Under the pieces are notes generated by a model. The model ran no database searches. It was not told the origin of the DNA and saw only the letters and a program-made list of their open reading frames with translations. 64,000 bases of DNA from NCBI RefSeq assembly GCF_020831925.1, contig NZ_JAFIFQ010000002.1, forward strand, positions 1 to 64,000. Direction: 5' to 3'. How positions within the stretch are numbered: position 1 is the stretch's first letter; each line of letters starts with the position of its first letter. This document shows positions 1 through 64,000 of the stretch, in pieces. The position numbers and the translations under genes are program-made. The DNA comes from Alkalimonas sp. GTDB lineage: Bacteria; Pseudomonadota; Gammaproteobacteria; Enterobacterales; Alteromonadaceae.

Positions 1-29
1 CCTGCGCCACCTAAAGCTTTATCGACCAT
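1..29 (-). CDS. prpC: 2-methylcitrate synthase, N-terminal fragment (truncated by window edge)
   Basis: Minus-strand ATG at 29 reads MVDKALGGAG..., like the KxLxGAGLRGQ start of PrpC, directly downstream of prpB. Confidence 0.55.
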
Positions 30-202
30 GATTGTTGTCCTCTTGTTCTGTTGATATAAATAAGGTTCTGATTATTCGCTGCTTGCAAAGGCTGGCTGGC
101 AATTCTGTTGGCGCAGCCAGAGGATGTCTGACTGAGCGCTCGCGCGAAGGAGTTGCTATGGCGAGCACAACAGAGATTGGCAGACAGCCTCTTATCCAAC
201 CG

Positions 203-1087
203 CTACTTCTTCTGGCTAAACAGCTGATCCAGCTTTTCTTCAAAGCTGTGGTAATTCAGAAAATCGTACAGCTCCATCCGGGTTTGCATGTCGTCGATCA
301 CCGCTTTCTGATCGCCTTGCGCTAAGATGTTTTCATAGACTTTCAGTGCCGCCTTGTTCATGGCGCGGAAGGCACTCAGTGGATACAGCACCATAGCCAC
401 CCCCACACTGGCCAGCTCTTGCTTGTTGAACAAAGGCGTTTGGCCAAACTCGGTAATATTGGCCAGCACCGGCACATCCAGCGCGGTGGTAAAGGCCTGG
501 TACTGCTCCAGCGTATGCACGGCTTCAGCAAAAATGGCATCGGCACCGGCAGCCTGGCAGGCCAAAGCCCGCTCAATGGCCGCATCCACGCCTTGCTGTG
601 CTAAGGCATCGGTGCGCGCCATAATAAAGAACTGTTCATCGGTACGAGCATCGACCGCAGCTTTTACCCGATCGACCATCTCATCTAAGCTGACGATTTC
701 TTTGTTTGGCCGGTGACCACAGCGTTTTTGCGCTACCTGATCTTCAATATGAAAACCTGCCGCACCGGCACGGGTCATTTCTTTCACGGTACGGGCAATG
801 TTAAAAGCCCCACCCCAGCCGGTATCGGCATCGACCAACAAGGGTACTTCGGTCGCACCGGTAATACGGCGAATGTCTTCGCAGACATCGTTCAGCGACG
901 TCATGCCAAGGTCCGGTAAACCAAAGGACGCATTGGCGACGCCAGCACCGGATAAATACAACGCTTTATGGCCTACCCGCTCGGCCATCATAGCAGTGTA
1001 AGCATTAATAGTGCCGACCAGTTGCAATGGTTGATTGTCGACAATCGCCTGACGCAGCCGGGCTCCGGCGCTTAAAAGAGTGCTCAT
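203..1087 (-). CDS. prpB: 2-methylisocitrate lyase
   Basis: 294 aa; PEP mutase/ICL fold motifs: [64 protein letters not shown]. Confidence 0.96.
1033..1046. promoter_or_regulatory. GATTGTCGACAATC palindrome (candidate GntR operator copy, inside prpB 5' coding region)
   Basis: Perfect 14-bp palindrome sharing its core with the site upstream of the GntR gene. Confidence 0.45.
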
Positions 1088-1803
1088 GCTTGATTCCCCG
1101 TTAGTTGCAATTCAATGTTGCGCCGCGATGCACCAATATGGCGGCGCATCAATAAATCGGCCAGTTCCCCATCGCGGTTGGCGATGGCATGAATGATGGC
1201 TTTGTGTTCATCAAAAGCCCGCGACACCCGCGGCCCGTTCATGCCTAACTGCACCCGGTACATCCGGACCAGAAAGTATAGCTCATCACATAATATATTG
1301 ATTAAATAAGAATTTTTACTACCAAGAATAATGCGGTAATGAAAGTCCAGATCGCCGGCTTCCTGATAATAACTCTCGCCTTCGCGCACCCGCTGAGTGC
1401 TTAGATGCTGATCCAGCAAGGCGCGTACTTCGGCAATTTCAGCGTCGGTCATTTGCTCGGCAGCCAACCGGCAGGCCAGGCCTTCCAACTCTTCGCGCAG
1501 CTGATACAAGGCGATCAGGCCTTCTTTCGACAGGGTGACCACCCGGGCCCCGGCATTGGGAATGCGTTCAATCAGATGGCAGCGTTCCAGCCGCGCCAGC
1601 GCTTCACGCAGTGGAGCCCGGCTTAAATCAAAGCGTCGTGCCAGTTCCGGCTCACTGATTTTACTGCCAGCCGGGATCTCGCCTTCGACAATAGCGCGCT
1701 GTATTTCCAGCAGCACGCGATCGGCTGCTGTTACCGGCATCCGCCACATTGGGCTTTGCATTGTCATCAAACCATCACCTTGATCAACCTGAATTGTCGA
1801 CAT
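1084..1803 (-). CDS. GntR family transcriptional regulator (FadR/FCD type), likely prp regulator
   Basis: N-terminal wHTH '[37 protein letters not shown]' plus C-terminal FCD domain; overlaps prpB by 4 nt. Confidence 0.92.
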
Positions 1804-1804
1804 A
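1793..1804. promoter_or_regulatory. ATTGTCGACATA, imperfect copy of palindrome at GntR start codon
   Basis: 10/12 match to ATTGTCGACAAT; spans the minus-strand ATG of the regulator. Confidence 0.45.
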
Positions 1805-1865
1805 AAAAAACAATAATGCAGTTTTAGTGGCTTTTAAGCGCTTTGTCAAGCTTGCTAAAGCATCG

Positions 1866-1877
1866 ATTGTCGACAAT
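1866..1877. promoter_or_regulatory. ATTGTCGACAAT perfect palindrome upstream of the GntR-prp operon
   Basis: Perfect 12-bp palindrome, 73 bp from the copy at the start codon. Confidence 0.6.
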
Positions 1878-1990
1878 ACCACCAAAGTTGTAGCCTCTGC
1901 TTGCCAGGTTAAGCTTTCTGCAGCTGACAGATGATCCTGGCATCCGTTTCAAGTACAATAGCCGCCCTTTACTCTTTGGCGACTCGCACC

Positions 1991-3196
1991 ATGTCCACTG
2001 CAAAAACCTACCCGATCGTAACCCTGGCTGCAGGCCGGGAAAAAGCGCTAAAACGGCGCCATCCCTGGATTTTTTCCAAAGCCATTCATGCGGTGAAAGG
2101 CACCCCGAATGCCGGCGATACCGTGGATGTGGTCAGTTTCGACCAAAAATGGCTGTGCCGGGCGGCTTACTCGCCAAAATCGCAAATCCGCTTACGGGTC
2201 TGGACCGACAAACAGGACGAAGCCATTGATCAGGCATTTTTTGAACGGCGCATTGCACAGGCACAAGGCATGCGCAGCATTTGGTTTGCCAACCAGGATA
2301 CCAATGGTTACCGGCTGGTAGCGGCCGAGTCCGATGGACTGCCCGGCATTATCATTGACCGCTTTGCCGACGTGTTGGTGTGTCAGCTGCTTTCGGCCGG
2401 TGCGGAGACCAACCGCAAGCACTTACTGGCCGCCTTAAAAGCCCTGTACCCAGCTTGCAGAATTTACGATCGCTCCGATGTGGAAGTGCGTAAAAAAGAA
2501 GGTCTGGAGCTGAAATCTGGCTGGCTGCATCAGCCACTGGACAGCACCGAAGTGACCATTCGTGAACATGGCATGACGGTGTTGGTGGACGTGGCTGAAG
2601 GCCATAAAACCGGTTTTTATCTGGATCAGCGGGCCAACCGCCTGCGCTTGCGGCAACTGGCAGCCGGCAAAACCGTGCTGAACTGCTTTAGCTACACCGG
2701 TACTTTTGGTGTTGCAGCTTTGCTCGGTGGTGCCAGCCATGTGATTAACGTGGATGCCTCCGACAGCGCCCTTGCCTTATCCGAGCGCCAGTTGGCATTA
2801 AATGGCCTGCAACCAGAGCAGACCAGCCACGTTAAGCAAGATGTGTTTAAACTGCTGCGCCAGTACAAAGAAGAAGGCAAACAGTTTGATTTGCTGATTT
2901 TAGATCCGCCGAAATTTGCCGACAACAAAGGCCAGTTGATGGGAGCCTGTCGCGGCTACAAAGACATCAACCGGGTGGCGATGCAATTGGTGAAACCAGG
3001 TGGCTTACTGCTGACTTTTTCCTGTTCTGGCCTGATGGAAGATACCTTGTTCCAAAAAGTAGTGGCCGATGCGGCACTGGATGCCGGCCGGGACTGTCTG
3101 TTTGTTGAACGCTTGCACCAGGATGCCGATCATCCGGTAGCCAGTTTCTACCCGGAAGGTCATTACCTGAAAGGTCTGATCTGTTACCTGGCTTAA
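1991..3196 (+). CDS. rlmI: 23S rRNA m5C1962 methyltransferase
   Basis: PUA-like N-term, '[14 protein letters not shown]', '[29 protein letters not shown]', 'LILDPPKFA'; likely start MSTAKTYP at 1991 rather than 1931. Confidence 0.93.
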
Positions 3197-3220
3197 TGCT
3201 TATCAATGTATGTAGCTCCT

Positions 3221-3255
3221 GTAAAAAAAGCTGACCCTGCGTCAGCTTTTTTTAC
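3221..3255 (+). terminator. Intrinsic terminator after rlmI
   Basis: Perfect 15-bp inverted repeat GTAAAAAAAGCTGAC-cctgc-GTCAGCTTTTTTTAC. Confidence 0.85.
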
Positions 3256-3406
3256 ATTCAACCGCTATAAAAAAATAATCCTCTTAGTTTTTAACCTTTT
3301 AAAAAATGGCCCGGATTATGCCAGAAAAAAATACCAGCCTTGATTGCTGTGCGACAGACTTAGTTTAAGCCTGTGCTGAAATAATAAAAATCAGAGGATA
3401 AGTAGA

Positions 3407-4402
3407 ATGAAAAAACTGATCTTAATCAGCTGTTTATTAGGTTTTGCTTCAAGCCTGAGTCATGCAGGTGTAATCCGGCACGATGTCGACCCGGATGAAT
3501 ACCTCTGGCTGGCTCGTCAGCAACAATTTGACAGTGTTGGATATACCATCTTCAATGCTGCCGGGGGTGGTACCTTTATTTGCAGTGGCACCGTCATCGC
3601 TAAAAACTGGGTACTTACCGCAGGCCACTGTGTGGATGATGCAATTAACATGACGTTCTATCTCCCACAGTACAATGAAGATAGAACGTCATTAACGCAC
3701 ACTGCCGTTAATGCTTCATCCTGGGTTTGGCATGAGAACTGGAACGGTGACCTGGGCGCTGGCTGGGATATTGGTCTGATGTACTTTGATAACCCCTTTG
3801 ATGTTGAACCGGCGAAACTCTATACCGGCAACAATGAAACTGGGGCTATCACTACCCATGTTGGCTATGGTGCTTCAGGTACCGGCCTCACTGGTGCTAC
3901 CCAGCCACCAGGCACTCGCCGGGCAGGCCAGAATGTGGTTGATGGCTTGGCTTCCTCGGAAGGAACCGGTCAACAATTGCTGTGGTCTGATTTTGATCAC
4001 CCAAATCCAGCCGCTACAGACCCTTGGGGTGACATTTACAATGACTGGGTAAATTACTGGTACAGTAACCATCCGCTTTTTGCAGGCTCTGGCATTAGTT
4101 CTGATAATGCAGCCCTGCCGCTGGAGTACAGCATAGCTGGTGGTGATTCAGGTGGTGGTGCTTTTATTTTTGAAAACGGTGAGTGGCTATTAGCTGGAGT
4201 GCACTCTCTGGGCTGGAACATCAATGGCACCCAGCCACAGGCAGATTATGGTACCTTATTCGCTTCGGTACGCGTCAGTGATCTTACCGATTGGATATAC
4301 AGCTACACAGCCACCGTATCGACACCAGCAAGCCTTGGCATTTTTGCTTCGGGTCTATTACTGCTTTGCTGGCGACGCCGTACCCAGCTCTCTTCACGAT
4401 AG
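3407..4402 (+). CDS. Secreted trypsin-like serine protease with C-terminal PEP-CTERM-like sorting tail
   Basis: Signal peptide; 'NWVLTAGHCVD' and 'GGDSGGGAF' catalytic motifs; C-term 'STPASLGIFASGLLLLCWRRR'. Confidence 0.85.
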   Translation: MKKLILISCLLGFASSLSHAGVIRHDVDPDEYLWLARQQQFDSVGYTIFNAAGGGTFICSGTVIAKNWVLTAGHCVDDAINMTFYLPQYNEDRTSLTHTAVNASSWVWHENWNGDLGAGWDIGLMYFDNPFDVEPAKLYTGNNETGAITTHVGYGASGTGLTGATQPPGTRRAGQNVVDGLASSEGTGQQLLWSDFDHPNPAATDPWGDIYNDWVNYWYSNHPLFAGSGISSDNAALPLEYSIAGGDSGGGAFIFENGEWLLAGVHSLGWNINGTQPQADYGTLFASVRVSDLTDWIYSYTATVSTPASLGIFASGLLLLCWRRRTQLSSR

Positions 4403-4422
4403 CGCTCCCTCTGATTTATCCC

Positions 4423-4452
4423 AGCCGGTCAGTGTCACTGACCGGCTTTTTA
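4423..4452 (+). terminator. Intrinsic terminator after the protease gene
   Basis: AGCCGGTCAG-tgtca-CTGACCGGCT followed by T-run. Confidence 0.85.
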
Positions 4453-4545
4453 CTAGCTATCCATCGAATCCCCTACCTTTTCAGGGTGTTTCTACCGTCT
4501 ACTCTTTGTTATGCTAAGCAGCTCGTTAATTTGACAGGAACCTGC

Positions 4546-5115
4546 ATGAAAGCTTTGTTTAGCTCATTAGCACTGCTGATAAGCCTTAGTACTCAGGCCA
4601 GCTGGCAGCTTGATAACAGCCAGTCACGACTGGATTTTGTATCACTGAAAAATGAAGTGGCTGCCGAAGTGCATCAGTTCAGCCAATTGAAAGGTCACTG
4701 GCAGGACGATGGTAGCCTGAGCATTGAAATTGCAGTGGCTGGTTTGCAGACCCATATCCCGATCCGCGATGATCGCATGTGGCAGTATTTGTTTAAACTG
4801 GATGATTACCCGCTCATTACCGCAACGGGTTCAGTCACCCCTGACGCAGTGGCTGATTTAGCCATTGGCAGCAGCAAAACATTGCGGGTACCGTTGCAGC
4901 TGACCATTGTTGGCCAAACGCAGCGGGTGCAAAGTGAAGTGCTGGTCACCCGGCTTGGCGAGAGCAGCTTACAGGTCAACACCCAAGCTCCTATTATGGT
5001 GAATGGTGCTCAGTTTGGTTTAACGGAAGGTTTAAATCGCCTGCGTGATCTGGCTGGCCTGCAAAGCATCAATCCAATGGTGCCGGTTACCTTCACCGTG
5101 CGGTTTGAGAAGTAA
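4546..5115 (+). CDS. YceI family periplasmic protein
   Basis: Signal peptide then 'WQLDNSQSRLDFVSLKN...EVHQFSQLKGHW...'; start set at MKALFSSLALL (4546). Confidence 0.85.
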   Translation: MKALFSSLALLISLSTQASWQLDNSQSRLDFVSLKNEVAAEVHQFSQLKGHWQDDGSLSIEIAVAGLQTHIPIRDDRMWQYLFKLDDYPLITATGSVTPDAVADLAIGSSKTLRVPLQLTIVGQTQRVQSEVLVTRLGESSLQVNTQAPIMVNGAQFGLTEGLNRLRDLAGLQSINPMVPVTFTVRFEK

Positions 5116-5176
5116 CCGCGAATAGCAGCCTAGATGCAGCCTGGAAAAAGGCAGGCTGCTTTTCTAAGTGCAGGTA

Positions 5177-5479
5177 TTAATTCATATCGATAAAAGCCAG
5201 ACCCAACTGGTAGCCTTCCCCGCTTTCCTGGCCGCAGCGCATCACTTTGGCCGTGGCATCCAGCGGCGGTATACTGTTGTTGGCTGACTCCAGGCGCACC
5301 CGAATCAAAGTACCCATTTCCAGTGGCTCATTGATATCCACCGACATGCCTGATGCACTTAAATCACGGCAAATACCATCAACGGTGCGGCCTGCTTCCG
5401 GATCATTGATCAGCAGCTGCACATCGGCATTAACCATCATACGGTAAAAATGACGCTTATCACTTTGGTTTAACATCAC
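5177..5479 (-). CDS. PilZ domain protein
   Basis: 'RHFYRMMVNADVQL...DLSASGMSVDI...GYQLGLAFIDM' PilZ pattern. Confidence 0.85.
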   Translation of the reverse strand: MMLNQSDKRHFYRMMVNADVQLLINDPEAGRTVDGICRDLSASGMSVDINEPLEMGTLIRVRLESANNSIPPLDATAKVMRCGQESGEGYQLGLAFIDMN

Positions 5480-5589
5480 TACTCCCCCAGCTTATCCTTG
5501 CTTAATGTGTTTGTACCTGACTTACTAGTTATATAGCTTTCACCGTAGCCTGTAAAGGCGCGATTGAGCACCCCAACGGAAATAAGGCG

Positions 5590-8500
5590 TCAGGGGGCTG
5601 ACGACTTCGCTTCGCTGATAGCGTTTAACACCCGTTTCAGTGAAATAGGATAAGCCGTCCCCAAAGTTTGAGCAAACAGCGACACTTTTAGCTCTTCAAT
5701 CATCCAGCGAATATCGCTCACTGCATCAGGCAGCACAGCCTGAGTTTTGTACTGGCCAAGCAGCGCCTGATACGCTTCTTCGGCGCGCTGGTAATCGTGC
5801 ATCATTAAACGATCGCGGTGTGGGTCAATCGGTAATTTTTCCAGCCGTTTTTCCATCGCTTTTAAGTAGCGCAGGATATCGCCAAGCCGCCTGGCACCAT
5901 ACTTACTGACGAAGCCCTTAAACAACAAGGTTTCCAAATGCTGTTTCACTTCCCCCTGCGCCTGCACATGCGCCAGATCCACCTTGCCTTTTAAGCGCTT
6001 TTGAATGTGGTGACCGAGCGACAAAATTTGTTCCACCTGCAAGGCAATAGCCAACACCCGCTCATTCAGCTCGGCCCGCACCTGTTCTTTGATACCGTTA
6101 AACTGCTGTTGATTGTGCGGAAATTCCTGTTCGCTTAACATGGCATCCACCGCCGCCGCGATGCAATCGTCAATCAGTTCCAGCACTTTGCCAAAGGGAT
6201 TAAAATACAGCCCAAGCTTGGCTTTGTTAGGCAAAGACTCCTGCAGGTATTTCACCGGCGATGGGATATTTAACAAAATCAGCCGGCGCAAACCAAGCAG
6301 GCTGGTTTGGCGGGCCAAAGCAGCATGGTCAAGCAACTTGATGGCGACCGAGTCGCCTTCATCTACCAGTGCCGGATACGCCTTGATCTCATAGCCGGCT
6401 TGCAACTGCACATATTCACTGGGCAGCTGACCAAAGCTCCAGTCGGTGAGCTGTTGCTGCTCGATATCCGGCTCGGCTACCTCGCTTAAGGTTTGCTGTA
6501 CATCCCCCTGCAGCTGCTGTTTCAACAGTGCCAGCGAACGTCCCTGTACCATCAGCTTGCCGCTGGCATCCACCACCTTAAAATTCATCTGTAGATGTGC
6601 TGGCAAGGATGCCAGATCCCAGGCATCGTCCGGCACCGTGGTGCCCGACATGCGCCGTAGCTGGGCAGTCACCGCCTCTAGCAGCTTGCCCTGACCAGGT
6701 TGCAGCACCTGCAGCAGAGCATCGGCGTAATTAGGTGCCGGCACAAACTGGCGGCGGTAATTTTTTGGCAAGGATTTAATCAGCGCCACCAACAGCTCAT
6801 GCAACAGGCCTGGGATCAGCCAGTCAAAGCCCTGCTCATCAATTTGATTGAGCAGCGCCAGCGGAATCACCACACTCACGCCATCATCCAGCTCACCTGG
6901 CGCAAAGTGATAACTGAGCGGCAACTTGAGATTGCCCTGGCTCCAGACGTCTGGAAACTGGCCAGCGCCAACCTCATCGGCGGCACGCTTTTTCAGCGCT
7001 TCGGGGTCAAAGTGCAGGAAACGTTTGTCTTCTTTGCGTTTTTGCTGCCACCATTTGCTGAAATCAACGCGGTTATTGGCTTCCACCGGCACACGGTCGG
7101 CGTAAAACTGCACCAGATCCTCTTCGTCCACCAGAATATCGCGCCGCCGGCTTTTATCTTCCAGCGCGATCACCTCATCCAGCAGTTTGCGATTGTGCAC
7201 CAAAAAAGCTTCCTGCTGCCCCAGCTCGTCATGCACCAGCGCTTCGCGGATAAAAATTTGATGGCAGGTTTGCGCATCGAGCTTGCTGTACAGCACCGGC
7301 CGTTTACCAACAATGATCACGCCGTAGAGGCTCACCTGCTCAAAAGCAATAACAGCACCGCGTTTTTTCTGCCAGTGTGGCTCGCTGTAGCTGCGGCTTA
7401 CCAGATGTTCAGCCAAGGGCTCTACCCAGTCCGGCTCGATTTTCGCCAGGCAACGGGCATAGAGCCTGGAGGTTTCCACCCATTCGGAGGCCATCACCCA
7501 TTTGGGCTTGCGCTTAAACAAATGACTGCCGGGAAAAGCATAAAAACGGGTTTGCCGCGGCCCAAGGTAATCGGCTTCGGCATCTTTGCAACCTATCTGA
7601 CCGAGCAAACCAGCCAGCAAACTGCGGTGAATTTCGCCGTAGCCTGCGCTGGCCTGATTGGCACGAAAGCCAAGCTCTTGCATCAGTTGGCTTAACTGAT
7701 AGACCAGATCCTGCCATTCACGTACCCGCAGATAGTTCAGCAGCTCGGTTTTGCAGAGTTTACGAAACTGATTGTTGCTCAGCTCCTCCTGCTGCTGTTG
7801 CAGGTACTGCCAGAGCTTCAGGTAACTGACAAAATCCGAGTCCTGATCGGCAAAGCGGCTGTGCAGCTCATCGGCTTTTTGCTGTTTATCCAGCGGCCGC
7901 TCCCGCGGATCCTGAATCGAAAGTGCTGCTACGATCACCACCACTTCGCTAAGCGCCTGCTGTTTGGGCGCTTCCAGCAGCATCCGGCCGAGCCGTGGAT
8001 CAATAGGCAAGCGCGCCAGCTGACGGCCAAGCTCGGTCATTTGCAACTCGCCAGCTTTACGCCTGGTTGCTACCGCGCCCAGCTCTTCCAGCAGCTTGAT
8101 GCCATCGGTAACAAAGCGACTGTCTGGCCGTTGTAAAAACGGAAAAGCTTCCATGCTGCCAAGGCGCAAAGATAACATCTGCAGAATAACCGAGGCTAAA
8201 TTGGTGCGCAGTATTTCCGGATCGGTGTATTCAGGCCGGCTGAGAAAATCCTCTTCGCTGTACAAGCGAATGCAGATACCAGCAGCAACCCGGCCACAGC
8301 GGCCCTTGCGCTGGTTGGCACTGGCCTGACTAATGGACTCAATCGGCAGCTGCTGTACTTTGGAGCGGTAACTGTAACGTGAAATACGGGCAGTACCGGG
8401 ATCGATGACATAACGAATGCCCGGCACTGTCAATGAGGTTTCGGCCACATTGGTCGCCAGCACAATGCGCCGGCCTGGGTGCGATTGAAACACCCGGTTT

Positions 8501-9513
8501 TGCTCGCTGGCACTTAAGCGTGAATACAGCGGCAGGATCTCGGTATGCGGCAGCCGCAGTTTTTCCAGCGCATCAGCGGTATCGCGAATTTCACGCTCGC
8601 CGTTTAAAAATACTAAAATATCGCCCGGCGGCTCGCGGTACAGCTCTTCGACCGCATCGAACAGGCCTTGCAGCTGATCGCGATCTTTATCGTCCTGCTC
8701 ATCCCGCTCATCAAAGGGCCGGTAACGCACCTCCACCGGATAGGTACGGCCAGAGACTTCAATCACCGGTGCATCGTTAAAGTGTTTGGAAAAGCGCTGT
8801 GGGTCGATAGTGGCCGAGGTGATAATGACTTTTAAATCCGGCCGTTTCGGCAGCAACTGCTTCAGATAACCCAGCAAAAAATCGATGTTCAGGCTGCGCT
8901 CGTGCGCTTCGTCAATAATCAAGGTGTCGTACTGATTTAAAAAACGGTCCTGCTGCATTTCGGCCAGCAGCACCCCATCGGTCATCAGTTTGATGCGGGT
9001 CTGCTCTGAAGTGTGATCGCCAAAGCGGATTTTAAAGCCTACCTCTTTGCCTGGCTCCACGCCCAGCTCTTCGGCAATACGATTGCTAACACTGCGCGCC
9101 GCCAGCCGCCGTGGTTGGGTATGACCTATCATGCCGGCAACACCGCGACCAAGCTCCAGGCAAATTTTCGGCAACTGGGTGGTTTTGCCTGAGCCGGTTT
9201 CACCGGCAATCACCACCAGTTGGTGTTTGGCAATGGCGGCTTTGATGTCGTCTTTTTTGGCGACCACCGGCAGCTCGGCCGGATAGTTCAGTTGCAAGAT
9301 CTGGCTGGCTCTTTGCTGGCGCTGGGCTACCGAACGCTCCAGGTCCTTGGCTATCGCGCCCTGAGCTTCGCAGCGTTTGGCTTCATCACTGATTTTTTTT
9401 AGACCATGCAGGCGCTTACGTAAGCGGAACTGATCTTTTTGCATGGCCAGACCGAGCAGCCGGTGCAGCTCGTTTAGTGAAAGTGGATTGGGTACAGAAT
9501 TGGGTTCAGACAA
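5590..9513 (-). CDS. hrpA: ATP-dependent RNA helicase HrpA (TTG start)
   Basis: 1307 aa DEAH helicase: GETGSGKTTQLPKI, DEAHERSLNIDFLLGYLK, SATID, QRKGRCGRVAAGICIRLYS. Confidence 0.96.
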   Translation of the reverse strand: MSEPNSVPNPLSLNELHRLLGLAMQKDQFRLRKRLHGLKKISDEAKRCEAQGAIAKDLERSVAQRQQRASQILQLNYPAELPVVAKKDDIKAAIAKHQLVVIAGETGSGKTTQLPKICLELGRGVAGMIGHTQPRRLAARSVSNRIAEELGVEPGKEVGFKIRFGDHTSEQTRIKLMTDGVLLAEMQQDRFLNQYDTLIIDEAHERSLNIDFLLGYLKQLLPKRPDLKVIITSATIDPQRFSKHFNDAPVIEVSGRTYPVEVRYRPFDERDEQDDKDRDQLQGLFDAVEELYREPPGDILVFLNGEREIRDTADALEKLRLPHTEILPLYSRLSASEQNRVFQSHPGRRIVLATNVAETSLTVPGIRYVIDPGTARISRYSYRSKVQQLPIESISQASANQRKGRCGRVAAGICIRLYSEEDFLSRPEYTDPEILRTNLASVILQMLSLRLGSMEAFPFLQRPDSRFVTDGIKLLEELGAVATRRKAGELQMTELGRQLARLPIDPRLGRMLLEAPKQQALSEVVVIVAALSIQDPRERPLDKQQKADELHSRFADQDSDFVSYLKLWQYLQQQQEELSNNQFRKLCKTELLNYLRVREWQDLVYQLSQLMQELGFRANQASAGYGEIHRSLLAGLLGQIGCKDAEADYLGPRQTRFYAFPGSHLFKRKPKWVMASEWVETSRLYARCLAKIEPDWVEPLAEHLVSRSYSEPHWQKKRGAVIAFEQVSLYGVIIVGKRPVLYSKLDAQTCHQIFIREALVHDELGQQEAFLVHNRKLLDEVIALEDKSRRRDILVDEEDLVQFYADRVPVEANNRVDFSKWWQQKRKEDKRFLHFDPEALKKRAADEVGAGQFPDVWSQGNLKLPLSYHFAPGELDDGVSVVIPLALLNQIDEQGFDWLIPGLLHELLVALIKSLPKNYRRQFVPAPNYADALLQVLQPGQGKLLEAVTAQLRRMSGTTVPDDAWDLASLPAHLQMNFKVVDASGKLMVQGRSLALLKQQLQGDVQQTLSEVAEPDIEQQQLTDWSFGQLPSEYVQLQAGYEIKAYPALVDEGDSVAIKLLDHAALARQTSLLGLRRLILLNIPSPVKYLQESLPNKAKLGLYFNPFGKVLELIDDCIAAAVDAMLSEQEFPHNQQQFNGIKEQVRAELNERVLAIALQVEQILSLGHHIQKRLKGKVDLAHVQAQGEVKQHLETLLFKGFVSKYGARRLGDILRYLKAMEKRLEKLPIDPHRDRLMMHDYQRAEEAYQALLGQYKTQAVLPDAVSDIRWMIEELKVSLFAQTLGTAYPISLKRVLNAISEAKSSAP

Positions 9514-9542
9514 AAAAGCGCCCTCAGCAAAATGAGGGCGCT
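9512..9542 (-). terminator. Intrinsic terminator (minus strand) between the CBS gene and hrpA
   Basis: Perfect 10-bp stem AGCGCCCTCA/TGAGGGCGCT followed on the minus strand by T6 that runs into the hrpA TTG codon. Confidence 0.75.
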
Positions 9543-9607
9543 ATGCTAGCAAGAAGCAGGCTCAGCTGCAATTAAGGTTCCAACGAACAAACCACCAGAT
9601 TGAGCCA

Positions 9608-10027
9608 TTAAACCGCTTTGCGGTAATGCGAATTCATTTCCTTGTCCAGCGCGGCCAGTACATGGCTGCGGCTGATGATGCCAAGCAGAAGATTGTTGTC
9701 ATCCACCACCGGATACAACTTGGGTTTCAGCTTTAGCATCATTTGCGCCAGATCGATGATGCCATCGTACGGTTTAACCGACAGCACTTCTGTTTGCATG
9801 ATATCCCGCACATGCGCCACCTGCTGGTCGTGGTAGGTGGATTTCAGCATTAAGGACAGGCAGTCCTGCTCGGACAAAAAGCCTATCACCTTATTGTGAT
9901 CATCCACCACAGGGCCACCGGTCTGATTGCTGATGGTCAGCCGATCCGCAGCCAGCTCCAGCGTCATATCCGCGGTAAAAGTCACCGGATGGTTGTTCAT
10001 ATAATCGCCTACTTTCAGTAAGTCCAT
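9608..10027 (-). CDS. CBS domain pair protein
   Basis: Two CBS motifs: 'GGPVVDDHNKVIGFLSEQDCL' and 'LYPVVDDNNLLLGIISRSHVL'. Confidence 0.9.
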   Translation of the reverse strand: MDLLKVGDYMNNHPVTFTADMTLELAADRLTISNQTGGPVVDDHNKVIGFLSEQDCLSLMLKSTYHDQQVAHVRDIMQTEVLSVKPYDGIIDLAQMMLKLKPKLYPVVDDNNLLLGIISRSHVLAALDKEMNSHYRKAV

Positions 10028-10135
10028 GTTTCCCCCTGAATACAGAATGAAAGCTTACTTTAAGCCTAGCTGAAACTGGCAAAACTGCCGGTTTTTTACC
10101 GCGAAACCGCAGCTAACTGCTGATATTTTAATCAG

Positions 10136-11146
10136 TTAATCGTCGGCAAAAATAGCCGTCAATGCCGGTTGATTGCTGCCAATCTTGCCACGGTACATGC
10201 CCGGCGTATTAAAGGACCAGCTTAGTTCGCCGTTAGCATCCACCACAATGACACCGCCGGTGCCGCCCACTGGCAGCAAAACATCCTTAATTACCGCATC
10301 GGCAGCGGCTTTGGCCGACAGCCCCTGATATTTCACCCGGGCACAAATATCGGAGGCCACTTGATAGCGAATAAAGTACTCGCCATGACCGGTGGCAGAA
10401 ACTGCGCAGCTGCTGTTATCGGCATAATTGCCAGCACCAATAATAGGAGCATCGCCAATACGGCCATAGCGTTTGCCGGTCATGCCGCCGGTAGAGGTAG
10501 CAGCGGCCAGATTGCCATTGCTATCTATAGCCACCGCGCCAACGGTGCCCATTTGCCAGTTGGGATCGCGTGTAAGCCCGGCCTGATGGGGTAAAGCCCC
10601 TTCGGCGGCTTTCATGCGTTTGAGCGCTTCATAGCGAAACTCCGTATTAAAGTAGCTGTTATCGACCTGCTCCAGGCCTTTTTCCGCGGCAAACTGCTCG
10701 GCACCGGCACCGGATAACATCACATGTACCGATTCAGTCATCACCTTGTGCGCCAGCAGAATGGGGTTTTTGACGGTACTGACCCCAGCCACAGCACCGG
10801 CATTTAAGGTGGCACCATCCATGATGGAGGCATCCAGCTCATGACGTTCATCCCAGGTGTAGACCGCGCCTTTGCCGGCGTTAAACAGCGGATTGTCTTC
10901 TAAAATAGTCACGGCCTTGATAGCAGCATCCAGGCTGGAGCCACCGGCTTGCAAAATAGCGTAGCCCTGCTCCAGCGCCAGTCGGAGTCCGTCATGGTAG
11001 GCTTGCTCTTGCTCCGGCGATAAGTTAGCACGCTCTATGGTGCCGGCACCGCCATGAATGACCAAGCCTATGGGTGTTTCTGCTACCGCTGCTGTGCCAG
11101 CAGAGAGTCCGGTGGTTAAAGCAGCTGCCATCAATGTCTTACGCAT
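10136..11146 (-). CDS. Isoaspartyl peptidase/L-asparaginase (Ntn hydrolase), exported
   Basis: 'GLVIHGGAGTIER', 'FNAGKGAVYTWDERHELDASIMDG', 'MGTVGAVAIDSNGNLAAATSTGGMTGKRYGRIGDAPIIGAGNYA'; signal peptide. Confidence 0.94.
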   Translation of the reverse strand: MRKTLMAAALTTGLSAGTAAVAETPIGLVIHGGAGTIERANLSPEQEQAYHDGLRLALEQGYAILQAGGSSLDAAIKAVTILEDNPLFNAGKGAVYTWDERHELDASIMDGATLNAGAVAGVSTVKNPILLAHKVMTESVHVMLSGAGAEQFAAEKGLEQVDNSYFNTEFRYEALKRMKAAEGALPHQAGLTRDPNWQMGTVGAVAIDSNGNLAAATSTGGMTGKRYGRIGDAPIIGAGNYADNSSCAVSATGHGEYFIRYQVASDICARVKYQGLSAKAAADAVIKDVLLPVGGTGGVIVVDANGELSWSFNTPGMYRGKIGSNQPALTAIFADD

Positions 11147-11179
11147 CTTTGTTGTCCTGTTGTTGTTCCGATGGATAGA

Positions 11180-11278
11180 CTAGTTGTAACCGATCTCAAC
11201 AGCACTGACAAATTTGTGCGTCTGATGGTACTGACTTTGCGGCAGATCAAAACCAGCCGCCAGGTTCAGCGATAGCAT
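11180..11278 (-). CDS. Possible small ORF (32 aa), MLSLNLAAGFDLPQSQYHQTHKFVSAVEIGYN
   Basis: ATG preceded by AAGGAAC ribosome-binding-like sequence; sits upstream of the asparaginase gene. Confidence 0.25.
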   Translation of the reverse strand: MLSLNLAAGFDLPQSQYHQTHKFVSAVEIGYN

Positions 11279-11389
11279 GGCGGAGTTCCTTTGTAACACA
11301 GACACCAACCTTGTCTGCTGACATTTTAGCGCCGCTTGCCGGCGCTTTTTTTGCCGGGCACCCGTTCAGGCGGTCACCACTCCTGGCTA

Positions 11390-12160
11390 TCAGAAAAAAC
11401 GGCTGAAACTAAAAAACACCTGAAAACCGCGACGCCGATCCGTCAGTGGGCTATCCGCGATGGCATCGTCGTACCAACGGTGATCCAGACCCAGCCGGGT
11501 CATGCCCCCAAAAAAGATCGGTGTGGCCACCGACAAGCCAACGCCAGGGTTCCAAACACTTCCGGCCTGATAGGCTGGCCGGTTGTCGGTGGCTTCATCC
11601 GGTCGCACCCCGTAGTAATAATTGACCAGGCGGGCATTGCTATAATCCATACTCAGATGAGGCTCCAGCATCAGTGGGCCAAACCAATGCACATAGCCAA
11701 GCCGGTTGCGCACTTCGTACCCATCGGAGTTGCCAAGCACATCGTGCAGCCAGGACGTTTCCAGCCGGATCCCCTGCCAGTCATAGCGCAGGCCAAAGCC
11801 TGCATCCATCGAGGTTTTGCGCTTTTGCATGCCTTCGAATACCGGGCTTTTCGAGGCATCGGTGCCAGCAAAGCGCGGGGCCAACCGGGCAGTCAGCACC
11901 AGCCCATCCTGCTGCAACAGCTCGTAGCTAATAAAAGGACCATACACCGATAACCGCTCGCCCCGGTAACCAATCACCGGAATTGGCACTGTCCGCCTGC
12001 GGTAATCCTGATACAGCTCCTGGTTCAGCCCCACCCCAATGCCATAGATAAAACCGCGCGGCTCTGCCCGGGCTGTTTCGCTATCAGCCCGGGCATTAAA
12101 ACCACACAGACTAACAGCCAACAACACACTGCTAAAAATAAATAGAAAGCGGTCACTCAT
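11390..12160 (-). CDS. MipA/OmpV family outer membrane protein
   Basis: 256 aa with signal peptide, 'IPVIGYRGERLSVYGPFISYELLQQDGL', 'TPIFFGGMTRLGLDHRWYDDAIADSPL', C-terminal aromatic. Confidence 0.85.
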   Translation of the reverse strand: MSDRFLFIFSSVLLAVSLCGFNARADSETARAEPRGFIYGIGVGLNQELYQDYRRRTVPIPVIGYRGERLSVYGPFISYELLQQDGLVLTARLAPRFAGTDASKSPVFEGMQKRKTSMDAGFGLRYDWQGIRLETSWLHDVLGNSDGYEVRNRLGYVHWFGPLMLEPHLSMDYSNARLVNYYYGVRPDEATDNRPAYQAGSVWNPGVGLSVATPIFFGGMTRLGLDHRWYDDAIADSPLTDRRRGFQVFFSFSRFF

Positions 12161-12173
12161 TAAAAACCCCTCG

Positions 12174-12710
12174 TTAAAGCACCGTCGGATTCAATTGCCA
12201 GATGCTCCAGGTAAGCATTGTTGCAAAACTAACCCAAGCTAAGTATGGCAACAACAACACAGCCGCCAGGGTACTGTGTCGTTTAAACAATAGCAAAGTG
12301 ACCAGGATCGCCAGCCACAGCAGCACAATTTCGGCCAATGCCGCAGCACCTAAGTACCAGGCAAAAAACAACCAGCTCCAAAGCGCGTTCAGCACCAGCT
12401 GAATGCCATAAAACAGCAAAGCCCTGCCAGTAACTGCCAGGCGGTCACTGCGCCAGACCAGCCAGGCAGCAAGCGCCATCAGGGTGTATAACAGGGTCCA
12501 GGCAGGGCCAAACAGCCAGCCGGGCGGAGCCCAGGACGGCAATACCAATTGGCGGTAAAACTCCGGCGCATTCAACGACCCCAGGCTGCCAAGGGCGGCT
12601 GCCAAAAAAGTAATCAGCACCATGGCCAGCAAGGCACTGCATTGCTGTAATTTTGTGTAAGGAGATTGTCCAATCATCATCACGCCATAGGATTTAAGTA
12701 ATTGTTTCAT
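12174..12710 (-). CDS. TspO/MBR family protein
   Basis: 'YRQLVLPSWAPPGWLFGPAWTLLYTLMALAAWLVWR', 'LVLNALWSWLFF', 'LLPYLAWVSFATMLTWSIWQLN'. Confidence 0.93.
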   Translation of the reverse strand: MKQLLKSYGVMMIGQSPYTKLQQCSALLAMVLITFLAAALGSLGSLNAPEFYRQLVLPSWAPPGWLFGPAWTLLYTLMALAAWLVWRSDRLAVTGRALLFYGIQLVLNALWSWLFFAWYLGAAALAEIVLLWLAILVTLLLFKRHSTLAAVLLLPYLAWVSFATMLTWSIWQLNPTVL

Positions 12711-12740
12711 GACTGCGTTACGGCCAGAGCAGCGCTTCGA

Positions 12741-13793
12741 TCACTTTTCTTTCAGCCTAGCTTGCCGCTGCCGATACTGGCGTGGTGTCAGGCCGTGATA
12801 GCGGCGAAAAGCGCGACCAAAGTTGGCCGGATCGGCATAACCCAACAAATAGGCTATTTGCTGCACCGCCAAATGGGTGCTCGTTAAATAATGACAGGCC
12901 ATCCGTTGGCGCCAATCGTCCACTAACTGCTGATAACTGGTCTGCTCATCGGCCAACCGTCGGCGCAAGGTGCGACCGGACATAGCAAATTCATGCGCGA
13001 CTTGTTCAATGCCCGGTAGGCGCCCTTTGGTGCGCGCCAACATCTGTTGCACCAAACCAGCTGTACTTTGTTGCTGCTGCCAGCGCTGTAATTCCTGCTC
13101 GCATTGGCTGGTCATCTGCGTTTTAAGCTGTGGATCCGCCCAGGGTGATGCAATCGCAAGGTCTTCCCGGTCGATAATAAGCCGGTGCATGGGCTGATCA
13201 AATGCAAGCGGACAAGGAAGAAATGCCTGATAGAGCGCACTGTAAGCCGGTTGAGGAAAGCCCAATTGCACTTGCAACAACCGGTATTGATGACCGGAGA
13301 CAAAATCCAGTATGGCATGCAACGCCACCGCAAAAGCCTCCACCACAAACTGACGGACAGCACCAAGCGGCTGCGCTTCCGAGAGATTCAGATGCAATTG
13401 TTTTTTATGCAACTGCATGCTCAGGGTTACCAGCGGGCTGCGCACTACGGTGTACTGGCAGATAAGCTCAAGCGCTTCCTGCAAATTACGGCTGCTCATT
13501 GCTGCCAGCCCAAGCAACCCATGGGTGGTAATCGTCAGCTGACTCCCCAGATAAAGCCCTAATGCCGGCTCCTTACTCTGTTGGCAGCTGGACAAAATAA
13601 TGGTTTGAAATTGTGGCCAACTGAGTGGCGCATCCGGCTGCTGAGCTGCATCTTCAGCCAGCCCGGCCTCAGCAAGCACCGCCACCGGGTCCCCCCCACG
13701 GCTTTGCACCAAATCCAGCAGATTGCGCAAGTAATGTCGGGGCAAGTGCACTTCATGGCTGTGGCTACTGATGGTCATGGCTTTGTTTGTCAA
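12741..13793 (-). CDS. AraC family transcriptional regulator (arabinose-binding-type N-domain)
   Basis: C-term HTH 'MSGRTLRRRLADEQTSYQQLVDDWRQRMACHYLTSTHLAVQQIAYLLGYADPANFGRAFRRYHGLTPRQYR'. Confidence 0.93.
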   Translation of the reverse strand: MTNKAMTISSHSHEVHLPRHYLRNLLDLVQSRGGDPVAVLAEAGLAEDAAQQPDAPLSWPQFQTIILSSCQQSKEPALGLYLGSQLTITTHGLLGLAAMSSRNLQEALELICQYTVVRSPLVTLSMQLHKKQLHLNLSEAQPLGAVRQFVVEAFAVALHAILDFVSGHQYRLLQVQLGFPQPAYSALYQAFLPCPLAFDQPMHRLIIDREDLAIASPWADPQLKTQMTSQCEQELQRWQQQQSTAGLVQQMLARTKGRLPGIEQVAHEFAMSGRTLRRRLADEQTSYQQLVDDWRQRMACHYLTSTHLAVQQIAYLLGYADPANFGRAFRRYHGLTPRQYRQRQARLKEK

Positions 13794-13940
13794 TTGGCAG
13801 CTTCCTGTGTTCAGCTTAACCCAGCTTAGGTCATCCCACAGACTTTGTCCGCAAATAACCAGAAATTGGCTGCTAATGCCATGTTAACACCACCAGCAAG
13901 GGGCTATGCTGAGTTTAAGCGACAAGATAAGGCAACCACC

Positions 13941-15044
13941 ATGTGGAAGTATCTGAAATTTTGTTTGTTTCATGCGCTGACTTTGCCTTTTTTCATTGGC
14001 GTCAGCCTGGGTGGTCTATGGATGGCACTGGGGCTGGGCTGCTTGCTGCTGGTGATTGTGGCCGGCGATGTGCTGGCCGGAGATGATAGAACCGAGCCGG
14101 ACTATCATTATAGCTGGCTGCTAAACGGGCTCTTGTACAGCTCTTTGCCGTTGATCATGCTGCTGTTTTTCAGTTTGCTATGGAGTGTATCCAGCCAGGA
14201 TCTGTTCGGCTATGGCCAATGGCTGCATCAATGGAGCGGCTACGATGCGCTGGCGGCCCGGGCTCAGAATCAGTGGTGGCATTATCTGGCACTCAGTGCC
14301 GGTGCCGCTTTGCTGATTGCCATGGTAGCTACCGTACCAGCACACGAATTAACCCACCGCACCTCCAACCGGCTTGCCATGCTGGTGGGCCGTTGGCTGC
14401 TGGCATTTAGTTGGGACAGCTCTTTTTCCATTGAACATGTGTATGGTCATCACCGTTATGTTGGCACTGCACGCGACCCTGCTACAGCACCACGTGGGCG
14501 CACAGTCTATGCTCATATTCTGTATGCGACTCTTGGTGGCAATATCAGCGCTTGGCAGATTGAACAAAAGCGCCTCGCCAGGCTAAAGCAGCCAGTGCTG
14601 AGTTACCATAATCGTTTCCTGCGTGGTGTCGCCATGTCGTTGTGTCTGTGCGTTCTGGCCTATGCTCTGGCTGGCTGGCAAGGCCTGTTGTTGTTCAGCC
14701 TGTGCGCTCTTTTGGCCAAGGCCACGCTTGAGGTGGTGAATTACATCGAACATTATGGGATTGAGCGGCCACTTAATCAGCCGGTTCAGCCCTACCACAG
14801 TTGGAACAGCACCAAACGCATCAGCAGCTGGGCCAGTTTTAACCTGACCCGTCACTCCCATCACCATGCCCGGGCGCAACTGCCTTTTTATCAATTAAAA
14901 CCCTACCCGGATGCCCCAAATCTACCAACAGGTTACCTTGGCTCCATGCTGTTGGCGCTGATCCCACCGTTGTGGTTTCGTTTGATGACACCAAAACTGG
15001 CACAATGGGATCAGCAGTATGGCAGACACGGCGCTAGGCGCTGA
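13941..15044 (+). CDS. alkB: AlkB-type alkane 1-monooxygenase / membrane diiron hydroxylase
   Basis: Histidine boxes HELTHR, EHVYGHHRYVGTARDPATAPRG, NYIEHYG and RHSHHHARAQLPFYQL; likely start MWKYLKFCLF at 13941. Confidence 0.85.
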   Translation: MWKYLKFCLFHALTLPFFIGVSLGGLWMALGLGCLLLVIVAGDVLAGDDRTEPDYHYSWLLNGLLYSSLPLIMLLFFSLLWSVSSQDLFGYGQWLHQWSGYDALAARAQNQWWHYLALSAGAALLIAMVATVPAHELTHRTSNRLAMLVGRWLLAFSWDSSFSIEHVYGHHRYVGTARDPATAPRGRTVYAHILYATLGGNISAWQIEQKRLARLKQPVLSYHNRFLRGVAMSLCLCVLAYALAGWQGLLLFSLCALLAKATLEVVNYIEHYGIERPLNQPVQPYHSWNSTKRISSWASFNLTRHSHHHARAQLPFYQLKPYPDAPNLPTGYLGSMLLALIPPLWFRLMTPKLAQWDQQYGRHGARR

Positions 15045-15092
15045 ACTCGCTTTTCGTTATGCTGTGGCTCCGACAATCGATACGAGTGTATT

Positions 15093-15689
15093 ATGCAAAC
15101 AGCCTTACCTTTTTCTCAGGCTTGTGAAAACAACAAGGGGCCCATTTTACAGATCCTGCGCAGTGCCTTTGCCAATCGCCAGCAGGTGTTGGAAATTGGC
15201 AGTGGCACCGGCCAGCATGCGGAACACTTTGCCCGTGAGCTACCCCACCTGCACTGGCAGTGCAGCGATCAGCCAGCTTACCTGCCAGAGCTGAACCTGC
15301 GGTTGCAGCTGGCAAAGCTACCAAATCTGCCAACAGCGCTAGCGCTGGATATCCGTGAAAATAGCTGGCCTTATGCCAAAGTGGATGCTGTCTTTAGTGC
15401 CAATACGCTGCACATTATGAGCTGGCCTGTGGTGCAGCAGTTGTTTGCCCGATTGGATGAGTTTTGCCGGCCCAGTGCCAGCCTTTGTATTTATGGTCCT
15501 TTTAATTACCAGGGGCAATTTACCAGTCCAAGCAATCAGGCCTTTGATCAAAGCTTAAGGCAGCGCGATCCGGCCATGGGGATCCGTGCGCAAGAGGCGG
15601 TGGTAAAACTGGCCGCTGAAGCCGGTTTTGCATTGGAGGCCGACCATGCCATGCCGGCTAACAACCGTTTGTTGCATTTTCAGCGTTAA
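15093..15689 (+). CDS. DUF938-type SAM-dependent methyltransferase
   Basis: 'PFSQACENNKGPILQILR', 'VLEIGSGTGQHAEHFA', 'VFSANTLHIMSW', 'LCIYGPFNYQGQFTSPSNQAFDQSLRQRDP'. Confidence 0.9.
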   Translation: MQTALPFSQACENNKGPILQILRSAFANRQQVLEIGSGTGQHAEHFARELPHLHWQCSDQPAYLPELNLRLQLAKLPNLPTALALDIRENSWPYAKVDAVFSANTLHIMSWPVVQQLFARLDEFCRPSASLCIYGPFNYQGQFTSPSNQAFDQSLRQRDPAMGIRAQEAVVKLAAEAGFALEADHAMPANNRLLHFQR

Positions 15690-16855
15690 GGCAAAGGCTC
15701 AGAGCTTGCCGGCTGGCGAAATGGTAAGCGCGCCTGGGCCTGACGCTGATACAGCGCCAACATATCTTCTTCGCCTTCAAAGTAGCGACCAATCGCGTCT
15801 TTAAGCGGGCTGTCACGGAAGTGATAACAACCATAACGCGTAACCGGCTCAAAACCGCGTTGCAGCTTGTGTTCGCCCTGAGCGCCGGCATCAAAGCGCT
15901 GCAAGCCCTGTTCAATGCAGTAGGCAATGCCAGCGTAATAACAGGCTTCAAAGTGCAGAAAATCCCACTCCGCTTCACAGCCCCAATAGCGGCCATAGAG
16001 GGTATCCGCTGAGCGGAAACACAAGGAAGCGGCTATGAGTTGTTGTTGATGGTAAGCGGCAAAAATCACCATGCTATCGGCCAGCTGCTGGCCCCATTGA
16101 TGAAAGGTGGCTTCCGTCAGATAACCGGCATGGCCGGAACGTTTTAAATAGGTACGTTGATAAAAGCGATACAATTGCTGCCAAAGCATGGCATCGGCGT
16201 CGCAGCCATGCACCACAGTAAGATGAACACCAGCATCCTGCACTCGCTGACGCTCTTTGCGAATTTGTTTGCGCTTGCGTGAGCTTAAACTTGCCAGGAA
16301 ATCATCAAAAAACGCGTAACCATAATTACGCCATTCAAACTGCACATCCCGCCGTGGCCAGTAGCCGGCAGCGGTTAAATGATCGCGTTGCCCACTATTC
16401 GGGTACAGGCACTGAATGCTGCTGAGCCGCTGCTTTTTCATACACTGCTGCAAGGCATCCAGCATCAACGCCATCAACTCTGCGTCCTCTTCGCCCGCTA
16501 AGATCCCAAAACGTGGCCCTTCGGCCGGGGTAAAAGGAATGGCCAGCACCAGCTTAGGAAAAAAGTCCAGGCCATAACGCTGGTAGGCCTCAACAATGGC
16601 CCAATCAAACAGGTATTCGCCGTAGGAGTGTTGCTTTAAATAAGCAGGTGCTGCCGCAATCAGCTGTTCGCCTTGCCAGATGGTCAGGTGATTAGCTTGC
16701 CAGCCAGTACCGGGCCCAACACTGCCACCGCTTTCTAGCGCCAGCAAAAAATCATAACGGGTAAAAGGGTAATCCGGAGCAAATAAAGCGTTCCAACTAT
16801 CGGCAGGTACCGATTGCAGCGAGTCCATCCATTCAATGCGTCTACTGGCGGTCAT
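15686..16855 (-). CDS. GNAT/FemAB-like N-acetyltransferase (DUF482/peptidogalycan type)
   Basis: 'YFKLVLAIPFTPAEGPRFG'-like region, 'RKRKQIRKERQRV', 'LYGRYWGCEAEWDFLHFEACYYAGIAYCIEQGLQRFDAGAQGEHKLQRGFEPV'. Confidence 0.88.
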   Translation of the reverse strand: MTASRRIEWMDSLQSVPADSWNALFAPDYPFTRYDFLLALESGGSVGPGTGWQANHLTIWQGEQLIAAAPAYLKQHSYGEYLFDWAIVEAYQRYGLDFFPKLVLAIPFTPAEGPRFGILAGEEDAELMALMLDALQQCMKKQRLSSIQCLYPNSGQRDHLTAAGYWPRRDVQFEWRNYGYAFFDDFLASLSSRKRKQIRKERQRVQDAGVHLTVVHGCDADAMLWQQLYRFYQRTYLKRSGHAGYLTEATFHQWGQQLADSMVIFAAYHQQQLIAASLCFRSADTLYGRYWGCEAEWDFLHFEACYYAGIAYCIEQGLQRFDAGAQGEHKLQRGFEPVTRYGCYHFRDSPLKDAIGRYFEGEEDMLALYQRQAQARLPFRQPASSEPLP

Positions 16856-17083
16856 TGGCTATCCTCTGCAAAGCCTGTAAACACTGGCTCAGCGGCCAGA
16901 TCTAGCAGGTTATGCGTAACTATATTGCGCCCTATTTTTGCCATGGTGGCGCAGTCTGGCGTCCGGGTCAAGCAACAAAAAGCAGCGTCCACGGCACATC
17001 CGCTTTTGTCTATCGGTCTATGGAGCTGCTACACTAGCGCCAGAATAAATTCACCAGCCCACGCTGCCAGCTAAGAGCCATGA

Positions 17084-18511
17084 TTGTTTATGTCTTTTTA
17101 CTTTTACGATTTTGAAACCTGGGGCGCTGATCCCAAACGTGATCGCCCGGCGCAGTTTGCCGGTATTCGCACCGATGCCGAACTGAACATCATCGGCAAG
17201 CCGGATGTCTGGTATTGCCAGCTGGCTCCCGACTACCTGCCGCACCCACAAGCGGCGCTGATCACCGGCTTAACGCCACAGCTGTGCCAACAGCGCGGTC
17301 TGCCGGAAACTGAATTTATGGGGAAAATCCTTGAGCGTTTCAGTGAGCCAGATAGCTGCGTGCTGGGCTACAACAGCATTCGCTTTGATGATGAAGTGAC
17401 CCGTCACAGCCTTTACCGTAATTTTTATGAGCCTTACGGTCGGGAGTGGCAACAAGGCAACAGCCGCTGGGACTTGCTGGATGTGGTACGGGCCTGTTAT
17501 GCGCTGCGACCGGAAGGCATTGAATGGCCGCAAAAAGACGATGGCAGCCCCAGTTTTAAACTGGAAGATTTGGCCAGGGCCAATCAGCTGGCTCATGAGC
17601 AGGCGCACGATGCCTTATCCGATGTCTACGCCACTATTGCGCTGGCAAAGCTTATCCGTGATAAACAGCCGCGCATGTTTCAATTCTTATTTGAACATCG
17701 AAAAAAGCAGGCACTGAGCAAATACATCAACCTGGCCAACCAAACCCCTTTGGTGCATGTGTCCGGTAAATTCCCGGCCAACCAGGGCTGTGTCAGTTGG
17801 GTGGTACCGCTGGCTTTCCATCCCACCAACAAAAATGCGCTGATTGCCTGGAATCTGCTGGCCGATCCAACGCCTTTGCTGGAATTCGATAGCGACCAGC
17901 TCCGCGATAAGCTCTACACCAAAACCGCCGATTTAGCCGAAGGTGAAGAGCGGCTTGGCCTAAAACTGATTCATCTGAACAAGTGTCCGGTGCTCGCCCC
18001 CGCCAAAACCCTGTCGGAGCAACGGGCCGATGCCCTGGGCATTGACCGCAGCAAGTGCCGGGCGCACCTGAATCTGCTGCTGGCCAATCCACAGGTGCAG
18101 CAAAAAGCGCAGCAGGTATTTGCGGTAACGGAAGCATTCCCGGATGAAACCAACCCGGACTATCAACTTTATCAGGGCTTTTTAGCCGATGCTGATAAGC
18201 AAAAAATGGCAGAATTGCACCAGCTCAGTCCACAGCAGCTGGAGGTGCAAGCCCCGCTATTCAGTGATGACAGGCTGAACCAGATGTTGTTTCGCTACCG
18301 GGCCCGAAACTACCCTGCCAGCCTTAATGAGCAGGAAATGCTGCAATGGCAGCAGTACTGCGTGGATCGGTTAACCGATGGACTGGATGCACCACCACTG
18401 ACACTGGAGGCTTTTCATCAGCAGCTGGAGTTGGCAGCACAACAGCACCAGCACGATGAACGGGCGATGCGGATTTTAAAAGCTTTGTATCACTATGCAG
18501 AACAGCTGTAG
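17084..18511 (+). CDS. sbcB: Exodeoxyribonuclease I
   Basis: 'FYFYDFETWGADPKRDRPAQFAGIRTDAELN', 'GYNSIRFDDEVTRHSLYRNFYEPYGREWQQGNSRWDLLDVVR', 'AHDALSDVYATIALAKLI'. Confidence 0.96.
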   Translation: MFMSFYFYDFETWGADPKRDRPAQFAGIRTDAELNIIGKPDVWYCQLAPDYLPHPQAALITGLTPQLCQQRGLPETEFMGKILERFSEPDSCVLGYNSIRFDDEVTRHSLYRNFYEPYGREWQQGNSRWDLLDVVRACYALRPEGIEWPQKDDGSPSFKLEDLARANQLAHEQAHDALSDVYATIALAKLIRDKQPRMFQFLFEHRKKQALSKYINLANQTPLVHVSGKFPANQGCVSWVVPLAFHPTNKNALIAWNLLADPTPLLEFDSDQLRDKLYTKTADLAEGEERLGLKLIHLNKCPVLAPAKTLSEQRADALGIDRSKCRAHLNLLLANPQVQQKAQQVFAVTEAFPDETNPDYQLYQGFLADADKQKMAELHQLSPQQLEVQAPLFSDDRLNQMLFRYRARNYPASLNEQEMLQWQQYCVDRLTDGLDAPPLTLEAFHQQLELAAQQHQHDERAMRILKALYHYAEQL

Positions 18512-18546
18512 TCTGAAACTAGCCAAGACGTGAGGTCAAACAGGAT

Positions 18547-18571
18547 GGCAGCGAAGTATTGCTTCGCTGCC
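18547..18571. repeat. Hairpin between convergent sbcB and DUF4282 gene
   Basis: GGCAGCGAAG-tattg-CTTCGCTGCC perfect 10-bp stem; no clear T-run. Confidence 0.5.
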
Positions 18572-18579
18572 CATAGCAC

Positions 18580-18825
18580 TTACAATGGCTGATCTTTATC
18601 GGCCAGCTTGCGCAGGTTTTCGTGAATTTTAAACAGTACAATCAATAATTCACACCAAATTCGCACCCCAATGGCACCAAAAATCAAAATACCCAGGCCA
18701 GCAAAGAAACTGGTAGTAAACATAGTTCCAAGCCCACTCAAGGCAACCCCAAGCAATAGCAGCCAATAGACAAAGGTGATAATTTTGGGTGTTAGCATCG
18801 AATCAAAGAATAAAACCTGATTCAT
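18580..18825 (-). CDS. DUF4282 domain small membrane protein
   Basis: 81 aa, two TM segments, C-terminal 'IWCELLIVLFKIHENLRKL'. Confidence 0.75.
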   Translation of the reverse strand: MNQVLFFDSMLTPKIITFVYWLLLLGVALSGLGTMFTTSFFAGLGILIFGAIGVRIWCELLIVLFKIHENLRKLADKDQPL

Positions 18826-18961
18826 CGGTGATTCCTTCTGTTGTTATTTTTCAGGATGACTTTATCGCTTACTGCCGATAAAGTACTTACTAACAATATG
18901 ACAACACAGATAAAAAGCAAGACCCTTGCATTCACTTTTACTGCACGTATACTAACACCTA

Positions 18962-22555
<3,594 letters not shown>

Positions 22556-22572
<17 letters not shown>

Positions 22573-22756
22573 TCAGCAACCACAGCAGGTTGCCGAGCCT
22601 TGCAGCTTGCAACAGCTGGTGGAACAACTGGCCCTGAACCCGAATGGGCTGGCACTGGCGGTGAATCAGACCGTGATTGCCAAGCGCGAATGGGCGAATA
22701 CATTGCTTGCTCCTGAGGATCAGGTGGCAGCTTTTCAAATTGTAACCGGAGGCTAA
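22556..22756 (+). CDS. thiS: Sulfur carrier protein ThiS
   Basis: 66 aa [10 protein letters not shown]...VTGG, C-terminal GG, between thiDE and thiG. Confidence 0.93.
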
Positions 22757-22757
22757 G

Positions 22758-23525
22758 ATGTTGACCCTGGATGGCGTACAGTTAAACAGTGCTTTGCTGC
22801 TAGGTACCGGAAAGTTTGCCAGCGCCGATCAATTAGTGGCCGCAGTACAAGCGTCAGGCACCGAGCTGGTAACCCTGGCGATGAAGCGACTGGATTTACA
22901 GCACCGGTCCGATGATATCCTGGCCCCGTTGCAACAGCTCGGTATCCGGCTACTGCCCAATACCTCTGGTGCCAAAACAGCAAGCGAGGCTGTGTTTGCG
23001 GCCGAGCTGGCACGGGAAGCGCTGGGCACCAACTGGCTAAAACTCGAAATCCACCCGGATCCGCGCTATTTGCTGCCAGACCCGATTGAAACCCTGCAAG
23101 CAGCACGGGAACTGGTAAAGCGTGATTTTGTGGTACTGCCCTATTGCCCGGCCGATCCGGTGCTGTGCAAGCGCTTAGAAGAAGCCGGTTGCGCCGCTGT
23201 GATGCCCCTAGGTGCGCCGATAGGCTCGAATCAGGGCCTGCAGACGCTGGCGATGCTGGAGATCATTATTGAGCAAGCCAGGGTGCCGGTGATTATCGAC
23301 GCTGGTCTGGGTGCGCCGTCTCATGCCTGTCAGGCACTGGAACTGGGTGCCAGTGCTGTTTTGGTCAATACCGCCATTGCCAGTGCCGCTGATCCCGTTG
23401 CCATGGCTACTGGCTTTCGACTGGCGTGTGAGGCCGGCGTTTATGCCCGGCACAGCGGCCTGGCTACAAGGTGCACCCAGGCCCAGGCGTCCAGCCCTCT
23501 GACTCACTTTTTGGAGACCTTATGA
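22758..23525 (+). CDS. thiG: Thiazole synthase ThiG
   Basis: '[32 protein letters not shown]', '[21 protein letters not shown]', '[28 protein letters not shown]'. Confidence 0.96.
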
Positions 23526-24640
23526 AGGCCGGTTTCTTTGCACTTTGGCAACAGCAAAGCTGGGAACATCAGCTGCTACAAAGCCGCAGCTATACCCTGG
23601 CTCAGGCCAGGGAGGCACTTGGCAAAGCCCGTCTTAACCTGCAGGACTTTCAGGCACTGATATCGCCTGCTGCCGAACCACTGTTACCACAGCTGGCAGC
23701 CAAAGCCCAGCAACTAACCCGACAACGCTTTGGCTGCACCCAGCAACTGTTCGCTCCTCTGTATCTATCCAACCTCTGTGCCAATGAATGCAGTTACTGT
23801 GGTTTTTCGATGAGCCAAAAAGTGAAACGACGGGTACTGAACGCAGCAGAAGTTGAGATAGAATGCCTGGCACTGCGCAAATCCGGTATTGATCAGGTAT
23901 TGATAGTCACCGGCGAGCATGAACGCAAAGTGGGCATGCCCTACTTTCGGCAGATGCTGCCACTCATTCGCCGTCACTTCAGCAGTCTGATGCTGGAGGT
24001 GCAACCACTCTCCGAAACCGATTATTGCGAACTGCGTAAGCTGGGCGTGGATGCCGTTATGGTGTATCAGGAAACCTATCAGCAAAACGCCTATCAGCGC
24101 TATCACTTAAAAGGCCAAAAAGCGGATATAGGCTGGCGGTTGGATTGCCCGGATCGCCTTGGCCGTGCCGGCATCGATAAAATAGGACTGGGCGTATTGT
24201 TTGGCCTGGCTGACTGGCGCACCGATGCCAGTTTTTTAGCCATGCATCTGTTGTACTTACAGCAACACTACTGGCAAAGCCGCTATTCCTTATCCGTACC
24301 TCGTATCCGCCCTTGCAGTGGTGGCATTGAGGTACCGTACCCACTGAGCGATAAACATCTGGTGCAGTTGATTTGTGCTTTTCGATTGCTCTCACCTAGT
24401 TTGGAAATCAGCTTATCCACCCGTGAGCGGGCTGAGCTGCGCGATCAACTGGTGCCCATCGCCATTACCAGCAGCAGTGCCGGTTCCAGCACCCGTCCTG
24501 GCGGCTATGCGGTCGATCCTGAAGCGCTGGAGCAATTTAGCATTGATGACAGCCGCTCTCCGGCGCTTTATAAGCAACGGTTGCAGCAACTGGGGTTGGC
24601 ACCGGTTAGCAAAGACTGGGAGTCGTATCTGGGGCGCTAG
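23522..24640 (+). CDS. thiH: 2-iminoacetate synthase ThiH
   Basis: Radical SAM '[23 protein letters not shown]', '[49 protein letters not shown]'; start at 23522. Confidence 0.95.
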
Positions 24641-24702
24641 CAGCGTATCCCTGTGCTGCTATGCTATGCTGAATGCAACCAAAAAAGCGCTAAAGGATCC
24701 CT

Positions 24703-25329
24703 ATGAAGCTGACCGAAGTTAAACACCCGTTAATTCAACATAAAATGGGCCTGCTACGAGCGGCTACTATCAGCACCAAACAGTTTCGGGAGCTAGCCAG
24801 AGAAATCGGCAGCTTACTCACCTACGAAGCCACCACCGATTTACCGCTGGAAGAAACCAGTATTGAGGGCTGGTGTGGCACCATTCCGATCCGGCAAATT
24901 CAGGGTAAAAAAGTGACCGTAGTGCCCATTCTTCGAGCTGGTTTAGGCATGATGGATGGGGTGTTGGAGCACTTGCCCAGTGCCCGTATCAGTGTGGTTG
25001 GCATTTACCGCGATGAAGATAGCCTACAGCCTGTGCCCTACTTTCAAAAACTAGCACCCGACATCGATCAACGTCTTGCCATCGTAGTAGATCCGATGCT
25101 GGCCACCGGTGGTTCGATGATCGCCACCATTGATCTACTCAAACAACAGGGCTGTAAACAGATTAAAGCTTTGGTGCTGGTGGCAGCGCCAGAAGGCATT
25201 GCCGCCCTATCGGCCGCCCATCCGGATATTGAGCTTTTTACCGCCGCCATCGATGAGAAACTCAATGAACAGGGGTACATTCTGCCAGGCTTAGGAGATG
25301 CTGGCGATAAATTGTTTGGTACCAAGTAA
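24703..25329 (+). CDS. upp: Uracil phosphoribosyltransferase
   Basis: '[14 protein letters not shown]', '[15 protein letters not shown]', '[18 protein letters not shown]'. Confidence 0.97.
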
Positions 25330-25423
25330 CGCTGCGTGCTGTAAGTTGCGTACTTTAAGTTGTTGCAACCACAGGTAAACTTGCCTAAAATAAAATAGAG
25401 CATTTACTCTAAAGAGGCTTCTT

Positions 25424-26767
25424 ATGCAGGTGCATTCTTCCATGTCGGGCTGGTCCGCGATGCTGCTTATGATGTTGCCTATCAATTTGCAGGCGGTACC
25501 ACTTAGTCTGGCTGATGCGGAACAACGATTGGCATCGAACCGAACCGTGCTGGCACAACAAGCCGATTTCGATGCCTGGCAAGCACAACAGCGCGCCTTA
25601 AATAGCCTGAACTTGCCACAGCTGAGTATCACCATTGCCGGTATTGCCTATGAAAAAGAAGTCACCTTTGATATTCCGGTGATCAATCAACCTGCTGAAC
25701 TAGACGTCTTTCGCAGCGGCATTCGATCACAGCTTAATCTGCTGTGGCCGCTGTATACCGGGGGCCGTACGGATGCTGCTCAGCAACAAGCAGCTGCCAG
25801 AGTGACCGAGGCAGAGGCTGAACAACGACAGTTGCAGTTACAACTGTTAAAACGCTTGTTCGACTTGTATTTCTCCAACCAGATGATGCAACAGGTGGTG
25901 CAGGTTCGTCAGCAAGCCTTACAAACCCTGGATGCGCATCTGCATAAAGCCAAACGCTTTGAACAAGAAGGTCTGATCACCCAACTGAACCGGATGCAGG
26001 CCGAAGTTGCTCAGGCCGAAGCCCGGCGCGAGGCTGTTTTTGCCCAGCGTCAATTGAATGATGTGCGTGCCGCCCTGCAAAATCTATTGCAACTGGAGGA
26101 GCTAAGCTGCCTGAGCACCCCACTGCCTAAACCGGTGCCGCTGACCGAACCGGCCGACTGGTTTGTCAGCCAGGCTAAACGCCACAATCCAGTGTTTCAA
26201 CAATTGCTGGCCAAAGACCAGCAATTGAAGCAACAGCTGCGCATTGAACAAGGCAAACGCCTGCCAGAGGTGTTTCTGATCGGCAGCTATGATTTAAATC
26301 GCTCCGCAACGCCACTGACAGAGCCCGACTGGAGTATTGGTTTGGGGTTACGCTATCACTTCACCACGCCAGTGGACCGCCGAGCCAGTGCCAGTGTGGT
26401 GCAAAGCCGCCAACAACAATTGGACCACAGTCGCCATCAGGCCGATGCCGATATCAAGCTGGCCGTCGAAAGCAGCTATCGTACCGTGCTGCTGCATCTG
26501 GAGCAATTTGAGCTGTTGCAGCAAGACTTGCAACTGGCCCGCGAACATTCCCGACTGCAGCAGCATGCTTTTGAACAAGGGATGGCAACCTCACTCGACG
26601 TGACCGATGCCCGCTTAAAGCAGGCCGCAGCTGAGGTGCAAGCGTTGCAAGCCGCTTTTCAATACAGCAGTGCTCTGGCGCAGTTAACCCAGCTCAGTGG
26701 TCAGCCAGAACTATTAGCCACCTGGCTGCCAACCTTATTGCAGCAACAAAGCTGCCCTGCTATCTGA
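25424..26767 (+). CDS. TolC family outer membrane efflux protein
   Basis: Two coiled-coil OEP repeats, 'LLWPLYTGGRTDAAQQQAAARVTEAEAEQRQLQLQL', 'FEQGMATSLDVTDARLKQAAAEVQ'. Confidence 0.9.
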   Translation: MQVHSSMSGWSAMLLMMLPINLQAVPLSLADAEQRLASNRTVLAQQADFDAWQAQQRALNSLNLPQLSITIAGIAYEKEVTFDIPVINQPAELDVFRSGIRSQLNLLWPLYTGGRTDAAQQQAAARVTEAEAEQRQLQLQLLKRLFDLYFSNQMMQQVVQVRQQALQTLDAHLHKAKRFEQEGLITQLNRMQAEVAQAEARREAVFAQRQLNDVRAALQNLLQLEELSCLSTPLPKPVPLTEPADWFVSQAKRHNPVFQQLLAKDQQLKQQLRIEQGKRLPEVFLIGSYDLNRSATPLTEPDWSIGLGLRYHFTTPVDRRASASVVQSRQQQLDHSRHQADADIKLAVESSYRTVLLHLEQFELLQQDLQLAREHSRLQQHAFEQGMATSLDVTDARLKQAAAEVQALQAAFQYSSALAQLTQLSGQPELLATWLPTLLQQQSCPAI

Positions 26768-26776
26768 GGGAACTCT

Positions 26777-27748
26777 ATGTCACTAAAAAAAATTGCCGTT
26801 GCCATTGCCGCTGTCAGCTTGCTGCTGGCTTTGTTTTGGTGGCTTTGGCCCGCTCCGCAGCCAGAACTCTTGCATGGCGATGTTGAAGTTCGTGAAATTC
26901 GCCTGGCCAGTAAAATCCCTGGCCGTATCCTCAAGCTGCATGTGCAGGAAGGTGATCAGGTGCAGGCTGGTCAGTTACTGTTTGAATTGTATAGCCCCGA
27001 ACTGAACGCCAAACTGGCACAAGCTGAAGCCGCTGAAGCTGCGACCAAAGCCTTACAGGATGAAGCCGAAGCCGGCCTGCGCAGTGAAGAAATTGAAATG
27101 GCGCGGCTCGACTGGCAACGTGCTTTGGTGCAGCAAAACCTGTATCAGTCCACCTTAAACCGTATGCGTAACCTGCATGAAGAAGGCTTGGTATCGCAGC
27201 AGCAACTGGAAGAAACACATGCCAAATGGCAGGCCGGCGTTGATCAAGCAAGTGCCGCTGAAGCACGCTACACCATGGCAGCCTCGGGTGCCCGTGAAGA
27301 GCAACTTCGGGCGGTACAGGCTCAAAACCGCCGGGCTGCGGCAGCCGTTGCAGAGGTGGAAGCCTACCGGCAGGAAACCCGGATGTTGGCTCCTGTAGCA
27401 GGTGAAGTGGCCAGTATTGTTATTCAACAAGGTGAGTTGGCACCAGCTGGCTACCCCATCATCACGCTGGTCGATCCGACTGATGTCTGGGTGGTGTTTA
27501 ATATTCGCGAAGATAAACTCAACGCACTGGTGCCTGGTACCACCTTTGAAGCCAGGGTGCCGGCGCTGAACGAAACCCTGGACTTTCGGGTGAGCAAGCT
27601 CAATGCCCTGCCTTCTTTTGCCAGCTGGAAGCAGGTTCGCGGCACACCCGGTTATGATTTAAAAACCTTCCAGTTGGAAGCCAGGCCGATACAGCCTGAA
27701 CAGAAGCTTCGAGCGGGCATGACCGTGATTCTGGCGTTGGAGGACTGA
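26777..27748 (+). CDS. HlyD family secretion / membrane fusion protein (YhiI/YbhG-like)
   Basis: N-terminal TM, lipoyl-like 'ASKIPGRILKLHVQEGDQVQAGQLLFELYSPEL', 'APVAGEVASIVIQQGELAPAGYPIITLVD'. Confidence 0.93.
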   Translation: MSLKKIAVAIAAVSLLLALFWWLWPAPQPELLHGDVEVREIRLASKIPGRILKLHVQEGDQVQAGQLLFELYSPELNAKLAQAEAAEAATKALQDEAEAGLRSEEIEMARLDWQRALVQQNLYQSTLNRMRNLHEEGLVSQQQLEETHAKWQAGVDQASAAEARYTMAASGAREEQLRAVQAQNRRAAAAVAEVEAYRQETRMLAPVAGEVASIVIQQGELAPAGYPIITLVDPTDVWVVFNIREDKLNALVPGTTFEARVPALNETLDFRVSKLNALPSFASWKQVRGTPGYDLKTFQLEARPIQPEQKLRAGMTVILALED

Positions 27749-28917
27749 TGTCGGCTTTTCGGCGCAGCCTGGCACGAGAGTTGGCCCATTTGCAACACGA
27801 TAAGGGCGATCGCTTTTTGACCTTTTGGTTGATGCCAGCGCTTTGCCTGTTTGTCTGGTGGATCTTTTCCGCTGGCCAGCCCGAGCAATTGCCTGTAGCC
27901 GTATTGGATCAAGATCGCAGCACCCTGTCACGTCAACTGATCCGGCTGGTGGATGCCGCTCCCGGCGTGGCTGTCACGGTAAGCGCCGACGACAGCAAAG
28001 CGGCGGTCGACGCACTGCGACAGCGACAGGTGTATGGTCTGCTGATCCTACCTAAAGGTATGCAGGATGACGTCTACAATGGCCAACCTGCCGAGCTGGT
28101 GCTACAGCTCAATAGCCAGTACACCACCTATGCCTCTACACTCCAGCGCGGTATTCAACAAGCTGTCCTGACCGTCGGTGTAGCAATCAGTGCTGATCGT
28201 CTGCAGCGGCTTGGCATATTTGCCGATGCCAGTTTGGATACCGTGATGCCGGTCCAGGTCCTGGCAACGCCGTTATACAATGAAGGCCCTAATTACGAGG
28301 TCTTTTTGGCTGCTACCCTGATCCCGGCTTTATTTCAGATCCTGGCGATGGTGTTAACCGTTTCGGCCATTGGCCGGGAGCTTAGAGACGGCAGTGCACA
28401 AGGCTGGCTGGATACTGCCAATGGCTCTGTAGCCATCGCACTGTGCAGCAAGCTACTGCTTTATTTGACGATGCTTTGCTTTTATGGTGCCGGCTATGTC
28501 TGGTTTTTCCAGCAACTGGTCCCCCATAGCTATACCGGCTCACCACTGAGTATCTGGCTCAGTTTTGTACTGATGAATGCTGCCGCCATGGCCATTGGCG
28601 TGCTGCTGATAGCACTGACCCGCAACTTTCGGATGGCACTTAGCCTGGCAGGCTTTTACAGTGCGCCAGCTTTTGCTTACTCCGGCCAGGCGTTTCCACT
28701 GGTCGCCATGCCAGAGCTGGCCCAATACTGGGCCAGTATTTTACCTTTGACGCATTGGTTAAAGATTTACAACCAGCAATGGTTGGCAGCTGCCCCTTTC
28801 GCTGCGGCAACTCATCCTTGGCTTATCCTGCTGATGATCCTGCTTTTGGGCAGCCTGATTGGCTTTTTGCTACTGAAACGCTCTGGCTTCAAACCTGAAA
28901 ACTGGGGAGCGCGCTAA
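27748..28917 (+). CDS. ABC-2 type transporter permease
   Basis: N-terminal TM, periplasmic 'AVLDQDRSTLSRQLIRLVDAAPGV', C-terminal 5-6 TM ABC-2 domain. Confidence 0.88.
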   Translation: MSAFRRSLARELAHLQHDKGDRFLTFWLMPALCLFVWWIFSAGQPEQLPVAVLDQDRSTLSRQLIRLVDAAPGVAVTVSADDSKAAVDALRQRQVYGLLILPKGMQDDVYNGQPAELVLQLNSQYTTYASTLQRGIQQAVLTVGVAISADRLQRLGIFADASLDTVMPVQVLATPLYNEGPNYEVFLAATLIPALFQILAMVLTVSAIGRELRDGSAQGWLDTANGSVAIALCSKLLLYLTMLCFYGAGYVWFFQQLVPHSYTGSPLSIWLSFVLMNAAAMAIGVLLIALTRNFRMALSLAGFYSAPAFAYSGQAFPLVAMPELAQYWASILPLTHWLKIYNQQWLAAAPFAAATHPWLILLMILLLGSLIGFLLLKRSGFKPENWGAR

Positions 28918-30044
28918 TGAGCATCTGGCAACACAGCCTGCACACCTGGCGATTGATTTTTCAAGACAAAGGCGCCATCCTGCTGCTGTTCGTCGCCGGC
29001 CTGATTTACTCTTTCTTCTACCCTTTGCCTTACCATTACGAGCAAGTAGAGTCGGTACCCGCTATCCTGATTGATCAGGATCAGAGCAGCTCTTCACGCA
29101 CACTGCAGCGCTTATTAGTAGCCGCTCCCAATCTGGAGCTTAGGCAAATCAGCAATGATCCAGCCGCGATCCAGGCGGCACTGTGGCAAGGCGATGTGAT
29201 GGCTTTGATTATTATCCCACAAGGCTTCCATCAGGATGTTCTGGCAGGCCGTTCTGCTCAGGTGCAGGTAGCCAGTCATGGTGGCTATTTGCTGGCTGGT
29301 AGCAAAGCATTGATGAATGCCAGTGAAGCTGCCATGACCATGGGAGCCGCCATTCGTTTGCACAAGTTGCAAAGTTCAGGGTTTAGCCCAACCCAGGCCA
29401 TGGACAGCTTGCAACCCTTGCAATTGCATAGCCGTGCCATGTTTAACCCCAAAGATGGCTATGGTCATTCGATTGTGCCAGCGGTGATGGTGCTGGTGAT
29501 CCAACAAACACTGCTGATTGGCGTTACCTTGCTGCTTGGTCGCCAAGCTGAGCTGAAACAACTGCCTGGCGGCTGGCGCGCATACAGTGGTATGTTGCTC
29601 ACCTTTAGCAGTATTGGCTTGTTGAACTCCTTGTATTTTTTCCTGGTTGCGCTGCGCCTGCAGCAATACGCCCAGCTGGGGGCCTTACTGCATTTAGTAG
29701 TATTCTGCCTGTTGTTCTCGCTCTGCATTGCCGCTTTCGCCCTGTTGCTTGGCCGACTGTTTCAAAGCCGTGAGCGTGGCCTGCAACTGCTGTTGGTCAG
29801 CGCTGTGCCTATGCTATTTATCTCAGGCTACAGCTGGCCAGCAGAGTCACTGCCAACAGCGCTTTATTATCTGCGTTGGCTGCTGCCTTCTACCGCTGGT
29901 ATCCATGGCTTTGTTGGTATCAATCAGCTTGGTGCCAACTTAAGCGATGTTTTACCCGAAGTAATGGCACTTACTGGCTTAAGTATCGTGTTGATTAGCT
30001 GCGGCTTATGGCTGTATCGCAGCAGCGGCAAACAACAACCTTAA
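28917..30044 (+). CDS. ABC-2 type transporter permease
   Basis: 'AILIDQDQSSSSRTLQRLLVAAPNLEL', C-terminal TM domain; overlaps previous gene by 1 nt. Confidence 0.88.
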   Translation: MSIWQHSLHTWRLIFQDKGAILLLFVAGLIYSFFYPLPYHYEQVESVPAILIDQDQSSSSRTLQRLLVAAPNLELRQISNDPAAIQAALWQGDVMALIIIPQGFHQDVLAGRSAQVQVASHGGYLLAGSKALMNASEAAMTMGAAIRLHKLQSSGFSPTQAMDSLQPLQLHSRAMFNPKDGYGHSIVPAVMVLVIQQTLLIGVTLLLGRQAELKQLPGGWRAYSGMLLTFSSIGLLNSLYFFLVALRLQQYAQLGALLHLVVFCLLFSLCIAAFALLLGRLFQSRERGLQLLLVSAVPMLFISGYSWPAESLPTALYYLRWLLPSTAGIHGFVGINQLGANLSDVLPEVMALTGLSIVLISCGLWLYRSSGKQQP

Positions 30045-30210
30045 AGCGGCAGCCTCTTGCCGTTCTGGCTAGCCTTCACATTTCTCGTGTCATGGGTACT
30101 GGTTATTCACCACCTAAAGGCACAGCTCAACAGTCTGGCGCATCCTTTGCATAACCTTTGATTCACATGCAGTCATCATTCCTTTTTAACCAGTACAAGG
30201 AGCAGCTACC

Positions 30211-30708
30211 ATGCTGATAGCCCCCTACACAGGCAGTACCGAGTACCAGACACTGAAACAACGTCTGCACGAAGGCAAAGCCGATTTGCATCCTTTACCT
30301 GTAATTCAGCCTGATAAAGGCATCAAGCCAGATATTCAACCACAGCCGGTACCCGATCTGAGACCAACACCGATACCTGACCCCGATCGGGTCACGCTCA
30401 GCCAACCAGCTGAAAAAACGGCCGCTTTAAGCCTGACCTACCGACCAGATGGCAGAGTAGCAGAAGAAAGCAGCGTGCAAGTGGATTACCTTAGCCAGAT
30501 GATGCAGGCGATGACCGACGCCCGTGTTGGCTTTGATCGGGAAAAGTACGAAGCACTGCAAGAGAAAATCGATGAAATCCTCGCTAAGGATGATCTCACG
30601 GATGCAGACCGTGCCCAGATAGAAGCGCTCGAGCAGGAACAGAGCCGGTTATTTGAAGTAGCTGCCAAGCGAATGGCTGAACAAACCGCCAATAAGGAAA
30701 AAGTCTGA
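30211..30708 (+). CDS. Hypothetical protein, Pro-rich N-half and charged helical C-half
   Basis: 165 aa ORF; RBS-like AAGGAG upstream. Confidence 0.65.
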   Translation: MLIAPYTGSTEYQTLKQRLHEGKADLHPLPVIQPDKGIKPDIQPQPVPDLRPTPIPDPDRVTLSQPAEKTAALSLTYRPDGRVAEESSVQVDYLSQMMQAMTDARVGFDREKYEALQEKIDEILAKDDLTDADRAQIEALEQEQSRLFEVAAKRMAEQTANKEKV

Positions 30709-30777
30709 GGCTGACTTGCGGCAAGCAGCAAAAACTGGCATCTTGCCGCCATCCTCGTTGTAACCGGAACCATACTA

Positions 30778-31662
30778 GTGGAACTTATCCCCTGGTCTTT
30801 TCATACTCACTACGGCTTTACCTTGCGCGGCTACTACAGTGCACCACGAGGAAAGCCAGTGCTGCATGTATTGCATGGCAATGGCTTTTGCAGCCGGATG
30901 TACCAGCCGATGCTGCAGCAGCTGGCGAAAGATTATGATTTGTTTTTATCCGATGCCCAGGGCCATGGTGACAGTGATCATGGTGGTGCTTTCATTGGCT
31001 GGAACGAGAGCGCTGAACTGGCACGCCAGGCCTGGCTGGCCCACCGGCACCAGTATCCGGATGTGCCTCATATCGGCTTGGGTCACAGCTTTGGTGGCGT
31101 GTTAACAGCCCTGAACAATGCCAGTCATCCGGAGCTCTTTCACCAGGTGATTTTACTCGATCCGGTGTTGTTTACCCCCAGTATGTTGGCCAGTATGAAA
31201 GCCCTGAGCATGGTACGGTTGTATAAACGCAATCCTTATGCCCGCGCCGCCTTAAAGCGCCGCCAGCATTGGCCGGACAAAGACAGTGCTCAGCACTACC
31301 TAAAGCAACGTGCCTTGTTTCGTAACTGGCAACCAGAAGCTTTGGCGGCCTATATAGAGCATGCACTCAAACCAAGCGAACAGGGCGTTAGTTTAAAATG
31401 TCAACCAGAGCGCGAAGCCGAAATTTTTGGCTCGTTCCCACGCGATCTATGGCCCCAGCTAGCAAAGCCCTGTGCCCCCACACTGGTACTCTATGGTGAC
31501 AACAGCTACCCCTTTGTTGCCAAAGCACTAAAGAAATGGCAAGGCCTCAACCCGGCCATTGAGCTTCAGCAACTGCCCGGTGGTCATTGCTTTATGCAAG
31601 AAGCGCCTGAAATGACAGCCAATGCCATTCAATCGAAACTTACCTCGATCCGAAACGTCTGA
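30778..31662 (+). CDS. Alpha/beta hydrolase (GTG start)
   Basis: 'LHVLHGNGFCSRMYQPML', 'GLGHSFGGVLTALN', 'VLYGDNS', 'LPGGHCFMQEAP'. Confidence 0.9.
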   Translation: MELIPWSFHTHYGFTLRGYYSAPRGKPVLHVLHGNGFCSRMYQPMLQQLAKDYDLFLSDAQGHGDSDHGGAFIGWNESAELARQAWLAHRHQYPDVPHIGLGHSFGGVLTALNNASHPELFHQVILLDPVLFTPSMLASMKALSMVRLYKRNPYARAALKRRQHWPDKDSAQHYLKQRALFRNWQPEALAAYIEHALKPSEQGVSLKCQPEREAEIFGSFPRDLWPQLAKPCAPTLVLYGDNSYPFVAKALKKWQGLNPAIELQQLPGGHCFMQEAPEMTANAIQSKLTSIRNV

Positions 31663-31709
31663 AACAGGTATAATTGTTGGCATCTGTTCAATGGGAGCAA
31701 ATCAGAGTC

Positions 31710-32816
31710 ATGATAAAAACACGTATTGCCCTTTGTGTGCTGGCAAGCCTGCTGGTTTCTGCCTGTACCACCAAGCCGGAAGTCAGTAGCAGCGAGCGCC
31801 TGCCTGCAACCATAGTACCGGTTGAAACCCTGGTGGTGGAAGAGGTACCAGACAGTGAAGTTACTCAGGCACTTGCTACCGATTTTGAGATGATTTTCAT
31901 CGATCAGGACATGAGCTTTATCGGTACCCTGCCTTGTGCTGATTGTCCCGGCATCGCCTTTCATCTGAATTTGTTTCGTGATGGTCGTTTTGAAATTCGC
32001 CAGGAATACTTGGAACGCAACGATATTCTGCTGGTAAAAGGCACCTGGTTGCTGGAGCAACGTACCCTGCACCTGATGAACCAGCAGCACACCTTGCCTA
32101 CCTTTCAGTTTGTCAGCAATCACCGTCTGACCATGCTCGATATGGCCGGTAAGCCTATTGTCTCTAGCCTGAACTATCATCTGGATCGTGCCAGCCGCTT
32201 GCAAACCATCGATACCCGTCGCCCTATGCTGGGTTTGTACCGGGTGAATGGTGACAGTGCCAGTTTTACTCAGTGTGACTCAGGCGAGCGTTATCAGGTG
32301 GCGATGACCCAACACCATATGCCGATGCTGCGCAATTACCGCCAGGATCCGCAACTAAGCGGTAAAGCGGTAATAGCTACCCTGACAGGCCGGCTTGGCA
32401 ATGGCAATGACAGTAGCACCCTCTTTATCGATCAGTTTGAGCAGTTCTGGCCTGGTGCGAGCTGTCCACAACGACATGCACCTACGGCAGTACAAGGTGT
32501 AGTATGGCGAGCCGAAAAAATTGCCGACCAATACGTGCCACAACATTTGAATGTGCGGGTTCTGTTCCGTGACAACGATACCCTTTATGGTTTTTCCGGC
32601 TGCAATAACTTTCATGCCAGTTATCGCCAACGCGCCAATACCCTGCAAGTTAGCCCATTGGCTATGACTCGCAAGTTCTGTGAAGAAAGCAGCCGTATAG
32701 AAACTGCTTTTACCGAACGACTGCAAACTGCAGACAGGGCCGAAGTGAATGGCAATGCGCTGCAATTGTTTAAAGATAATCAAGTTATTATGCAACTGGT
32801 TCCCGCAGCAAATTAA
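31710..32816 (+). CDS. Lipoprotein with NlpE-like N-terminal domain and META/HslJ domain
   Basis: Lipobox LLVSACTT; 'GTLPCADCPGIAFHLNLFRDGRFEIRQEYL'; 'DTLYGFSGCNNFHASYRQRANTLQVSPLAMTRKFC'. Confidence 0.85.
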   Translation: MIKTRIALCVLASLLVSACTTKPEVSSSERLPATIVPVETLVVEEVPDSEVTQALATDFEMIFIDQDMSFIGTLPCADCPGIAFHLNLFRDGRFEIRQEYLERNDILLVKGTWLLEQRTLHLMNQQHTLPTFQFVSNHRLTMLDMAGKPIVSSLNYHLDRASRLQTIDTRRPMLGLYRVNGDSASFTQCDSGERYQVAMTQHHMPMLRNYRQDPQLSGKAVIATLTGRLGNGNDSSTLFIDQFEQFWPGASCPQRHAPTAVQGVVWRAEKIADQYVPQHLNVRVLFRDNDTLYGFSGCNNFHASYRQRANTLQVSPLAMTRKFCEESSRIETAFTERLQTADRAEVNGNALQLFKDNQVIMQLVPAAN

Positions 32817-32840
32817 GCGATACTGCCCTCCCTTCAGCAA

Positions 32841-32865
32841 AACGCCGGCAATTGCCGGCGTTTTT
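32841..32865. terminator. Terminator between convergent NlpE/META gene and M16 peptidase
   Basis: AACGCCGGCAATTGCCGGCGTTTTT. Confidence 0.8.
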
Positions 32866-32890
32866 ATCAGCGCGCTATCAAGCTATCCGT

Positions 32891-35764
32891 TTAGAGTTCG
32901 ATAATGGGATAGCCTAACTCTTCAAGTTGTGGCAGCACTTTATCACGCTCTCCGACTACCACAATCACCATCTCTGCGGTATCCAGATACTGCTTTGCCA
33001 ACTGATTGATACGCTCTTGGCTGATGCTTTCTACCAACCGATTGCGCTGTTCAGTAAACTCAGGGCCACTGTTAAACTCCAACATTTGTGCCATGAATCC
33101 AAGCTTGGCACTGGGTGTTTCGTAGCGTAATGCCTCAGACTGATTGATAGCATTGCGCATAAACTGCAGCTCTTCAGCAGTTATACCGGACGAGCGATAG
33201 TGATCAATCTCGAACATAAACTCACGGATTGCAGCCGCAGTCACATCGGAACGTACTGAAGCTGATGCCGTAAATAAACCTGAGAACTGATCACCCGAGA
33301 ACCAGCTGCGGGCACCGTAGGTGTAGCCTTTGTCTTCGCGCAGATTCAGGTTGATCCGGCTGTTGAAGGCTCCCCCGAGTACAAAGTTCATCAAGGTTGC
33401 TTCGTAAAATTCACCAGTCAGATCACGTGGCAGAGCTGGCCGGCCAATGCGGATATCAGAGTGCGGTGAATTGTCTTTATGCATCAGATAGACGGTGGCT
33501 GTTTTGACCTCAGGGTGCTCCACTGTTAATTCAAGTGCAGCTCCTTCACCTTGCCAATGTGCCAGTAAGCCACTCAACACAGGGCTTAACTCAGGCTCGG
33601 ACAGATCGGAAACGGCTATCAGCTTGCCACCTGCAGGCTTGAACTGCTGCTGATAATAAGCTTTGATATCCTCGACTGTCATGGCAGCGATGCTTTCCTG
33701 AGTACCGGTGCCAGCTAAGGCGGCAATGCTGTCGCCATACATCAATTGGCGATACGCATTATTGGCCAGGAAACTGCCATCTTTTAAGCTGTGTTCTAAC
33801 CCTTGCAGAGCTTGCTGTTGCAACCGCTGAAAATCCTCCTCTTTAAAAGCCGGCCGCAGCAGAATTTCCTCTACCAACTCCAAAGTAGCCGCCAGGTTCG
33901 AGGTAAGGCTTGAAATAAAGACATTGATGTCCTGGTCGTTAGCACTGGCTCGTACGCTACTACCCAGTAGATCCAACGCCATACTGATCTCTTCAGCACT
34001 AAAGTTCTGTGTGCTTTCACGCAGCATAGAGGCAAGCATCGCTGCCAGTCCAGCTTGCTCCGGGCTATTGTAAAAATTACCAGCCGGTATTTTCAGCAAT
34101 AAAGCTGTAGTTGGTGTCTCGTCATTTTCAGTCGCCAGCACGTCAATGCCATTGGCCAGTTGCATGCTCCAGGTTTCCGGAACACGAATGGCAGGATTTG
34201 CCCCCGCAACCGGCATCACACTGCGGTCAAAATTATCCACCGCCCGGCGCATCGGCAAATCTGCCAACTGACTTTCGCTGACATCCAGTTCAGGGTCAAA
34301 GATACGTGGGGTAAAATTGTCTTCGGCAGCAATTAAATGCAATTGACCGCGCGGCACCACACTCATAATGACTCCTGGCTGCTCCAGCACATATTGCTGA
34401 TAAACCCGAAGTACATCTTCTTCTGTAATGGCCTGATAGCTTGCCAAAATATCAGCAATACGATCCGGCTGATTGAAAAAGGTTTGGTTGTAAGCCAACT
34501 GACTGACTTTGCCGGATACACTTTGCAAGCCAAAAATACTGCGAGCTTCAATCGCAGCTTTAGCACGGTTTAAATCGTTATCCAACACACCTCGCTGCTG
34601 AATATCCGCCAGGTTTTGCCGGATAATGGCTTCGATATCGGCCAGGTTCTTCCCTGCCGCAGGATGTGCCAATGCCATCATGGTAAATGTACAGGCCAGC
34701 TCCATGCAGCTATGTCCGGCACTCGCCTGTACAGCAATACTGGGGCGAACCAAGCTCTGATAGAGTAATGAGTTATTACCCGAACCAAGAATGTCAGCCA
34801 ACACATTGAGTGCCGGGGCATCGGGATGACCAACATAGACGGTTGGAATGCTGATAAATAGCAAAGGAAGATGGACGTTGTCTTCCATCGAAATGTAGCG
34901 ATTCTCCGATAGTCTGGCTGGCGATTTTTCCATAGCAGTTACTTCAGGTCCCCGTGGAATTGGGCCAAAGTATTTTTCCACCAACGGCAACACCTGCTCG
35001 GTGTCCACAGCGCCACCTATAGTGAGTACCGCATTATTAGGCCCATACCAGCGCAAAAAAAACTGTTTTAAATCCGCCATGGTGGTGCGATCAATGTCAT
35101 CCATATGACCAATCACCGGCCAGGAATATGGGTGGCCGAAATCATACATAGCTTGAGATACCCGCTCCCACAGCCGGCCATAAGGGCGATTATCCACCAT
35201 CTGACCACGCTCATTTTTTACCGTGGCCTGCTGCACATCAAACTGCTCCTGTGTGACTGCATCGAGGAAAAAGCCCATCCGATCAGCTTCTAACCAGAGC
35301 ATTTTTTCCAACTGATTCACCGGCACTGTCTGAAAGTAATTGGTGCGATCTGCATTGGTAGTGCCGTTTAAAGTACCACCGGCCTCGGTCACAATTTTAA
35401 AGTGCTCTTCATCTGCTACGTTTTCAGAGCCTTGAAACATCATGTGCTCAAAAAAGTGAGCGAAACCGGATTTACCCAGCTCTTCCCGGGCTGAACCGAC
35501 ATGGTAGGTGACATCAACATGGACCAGTGGGTCCGAGTGGTCTTCGTGAATGATGACGGTCAGACCATTTGCAAGTTCAAATTTCTGATAAGGGATAGCC
35601 ACCACATCATCAGCAGGTTGATGCTGTTCTAGCAGTATGATTCCACCGGGGAGTGAGCTACTGTATTGGTGCGCGCAGGCGGCCACTCCAATCGCACATA
35701 AAGCGGTAAGTGTTAATTTGGATAGTTGCAAAGGAAGCTCCAGCTTGGATGTCATTTTCTTCAC
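32891..35764 (-). CDS. M16 family zinc metallopeptidase, two-domain, lipoprotein-like signal
   Basis: HXXEH motif in 'GFAHFFEHMMFQGSENV', 'GGTLNGTTNADRTNYFQTVP', C-terminal inactive repeat 'NLREDKGYTYGARSWF'. Confidence 0.95.
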   Translation of the reverse strand: MKKMTSKLELPLQLSKLTLTALCAIGVAACAHQYSSSLPGGIILLEQHQPADDVVAIPYQKFELANGLTVIIHEDHSDPLVHVDVTYHVGSAREELGKSGFAHFFEHMMFQGSENVADEEHFKIVTEAGGTLNGTTNADRTNYFQTVPVNQLEKMLWLEADRMGFFLDAVTQEQFDVQQATVKNERGQMVDNRPYGRLWERVSQAMYDFGHPYSWPVIGHMDDIDRTTMADLKQFFLRWYGPNNAVLTIGGAVDTEQVLPLVEKYFGPIPRGPEVTAMEKSPARLSENRYISMEDNVHLPLLFISIPTVYVGHPDAPALNVLADILGSGNNSLLYQSLVRPSIAVQASAGHSCMELACTFTMMALAHPAAGKNLADIEAIIRQNLADIQQRGVLDNDLNRAKAAIEARSIFGLQSVSGKVSQLAYNQTFFNQPDRIADILASYQAITEEDVLRVYQQYVLEQPGVIMSVVPRGQLHLIAAEDNFTPRIFDPELDVSESQLADLPMRRAVDNFDRSVMPVAGANPAIRVPETWSMQLANGIDVLATENDETPTTALLLKIPAGNFYNSPEQAGLAAMLASMLRESTQNFSAEEISMALDLLGSSVRASANDQDINVFISSLTSNLAATLELVEEILLRPAFKEEDFQRLQQQALQGLEHSLKDGSFLANNAYRQLMYGDSIAALAGTGTQESIAAMTVEDIKAYYQQQFKPAGGKLIAVSDLSEPELSPVLSGLLAHWQGEGAALELTVEHPEVKTATVYLMHKDNSPHSDIRIGRPALPRDLTGEFYEATLMNFVLGGAFNSRINLNLREDKGYTYGARSWFSGDQFSGLFTASASVRSDVTAAAIREFMFEIDHYRSSGITAEELQFMRNAINQSEALRYETPSAKLGFMAQMLEFNSGPEFTEQRNRLVESISQERINQLAKQYLDTAEMVIVVVGERDKVLPQLEELGYPIIEL

Positions 35765-35897
35765 GATTTAATCACAAAGTGGTACTGCTGTTAAGGCAAC
35801 AAGTTGTAACAAAGTATATCCCCTGGCAAAGCGGAATTCATTGCTCGTTCAGTTGCGAAGCACTATGCTGCTTTAAACTCTTGATGATTGGGCCATT

Positions 35898-38477
35898 ATG
35901 CGTCGTTTCTTTCGTATTTTCAGCCTAAGCCTGACTTTACTGCTTGCCTTGCTGCTAGCAGCCTTTTTGTGGGTTCAACACCAACTTCGTCAGCTTCCCG
36001 TCACTCATCTTGATTACCAAATCAGCAACTGGGGCCTGCGTGAACTGCAACTGGAGCATCTTAGCTTTGATTATTTGCTGGATGAGAGCCCGCTTCGCGT
36101 TGAACTCAAGCAGTTGACACTTTGCTGGCACTGGCGTAACTGGCGGCCACAACTGAATCAGTTAAGCATACAGCAGCTTGCCCTCAGATTAAACCAACTA
36201 CCTGCCACAGCAGAGCCTTCCGACAAGACGGTCATGCAGTTGCCTGATGAGTGGCTCTGGCCTGGCTGGCTGCCAACCCAGAACCGCATAGACCAACTGC
36301 TGTTGGACCTACCTTGTGGCGAGCAACGGTGTCACTACCATGGCAGCCTGAAACTGGACTCTGCCGACCAACTGAGTGCTAACTTGCAACTGGCACCGCA
36401 GCATCAACCCGACAAACAGCTGGAACTGCAACTAGGCTATCAGTTACAACAACAATGGCCAGACATCCGTTTGCAACTTCATGTCACAGACTTGCTTCAG
36501 TTGCAGTTGCTTAGCAGCCTGCAAGCAGCGCAAGCGGATGCTATCCAGGCACACTGGCAAGGCGATATGACGCTTACCCTTCAGCCTCCACCAGCTTGGT
36601 TGCTGGCCGAGCTTTCCCAATGGCAAGTGACACTGCCCGAAGCCTGGCTGCAACAATTTCAACAGGACGTCACCGCCAACAGCCAGTGGCAGTTTGCCGT
36701 GCCCATTCACCTTAGCCCGCAGCCATGGCAACAGCTGACGGGCTCCATGCAACTTCAGCTCAGCAGCCCAAGCCCCTTGTATCTGCCTGAGTTAGGGCTG
36801 ATAACCGCCGAATTACAAGCAAGTGCTGAATTTCAACAAGGCCAGTTAGCACCGTTTCGGCTAGCGGCTGGCGGTAAGTTAAGTGAGCTGCAATTGCCAG
36901 GGGCACTGACCGAGCTTGGCTTTCAGGCTGAACCGCTGTATTGGAGCCTAAGCAGTCAGCACAGTGAGGCTTTAAGCCTGTCTGAACTGCCCCTGCAGTT
37001 CCTGGTTGCATCCGCAGATCGCAAACAGCAACTAAGAGCCGAGTTTCAACTGGATCTACCAGAGCAACAAGCGATCGTTGAGCAGCTGCATCTGCAGCTG
37101 GCGCAGAATGAGATCAAATCCGGTGACTGGCAGTTAAGCCAGTTCCAACTAAACAGCAGCCTGAGCGGCGTGCTTAGCGCTAACTCGATTGAGTTGGTTA
37201 GTCTGAAGCCATTGCAGCTGCAAGCTGTCGTGCAAAACCCGGCATTGGAGCTAAGCTTAGCTCAAATGACTATGGAGCTGGATGAGTTAGAGCTGTCCTC
37301 TTCGGACACTGAAAACCAAGCAGCTAGCAGCCAGCAACGCTTTTCGGGCAAAGCCTCACTGAGTGCCAAGCAACTGCTACATCCTGCACTGAAACCGCTG
37401 GACTGGCAATGGCAAGGGCGCTTGCAGGCCAGTAGCAGTCAGAGTTGGCAGTTCACTGCGAAAGGCGAACTAACCGCATCTTCCGGCCTGGAGTTTCAAA
37501 CGGACTTACAAGCAGTTCCAGACACTTTGTCACTTAGCTGGCAATTGGCTGATGTCTTTCTGTTAGCCGGCAATACACTGGCTACAACGCTAGCCGACTG
37601 GCCTGAGCTACTGACCTTGCAACGCGGACGAATCAAACATCAGGGAGAGCTTATCGCACCGCTGTCTGGCGAAAGTTACCAGCTGTCTAGCAGCACTGAG
37701 TTACTCGATCTGGCTGGTTTTTACGACACCACCCTCTTTCGTGGTCTGAGCAGCCAACTGCAGCTCAGCGCGGATGCGGAGCTGCTCCAGCTTGGCATCA
37801 CACGTCTTACTCTGCAACAGTTTGAGCAAGGCGTGGTTGGTGGCCCCTTGCAATTGGCGGCAGAGTATCGGGCCCAATGGGATGCGCCGGCGTCAGGTAA
37901 GCTCGAGCTGCACAACAACGAGCTTATCTTGTTCAATGGCCGGATAAAATTACCGCCTATGGTACTGGATCTGGCTCAGCAAGAATGGTTGTTGCCACTG
38001 CACATTCATCAACTGGATTTGCAGCAACTGCTGACCCAGCACCCGACATCGGATTTAACCGGTCAGGGTTTGATTAACGGCCAGATCCCGCTGATTATTT
38101 CTGCGCGCGGAGTTGAAGTGGCTAGTGGTCGCTTGCAGGCGGAAGAACCAGGCGGTAGGTTAAGCTATCGCTCACCGCAAGCGAAAGGCATGGCCGCCAG
38201 CAATCCGGGCATGAAAACGATCGTTGCTGCTCTGGATGACTTCCACTACTCTGTGCTTAGCAGCGACGTCAGCTACAGCACAGATGGTCATCTAACGCTG
38301 GCACTGCGACTGGAAGGCCGCAACCCTGCCATGGAAGGAGGCAGACCAGTACACCTTAATATTACGCTGGAAGAGAACATTCCGGCGCTGATAACCAGTT
38401 TGCAATTGACCAATCAACTGAACGAAGTGATTCAAAAACGGGTCCGGGAGCGGTTGCAACGACCGCGCCAGCCTTAA
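35898..38477 (+). CDS. ydbH: YdbH family AsmA/TamB-like intermembrane protein
   Basis: 859 aa, N-terminal TM, C-term 'LSYRSPQAKGMAASNPGMKTIVAALDDFHYSVLSSDVSYSTDGHLTLALRLEGRNPAMEGGRPVHLNITLEENIPALITSLQL'; followed by ynbE and ydbL. Confidence 0.93.
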   Translation: MRRFFRIFSLSLTLLLALLLAAFLWVQHQLRQLPVTHLDYQISNWGLRELQLEHLSFDYLLDESPLRVELKQLTLCWHWRNWRPQLNQLSIQQLALRLNQLPATAEPSDKTVMQLPDEWLWPGWLPTQNRIDQLLLDLPCGEQRCHYHGSLKLDSADQLSANLQLAPQHQPDKQLELQLGYQLQQQWPDIRLQLHVTDLLQLQLLSSLQAAQADAIQAHWQGDMTLTLQPPPAWLLAELSQWQVTLPEAWLQQFQQDVTANSQWQFAVPIHLSPQPWQQLTGSMQLQLSSPSPLYLPELGLITAELQASAEFQQGQLAPFRLAAGGKLSELQLPGALTELGFQAEPLYWSLSSQHSEALSLSELPLQFLVASADRKQQLRAEFQLDLPEQQAIVEQLHLQLAQNEIKSGDWQLSQFQLNSSLSGVLSANSIELVSLKPLQLQAVVQNPALELSLAQMTMELDELELSSSDTENQAASSQQRFSGKASLSAKQLLHPALKPLDWQWQGRLQASSSQSWQFTAKGELTASSGLEFQTDLQAVPDTLSLSWQLADVFLLAGNTLATTLADWPELLTLQRGRIKHQGELIAPLSGESYQLSSSTELLDLAGFYDTTLFRGLSSQLQLSADAELLQLGITRLTLQQFEQGVVGGPLQLAAEYRAQWDAPASGKLELHNNELILFNGRIKLPPMVLDLAQQEWLLPLHIHQLDLQQLLTQHPTSDLTGQGLINGQIPLIISARGVEVASGRLQAEEPGGRLSYRSPQAKGMAASNPGMKTIVAALDDFHYSVLSSDVSYSTDGHLTLALRLEGRNPAMEGGRPVHLNITLEENIPALITSLQLTNQLNEVIQKRVRERLQRPRQP

Positions 38478-38489
38478 GGAGGAAACACC

Positions 38490-38678
38490 ATGTACACCAA
38501 AGTGATCACCTTGCTTGCGTTGTCGCTGTGGCTAAGCGGTTGCACCCCAACCGTCCAGGTAGCCGCGCCAACCGAGCCAATTACTATCAACCTGAATGTG
38601 AAAATTGAACATGAGATCCTGATCCGGGTCGACCGCGAGCTGGATCAGTTGTTCAGTGATTCCAGTGGCTTATTCTAA
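38490..38678 (+). CDS. ynbE: YnbE family lipoprotein
   Basis: 62 aa, 'LSGCTPTVQVAAPTEPITINLNVKIEHEILIRVDRELDQLF'. Confidence 0.93.
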   Translation: MYTKVITLLALSLWLSGCTPTVQVAAPTEPITINLNVKIEHEILIRVDRELDQLFSDSSGLF

Positions 38679-38685
38679 GGAGAGC

Positions 38686-39042
38686 ATGATGAAAGCAACA
38701 ACAACCTTTCGTACCCTGCTAGCGACTTTGTTGCTGGTTTTCGCCCTGCCGGTTCTGGCGATGAATCTACAACAAGCCATGAATGCGTTAGGCCCGGCTA
38801 AAGAACAAGGCCTGATCGGCGAGCAAGTCAATGGCTACCTGGGGGTGGTGCAAGCGAGCGCGGAAGCGCAGCAAATTGTTGAGTTAATCAACGATGCCCG
38901 CCGCGCTGAATACAGCCGTATTGCCCGAGACAACAACATCGCTGTAGCCGATGTCGAAGCCCGGGCCGGACAACGGGCCATCGAGCGCACCCCGGCGGGC
39001 CAGTTTATTAAACTGGATGGTCAGTGGGTCAGAAAGCGCTGA
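38686..39042 (+). CDS. ydbL: YdbL family (DUF1318) periplasmic protein
   Basis: 'MNLQQAMNALGPAKEQGLIGEQVNGYLGVV...VNDARRAEYSRIARDNNI'-type DUF1318 sequence. Confidence 0.92.
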   Translation: MMKATTTFRTLLATLLLVFALPVLAMNLQQAMNALGPAKEQGLIGEQVNGYLGVVQASAEAQQIVELINDARRAEYSRIARDNNIAVADVEARAGQRAIERTPAGQFIKLDGQWVRKR

Positions 39043-39052
39043 AATAAGGCTG

Positions 39053-40528
39053 ATGCAAAACCTGCTCTACAACACTAAGCAAATTCGGGCCATCGAGCAG
39101 CAGGCTATTGCTGAGCTGGCTCAGGGCGACTTTGTGCTGATGCAGCAAGCAGCAAGCGCCCTGCTCGGTTTACTGAAGCAACGCTGGCCCAGCCGTAAAA
39201 GCTTACTGGTGTATGCGGGTAACGGCAACAATGGTGGTGATGGTTACCTGCTGGCCGCATACGCCAAAGCCGAAGGCTACCGTGTTGCCATTAAGTGCAT
39301 TGGCGATCATAGCAAACTGCCGAATGCTGCCATGATGGCAAAACAAGCAGCAGAGCAAGCCCAGATCCCCTTACTAAGCCTGGACGATTCTTTCAAGGCC
39401 GATGTGCTGGTAGATGCGCTATTGGGCATTGGTTTAAATCGCCCAGTAAACGGGCATTACGCCAGCGCCATTGAGCAAATAAACCTGAACACTGCACCGG
39501 TAGTAGCCGTTGATGTTCCTTCTGGCCTTTGCGCCGATACCGGTCAGGTTTTGGGCACCGCGGTGCTGGCCGCAGTAACCCTGAGTTTTATTGGCTACAA
39601 AGTCGGTTTATTTACAGCGGATGGACCGGATCATTGCGGTGACTTGTTGCTGGAACCTTTGTCCATACCACAGCATGTACTGGCAGCTCAGGACTGCAGT
39701 ACCAGCCTGGTACCAGGGCCGCAATTACTAACACAACTAAAACCAAGACGTACTAACTTCCATAAAGGCCAGGCAGGCCATGTGGTGATCCTTGGTGGTG
39801 ACTTTGGCATGGCAGGTGCCCCCTTACTCAGTGCTGAAGCGGCGCTGCGCTGTGGTGCGGGTTTAGTCACGGTCCTTACTCGTAAGGAGCATGTTGCAGC
39901 TTTAGTAGCTCGAAGACCTGAATGCATGGTACATGGCGTGGAAGCGCAGCAAGACTTGCACCCTTATCTGCTCAAAGCCAATGTGATTGTTGCAGGCCCC
40001 GGGCTCGGTCAGCAGTTTTGGGGTCAGCAGTTATTGCAGCAAGTACTGGCACAGGACAAAGCCTTACTGTTGGATGCCGATGCACTGAACCTTTTAGCAC
40101 AGCAAACACCCCCTCATCATAAGCAATTGATCCTTACACCGCATCCTGGTGAAGCCGCTCGCTTGCTGAAATGCAGTAACCAGGAGGTACAACAGAGTCG
40201 GCTGAAAACAGTCAACGCCTTGCGTCATCAGTATCAGGCTACCGTGCTGCTCAAAGGGAATGGCAGCCTGGTTGCAGGCACAGATGGTGTACAACTGCTG
40301 AATGCCGGCAACCCGGGCATGGCTTCTGCCGGTATGGGCGACCTGCTGAGCGGTATTATTGCAGCTTTATGGGCGCAGGGCCTTAGTGCCTGTGATGCGA
40401 CCGCTCTTGGCGGCTGGCTGCATGCCACCGCGGCAGACCGGCTGGCAGCACGTCATGGTCAGCGCGGCTTGTTGGCGTTGGATCTGCTGGAGCAGGTGCG
40501 CGCACTGCTTAACCAACAAAGCGCTTGA
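39053..40528 (+). CDS. nnr: Bifunctional NAD(P)H-hydrate epimerase / ADP-dependent dehydratase
   Basis: 'LLVYAGNGNNGGDGYLLAAYAKAEGYRV' (YjeF N) and 'NPGMASAGMGDLLSGIIAAL' (carbohydrate kinase-like); start set at MQNLLYNTKQIR (39053). Confidence 0.95.
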   Translation: MQNLLYNTKQIRAIEQQAIAELAQGDFVLMQQAASALLGLLKQRWPSRKSLLVYAGNGNNGGDGYLLAAYAKAEGYRVAIKCIGDHSKLPNAAMMAKQAAEQAQIPLLSLDDSFKADVLVDALLGIGLNRPVNGHYASAIEQINLNTAPVVAVDVPSGLCADTGQVLGTAVLAAVTLSFIGYKVGLFTADGPDHCGDLLLEPLSIPQHVLAAQDCSTSLVPGPQLLTQLKPRRTNFHKGQAGHVVILGGDFGMAGAPLLSAEAALRCGAGLVTVLTRKEHVAALVARRPECMVHGVEAQQDLHPYLLKANVIVAGPGLGQQFWGQQLLQQVLAQDKALLLDADALNLLAQQTPPHHKQLILTPHPGEAARLLKCSNQEVQQSRLKTVNALRHQYQATVLLKGNGSLVAGTDGVQLLNAGNPGMASAGMGDLLSGIIAALWAQGLSACDATALGGWLHATAADRLAARHGQRGLLALDLLEQVRALLNQQSA

Positions 40529-40611
40529 TAATTTCACTACACCCATTGATTTCAACAACTTAATCACCTATCTTTTAGACTGTAGCAGTAATAAAGGCCA
40601 GCAATCGCACC

Positions 40612-43600
40612 ATGCCTGCTCATTCCTTGCTCAAACAGAGCTTATTCCTAAACACCCGGTGGCTGTTGTGCGTTTGCATTGTCTGCAGCTGTTTTATCCA
40701 TGCTTTGGCTCAGCCTTTCCCTCCGCCACCCTCCCTGTTCTTTCAAACCGGCAATCACCAGCAAATCCCTGAACACATTGTGACCACAATCGAGCAGGAT
40801 AACAGTGGCTTCTTATGGATTGGCACCGCCAGTGGCCTGGTGCGATACGATGGCTACCGGTTTTTACGTTTTAGTCATCAGGCGGAGCAAGCCAACAGCC
40901 TGAGCGGCAACTTTATACAGTCACTGTTAATACGACAGAATGGTGATTTGTGGGTGGCGGCAGTCCCAGGCGGTTTAAGTCGCTACCTGCCGAAAGTCGC
41001 AGCCTTTGAGCGTTTCGATGACTTCCCGTCTGAACAAGCTGCTTTTTGGCACAGTGCTCAGACGCTGGCTGAAGATCAGCAACAACAGCTGTGGGTTGGC
41101 AGTCGCAATGGGCTGGCCCGGATCTCCGTCACTGGCCAGGCTGACATTCTCTCTGCCGATGCCCTGGAGAACATCAATGTCAGAGCTTTGCTGGTGGATG
41201 CAGATAATCAGCTCTGGATAGGGCATCGCCAAGGCCTGCTGAGGCTGGATCTGAATTCAGAATCGATGCAGCCCAAGGTATTTGACCAATTAACTGGCCA
41301 GAGTGTGCTTAGCCTGAAAGCAGCACCGGATGGTAGCATCTGGGTAGGCAGTGCTAGCGCCGGCGTTTTCTGGTTGCAAAAAGGCGATGATGCACTCAAA
41401 CCTTTTGCCGCTCCGGACACCACAGAAGCACCAAGCCCGGTGCATGATCTGCTGCACCGGGGTGATAATGAAATCTGGCTAGCCAGGCTGGGTGGCATTG
41501 AACGCTGGCAACGAACACCACAACAGCTGCTGAATCGTTTTGAGCCGGATCCATCCGATCGGTACTCCTTATCGCACAGCGATGTAAGGGTGCTATTCCA
41601 GGATCAACAGCAGTTGATCTGGGTTGGCAGCTTTGGCGGCGGCTTGCAGCATTACCAAAGTTCCCATCAGGTTAGCATGCTGCGCTACAGTCTGAAGGAC
41701 AACCAGGGTATCTCTAACCCGGATATCAGCAGTATTCTGGAGCTCAGCAATGGCGATATTTGGCTTGGTACCCGAGGTTCGGGGGTTGATATTCTGCGTC
41801 CAGGTGTCGGTATTATCGCCCGTTTGCAGCAGGGACCTGGCCCAGAGCAATTGCAACAAGGCTTTATCACTGCTATGGCCCAGCAACAGGATGGCATGGT
41901 CTGGCTGGCGACTTATCCGGATGGGATTTATTGGGTAGAACCAGAGATCCATCGTATTGAGCGACTGCACGAGGCCAGTGCACTAAATGAAACCGTGAGG
42001 CGCTTTTTCATCGACAGTCAGCAACAGCTTTGGCTGGGAACCCAGCAAGGGGTTTATCGCTGGCAGAGCACCCCTGGTCTGCTTCAGCCTTTTCAATTAA
42101 TGGCAACTCAGCCTCAGGCAGATTACATCAATGCCATTACTGAAGACGCTTATGGTCAAATCTGGCTGGGTGGCGGGTCTGGCGGTTTGTACCGGCTGCA
42201 CCCTGATGACGATGCCGCCAGACTTGTCCACTTTGCCAACCGTGAGTCTCCCACGTTAAGCATCCTGGGTTTACTGGCTGAGGAAGACCGGCTGTGGCTC
42301 GATACCCCCCAGGGGTTGTATATTTTGGAGCATCTGGACGCGGAGCGCCCGGTGATAACCATGGTCACCCGAGGGCTTAAACAACACCAGGCCTTTGGTG
42401 CCAACCTGCTTAAGGATAGCCATGGTCGCTTATGGACCCAACAGCACCTGTACGACCCTGATAGCAAACAAAGCTTCAGCTTACCTGAAACCGCAGGCTT
42501 TGTGGTCGGAACCCCCTGGTTTCGCTCTTATTACCAAAGTCGCTCAGGCTTGATGCTGTTTGGCAGTACCGAGGGCTTGTTGCTGGTTGATGCCGACAAC
42601 TACCAGCCATGGTCTGCGGCCTTTCCGGAGCTTACCCTGACTTCAGTTCAACTTGATGGACAACCTGCTCCCTTGCCGGAACAACAACTGACACTGGCAC
42701 CCTACCAGCGAGGCTTTAGCCTGGAGTTTGCCGCGCTGGAGTTTCAGCAACCAGATGCCATCCGTTACCGCTATCAACTACTGGGTTTTGATCAAAGCTG
42801 GACGGAGGTCGATGCCACCCAACGCCAGCTTAGCTATACCAACCTGTGGCCTGGCCAGTATCAGTTGCAGGTTCAAAGCAGCAATTCGCTCGGTGTCTGG
42901 AACCCCCGGATGCTTGTGTTGGATGTGGTGATAGAACCAAAGATCTGGCAACAGCTTTGGTTCCAGTTACTTTGCCTGCTGCTGCTCAGCGGCTTGCTGG
43001 CAGCCTTGTACCTGTGGCGAATGCGGGCAGAAAAGCGCAAAGCCAGGCTACTTCGCCTGCAAGTTGCCCGTCAGCAACAAGAGCTACTGGTAGCACAAAA
43101 GCTACTGATAGAAAAAGAAAAAATGGCATCGCTTGGTCAGGTTGTTGCAGGTGTAGCCCATGAACTGAATACACCGCTTGGCATCGGTATGACATCCAGC
43201 ACTGTGCTGCTCAATGAAACAGAACAAATAGAGCAGCTGTTTCAACAGAAAAAAATTACCAATCAACGTATGCAGCAATTTCTGCAGCACTGCTTTGAGC
43301 ACTTGAAGCTGTTGATTAAAAATCTGGAGCGTAGCGCCGACCTGGTACATCACTTTAAGCAGGTCGCCGTTGATCAAACCGCCTGTCAATTGCAGCAGAT
43401 CCAGCTTCCCAACTGGTTGGATGATCGCCTGCGCCCCTATCGATTGAGTTACCCCGATGTGCGTATAGAACTTGTCTGTCCCAGTGTGCAGCTGCTGGTG
43501 CGGGCCCAGGCTCTGGAGCAAATTGTGTTTCAGTTGCTGCAAAACTGCTGCCTGCATGCCTTTAGCGAGACCACCGAAAAGCGGGTCTTGGTACAGTTTC

Positions 43601-43869
43601 ATCTTCAGGACGATGAGTGCCACTTACTGGTCCGGGATCAAGGTCAGGGGATCCCAGACGAGCTGCAGTCACGAGTATTTGAGCCTTTTGTCACCAGTAA
43701 ACGTGGCAGTCACTGCCATGGTCTTGGCTTGCATTTAAGCTACAATCTGGCAAGCCAGGTATTAAATGGCAGCATTGAGTTGCTGCATACTGGCCCGGAT
43801 GGCAGCCATTTCTTACTGCGCTTCCCGATGCAAGGTAGTAAAGCAGGCAAAAAAGACAAAGCCGGCTAA
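40612..43869 (+). CDS. Sensor histidine kinase with periplasmic two-component-regulator beta-propeller and Y_Y_Y domain
   Basis: Repeated 'NGDIWLGT/NQLWIGHRQGLLRLD' blades, 'YRYQLLGFDQSWTEVDATQRQLSYTNLWPGQYQLQVQSSNSLGVW', TM, H-box 'GVAHELNTPLGIGM', HATPase 'DQGQGIP...GLGLHLSYNLASQ'. Confidence 0.94.
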   Translation: MPAHSLLKQSLFLNTRWLLCVCIVCSCFIHALAQPFPPPPSLFFQTGNHQQIPEHIVTTIEQDNSGFLWIGTASGLVRYDGYRFLRFSHQAEQANSLSGNFIQSLLIRQNGDLWVAAVPGGLSRYLPKVAAFERFDDFPSEQAAFWHSAQTLAEDQQQQLWVGSRNGLARISVTGQADILSADALENINVRALLVDADNQLWIGHRQGLLRLDLNSESMQPKVFDQLTGQSVLSLKAAPDGSIWVGSASAGVFWLQKGDDALKPFAAPDTTEAPSPVHDLLHRGDNEIWLARLGGIERWQRTPQQLLNRFEPDPSDRYSLSHSDVRVLFQDQQQLIWVGSFGGGLQHYQSSHQVSMLRYSLKDNQGISNPDISSILELSNGDIWLGTRGSGVDILRPGVGIIARLQQGPGPEQLQQGFITAMAQQQDGMVWLATYPDGIYWVEPEIHRIERLHEASALNETVRRFFIDSQQQLWLGTQQGVYRWQSTPGLLQPFQLMATQPQADYINAITEDAYGQIWLGGGSGGLYRLHPDDDAARLVHFANRESPTLSILGLLAEEDRLWLDTPQGLYILEHLDAERPVITMVTRGLKQHQAFGANLLKDSHGRLWTQQHLYDPDSKQSFSLPETAGFVVGTPWFRSYYQSRSGLMLFGSTEGLLLVDADNYQPWSAAFPELTLTSVQLDGQPAPLPEQQLTLAPYQRGFSLEFAALEFQQPDAIRYRYQLLGFDQSWTEVDATQRQLSYTNLWPGQYQLQVQSSNSLGVWNPRMLVLDVVIEPKIWQQLWFQLLCLLLLSGLLAALYLWRMRAEKRKARLLRLQVARQQQELLVAQKLLIEKEKMASLGQVVAGVAHELNTPLGIGMTSSTVLLNETEQIEQLFQQKKITNQRMQQFLQHCFEHLKLLIKNLERSADLVHHFKQVAVDQTACQLQQIQLPNWLDDRLRPYRLSYPDVRIELVCPSVQLLVRAQALEQIVFQLLQNCCLHAFSETTEKRVLVQFHLQDDECHLLVRDQGQGIPDELQSRVFEPFVTSKRGSHCHGLGLHLSYNLASQVLNGSIELLHTGPDGSHFLLRFPMQGSKAGKKDKAG

Positions 43870-43913
43870 GCCACTTGCATTTTCAGAAGAAAAGTCCAAT
43901 ATAGCTGCTGTAC

Positions 43914-43940
43914 CCCGCCTGTTTAGCAGGCGGTTTTTTT
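43914..43940 (+). terminator. Intrinsic terminator after histidine kinase gene
   Basis: CCGCCTG-tttag-CAGGCGG-TTTTTTT. Confidence 0.85.
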
Positions 43941-43958
43941 ATGCGACAGGAGATCATA

Positions 43959-44369
43959 ATGTCCAAACAACCTGCGATTATTCTTTCAAGTCTGGATTAC
44001 GATCGCATTGATGCTTTGCTGGCCAAAGAAAAAGAGCTGAGCCCGGTGCACGAGCAGCTGTTACTGGAAATGGAGCGCGCCACCTTACTGGAGCCAGAGC
44101 AGATCCCAGCAGATGTGGTGACTATGCATTCCCGAGTGCGCTTTAAGCTCAAAAGCAGTGGCAAGGAGTTTGAAAAAACGCTCTGTTACCCGCAGGAGCT
44201 GGCAACAAGCACTGATGGCATCTCGATTTTTGCGCCGGTAGGCGCTGCTTTGATAGGGCTGGCGGTTGGCCAGCACATTGACTGGCCGATGCCCGGTGGT
44301 CAAATGGATCAGGTGGAGATTATCGAGCTGGTCGATCAGCCCGAGCGCAAAGGCGAGTATCATCGCTAA
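43959..44369 (+). CDS. rnk: Regulator of nucleoside diphosphate kinase (GreA/GreB C-domain)
   Basis: 'PAIILSSLDYDRIDALL', 'LDYDRI...MHSRVRFKL', 'ISIFAPVGAALIGLAVGQHIDWPMPGG'. Confidence 0.93.
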   Translation: MSKQPAIILSSLDYDRIDALLAKEKELSPVHEQLLLEMERATLLEPEQIPADVVTMHSRVRFKLKSSGKEFEKTLCYPQELATSTDGISIFAPVGAALIGLAVGQHIDWPMPGGQMDQVEIIELVDQPERKGEYHR

Positions 44370-44396
44370 GCGCTCTGCTGTTTAACGCATTATTTT

Positions 44397-44486
44397 GAGC
44401 AACACCGCTGCTCCATGTATCCTTTCGAGCAGCACCGCTGCTTTATCTATCCGTCAGGGCAGCACTGCTGCCCTATTCCACCATCT
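44397..44486. repeat. Three 30-bp-period imperfect tandem repeats, each with a GC-rich palindrome
   Basis: Units begin at 44397 (GAGCAACACCGCTGCTC), 44427 (GAGCAGCACCGCTGCTT), 44457 (GGGCAGCACTGCTGCCC). Confidence 0.8.
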
Positions 44487-44871
44487 TTAAAATCGGTTCC
44501 ATAATGTCCTGCATGGTCACAAGACCTGCCAGTTCGTTATTGTTCAGCACCAATACCCGCTTAATGCGCTGCTGACTCATCAACGCCGCTACATGCTTCA
44601 CTGCCAGATCTTCACCCACCGCAACCACCGGCTTGGTGTAAATGTCGTACACATGCAACAAATCAATATCACCGCTTTCTGCGACGATGGTTTTTAAAAT
44701 GTTGGTGTGAGTGATCAGGCCATACGCATCATGCGGCTGCTGCTTTTCCACTACCAGCGATTTTAAATCGTGCTTTTTCATCAGGCTGAGCGCTTCGCGC
44801 AACGTAGTAAAGGGCGAGACCGTCACTACCTGTTTGACCATAATGTCTTTGACCAGTCGGACCGAATCCAT
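44473..44871 (-). CDS. CBS domain pair protein
   Basis: 'VKDIMVKQVVTVSPFTTLREALSLMKKHDLKSLVVE' and 'HVAALMSQQRIKRVLVLNNNELAGLVTMQDIM'. Confidence 0.93.
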   Translation of the reverse strand: MDSVRLVKDIMVKQVVTVSPFTTLREALSLMKKHDLKSLVVEKQQPHDAYGLITHTNILKTIVAESGDIDLLHVYDIYTKPVVAVGEDLAVKHVAALMSQQRIKRVLVLNNNELAGLVTMQDIMEPILKMVE

Positions 44872-44872
44872 A

Positions 44873-45223
44873 TCAGAGTTCCTCTTTTAAATGTTGTTCA
44901 AACCGCTGCACCTGTTTGACATCAATGCCGGCTAAATGCTCCAGTGGTACGGTAAATACCAGGCCTTCCGAGCCGCCCTCGTCTTTGGCAACCACCTGCT
45001 TGATGGCCTTTAACACCCCAAGCGATAAGGACTTTTCCAACACCATCAGTAGCACCGTCTGGCTGCCTTCAAAGCTCAGGCCAAAAAAGGTTTTGCGCTC
45101 ATCGCAAGGAATGCCTTTGCCTGCCAGTATGGTGATACCAGTGGCGCCATGTTTGCGGGCGGCCTTGATGGTTTGCTCTTCGTATTCATCGTTGACGATA
45201 GCAACCAGGGCTGAGAATTTCAT
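44873..45223 (-). CDS. PII-like (nitrogen-regulator-fold) protein
   Basis: 116 aa, 'ALVAIVNDEYEEQTIKAARKHGATGITILAGKGI...GLVFTVPLEHLAGI' matches the PII ferredoxin-like pattern. Confidence 0.85.
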   Translation of the reverse strand: MKFSALVAIVNDEYEEQTIKAARKHGATGITILAGKGIPCDERKTFFGLSFEGSQTVLLMVLEKSLSLGVLKAIKQVVAKDEGGSEGLVFTVPLEHLAGIDVKQVQRFEQHLKEEL

Positions 45224-46707
45224 TGGGGTTGTCTCCTGAATTTGGCGGCGTACTCCATTAAAATAGCGTACGCCATCACTGTAATAATCGGGAATATCGA
45301 CGCAAAAGCAATCAGGCCAAAGCCATCAATCAACACATTACGCCCTTCAATATGAGTAGCAAGGCCAATGCCTAAGGCAGTCACTAAGGGTACTGTCACT
45401 TCCGACGTGGTGACACCGCCCAAATCAAACGCCAGCGCAATGATGTATTTGGGTGCAAGCGCTGTCAGTACGATAACCAGCAGATAGCCCGCCATAATGT
45501 AATAGTGGATGGAGTCACCGGTAATAATGCGGTGCACACCGACAGCAATACCTATCGCCACCCCAAATGCAACAATGATGCGGATCACACTGCCTTTTAG
45601 CCGGCCCGGTGCGGCTTGCTCCGCCTGCTGGCCCACCGCAATCAACGCAGGCTCGGCCATGGTGGTGGCAAAACCAATCATAAAAGCAAACAAATAGATA
45701 AAGGGCAGATAATTACGCGCCATCAATTGCTCGGCCATGCCCTCACCAATGGGGAACAGGCCAAGCTTTAAGCCAATGACAAAGGCATAGAGCCCCAGCA
45801 GCACCATGACAAAGCCAAAAATAACTTTCACTGGGTTATTCAGTGGTTTGCGCAGTACTAAGTATTGGAAAAATAACACCACGAATATAATCGGCAGCAC
45901 ATCACGCAACATGGTAAGTAAGTCGAGCAGCATCTGCAGCAGTGGATGCACAGCAGTGATCTCTGCCGAAGCCAGCTCCAGTACAAGTTCCGGCGTAGGC
46001 GCTACGTTGTACACCCAAATGCCATAAAGCTGCACACTGATCATCGGCACCATCACCGCCATGGCCACCAGGCCAAAGCCATCCATTAAGGGATTACGGC
46101 CACGAATGGATGCCGCTAAACCTAACCCAAGGGCCGCAATTAAAGGCACGGTGACAATATTGGTGGTGACTCCACCTGAGTCGTAGGCAAGGCCGACAAT
46201 TTCTTCCGGCGCAAACCAGGTCACCGTGACCACCAGGATATAGCCGATGATCATGTACCAATGGATCGGATGGCCCAAAATAATGCGCAATACGCCAATG
46301 GCCATCACCGCCCCCACCGACAGCGCGACAATCAGCCGCAGCGTCAGGCCATCGACCCGGCCATCACTGATTTGCTCAGCCTGCTGCGCCACCGCAATCA
46401 ATGCAGGCTCAGCCACTACGGCTGAAAAGCCCATGGCAAAGCCAAAGGCCATTAAAATGGGAATGGAGCCTTTACGGGCAAACTGATTGGCCAGGCTTTT
46501 CCCAACCGGAAAGATACTGAATTCCAGCCCCTGTAAAAACATCGCCACACCCAATGCCACGATGGCAAGACCGAGCGTCAGCATCCAGGGATCGTTTGGC
46601 ATCTGGCGTAAAATCACCGCCTGGAAAAAGACCACCACCGCCACAATCGGCAGCAGGTTTTTACTGGCATGCAGTATTTGATGCAGGAAATCCTTGAGAA
46701 ACTGCAC
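45220..46707 (-). CDS. DUF1538 polytopic membrane protein with internal duplication
   Basis: Duplicated motifs EPALIAVxQQAEQ, D(S/L)GGVTTxxVTVPLxxALGxGLA, GRNxLxDGFGLxA. Confidence 0.92.
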   Translation of the reverse strand: MQFLKDFLHQILHASKNLLPIVAVVVFFQAVILRQMPNDPWMLTLGLAIVALGVAMFLQGLEFSIFPVGKSLANQFARKGSIPILMAFGFAMGFSAVVAEPALIAVAQQAEQISDGRVDGLTLRLIVALSVGAVMAIGVLRIILGHPIHWYMIIGYILVVTVTWFAPEEIVGLAYDSGGVTTNIVTVPLIAALGLGLAASIRGRNPLMDGFGLVAMAVMVPMISVQLYGIWVYNVAPTPELVLELASAEITAVHPLLQMLLDLLTMLRDVLPIIFVVLFFQYLVLRKPLNNPVKVIFGFVMVLLGLYAFVIGLKLGLFPIGEGMAEQLMARNYLPFIYLFAFMIGFATTMAEPALIAVGQQAEQAAPGRLKGSVIRIIVAFGVAIGIAVGVHRIITGDSIHYYIMAGYLLVIVLTALAPKYIIALAFDLGGVTTSEVTVPLVTALGIGLATHIEGRNVLIDGFGLIAFASIFPIITVMAYAILMEYAAKFRRQPQ

Positions 46708-46818
46708 TCAGCCTCCAATTCAAAAAGCAGTCTATAGAAAAAAGCAACTGATTGTATTTATATATTTTTATCAGCCTAGAGTGTAGCTGATTTTACGTCT
46801 GTTTTTATTGATCAGAAA

Positions 46819-46849
46819 TAAAAATCCCGGCTTTAACCGGGATTTTTAA
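46819..46849. terminator. Terminator downstream of glgP (minus), potentially bidirectional
   Basis: AAAAATCCCGG-cttta-ACCGGGATTTTT. Confidence 0.8.
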
Positions 46850-46858
46850 AAAGACGCC

Positions 46859-49351
46859 TCAGTTCACCTTGCATGGCTTTAATTGCCAGACCCGGTCGAC
46901 ATAATCCTGAATCGAGCGATCCGAAGTGAACTTGCCGACACAGGCGGTGTTCATGATGGCTTTTTTCGCCCAGCCGGCTTTATCACGGTACCAGCCATCA
47001 ATTTGCTGCTGCGCCGCCTGGTAACCTTCAAAGTCCGCCAATACCAAATACGGATCGCCACCTTCCAGCAAACTGTGCTTGATGGCTGCCAGCTCGCCCG
47101 GTTTGCCCGGTGTGAAGTAATCGGTTTCCAGCCAGTCCAGTACGGCTTTGATCTCCGGGTTGTTGTGGTAGTAATCACGGCTGTGGTAACCACTTTGGCG
47201 CAAGGCTTTGACTTCATCCACCGTTAAACCAAAGATGGCAATGTTGTCCTCGCCCACTTCTTCGGCAATCTCAATGTTGGCACCATCCAAAGTACCCACG
47301 GTAATAGCGCCGTTCAGTGCCAGCTTCATATTGCCGGTGCCGGAAGCTTCTTTACCGGCGGTGGAGATTTGCTCCGATACATCAGCTGCCGGGATCATTT
47401 TCTCGGCCAGTGTGACCCGGTAATTCGGCATAAAGACCACTTTGATGCGATCTTTCACCCGCTTGTCGTGGTTGATTTTCTCGGCCACTTTGTTGATGGC
47501 ATAGATGATCTCTTTGGCCAGCTTGTAGCCCGGTGCCGCCTTGGCGCCAAAAATAAACACCCGCGGTACCATGTCGTAATCCGGGTTTTGCAGGATACGA
47601 CGGTAGAGTGCCAGAATATGCAACAGATTCAGATGCTGACGCTTGTACTCGTGCAGCCGTTTGATCTGAATATCAAAGATGGCCGCCGGATCCACCGCTA
47701 CACCGGTCAGATCCTGAATCACTTTAGCCAGATCCGCTTTGTTTTGCTGCTTGATGGCCATAAAGTCATCCTGCACTTTAGGATCATCAGCATATGCAGC
47801 CAATTTTGACAGCTGCTTTAAATCGGTTGGCCATTCACTGCCGACCAGGCGGTCCAGCATCGACGACAACCGTGGGTTGCAGGCTTTTAACCAGCGACGT
47901 GGCGTCACGCCATTGGTAACATTGGTGAACTTGTCTGGCCACAGTGCCACCATTTCCGGGAATAAATCGGATTGCACCAGCTTGGAGTGCACTTCGGCCA
48001 CGCCATTGACCCGGAACGAGCCGACGACGGACAAATGCCCCATCCGCACCATCGGCTCATGACCCTCTTCGATAATCGATAATTTGCGCTTTTTATCGTT
48101 ATCGCCCGGCCAGCTTACATCCACCTGCTCCAGCAAGAAACGGCGGTTGATTTCGCAAATGATTTCCAGATGGCGCGGCAATACTTTTTCAAACATCCGC
48201 ACCGACCAGCTCTCCAGTGCCTCGGGCAACAAGGTATGGTTGGTGTAAGCAAACACCTGCTGACAAATGCCCCAGGCTTCATCCCACTGCATATCGGCAC
48301 GATCGACCAGAATGCGCATCAGCTCCGGGATAGCGACCGCCGGGTGGGTATCATTCAATTGGATCACCACCTGTTTTGGAAACTTGCTCCAGTCATCACC
48401 ATGGGCCCGCTTGTAGCGGCGGATAATGTCTTTCAATGAGCAGGAGCAGAAGAAATACTGCTGGATCAGCCGTAGCTCTTTACCGGCTTCGGTTTCATCA
48501 TTCGGATACAGTACTTTGGAAATGGTTTCCGCTTCGATGTTTTCGCGCGATGCATCGATGTAGCCGCCCGAGTTGAACACGTCCCAGTTAAAGAAATCAC
48601 TGGCTTTGCTTTCCCACAAACGCAGCACATTGACCGAGCTGCCGTGATAGCCCACCACCGGAATATCCCAGGGTACGCCTTTGATAATTCGGCCCGGGTG
48701 CCAGACTTTTTTCATCCGGCCTTGTAAGTCGTACACAGTTTCTACATAGCCATAGACTGAGATTTCCTGCACCGACTCCGGCCGGCAAATTTCCCACGGA
48801 TTGCCGTATTCGCGCCAGCTGTCTGGTCGCTCAATTTGCCGCCCGGCCTGAAACTCCTGCTTGAACAAGCCATGCTCGTAATGGATACCATAGCCCACCG
48901 CAGGTAAGTTCATGGTGGCCAGCGAGTCAATAAAACAGGCGGCAAGACGGCCTAAGCCGCCATTGCCAAGCGCCATGTCTTCTTCCTGGTCTTCCAGCTC
49001 GGCGATATCATGGCCAAGCTCAGCCAGTGCCTGCTTGGCTGGCTGGTACAAGCCCAGGTTGTGCAGATTATTACTGAATAAACGGCCCATCAGGTATTCC
49101 AGGCTAAAATAGTGTACCGCCCGTGTATCCTGTTCGTAATGGTCGCGCTGCGTGGTGCGCAAACCATCAAAGACGGATTCATTCACAGCAGCACAGGTAG
49201 CCCGCCACCAAGCTTGCGGGCTAGCTTTATTAACATCTGTGCCCAGGGTCGCATGCAGATGACGTACGATTCGCTCTTTCAGCTGCTCAGCCGTTAGCTG
49301 CAAGGACGCCGAAGTCGGTTTTTTGGAGGTAGTTTTCTTAGTCATTGCCAA
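46859..49351 (-). CDS. glgP: Glycogen/maltodextrin phosphorylase
   Basis: 830 aa GT35; '[22 protein letters not shown]', PLP site '[28 protein letters not shown]'. Confidence 0.97.
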
Positions 49352-49565
49352 TCCTGTTGGTTAGAAGCTCACCTGACTTGCATCGCACCAGCAATAAAAT
49401 GCATCTTCAGTAGGGTGCTTGCTAAGCTTAGCTTGTCGCCAAGCTCAGACAAGTGAAAGATTTCCTGCTATTAAATGTAAAAAGATTACAAAAAACAAGG
49501 CAGGAATACGTTTGCAGTGGCATTGACAATAAATTATCGTAAGAATATTACAATATTTAGTGCCC

Positions 49566-51215
49566 TCACTCCCTGATTGTGGCAAAAACAGCATCGACAA
49601 AGGCTCTGGCATCGGTTTCTAGCCGGGCCATGTGCTTGGCATCAACGAAGCTTTCCAGATAAATTTTGTAGGTATTTTCGGTACCAGAAGGCCGGGCAGC
49701 AAACCAGCCATTTTTGGTTACCACTTTGACTCCACCGATCCCAGCCTGATTGCCAGGCGCTTTGGTCATCACCGCCAAGATGGCATCGCCAGCCAATTCG
49801 GTTTGCGCCACACTGCTGGCATCCAATTGCTTCAATGCTTGCTTTTGCGCCGGGCTGGCAGCTGCATCGAGCCGCCGGTACAAGGGACTGCCTAGTTCTT
49901 TGGTCAAAGCCTGGTATTGCAAGTATGGATCAACCCCGGTTTTGGCCAGCATCTCGGCCGCTAGCAGTCCCAGGATAAAGCCGTCTTTGTCGGTGCTCCA
50001 GGTCGAGCCATCAAAACGCAGAAAACTGGCACCGGCACTTTCTTCACCACCAAAAGCAACACTGCCATCGGCTAGGCCATCGACAAACCATTTAAAGCCA
50101 ACCGGCACTTCATACAGGCTACGCCCACGCGCAGCTACTACCCGGTCAATCAAAGCACTGGAAACCAGGGTTTTGCCAATCTTAAGCTCGGTTGACCAGG
50201 CAGGTCGGTTGCTAAGCAGGTAGTTGATAGCCACTGCCAGATAATGGTTTGGGTTCATCAGACCACCACTGCGGGTAACAATGCCATGGCGGTCAAAATC
50301 CGGATCATTGCCAATGGCAATATCGTATTGATCTTTTAATTGGATCAGATGGCTCATGGCATAAGCCGACGAGCAGTCCATTCGGATCACCCCGTCTTTA
50401 TCCAACGGCATAAAGCCAAAAGTCGGATCGACCTTCTCATTCACTACCGTTAAATCCAGGCCATACCGTTTGGCGATGACCGGCCAGTACGCAATACCAG
50501 AGCCACCCAGAGGGTCGACAGCAATGCGAATGCCGGCTTTGGCGATGGCGGCCATATCCACCACCTGCTGCAAATCCTCCACATATGGCGCTATGTAATC
50601 AAAAGCTTCGCATAAAGGCGATGCCAATGCCTGCTCAAAGGATACACGCTTTACGCCGCTCAGATCGGCTGCTATCAACTGATTGGCACGCTGCTGAATA
50701 GCATCCGTCACGTCGCTATCCGCCGGGCCACCATGTGGCGGGTTGTATTTAATACCGCCATCTTGAGGCGGATTGTGCGAGGGGGTAATCACCAGGCCAT
50801 CAGCCTGCTCAGCATGCGTTTTGTTATGACAGATAATGGCATGGGATACCACAGGTGTCGGGGTAAAACCCTGCCCTTGTTGGATCCGCACCCGCACGCC
50901 ATTGGCCACCAGCACCTGCAGCACGGAGGCAAAGGCAGGCTCCGATAGAGCATGGGTATCCTTGCCTATAAACAAAGGTCCGCTAATGCCCGCTTGCTGT
51001 CGGTACTCGGCTACTGCCTGGCTAATCGCCAGCAGATGCGGTTCATTGAAGGCATGGGCCATCGCACTGCCGCGATGGCCTGAGGTCCCGAAGCTGACCT
51101 GATGCTGCGGATTGGCAGCATCGGGTTTCAGTTCGTAATAGCTGCTGACCAACTGACACACATTGATCAGCTGATCCTGGCTGGCAACCTGGCCGGCATT
51201 CGGGTGAACAGACAT
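49566..51215 (-). CDS. pgm: Phosphoglucomutase (alpha-D-glucose phosphate-specific)
   Basis: '[12 protein letters not shown]', '[29 protein letters not shown]', '[13 protein letters not shown]', '[13 protein letters not shown]'. Confidence 0.97.
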
Positions 51216-51226
51216 AAACCTCTTCC

Positions 51227-51793
51227 TTATAGTAAATCGCGAATTTGTTCGGCTTCCGTGTCGCTGTAGCCAAGCTTTAAAGCGGCTTCAGTCAGCATCA
51301 TTTTTTTCCGGGTGGTGTTGGAGTTGGTGATCACCCAAAAATCACTATCCGGAATGGCTTTGGGGTTGGTACTGCTGCCCGATTGCAACAGTTCACTGTC
51401 GCTTCGGCCAAAATACTGGCGATCACGGCCTTTAATCTCTAACACCTTGGCAAATTGCTTGGGGTGGGTTTTAGCCAGCGCCGATAAAATCAACAGAAAA
51501 CGGCCAACAATGCTCGATTCTGCCTGCAAATCCTGCCGGCTGATGCGATCAAATACAGAGCCCTTGCTGCTTTGTTTGGCATCCTCTGGTTGGCCGATAC
51601 TAGCCGTACTGCTTTTTTGCTCTGCAATCTCAGCTTTGGCCTGAGCTGTTGCACTTGTTTCGATCGCTGGTACCGCAGCATCGGCCGAGCCTAACAGCAA
51701 ACGGCGCAGGATCTGCGACGCACTTTCACCAATTTGCTGGGTCTGACTGGCAATGTACTGGTACAACTCTTCATCAATTTCAATGGTTTTCAT
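51227..51793 (-). CDS. seqA: Negative modulator of replication initiation SeqA
   Basis: N-term '[33 protein letters not shown]', C-term '[37 protein letters not shown]'. Confidence 0.96.
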
Positions 51794-51955
51794 GCATTTG
51801 GCCTGTTACGGAACGATGGGATCTTCTGTCTTTGGCCATTATATAAAGCCACCCGAGCAGATACCAGCCTGTATCGTCTGCTTGCTCGTTTCTGCTACCA
51901 TATACCACAATTGCATTTAGCCCAATGCTCCGGGCTCAAAAGTCACAGGATTGTC

Positions 51956-52720
51956 ATGAAACTTTTCACAGAGCAGCGCGGCAGTGGCCCCTATCTGATA
52001 TTACTGCACGGCCTTTTTGGCAGCCAGGACAACCTTGCGGGCCTTGCCCGCGTTGCAGAGCCATACTTTACCGTACTCAGTATTGATTTGCCCAACCATG
52101 GCCGCTCACCGCATGTTGACAGCATGAATTACCCGCAGATGGCCCAAGCTGTGCTGGACAGCTTGCCGGCTGATGCCAGCAGTTTTTATCTGCTCGGTCA
52201 CTCCATGGGTGGTAAAACTGCCATTCAAATCGCTTTAATGGCTCCTGAGCGGGTGAAGGCCTTGCTGGTTGCCGACATTGCCCCGGTGCAATACGACGAT
52301 CGCCACAGCAGCATTATTGACGCCATGCTGAGTGTGCAACTGGACAACCTGAGCTCGCGCCAGGATGCAGATCAACAACTGGCCCGCTCTATCCAGGAAG
52401 CTGGCGTGCGGCAGTTCTTGTTGAAGAACCTGGTCAAGGAAGGCGGGCAATTTCAATGGCGCTGCAACCTGCCGGTGATCGCACGCTGCTATCCACAGGT
52501 GCTGGCGGCACCCGAGGGTCCCCCTTATACCGGGCCTGTGCTCTTTATCAAAGGTGCCAACTCCAATTACATTGAAGCCGGGCATCAAAGCGCGATTCAA
52601 GCCCTGTTGCCACAAGCCAAAGCTAAAGTTATTCATGGCGCCGGCCACTGGTTGCATGCGGAAAAACCGGCGGCATTTAATAAAATTGTGTTGGATTTTT
52701 TGCAAGCCCAGACTGCCTAA
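51956..52720 (+). CDS. ybfF: Alpha/beta fold esterase YbfF
   Basis: 'LILLHGLFGSQDNLAGLAR', 'DLPNHGRSPH', 'LLGHSMGGKTAIQIAL'; divergent from seqA as in enterics. Confidence 0.92.
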   Translation: MKLFTEQRGSGPYLILLHGLFGSQDNLAGLARVAEPYFTVLSIDLPNHGRSPHVDSMNYPQMAQAVLDSLPADASSFYLLGHSMGGKTAIQIALMAPERVKALLVADIAPVQYDDRHSSIIDAMLSVQLDNLSSRQDADQQLARSIQEAGVRQFLLKNLVKEGGQFQWRCNLPVIARCYPQVLAAPEGPPYTGPVLFIKGANSNYIEAGHQSAIQALLPQAKAKVIHGAGHWLHAEKPAAFNKIVLDFLQAQTA

Positions 52721-52817
52721 TCGTTTAGTTTTGCGACAATGAATTTGTGATAAAACAAGAAATTCTTGCTCGCTTTATGCTATAGTGCCGCCGTTTTTTT
52801 CTGGCGGTGTGCGCATT

Positions 52818-53036
52818 ATGGGTTACGATATTGAGTTGTACGAATCGCTGGCACTATGGATTGGCCTGGCTGTGTTGTTTTTCTTTATCGGCATGGCGAT
52901 TCAGGACGTATTAAAGCGTGGCAAGGTGCCGCTGTTTGGCCGGATTTTTGTCTGGATTGTGCTCTTTACCGGTTGTGCAGGTTTTATTGCCAAAGGCATT
53001 ATCCAGTTTTTTTACGAAACACAAGGGCTGGGTTGA
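52818..53036 (+). CDS. DUF2788 small membrane protein
   Basis: 72 aa, 'WIGLAVLFFFIGMAIQDVLKRGKVPLFGRIFVWIVLFTGCAGFIAKGIIQFF'. Confidence 0.85.
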   Translation: MGYDIELYESLALWIGLAVLFFFIGMAIQDVLKRGKVPLFGRIFVWIVLFTGCAGFIAKGIIQFFYETQGLG

Positions 53037-53308
53037 TGGCTAAAAGCAGTAGCGATCGGACAACACCCGATTTGTTTGCGCTGGAGAAGCGTCCAGGCCG
53101 CCCTCGCACCAATCTGTTACCGCGCCAGGAACAATTAAAGTTTAACAAGCGCAATCAGGTAAAACGCGATCGGGAAAAGGGCTTGAAGCGTATTGAGTTT
53201 AAAGTGCCTGCTGAGCTATATCAGCAGCTATCCAAGGCAGCAGAGCAAGCGCAGTTGACCCGCAGCGCTTATCTGGAGCAGGTTTTAACCAAAGTTTTAA
53301 TCAAGTAA
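53036..53308 (+). CDS. ybfE: YbfE-like (LexA-regulated protein family in E. coli), RHH-like
   Basis: 'DRTTPDLFALEKRPGRPRTNLLPRQEQLKFNKRNQVKRDREKGLKRIEFKVP'; directly upstream of fldA. Confidence 0.9.
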   Translation: MAKSSSDRTTPDLFALEKRPGRPRTNLLPRQEQLKFNKRNQVKRDREKGLKRIEFKVPAELYQQLSKAAEQAQLTRSAYLEQVLTKVLIK

Positions 53309-53321
53309 AAGGCATGCATCT

Positions 53322-53852
53322 ATGGCAACTGTAGGTATTTTTTTCGGCAGTGATACCGGCAACACCGAGCACATCGCCAAAATGATCCAGAAAGAGCTGG
53401 GCAAGCAGCTGGTGGAAGTACGGGATATTGCCAAAAGCAGCAAAGAAGACATCGCCAACTTCGATCTCTTATTGCTGGGCATCCCCACCTGGTACTACGG
53501 TGAAGCTCAGTGCGACTGGGATGATTTTTTCCCGGAGCTTGAAGCCATCGACTTTACCGACAAACTGGTCGCTATTTTTGGCTGCGGTGATCAAGAGGAT
53601 TACGCCGAGTATTTCCTGGATGCGATGGGCACCTTGCGCGATATTATTGAGCCCAAAGGTGCCATTCTGGTTGGCTTTTGGCCAACCGAAGGCTATGACT
53701 TTGTCGCTTCCAAAGCCTTGGCCGACGACAATCATTTTGTTGGCCTCGGCATTGATGAAGATCGCCAGCCAGAGCTGACCGAGCAACGCGTCAAAGCCTG
53801 GTGCAAACAAGTGTACGATGAAATGTGCTTAAAAGAGCTGGAAGGCTTGTAA
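53322..53852 (+). CDS. fldA: Flavodoxin FldA
   Basis: 'GIFFGSDTGNTEHIAKMIQ', 'LLLGIPTWYYGEAQCDWDDF', 'FGCGDQEDYAEYFLDAMGTL'. Confidence 0.97.
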   Translation: MATVGIFFGSDTGNTEHIAKMIQKELGKQLVEVRDIAKSSKEDIANFDLLLLGIPTWYYGEAQCDWDDFFPELEAIDFTDKLVAIFGCGDQEDYAEYFLDAMGTLRDIIEPKGAILVGFWPTEGYDFVASKALADDNHFVGLGIDEDRQPELTEQRVKAWCKQVYDEMCLKELEGL

Positions 53853-53894
53853 AATGCAACGGCCAGGGCATGCAACGCATGCCCTTTTCCCGGT

Positions 53895-54371
53895 TTAACG
53901 GGCAGAGCGTTTCTTACGGACATAAACAGTGCGATTCACTTCGCAAACAATATCACCGCTTTGATCTTTTATGTGCACTAAAAACTCCGGAAAATGCTTA
54001 TCACCATCCTCTGTAGCAGCTTTAATATCCGCCAACACAGCATCCGATAACCAGAACTCCGCTGTTAGCGGCCCTCGTCCCGGTGCAATAAAGTCAATAT
54101 CGGCTTTTTTATCCCAGACATGATAATCGCCGCCCAAGGCTCCCATGATCATGAGCGGATAAATCGGATCCGTCATCGAAAACATCGAGCCACCAAACTG
54201 GCTTTGATTGATGTTCCTTGTCCAGGGTCTGGATTTTAGTCGTACCCGGACATAACAAAAATCATCCCGGATGGTCTCAACCTGAATGCCACTAAAGAAA
54301 AACGGTGGCCACAGGTTTAGCAACCGCTTCATCAACCCTGGTTTCATTGCCCACTGCATCCGCACCCTCAA
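53895..54371 (-). CDS. DUF4442 / hotdog-fold thioesterase-like protein
   Basis: 'LWPPFFFSGIQVETIRDDFCYVRVRLKSRPWTRNINQSQFGGSMFSMTDPIYPLMIM'. Confidence 0.85.
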   Translation of the reverse strand: MRVRMQWAMKPGLMKRLLNLWPPFFFSGIQVETIRDDFCYVRVRLKSRPWTRNINQSQFGGSMFSMTDPIYPLMIMGALGGDYHVWDKKADIDFIAPGRGPLTAEFWLSDAVLADIKAATEDGDKHFPEFLVHIKDQSGDIVCEVNRTVYVRKKRSAR

Positions 54372-54523
54372 CTGGTATGACCTGATGCAGCTATTCTACC
54401 TGAGCTTTACGACAGTGCAAGTTCGTGTGGTTGTTCAATGACTAAGCAGATGGCTGAATTAGCATTTGATTAAAGCTGTAATGGCTTTATAATCGAAGTT
54501 ATGTTGACTAACTGAAGCATGCT

Positions 54524-54961
54524 ATGACTGATCACAATACCGAACTTCGTAAAGCGGGCCTAAAAGTGACCCTGCCGCGCGTAAAAATTCTGGAGATCCT
54601 GCAGGATCCGAACAATCAGCATATCAGTGCCGAAGATGTGTACAAACTACTGTTAGAGTCCGGTGAAGACATTGGTCTTGCGACGGTGTACCGGGTGCTA
54701 AACCAGTTTGATGATGCAGGCATCTTAACCCGCCATCATTTCGAAGGTGGTAAGTCTGTGTTCGAGCTGACTGGCAACAGCCATCATGATCATCTGGTTT
54801 GTCTAAACTGTGGCCGGGTGATCGAATTTGAAGACGACACCATAGAGCGCAAACAGTTGGAGATAGCCACTAGAAATGGCCTGAAACTAACCAATCACAG
54901 CTTGTATCTGTACGGTGAGTGCGAACAAAAGAACAACTGTCCGCACAATACTGACAACTAA
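54524..54961 (+). CDS. fur: Ferric uptake regulator Fur
   Basis: 'LRKAGLKVTLPRVKILEIL', 'HISAEDVYK', 'GLATVYRVLNQFDDAGIL', 'HHDHLVCLNCGRVIEFED'. Confidence 0.97.
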   Translation: MTDHNTELRKAGLKVTLPRVKILEILQDPNNQHISAEDVYKLLLESGEDIGLATVYRVLNQFDDAGILTRHHFEGGKSVFELTGNSHHDHLVCLNCGRVIEFEDDTIERKQLEIATRNGLKLTNHSLYLYGECEQKNNCPHNTDN

Positions 54962-54985
54962 GCTACTCCAAACAGCTGTCATAAC

Positions 54986-55013
54986 AAGGCCTCATTCTTC
55001 AGAGGCCTTTTTT
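54986..55013. terminator. Terminator after fur, convergent with YdcF-like gene
   Basis: AAGGCCTC-attcttca-GAGGCCTTTTTT. Confidence 0.85.
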
Positions 55014-55714
55014 GTATCTGCATTCATCCGCCAATTGTGCCAACGCCGACTTAACCGATAGCTGGCGTAGCTAAACCACTCGCCACTTAACTTGGCGTAA
55101 AAATCGTAGTTGCTTAAATTCACCGTCAACCAACAGTGCCAGCGGCATGGCAGCTGTCGGTAAGTACTGGTAGTGGCCGCAGAAAATTGCCCGTTGAGTT
55201 GGTGCAATGTAATCAGCCGTTGCACCCGCCAGCCATGGTGGTCACTGCTGACAAACTGCAATGGCTGCTGCTGAAAACGAGCAGCCAGCTGATAAAACTC
55301 CTGATAGGTGTTACTACCGCCATCGAAGCAATCGATAGCGCCACTGAAATCATGTTGCTGCAAATAATGGATATAAGGGGCACAATGCCGGGTGGTGATC
55401 ACGACAGGAAAGCTATTAGCTGCCGTTCGTTCCAGTAAATGATCCAAACGATTGCGGGCACAAGCAGGTAAGCTTTGCTCTGAGCCACCACAGCCCAGCA
55501 GCACCCAGGTTGCATCGGTTTGCAACGTAGCTGGGCTTGGTAGCTGTTGCAGCTGCCACTGCCTTACCTGGTTGGTGACAAAGCTATTGCCCAGCAGATA
55601 AAACACCAGCCACAACAACCAAAGCCCCTTTTTACGGTAAAAAATAGCCGCAAGCAACAAGGCATACAAGAACAGGTTATGTGGGTACAAGGCCAATTGA
55701 ATAAAGTCGGTCAT
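54992..55714 (-). CDS. Diverged YdcF/ElyC (DUF218)-like membrane protein
   Basis: N-terminal TMs, 'WVLLGCGG', 'DGGSNTYQEFYQLAA', 'FVSSDHHGWRVQRLI'. Confidence 0.65.
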   Translation of the reverse strand: MTDFIQLALYPHNLFLYALLLAAIFYRKKGLWLLWLVFYLLGNSFVTNQVRQWQLQQLPSPATLQTDATWVLLGCGGSEQSLPACARNRLDHLLERTAANSFPVVITTRHCAPYIHYLQQHDFSGAIDCFDGGSNTYQEFYQLAARFQQQPLQFVSSDHHGWRVQRLITLHQLNGQFSAATTSTYRQLPCRWHCWLTVNLSNYDFYAKLSGEWFSYASYRLSRRWHNWRMNADTKKASEE

Positions 55715-56979
55715 GATCGGCTCCTATTGCAAGCAGCTGGCACCTGTTGTCTAGCCAGTACGTAACCACACCAGCAGCCCCAGGGTAACCAAAGCAGACC
55801 AGAAGTGAGCACATGGCCTGCCAGAGCAGCCAGCAGCAACAAGATACCATTGATCAGCAGTAACACCCGCCCCTCAGCCCTGGCCCTGGCCTGCCAGCTC
55901 AACCACAGCAGATAGCCAAACCAACCAATTGCAAATACAAGCGCCAATACTCCGAAAAACATCGGCAGGTCAAAAAAGTCGGATTCGGCAAAGTATTTTT
56001 TCTGATAAAGCGCTATGCCAGCTTGCCCTACCCCCAGTAGCCAGTGCCATGGAGGAAAATGCTCCGTCAGAACCTGCATGTTCTGCTGCATGTATAGATC
56101 GCGCGATGACAAGATGAGACCAAACCAACCTTTTTCCTGCCAGACCCAAAGCAATTTTTGGTACAAACCAAGTTGTTGCAGCAAAGCTCCCAACCAAAGC
56201 GGGCTAGTGACCAAGAGCACCACAGCCACCCCAGCAATTAAAAGCGCAACATGCTTGCGTCGCTCAGCTTCCAGATGCAATAAAGGGATCAGTACCGCCA
56301 ACAACAACACACCAAACAGAGCCGTTTTAGTCAGCAACTGAAGCGCACAAAACAGCGCTAGAAAAACAACCACAATATACAGCAGTTTATACTTTACCCA
56401 ATAGTAATGCAGTTGATAAGCGGTGAGGATCAGCAGCAAGGCAGATAACTCATTGGCCGACACAAAAAAACCACTGCTGCCTAGGGAGCCCAGCTCTATC
56501 TGCTCCATCGGGCTGTAAGCTGCATAACCAAAACCTGCAAAGCCAAAAACAAAATTGATCAGCAATACCACACTAAAGCACAGCATCAGACGTTGCAGAC
56601 TTTTCTGAGCCAATTCAGGCGTATTGCAGGTGAAACGTGTGAATGCCAATAGCGCTATCAGTGGTGCAAAGACCTTGCTAATCAGCATAAGCTCCCGGCT
56701 AAACCCCAGAGGAGGCTGTAATCGCCACTGCGTCAATAAGGGCCCAAACGCAAAGCATCCAGCCAGCAAAGCCAGCAGCACCAGCATTCGTCTATCGTTG
56801 GCTCTAAGACACCAAAGCATAGCGGCCAGCAAGGCAGCCTTAAAGGCCTGCGCCACTGGCAAGCCAATCAGCTCCAGGCTCTGCCATGCACCTTGCAGCA
56901 TATCAAACAACAAGCTAAATGCGGCCAAAAGAAAAATCAGCTGCCAGCCAGTTTCGGTGTTGCCGCTTTGCTTAATCAA
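55711..56979 (-). CDS. O-antigen ligase/polymerase-like polytopic membrane protein
   Basis: 422 aa, ~10+ TM, periplasmic loop 'MQQNMQVLTEHFPPWHWLLGVGQAG'. Confidence 0.75.
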   Translation of the reverse strand: MIKQSGNTETGWQLIFLLAAFSLLFDMLQGAWQSLELIGLPVAQAFKAALLAAMLWCLRANDRRMLVLLALLAGCFAFGPLLTQWRLQPPLGFSRELMLISKVFAPLIALLAFTRFTCNTPELAQKSLQRLMLCFSVVLLINFVFGFAGFGYAAYSPMEQIELGSLGSSGFFVSANELSALLLILTAYQLHYYWVKYKLLYIVVVFLALFCALQLLTKTALFGVLLLAVLIPLLHLEAERRKHVALLIAGVAVVLLVTSPLWLGALLQQLGLYQKLLWVWQEKGWFGLILSSRDLYMQQNMQVLTEHFPPWHWLLGVGQAGIALYQKKYFAESDFFDLPMFFGVLALVFAIGWFGYLLWLSWQARARAEGRVLLLINGILLLLAALAGHVLTSGLLWLPWGCWCGYVLARQQVPAACNRSRS

Positions 56980-57865
56980 ACAAACCCCGCCAACCTTTTT
57001 GCAACCATTTTAGCCGTAATCGGCTTAGCCAGGAAAATTTTCGCTTGAGATAATAGCGACATTTCAATGCTTTTAAACCATAGCGGCTGCTGCGCCAAAG
57101 CTGAGTAAGCGACAGCGGCAATTGCTGCATGCTATGACGATAAAAAGCCTGGTTTTGCAAGTTACGACCAGACATCAAAGGCCGGTGCTTCGCCACAAAA
57201 TCATCATGCGCCTGCAGGCGTTTTGGCGAACCGGTAATTCGGCCAGCTTCGTGACCGGCATTAACCTGATAGCTGATATGTGCAATACGTCGGGCCGGAC
57301 CAAAACGCGCTACCACCCGCACCCACATATCGTAATCCTGAAAGGCTGCAAGCTGAGTATCAAATCCCCCCAACGCACGCATGTATTCGGTTGGAAGCAG
57401 CGCTTGATTCGACAAAGTATGCAAATCCAGCAGCTCATCCAGCGCAATGATGGCATCACTGGCAAAACATGCTTTGGTGGTAGCGCCGTAGTGCCACAGA
57501 TAGCCAGAACACACCATGGCATCACCAGGTTGAAAAGCGGCCATCAAGCTGGATAAGCGATCCGGATAGAACAAGTCATCATCATCCAGTCCGGTCACAA
57601 ATTCACCTTGGGCGGCAGCTATGGCAGTATTACGGGCAGCACAAGCCCCCTGGCTTTGTTCATGGCGCAATAAACGCACCTTTGGATGCTGACCATAGGC
57701 CTGCTGCAAGAAAGGCCAGCTGTCATCCGTCGAGCCATCATCAACTACTATCAACTCAAAATGTGGGTAATCTTGCGCCAATACGGAATTAATTGCAGTG
57801 GCCGCCATCTGCTTTCGGTTATGCGTTGGCATATAGACACTGATCAATGGCAAATCTTGCTTCAT
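56972..57865 (-). CDS. Glycosyltransferase family 2
   Basis: 'LISVYMPTHNRKQMAATAINSVLAQDYPHFELIVVDDGSTDDSW', 'FVTGLDDDDLFYPDRL'; start set at MKQDLPLIS (57865). Confidence 0.92.
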   Translation of the reverse strand: MKQDLPLISVYMPTHNRKQMAATAINSVLAQDYPHFELIVVDDGSTDDSWPFLQQAYGQHPKVRLLRHEQSQGACAARNTAIAAAQGEFVTGLDDDDLFYPDRLSSLMAAFQPGDAMVCSGYLWHYGATTKACFASDAIIALDELLDLHTLSNQALLPTEYMRALGGFDTQLAAFQDYDMWVRVVARFGPARRIAHISYQVNAGHEAGRITGSPKRLQAHDDFVAKHRPLMSGRNLQNQAFYRHSMQQLPLSLTQLWRSSRYGLKALKCRYYLKRKFSWLSRLRLKWLQKGWRGLFD

Positions 57866-58614
57866 AGTTTTCCCCGGATGGCTAACCACATGTAATGCAA
57901 TAGGCGTCCTTGCCGACCAATCCGGCTCGGTTGACTCAGCAGACGATACAGCCACTCTAAATGCAGACGACACCAAAGCGCCGGGGCCCGTTTTACCTGG
58001 CCTGTGAATACATCAAAACTGCCCCCCACGCCCATAAAAAAACTATCCGGTAATTGCTGACGCAAACGTTCGATCAATTGCTCCTGCTTTGGCGAGCCCA
58101 TCGCAACCGGTATTACTTTGGCACCACTTCTGCGAATGTCAGCTAACAGCCGTGTTTCATCATCAAAGTAACCATCGGTTGCACCTACTACAGGGACTCC
58201 TTGCTGTAACAACAGGGCTTTGGTTTTTACCAACACCTCTGCCCTGCCTCCGACCAGATAGACGGGTACCTGATAGTCGGCACAGCGCAGCATCAGGCTT
58301 TGCCAAAGCTCACACCCAGGAATACGTTGCACGGGCTGTTTTAATCGGCGTCGCATCAGCATCACCACCCCAATCCCATCAGCATAACGCAGTTCAGCCT
58401 GGCTCAACATAGCAGCTACCTGTGGATTTTGTCTGGCGGCCATGATTTTTTCAGGATTGATGGCAATAGCAGCGCCCGCAAATACCTTGCCATCCGGATC
58501 GATGATTGTCTGAAGCAACTGTTGCTGATGCAAAAAAGCACCTACCTTGACAGGCCCAATCTGAACACTGGCTATGCTTTCTGCTGAATTTGTTCTTGTG
58601 TTACTTGAGGTCAT
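57862..58614 (-). CDS. WecG/TagA/CpsF family glycosyltransferase (UDP-ManNAcA transferase-like)
   Basis: 'INPEKIMAARQNPQ...RYADGIGVVMLMRRR', 'VYLVGGRAEV', 'VAMGSPKQEQLI', 'FMGVGGSFDVFTGQVKRAPALWCRLHLEWLYRLLSQPSR'. Confidence 0.93.
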   Translation of the reverse strand: MTSSNTRTNSAESIASVQIGPVKVGAFLHQQQLLQTIIDPDGKVFAGAAIAINPEKIMAARQNPQVAAMLSQAELRYADGIGVVMLMRRRLKQPVQRIPGCELWQSLMLRCADYQVPVYLVGGRAEVLVKTKALLLQQGVPVVGATDGYFDDETRLLADIRRSGAKVIPVAMGSPKQEQLIERLRQQLPDSFFMGVGGSFDVFTGQVKRAPALWCRLHLEWLYRLLSQPSRIGRQGRLLHYMWLAIRGKL

Positions 58615-59656
58615 GCTTGGCCTTGTAAAGAGTCTGGTAGATGCTCATCAGTTCACTGGCTATCACGGGCAAAAGCTGTGTTTGAGCGTATTGAAAACCT
58701 GCTTGCTGCATGCGCTGATAATCTGGTTCTGCTAATTGCCAACATTGCTTCAATTGTAGAAGTAATTGTTCAATCAGCATTGGCTCGGTTTGCTGCTGGC
58801 TAATCACCCAGCCAAATTCCGGTTTTAGCTGTGCTCTGGCGCCATCAGTTTCGGTGGCAATCACCGGGGTATAACAGGCCAGGGCCTCCGTCATCACGAG
58901 GCCAAAGGATTCCTGCCGTGACAAACTCAGCAACACCTTGGCTCGCTGATACCATTTTCTTAGCTGCAGTGGGTTTTGACTTGGCAGCCACAGAAGCTTT
59001 GGGTAGAGCTGTTGCCACTGTTTAACCTTGTCCGATGCGGGGCCCTGGCCGATAATGCAAATCGTATGCTGCTGCAGTAACGGTAATAGCTGCTCCAAAC
59101 GATCCAAGCCTTTGTTATGATTCAAACTGCCAACAAAGAGTAGATCAATATCTTTCTCGGATGGCCTCAACCGGTCCGCGTTGCCATAGTCAGCAGCAAT
59201 GCCGGCGGCCAGTACCCGGGCCGAGACGGGTTGCTGGTAAAATGCCTGCTTTAAAGGCTCACTGGCAAAAAGCCACTGCTCGACCCAGCCAGCGCACCAG
59301 CGATACAGTGTACCCGGCGGTTGATAGCGGTAGATATCACTGCCATGGCAGGTCACTACTATTTTGGCAGAGCGGTGACGGAGGCACTTGTACAAAATGG
59401 CCAACCAAATGGTTGGGTAAAAAAAGTGTACATGCAGGATATCAAAACGCTGTCGACAGAAGACGAAACGCAGCACAAAATCCAGCAACCACACCGGGTA
59501 TTTACACAGCCGGTTCAGCAAGCCATCATTGTGCCAACGCATCCAATGGTAGGCGGTTGCCACAGGAAGTGCTTGCCGCTGAAGCTCGATAAACTGTCCT
59601 TGAACCGGTGCCGAGGGTTTGGGTCCCATATTGCTTATTAGCAAGATTTGCATCAA
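58601..59656 (-). CDS. Glycosyltransferase family 4
   Basis: 'VVTCHGSDIYRY', 'LLFVGSLNHNKGLDRLEQLLPLL', 'LSRQESFGLVMTEALACYTPVIATETDGA'. Confidence 0.92.
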   Translation of the reverse strand: MMQILLISNMGPKPSAPVQGQFIELQRQALPVATAYHWMRWHNDGLLNRLCKYPVWLLDFVLRFVFCRQRFDILHVHFFYPTIWLAILYKCLRHRSAKIVVTCHGSDIYRYQPPGTLYRWCAGWVEQWLFASEPLKQAFYQQPVSARVLAAGIAADYGNADRLRPSEKDIDLLFVGSLNHNKGLDRLEQLLPLLQQHTICIIGQGPASDKVKQWQQLYPKLLWLPSQNPLQLRKWYQRAKVLLSLSRQESFGLVMTEALACYTPVIATETDGARAQLKPEFGWVISQQQTEPMLIEQLLLQLKQCWQLAEPDYQRMQQAGFQYAQTQLLPVIASELMSIYQTLYKAKHDLK

Positions 59657-59756
59657 TCTATCTCATACATCGGGATTTTTATCCTATGTTCAGCTTAGTG
59701 CAAGCTGAATGACTGTAAGCTGAATCCTAAGCTGCTGCTCAGCATAACAAAAAAGG

Positions 59757-60815
59757 ATGTCTATGTATTCGCTGTTCTGGCCTGTTATTAGTTGCTTTTT
59801 AATCACAGCGTTAATGCTACAAGTATTGTTCCCTCTAGCCCACCGGCTAGGCTTATTAGATATACCCAAAGGCCGCAAGCAACATCAAGGCAAAGTCCCG
59901 CTGATTGGTGGCTTAGCCATCTTTACTGGCGTATCTGTAGGCCTACTTGTGGCCGATGCCAGCCTGATGCAGCATTGGGCCTATATTGGTTGTGCCTTGG
60001 TGATCGTACTGCTAGGTGCTCTGGATGATGCACTGGATCTATCGGTATCTGTGCGTCTGATTTTTCAATGTCTGGTGGCGATTGCGATGATGTGGTTGCT
60101 GGATTTGCACCTGGCCCATCTTGGCAATTTGTTTGGCTTTGGCCCGGTCGAGCTTGGCTGGTTTGGCCCACCATTGACAATTATTGCTGTCATCGCTGCC
60201 ATCAATGCATTTAACATGACCGATGGCATCGATGGCCTGGCTGGTAGTTTGAGCCTTTTAACCATGCTGGCGCTCGCATTTTTTATGCTGATGTGGGGGC
60301 AGCAGGATACGGCCTTGTTAGCAATCATGATGATGGTTGCTCTAGTGCCCTACCTTGCAGCAAATCTGCAGTATTTTGGCTTGCGTAAGGTTTTTCTTGG
60401 CGATGCTGGCAGCATGTTAATTGGGCTAACTGTGATCTGGCTATTGCTGCAAGGCAGCCAAAGTGCAGCCAGCAGCTTTCGACCCGTGACGGCCTTGTGG
60501 ATCATCGCCATTCCATTACTGGATATGGCAGTGATCATGATTCGGCGCATTCGCAAAGGCCAGTCCCCTTTTAAAGCTGACCGAGAGCATTTGCATCATA
60601 TTTCACTTCGGCTAGGTCTGGCCCCACGTCATGCATTGATGTTTATCGTTGGCCTGGCAGGGACCGCTGCCAGTATTGGTGCCTTGGCAGAGTACCTGCT
60701 ATTGCCTGACATCGTAATTTTGCTGATGTTTCTTCTGGTGGGCGCAGGCTACTATTATCTGTTATTGCATGTCTGGCGCATTGTGTCCGCGCTGCGCCGT
60801 CGAAGTCAGCGCTGA
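59757..60815 (+). CDS. wecA: WecA-like UDP-GlcNAc:undecaprenyl-phosphate GlcNAc-1-phosphate transferase
   Basis: 'GRKQHQGKVPLIGGLAIF', 'LLGALDDALDLSVSVRL', 'NAFNMTDGIDGLAGSL', 'FLGDAGSMLIGLT', 'DREHLHHI'. Confidence 0.9.
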   Translation: MSMYSLFWPVISCFLITALMLQVLFPLAHRLGLLDIPKGRKQHQGKVPLIGGLAIFTGVSVGLLVADASLMQHWAYIGCALVIVLLGALDDALDLSVSVRLIFQCLVAIAMMWLLDLHLAHLGNLFGFGPVELGWFGPPLTIIAVIAAINAFNMTDGIDGLAGSLSLLTMLALAFFMLMWGQQDTALLAIMMMVALVPYLAANLQYFGLRKVFLGDAGSMLIGLTVIWLLLQGSQSAASSFRPVTALWIIAIPLLDMAVIMIRRIRKGQSPFKADREHLHHISLRLGLAPRHALMFIVGLAGTAASIGALAEYLLLPDIVILLMFLLVGAGYYYLLLHVWRIVSALRRRSQR

Positions 60816-60816
60816 C

Positions 60817-61521
60817 TCAGGCGGCGAAAGCCGCCTTGCGACGGTTGTACTCAGCAATCATGGCTTCCATGCTGGGGGCGTCATAAGGTGATAAGTTACT
60901 TAAAATCATCCGCTTACGACCTTGACCAATGTGGTTTCCATCGCAACTCAGGCTAAAATCAAGCAGAGCACTGCCACGTTTTCCTGCAACCTCCAGGCTT
61001 GAATTGGATAGCACTAAATGAGGTGAGCAAGTCGGCAACTGCATGAGTTCCAGTGTCATGCTCTCGTAAATGACCATAGGTCGCTGCGGATGGATCATGA
61101 CTTGCTGCTGCTGCATCAGAGGATGCAAAATATGTGGAAAGTTTTCACCGGAAAACTGCACATAATCAGTTGCGATCGCTTCAATTAACCCTAAGTCTTT
61201 GCTTATAGCACCCTGTTGCGTCAACGACAGGTAGACTTTTCCGTCTCGGTCACAAATTCGGATCTCACTGCCATCCTGCTCGAAGTGTAACCAAACATCC
61301 GCAGCGACCATGCCAGCGAAGGTACAGCACAATCGTTCGCTGATACCGTACTGACTTAACAACCAGGAAAACATCAAATCACCCGGCACGCAAAATCGCT
61401 TGGCATCTTCATCATGCAACGGATTAAAGTCACCGGCTACTTTTTTGGCAAAGGTACTGCCTTGTTGACGACTGAAGCTAAACTCGCCGGCTTGCTGATT
61501 AATATAAGGGGTCAAAAACAT
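60817..61521 (-). CDS. DUF3581 family protein
   Basis: 'FSRQQGSTFAKKVAGDFNPLHDEDAKRFCVPGDLMFSWLLSQYG' (MaoC-like start), 235 aa. Confidence 0.8.
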   Translation of the reverse strand: MFLTPYINQQAGEFSFSRQQGSTFAKKVAGDFNPLHDEDAKRFCVPGDLMFSWLLSQYGISERLCCTFAGMVAADVWLHFEQDGSEIRICDRDGKVYLSLTQQGAISKDLGLIEAIATDYVQFSGENFPHILHPLMQQQQVMIHPQRPMVIYESMTLELMQLPTCSPHLVLSNSSLEVAGKRGSALLDFSLSCDGNHIGQGRKRMILSNLSPYDAPSMEAMIAEYNRRKAAFAA

Positions 61522-61741
61522 GAAATATCCACGGGTTTAATGCAAAACCCGACAAGTCTACCCTAATTTCCCCTTAAATTGGTCTAGCCAGTGCAGATTT
61601 TCTCGTTGAGGATTGGCATATTCGCTTCCTTTTCAGGTGGCGATTTTGAATTATGGCAGGCTTTATGCTTTCTTAACGGTATGGCAGGGGTGACTGGGCA
61701 CTCCCTGTATCACAATGCAGTTCAAGGCACGAGAAGATACC

Positions 61742-62236
61742 ATGACGTTTAAAACCGGTCGTCAACACTTAGCAGCAACAAAAAAACTGACTCTGGCTGA
61801 GCTGGAAGACAAGCTGCTCGAACATCAACAGTTGATCAACGCCATCGTGAAAGACAGCGGCATCTTATTGCCATCTCTGCTGCAAGGACCTGCCATCGCA
61901 GACACCGCTGCAACTACATTTACTGCCGCTTTGAAATCCTATGCCAGCAAAGACTACGCAACTGCCGCTCATCATTTTCGTCAGGCAGCCATGATGGGCC
62001 ATGCTAAAGCTCAGTATTATCTTGGATTAATGTTCGCAAAAGGTCTTGGTATGCCAGCCTCTATCAAGCGCGCTTATTGCTGGTTACTGCTGGCAGCCAA
62101 GCAGCGTGATCAATCCGCCCTGGAATTGGTTCGTACTTTACAGAGCAAAATGTCAGCGGACTTATTGCAGCAAGCCACTGAGTTGGCAGCAGAGCGTTTT
62201 GAATCCATCGAAGACAGAAAAAACGCCCTGAGCTGA
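61742..62236 (+). CDS. SEL1-like repeat protein
   Basis: 'DYATAAHHFRQAAMMGHAKAQYYLGLMFAKGLGMPASIKRAYCWLLLAAKQ'. Confidence 0.85.
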   Translation: MTFKTGRQHLAATKKLTLAELEDKLLEHQQLINAIVKDSGILLPSLLQGPAIADTAATTFTAALKSYASKDYATAAHHFRQAAMMGHAKAQYYLGLMFAKGLGMPASIKRAYCWLLLAAKQRDQSALELVRTLQSKMSADLLQQATELAAERFESIEDRKNALS

Positions 62237-62270
62237 AAAAAGTGCTTGATTTATCATCAACAGCAAACTA

Positions 62271-62301
62271 CTGTATATGCATACACTGTATATAACAACA
62301 G
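62271..62301 (+). promoter_or_regulatory. Two overlapping LexA-type (SOS) boxes
   Basis: Box 1 CTGTATATGCATACAC (62271-62286, one mismatch in right half); box 2 CTGTATATAACAACAG (62286-62301, perfect CTGT-N8-ACAG). Confidence 0.8.
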
Positions 62302-62313
62302 TTAGGAGTTGGT

Positions 62314-62727
62314 ATGAGTTCACCACAAAGCCACAAGCAGACGTCCATGAATATTAGCAACCAACCTGGTTTGCATTATTGTCTCCCCTCAGCTGAGCAA
62401 CAAGAAAGCCGTTATCTGAATGAATTGCTTCAACAACAGCTGCACGCCAAAGGTTGGACCTTGGTCCTGGCACCAGAAACTTCGTCATTAAAAGTGTTGG
62501 CAGATATGGAGATGTTGCAGCAAAGCCGCACTTTATTGATTCATCGCAAGCAAATTCAGGATTTAGCCGGCACCTTAAAAAAAGCCATCCTTGCTGGCAC
62601 CTGCAGTTGTATTATCAACTTTGCTGAGCTGACTGATTTGCAACAAACACATGAGTTATCGCTACTGGCCGAGTCTTGCGGCTGTGCGGTATACTGCTTT
62701 ACAACCAATACCAGCTGGTGCCATTAA
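62314..62727 (+). CDS. sulA: SulA-like SOS cell division inhibitor
   Basis: 137 aa; RecA-fold-like SulA pattern 'LNELLQQQLHAKGWTLVLAPETSSL...SRTLLIHRKQIQDLAGTLKKAILAGTCSCIINFAELTDLQQTHELSLLAESCGCAVYCF' right after SOS boxes. Confidence 0.7.
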   Translation: MSSPQSHKQTSMNISNQPGLHYCLPSAEQQESRYLNELLQQQLHAKGWTLVLAPETSSLKVLADMEMLQQSRTLLIHRKQIQDLAGTLKKAILAGTCSCIINFAELTDLQQTHELSLLAESCGCAVYCFTTNTSWCH

Positions 62728-62765
62728 AACGCAGCAGCCACTTTAAACAAAACATCGTCGAGCCA

Positions 62766-63260
62766 ATGCATTGTTATTGTGGATCCGGACTTAGTTACAG
62801 CCATTGTTGTCAACCCTACCATAGCGGGCTGAGGCAAGCTGAAACCTGTGAACAGCTGATGCGTTCTCGCTATAGCGCTTTTTGCCGTAAAGAACTGCCC
62901 TATTTACAGCTCAGTTGTGTAGCAGAGCTGCAAGCGGAGCAAAGCCCGGAACAGATGCGCGACTTTGTTAGCCGAGTTCATTTTGTACGACTTAAGCTGT
63001 TGCCATTGCCGCACTTGGTTTTTTCCAAAGATGAAGGCTACGTCCATTTTCAGGTGTGGTATCTGCTTGGCAATCAATTACACAGTTTTAGCGAGCTTTC
63101 TCATTTTGTCCGTCAGCAAGACCGATGGCTATACAGCAGCGGTGACGTTCGTGAGCACGTAGCGCAAAAAGTTGGCCGCAATGATCCCTGCCCCTGTGGC
63201 AGTGGCCGTAAATTTAAGTCCTGTCAGCCACATTTAGCTTCAGGTCATGCAGCGGCATGA
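62766..63260 (+). CDS. ychJ: YchJ family protein with N- and C-terminal SEC-C zinc motifs
   Basis: 'MHCYCGSGLSYSHCCQPYHSG', 'LMRSRYSAFCRKELPYL', C-term 'GRNDPCPCGSGRKFKSCQPH'. Confidence 0.92.
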   Translation: MHCYCGSGLSYSHCCQPYHSGLRQAETCEQLMRSRYSAFCRKELPYLQLSCVAELQAEQSPEQMRDFVSRVHFVRLKLLPLPHLVFSKDEGYVHFQVWYLLGNQLHSFSELSHFVRQQDRWLYSSGDVREHVAQKVGRNDPCPCGSGRKFKSCQPHLASGHAAA

Positions 63261-63712
63261 ATGTCTAATTGCTGCAACACCTCGTATAAAGCTGTGGCAT
63301 CTGTTTCTATTGGCTCTATCCCTTCTTGATACAGCCGACGCCGACTATGCAAATCCAAATTATCAGCCACCCGAACATCCAATTTTTTCGGATCGTTTTT
63401 CAGAACCCAAGGCAAAGGGCTTAGCTGTTGCTGCAAACGACTTTGCGTAAAGCCCTGATGCAAGGCATCGCTACACAGTTGGCAGCATTCCAGATCCCCA
63501 TCTTGCCAGCTAAAGGGTCTTTGCTCACGCAAGCCTAAGCTTTGCCTAAGAGAGTGTTCTGGAGTGACCAGCTGCTGTTGTCTCAATACAAAAGCAGCCT
63601 GCTCTTCGACGGCAGTCGATAACATTGCCCGCCATAAACGAAAATCAGCAGGCTGCTGCTTTTGCAGCGCTTGATTCATTTTTGGACCAAGTTGCCACTC
63701 ATGGATCAACAT
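63245..63712 (-). CDS. VC2046/SO_2500 family protein
   Basis: 'LIHEWQLGPKMNQALQKQQPADFRLWRAMLSTAVEEQA'; probable start MLIHEWQ at 63712. Confidence 0.6.
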   Translation of the reverse strand: MLIHEWQLGPKMNQALQKQQPADFRLWRAMLSTAVEEQAAFVLRQQQLVTPEHSLRQSLGLREQRPFSWQDGDLECCQLCSDALHQGFTQSRLQQQLSPLPWVLKNDPKKLDVRVADNLDLHSRRRLYQEGIEPIETDATALYEVLQQLDIHAAA

Positions 63713-63820
63713 GGATTCAGTTCCAGGATTGTTCTTGCTGACTTTATCGGCAAACAAACAAATAAATAAAGGCCGCGCCTTTACATCAAGGTTTTTTTTG
63801 GTATTATGCAGGCCTTGTGT

Positions 63821-63905
<85 letters not shown>

Positions 63906-64000
63906 CTTTCCTTCATCACCATAGCTTTTTTCCTTGCTATCCCCCCTTATTTTACTGACACTTAATCTATGACACTTCAACACTGTTGTCTCAATGGATA

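Follow-up and report, generated by a model that had tools for sequence, protein, structure and literature searches.

Most of what is known about PII proteins concerns the control of nitrogen and carbon. Their control of transporters by insertion of the T-loop has been established for AmtB-GlnK and for SbtA-SbtB (PMC8352866). The transporter family that concerns us here has its described member in UmpAB of Halomonas zhaodongensis, a heterodimer, described in 2017, that was cloned by complementation of E. coli KNabc, whose growth at 0.4 M NaCl it restores (PMC5484666). In vesicles, UmpAB performs pH-dependent Na+(Li+,K+)/H+ antiport with an optimum at pH 9.0, for which K0.5 values were given (PMC5484666). 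The clone assayed carried umpA and umpB but neither a PII nor a CBS gene, and the paper is silent on both (PMC5484666).

In the present work we analysed a window of 64,000 nucleotides from Alkalimonas sp., by which we mean the whole stretch of DNA studied, containing a DUF1538 gene followed by genes for a PII-like protein and a CBS-pair protein. The sequence-only reading had taken DUF1538 for a family of no assigned function, which is wrong in view of the published antiporter, and had presented the transporter and its two sensors as an undescribed unit. Of the latter idea, the part that concerns the transporter has to be given up, as UmpAB already defines a (little-studied) antiporter family with a published function. 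What stands, and appears to be new, is the conserved linkage of this family with PII and CBS sensor-type proteins: in the literature available without subscription, we found no work linking either protein to the UmpAB/DUF1538 antiporter.

Organization of the Locus

The locus comprises three ORFs on the minus strand, in the order DUF1538, divergent PII and CBS pair. The DUF1538 gene (45220-46707) starts with GTG and encodes a protein of 495 aa with two DUF1538 domains, a fused UmpA-UmpB that is predicted to be a Na+(Li+,K+)/H+ antiporter. It is followed by the gene for a dedicated PII-like protein of 116 aa (44873-45223, minus strand), recognized by its Pfam match, its fold and a check of its residues, and by the gene for a stand-alone CBS-pair protein of 132 aa (44473-44871, minus strand), recognized by its two Pfam matches and by motif counts. 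The DUF1538 stop and the PII start share a 4-nt overlap (ATGA, 45220-45223, minus strand), which points to translational coupling, and a gap of 1 nt (44872, minus strand) separates the PII stop from the CBS start; the ORFs, the overlap and the gap are all as first claimed for this DNA. Shine-Dalgarno-like sequences GGAGG (46712-46716, minus strand), AGGAG and GAGG lie ahead of the DUF1538, PII and CBS starts, respectively.

Upstream, the glycogen phosphorylase gene ends in an intrinsic terminator of 13 pairs with a T tail (46819-46848, minus strand), and thus the three genes form a transcription unit separate from the glycogen genes. Scanning for sigma-70 promoters upstream of the unit gave nothing exceeding chance. 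At the opposite end, strong hairpins (44380-44472, minus strand; fold z-score -4.2) are placed between the CBS gene and a convergent rnk-like gene, and are probably the point where transcription ends. Three related GC-rich palindromes are found in this convergent gap, GGGCAGCAGTGCTGCCC and two others, and the first of them is also present in A. amylolytica.

The family assignments are of different strength. PF07556 matches the DUF1538 protein twice (1.3e-135, 449.9 bits, against a gathering score of 22.6) and PF00571 matches the CBS protein twice (2.5e-24), while PF00543 matches the PII-like protein with 6.3e-06 and 26.9 bits, against a cut-off of 25. Comparison with A. amylolytica gave dN/dS values of 0.033 for DUF1538, 0.018 for PII and 0 for CBS; all 132 residues of the CBS protein are identical in both organisms despite a dS near 0.6. 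The DUF1538 protein shares 95-97% identity with its counterparts in A. amylolytica and in an Alkalimonas MAG.

The Fused UmpA-UmpB Protein

What had been read as a single DUF1538 protein is in fact a tandem of two such domains. Its N half matches the NCBIfam model of UmpA (NF041627) and its C half that of UmpB (NF041628). The scores, 445.8 and 403.6 bits, fall short of the curated cut-offs for these equivalogs, 490 and 500. The UmpA cut-off is passed by none of 61 genomes of the genus of Halomonas campaniensis either, the best score being 443 bits; broken or fragmentary umpA copies are seen in some genomes of this genus. In a tree of the halves, from which one out-of-frame split UmpB row was ignored, split UmpA sequences cluster with the N half and split UmpB sequences with the C half, which places the duplication before the fusion. 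The fused DUF1538 proteins of Clostridia form a separate group. As the Alkalimonas halves are about 46-50% identical to split UmpA and UmpB of Halomonas and score below the equivalog cut-offs, we infer antiport for the Alkalimonas protein, with good reason, from the published homolog.

The AlphaFold2 model of the fused protein is helical (pLDDT 80, pTM 0.80). Two similar halves can be distinguished in it, with short, possibly re-entrant helices after the AEPAL and GGVTT motifs. A search of this model against the folds in the PDB returned nothing below E 0.001, with TM-scores of about 0.23 or less, and therefore we claim no transporter class; the modelled protein is possibly a transporter fold that has yet to be solved.

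The role in cation transport deserves some discussion, since UmpAB-type DUF1538 proteins might natively move another substrate, such as a metabolite (organic or inorganic) that is exchanged for Na+ or H+, so that antiport in E. coli would be a side activity and PII and CBS would gate metabolite transport. Carbon/nitrogen status is what PII proteins usually report on, the PDB fold search did not point to a class of transporter, and the antiport assignment comes from one study of one homolog at the identity given above, in a KNabc screen of a kind that has brought up a good many unrelated proteins (RDD, UPF0118, MdrP, MceT) as antiporters. However, the antiport recorded in vesicles was cation-dependent, with K0.5 values (PMC5484666), and the genera of the named hosts of fused loci are largely marine, saline or soda-lake. 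Moreover, a predictor of growth pH picks DUF1538 among Pfam families, beside Mrp and K+ transporters (PMC13255231), which is independent support for an antiporter role. Thus, we think that another native substrate is rather unlikely, and we keep cation/proton antiport as the preferred reading.

Conservation of the Linkage across Genomes

A lack of conserved linkage in other genomes, which the sequence-only reading had named as grounds for its own refutation, is decisively contradicted by neighbourhood comparison. Among the fused umpAB loci of named genomes, the PII gene comes next in 80 of 80, the CBS gene is present in 77 of 80 and the 4-nt overlap with PII is kept in 77 of 80; as the order is retained in relatives to this extent, the arrangement is not due to chance. 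Split umpA-umpB loci of Halomonas have PII in 16/16 and CBS in 8/16. We also surveyed 299 Pseudomonadota genomes, of which 116 were DUF1538-positive and 183 negative. The UmpAB-type PII subfamily is carried by 112 of the positive genomes vs. 21 of the negative ones, a co-occurrence with a Fisher p of ~2e-54 that is uncorrected for relatedness. In this sample, 84 of 111 strong PII matches lie no more than 3 kb from a DUF1538 gene, and in the best 30 loci PII adjoins DUF1538 in 29 and CBS is present in 21.

PII is thus a near-obligate partner of UmpAB, and CBS is the usual third member in Gammaproteobacteria. The CBS gene is absent from many alphaproteobacterial loci, from some Halomonas loci and from Clostridia, and therefore it is dispensable. 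In the Clostridia (four loci), the fused DUF1538 gene is followed by that of a protein of ~220 aa in which two PII domains stand in tandem.

It could also be proposed that PII and CBS act mainly on other enzymes or regulators, co-transcription merely tying their amount to that of the antiporter. One family offers an argument for it, with PII-CBS placed behind a malic enzyme-phosphotransacetylase gene (two loci, and a third that is incomplete) and umpAB elsewhere in the genome, on another contig. The 21 of 183 DUF1538-negative genomes with PII might be added, even if most of these matches are weak. Near-universal adjacency and the retained overlap speak against this proposal, as do the genomes that have both fused and split systems, in which every PII matches its neighbouring transporter in class: identity to the Alkalimonas PII is 53-60% within the same class vs. 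25-30% for the other class. We therefore regard separate targets as improbable, and control of the adjacent transporter remains our reading of the linkage. Orphan copies of the PII gene were also seen close to ETF-QO, MutS or Dus genes, and these look like chance neighbours.

Split and fused systems occur side by side in several genomes of Nitrincola, Marinospirillum and Marinobacter (six cases). Most of these genomes have one PII per system plus an extra PII of a second class.

The PII-like and CBS Proteins

The PII-like protein has the ferredoxin-like fold of PII, as judged by AlphaFold2 and Foldseek (best match GlnK1, 9.2e-07, probability 1.00). A PDB sequence search with the single protein gave no match, and a family profile was needed instead. 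In the family, the equivalents of T29, G35 and G89 are invariant or nearly so. The canonical residues that contact ATP phosphate have been lost: among 65 members, the K90 position is Leu, Ile or Val, R101 is Gly in 65/65 and R103 is mostly Asp; the profile-based comparison aligned this C-terminal region as well. Because of these losses, no ligand can be named for the protein. No tyrosine is found at the position aligned with the uridylylated Tyr51 in the 65 members, the T-loop alignment being approximate. As mafft places the T-loop gap poorly, our statements on this loop rest on conservation within the family and on the absence of Tyr rather than on exact positions.

This agrees with the first reading, which had described a PII-like protein devoid of the canonical uridylylation context and had placed it outside the Ntr system. 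Canonical GlnB and GlnK are encoded separately in the same Alkalimonas genome and, together with the loss of K90, R101 and R103, this led us to reject a canonical GlnK role for the PII-like protein.

In the main PII class the T-loop hardly varies and reads (K/R)K(T/S)FFG(L/M), which in Alkalimonas is the short RKTFFGLS; such a conserved hydrophobic loop would fit a docking role. A second class, with the T-loop GIFGLE, adjoins some systems. In A. amylolytica a PII of this second class (L053, 3467-4039, minus strand) is divergently upstream of umpAB, and adjoins a convergent gene (1470-3470) resembling KefB/KefC-type cation/proton antiporters; Alkalimonas sp. has its glycogen genes in this place.

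The loss of K90, R101 and R103 would also be compatible with the PII-like protein being a subunit of UmpAB that has a part in structure or assembly and senses no ligand. We consider this very improbable, since UmpAB forms an active heterodimer in the absence of PII (PMC5484666), the T29, G35 and G89 equivalents have been preserved, and SbtB and CPII are PII-like proteins that bind ligands at altered sites. A sensory role is thus the one that we continue with.

The CBS protein keeps the adenine-nucleotide motif Ghh(T/S)xx(D/N) twice, as GLITHTN and GLVTMQD; relatives almost always have the first and commonly the second. Judging from these motifs, an adenine nucleotide is the probable ligand of the CBS pair. 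In the Alkalimonas genome (95% complete) there is no c-di-AMP cyclase (DAC) domain, and therefore c-di-AMP is unlikely as a messenger of its own making.

Proposed Mechanism

UmpAB is active in E. coli in the absence of PII and CBS, so these proteins are not needed for transport and should be seen as regulators rather than as parts of the transport path. The linkage to sensor-type proteins suggests that the antiporter is switched by intracellular signals. We propose a cation/proton antiporter that would be gated by the T-loop of its dedicated PII, while the CBS pair would serve as another sensor, probably of adenine nucleotides; we give this reading as a whole an even chance of being correct. 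The PII-like protein, which probably forms a trimer, would dock on the cytoplasmic face of UmpAB via the conserved loop and might hold the antiporter down or release it, much as GlnK does to AmtB, and SbtB to SbtA. A further input would come from the CBS pair, whose target might be PII or the antiporter itself. In this way, a halo-alkaliphile would adjust its export of Na+ or K+, and its uptake of protons, to how it stands for energy or metabolites. Antiport by the Alkalimonas protein, docking, ligands and direction of control are what we infer here; the gene structure, the fusion, the linkage, the PII fold, the loss of canonical residues and the retained CBS motifs were observed directly.

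Somewhat more tentatively, we think that direct control of a Na+ or K+/H+ antiporter by a PII T-loop and a free CBS protein might be a widespread and undescribed system, one that would tie the control of pH and salt to the energy status of the cell without recourse to nitrogen signalling or c-di-AMP. If true, it would be a new branch of PII signalling, devoted to ion and pH homeostasis, in a DUF1538 family that 116 of the 299 sampled Pseudomonadota genomes (more than a third) contain and that also occurs in Clostridia. It would also explain how UmpAB came to be characterized without any idea of its regulation.

Comparison with Known Systems

AmtB-GlnK has the same order of a transporter gene followed by a PII gene, and its T-loop docking is the model that we have adopted. 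However, GlnK has Tyr51 and a full ATP/2-oxoglutarate site, which the Alkalimonas protein lacks. SbtA-SbtB is alike in having a transporter and a dedicated PII-like protein with the PII fold in one operon, outside the GlnD/Ntr cycle. It differs in that SbtA is a bicarbonate/Na+ symporter unrelated to DUF1538, the T-loop of SbtB is another one, and the Alkalimonas locus has the additional CBS protein. The CGPxGC C-terminal loop of some SbtB homologs is not present in the Alkalimonas PII sequence, whose partner is DUF1538 and not sbtA. DAB-type bicarbonate uptake was dropped as a parallel, as the paper on the DAB2 structure makes no mention of PII.

CPII and PstA share with the Alkalimonas protein a PII fold with an altered ligand site. 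Unlike it, CPII has links to carboxysomes and bicarbonate, and PstA depends on c-di-AMP, for which the Alkalimonas genome has no cyclase domain. MgtE, ClC and OpuA are similar in that CBS pairs with nucleotide motifs are tied to membrane transport; in them the pair is fused to the transporter or to its ATPase, whereas in Alkalimonas it is a free protein of 132 aa.

The closest system is UmpAB of H. zhaodongensis, which consists of two proteins, whereas Alkalimonas has a single fused protein scoring below the equivalog cut-offs. Both halves belong to the same Pfam family, with UmpA-like N and UmpB-like C parts in the Alkalimonas protein, and Halomonas operons of the UmpAB type also carry PII, and often CBS, as this locus does.
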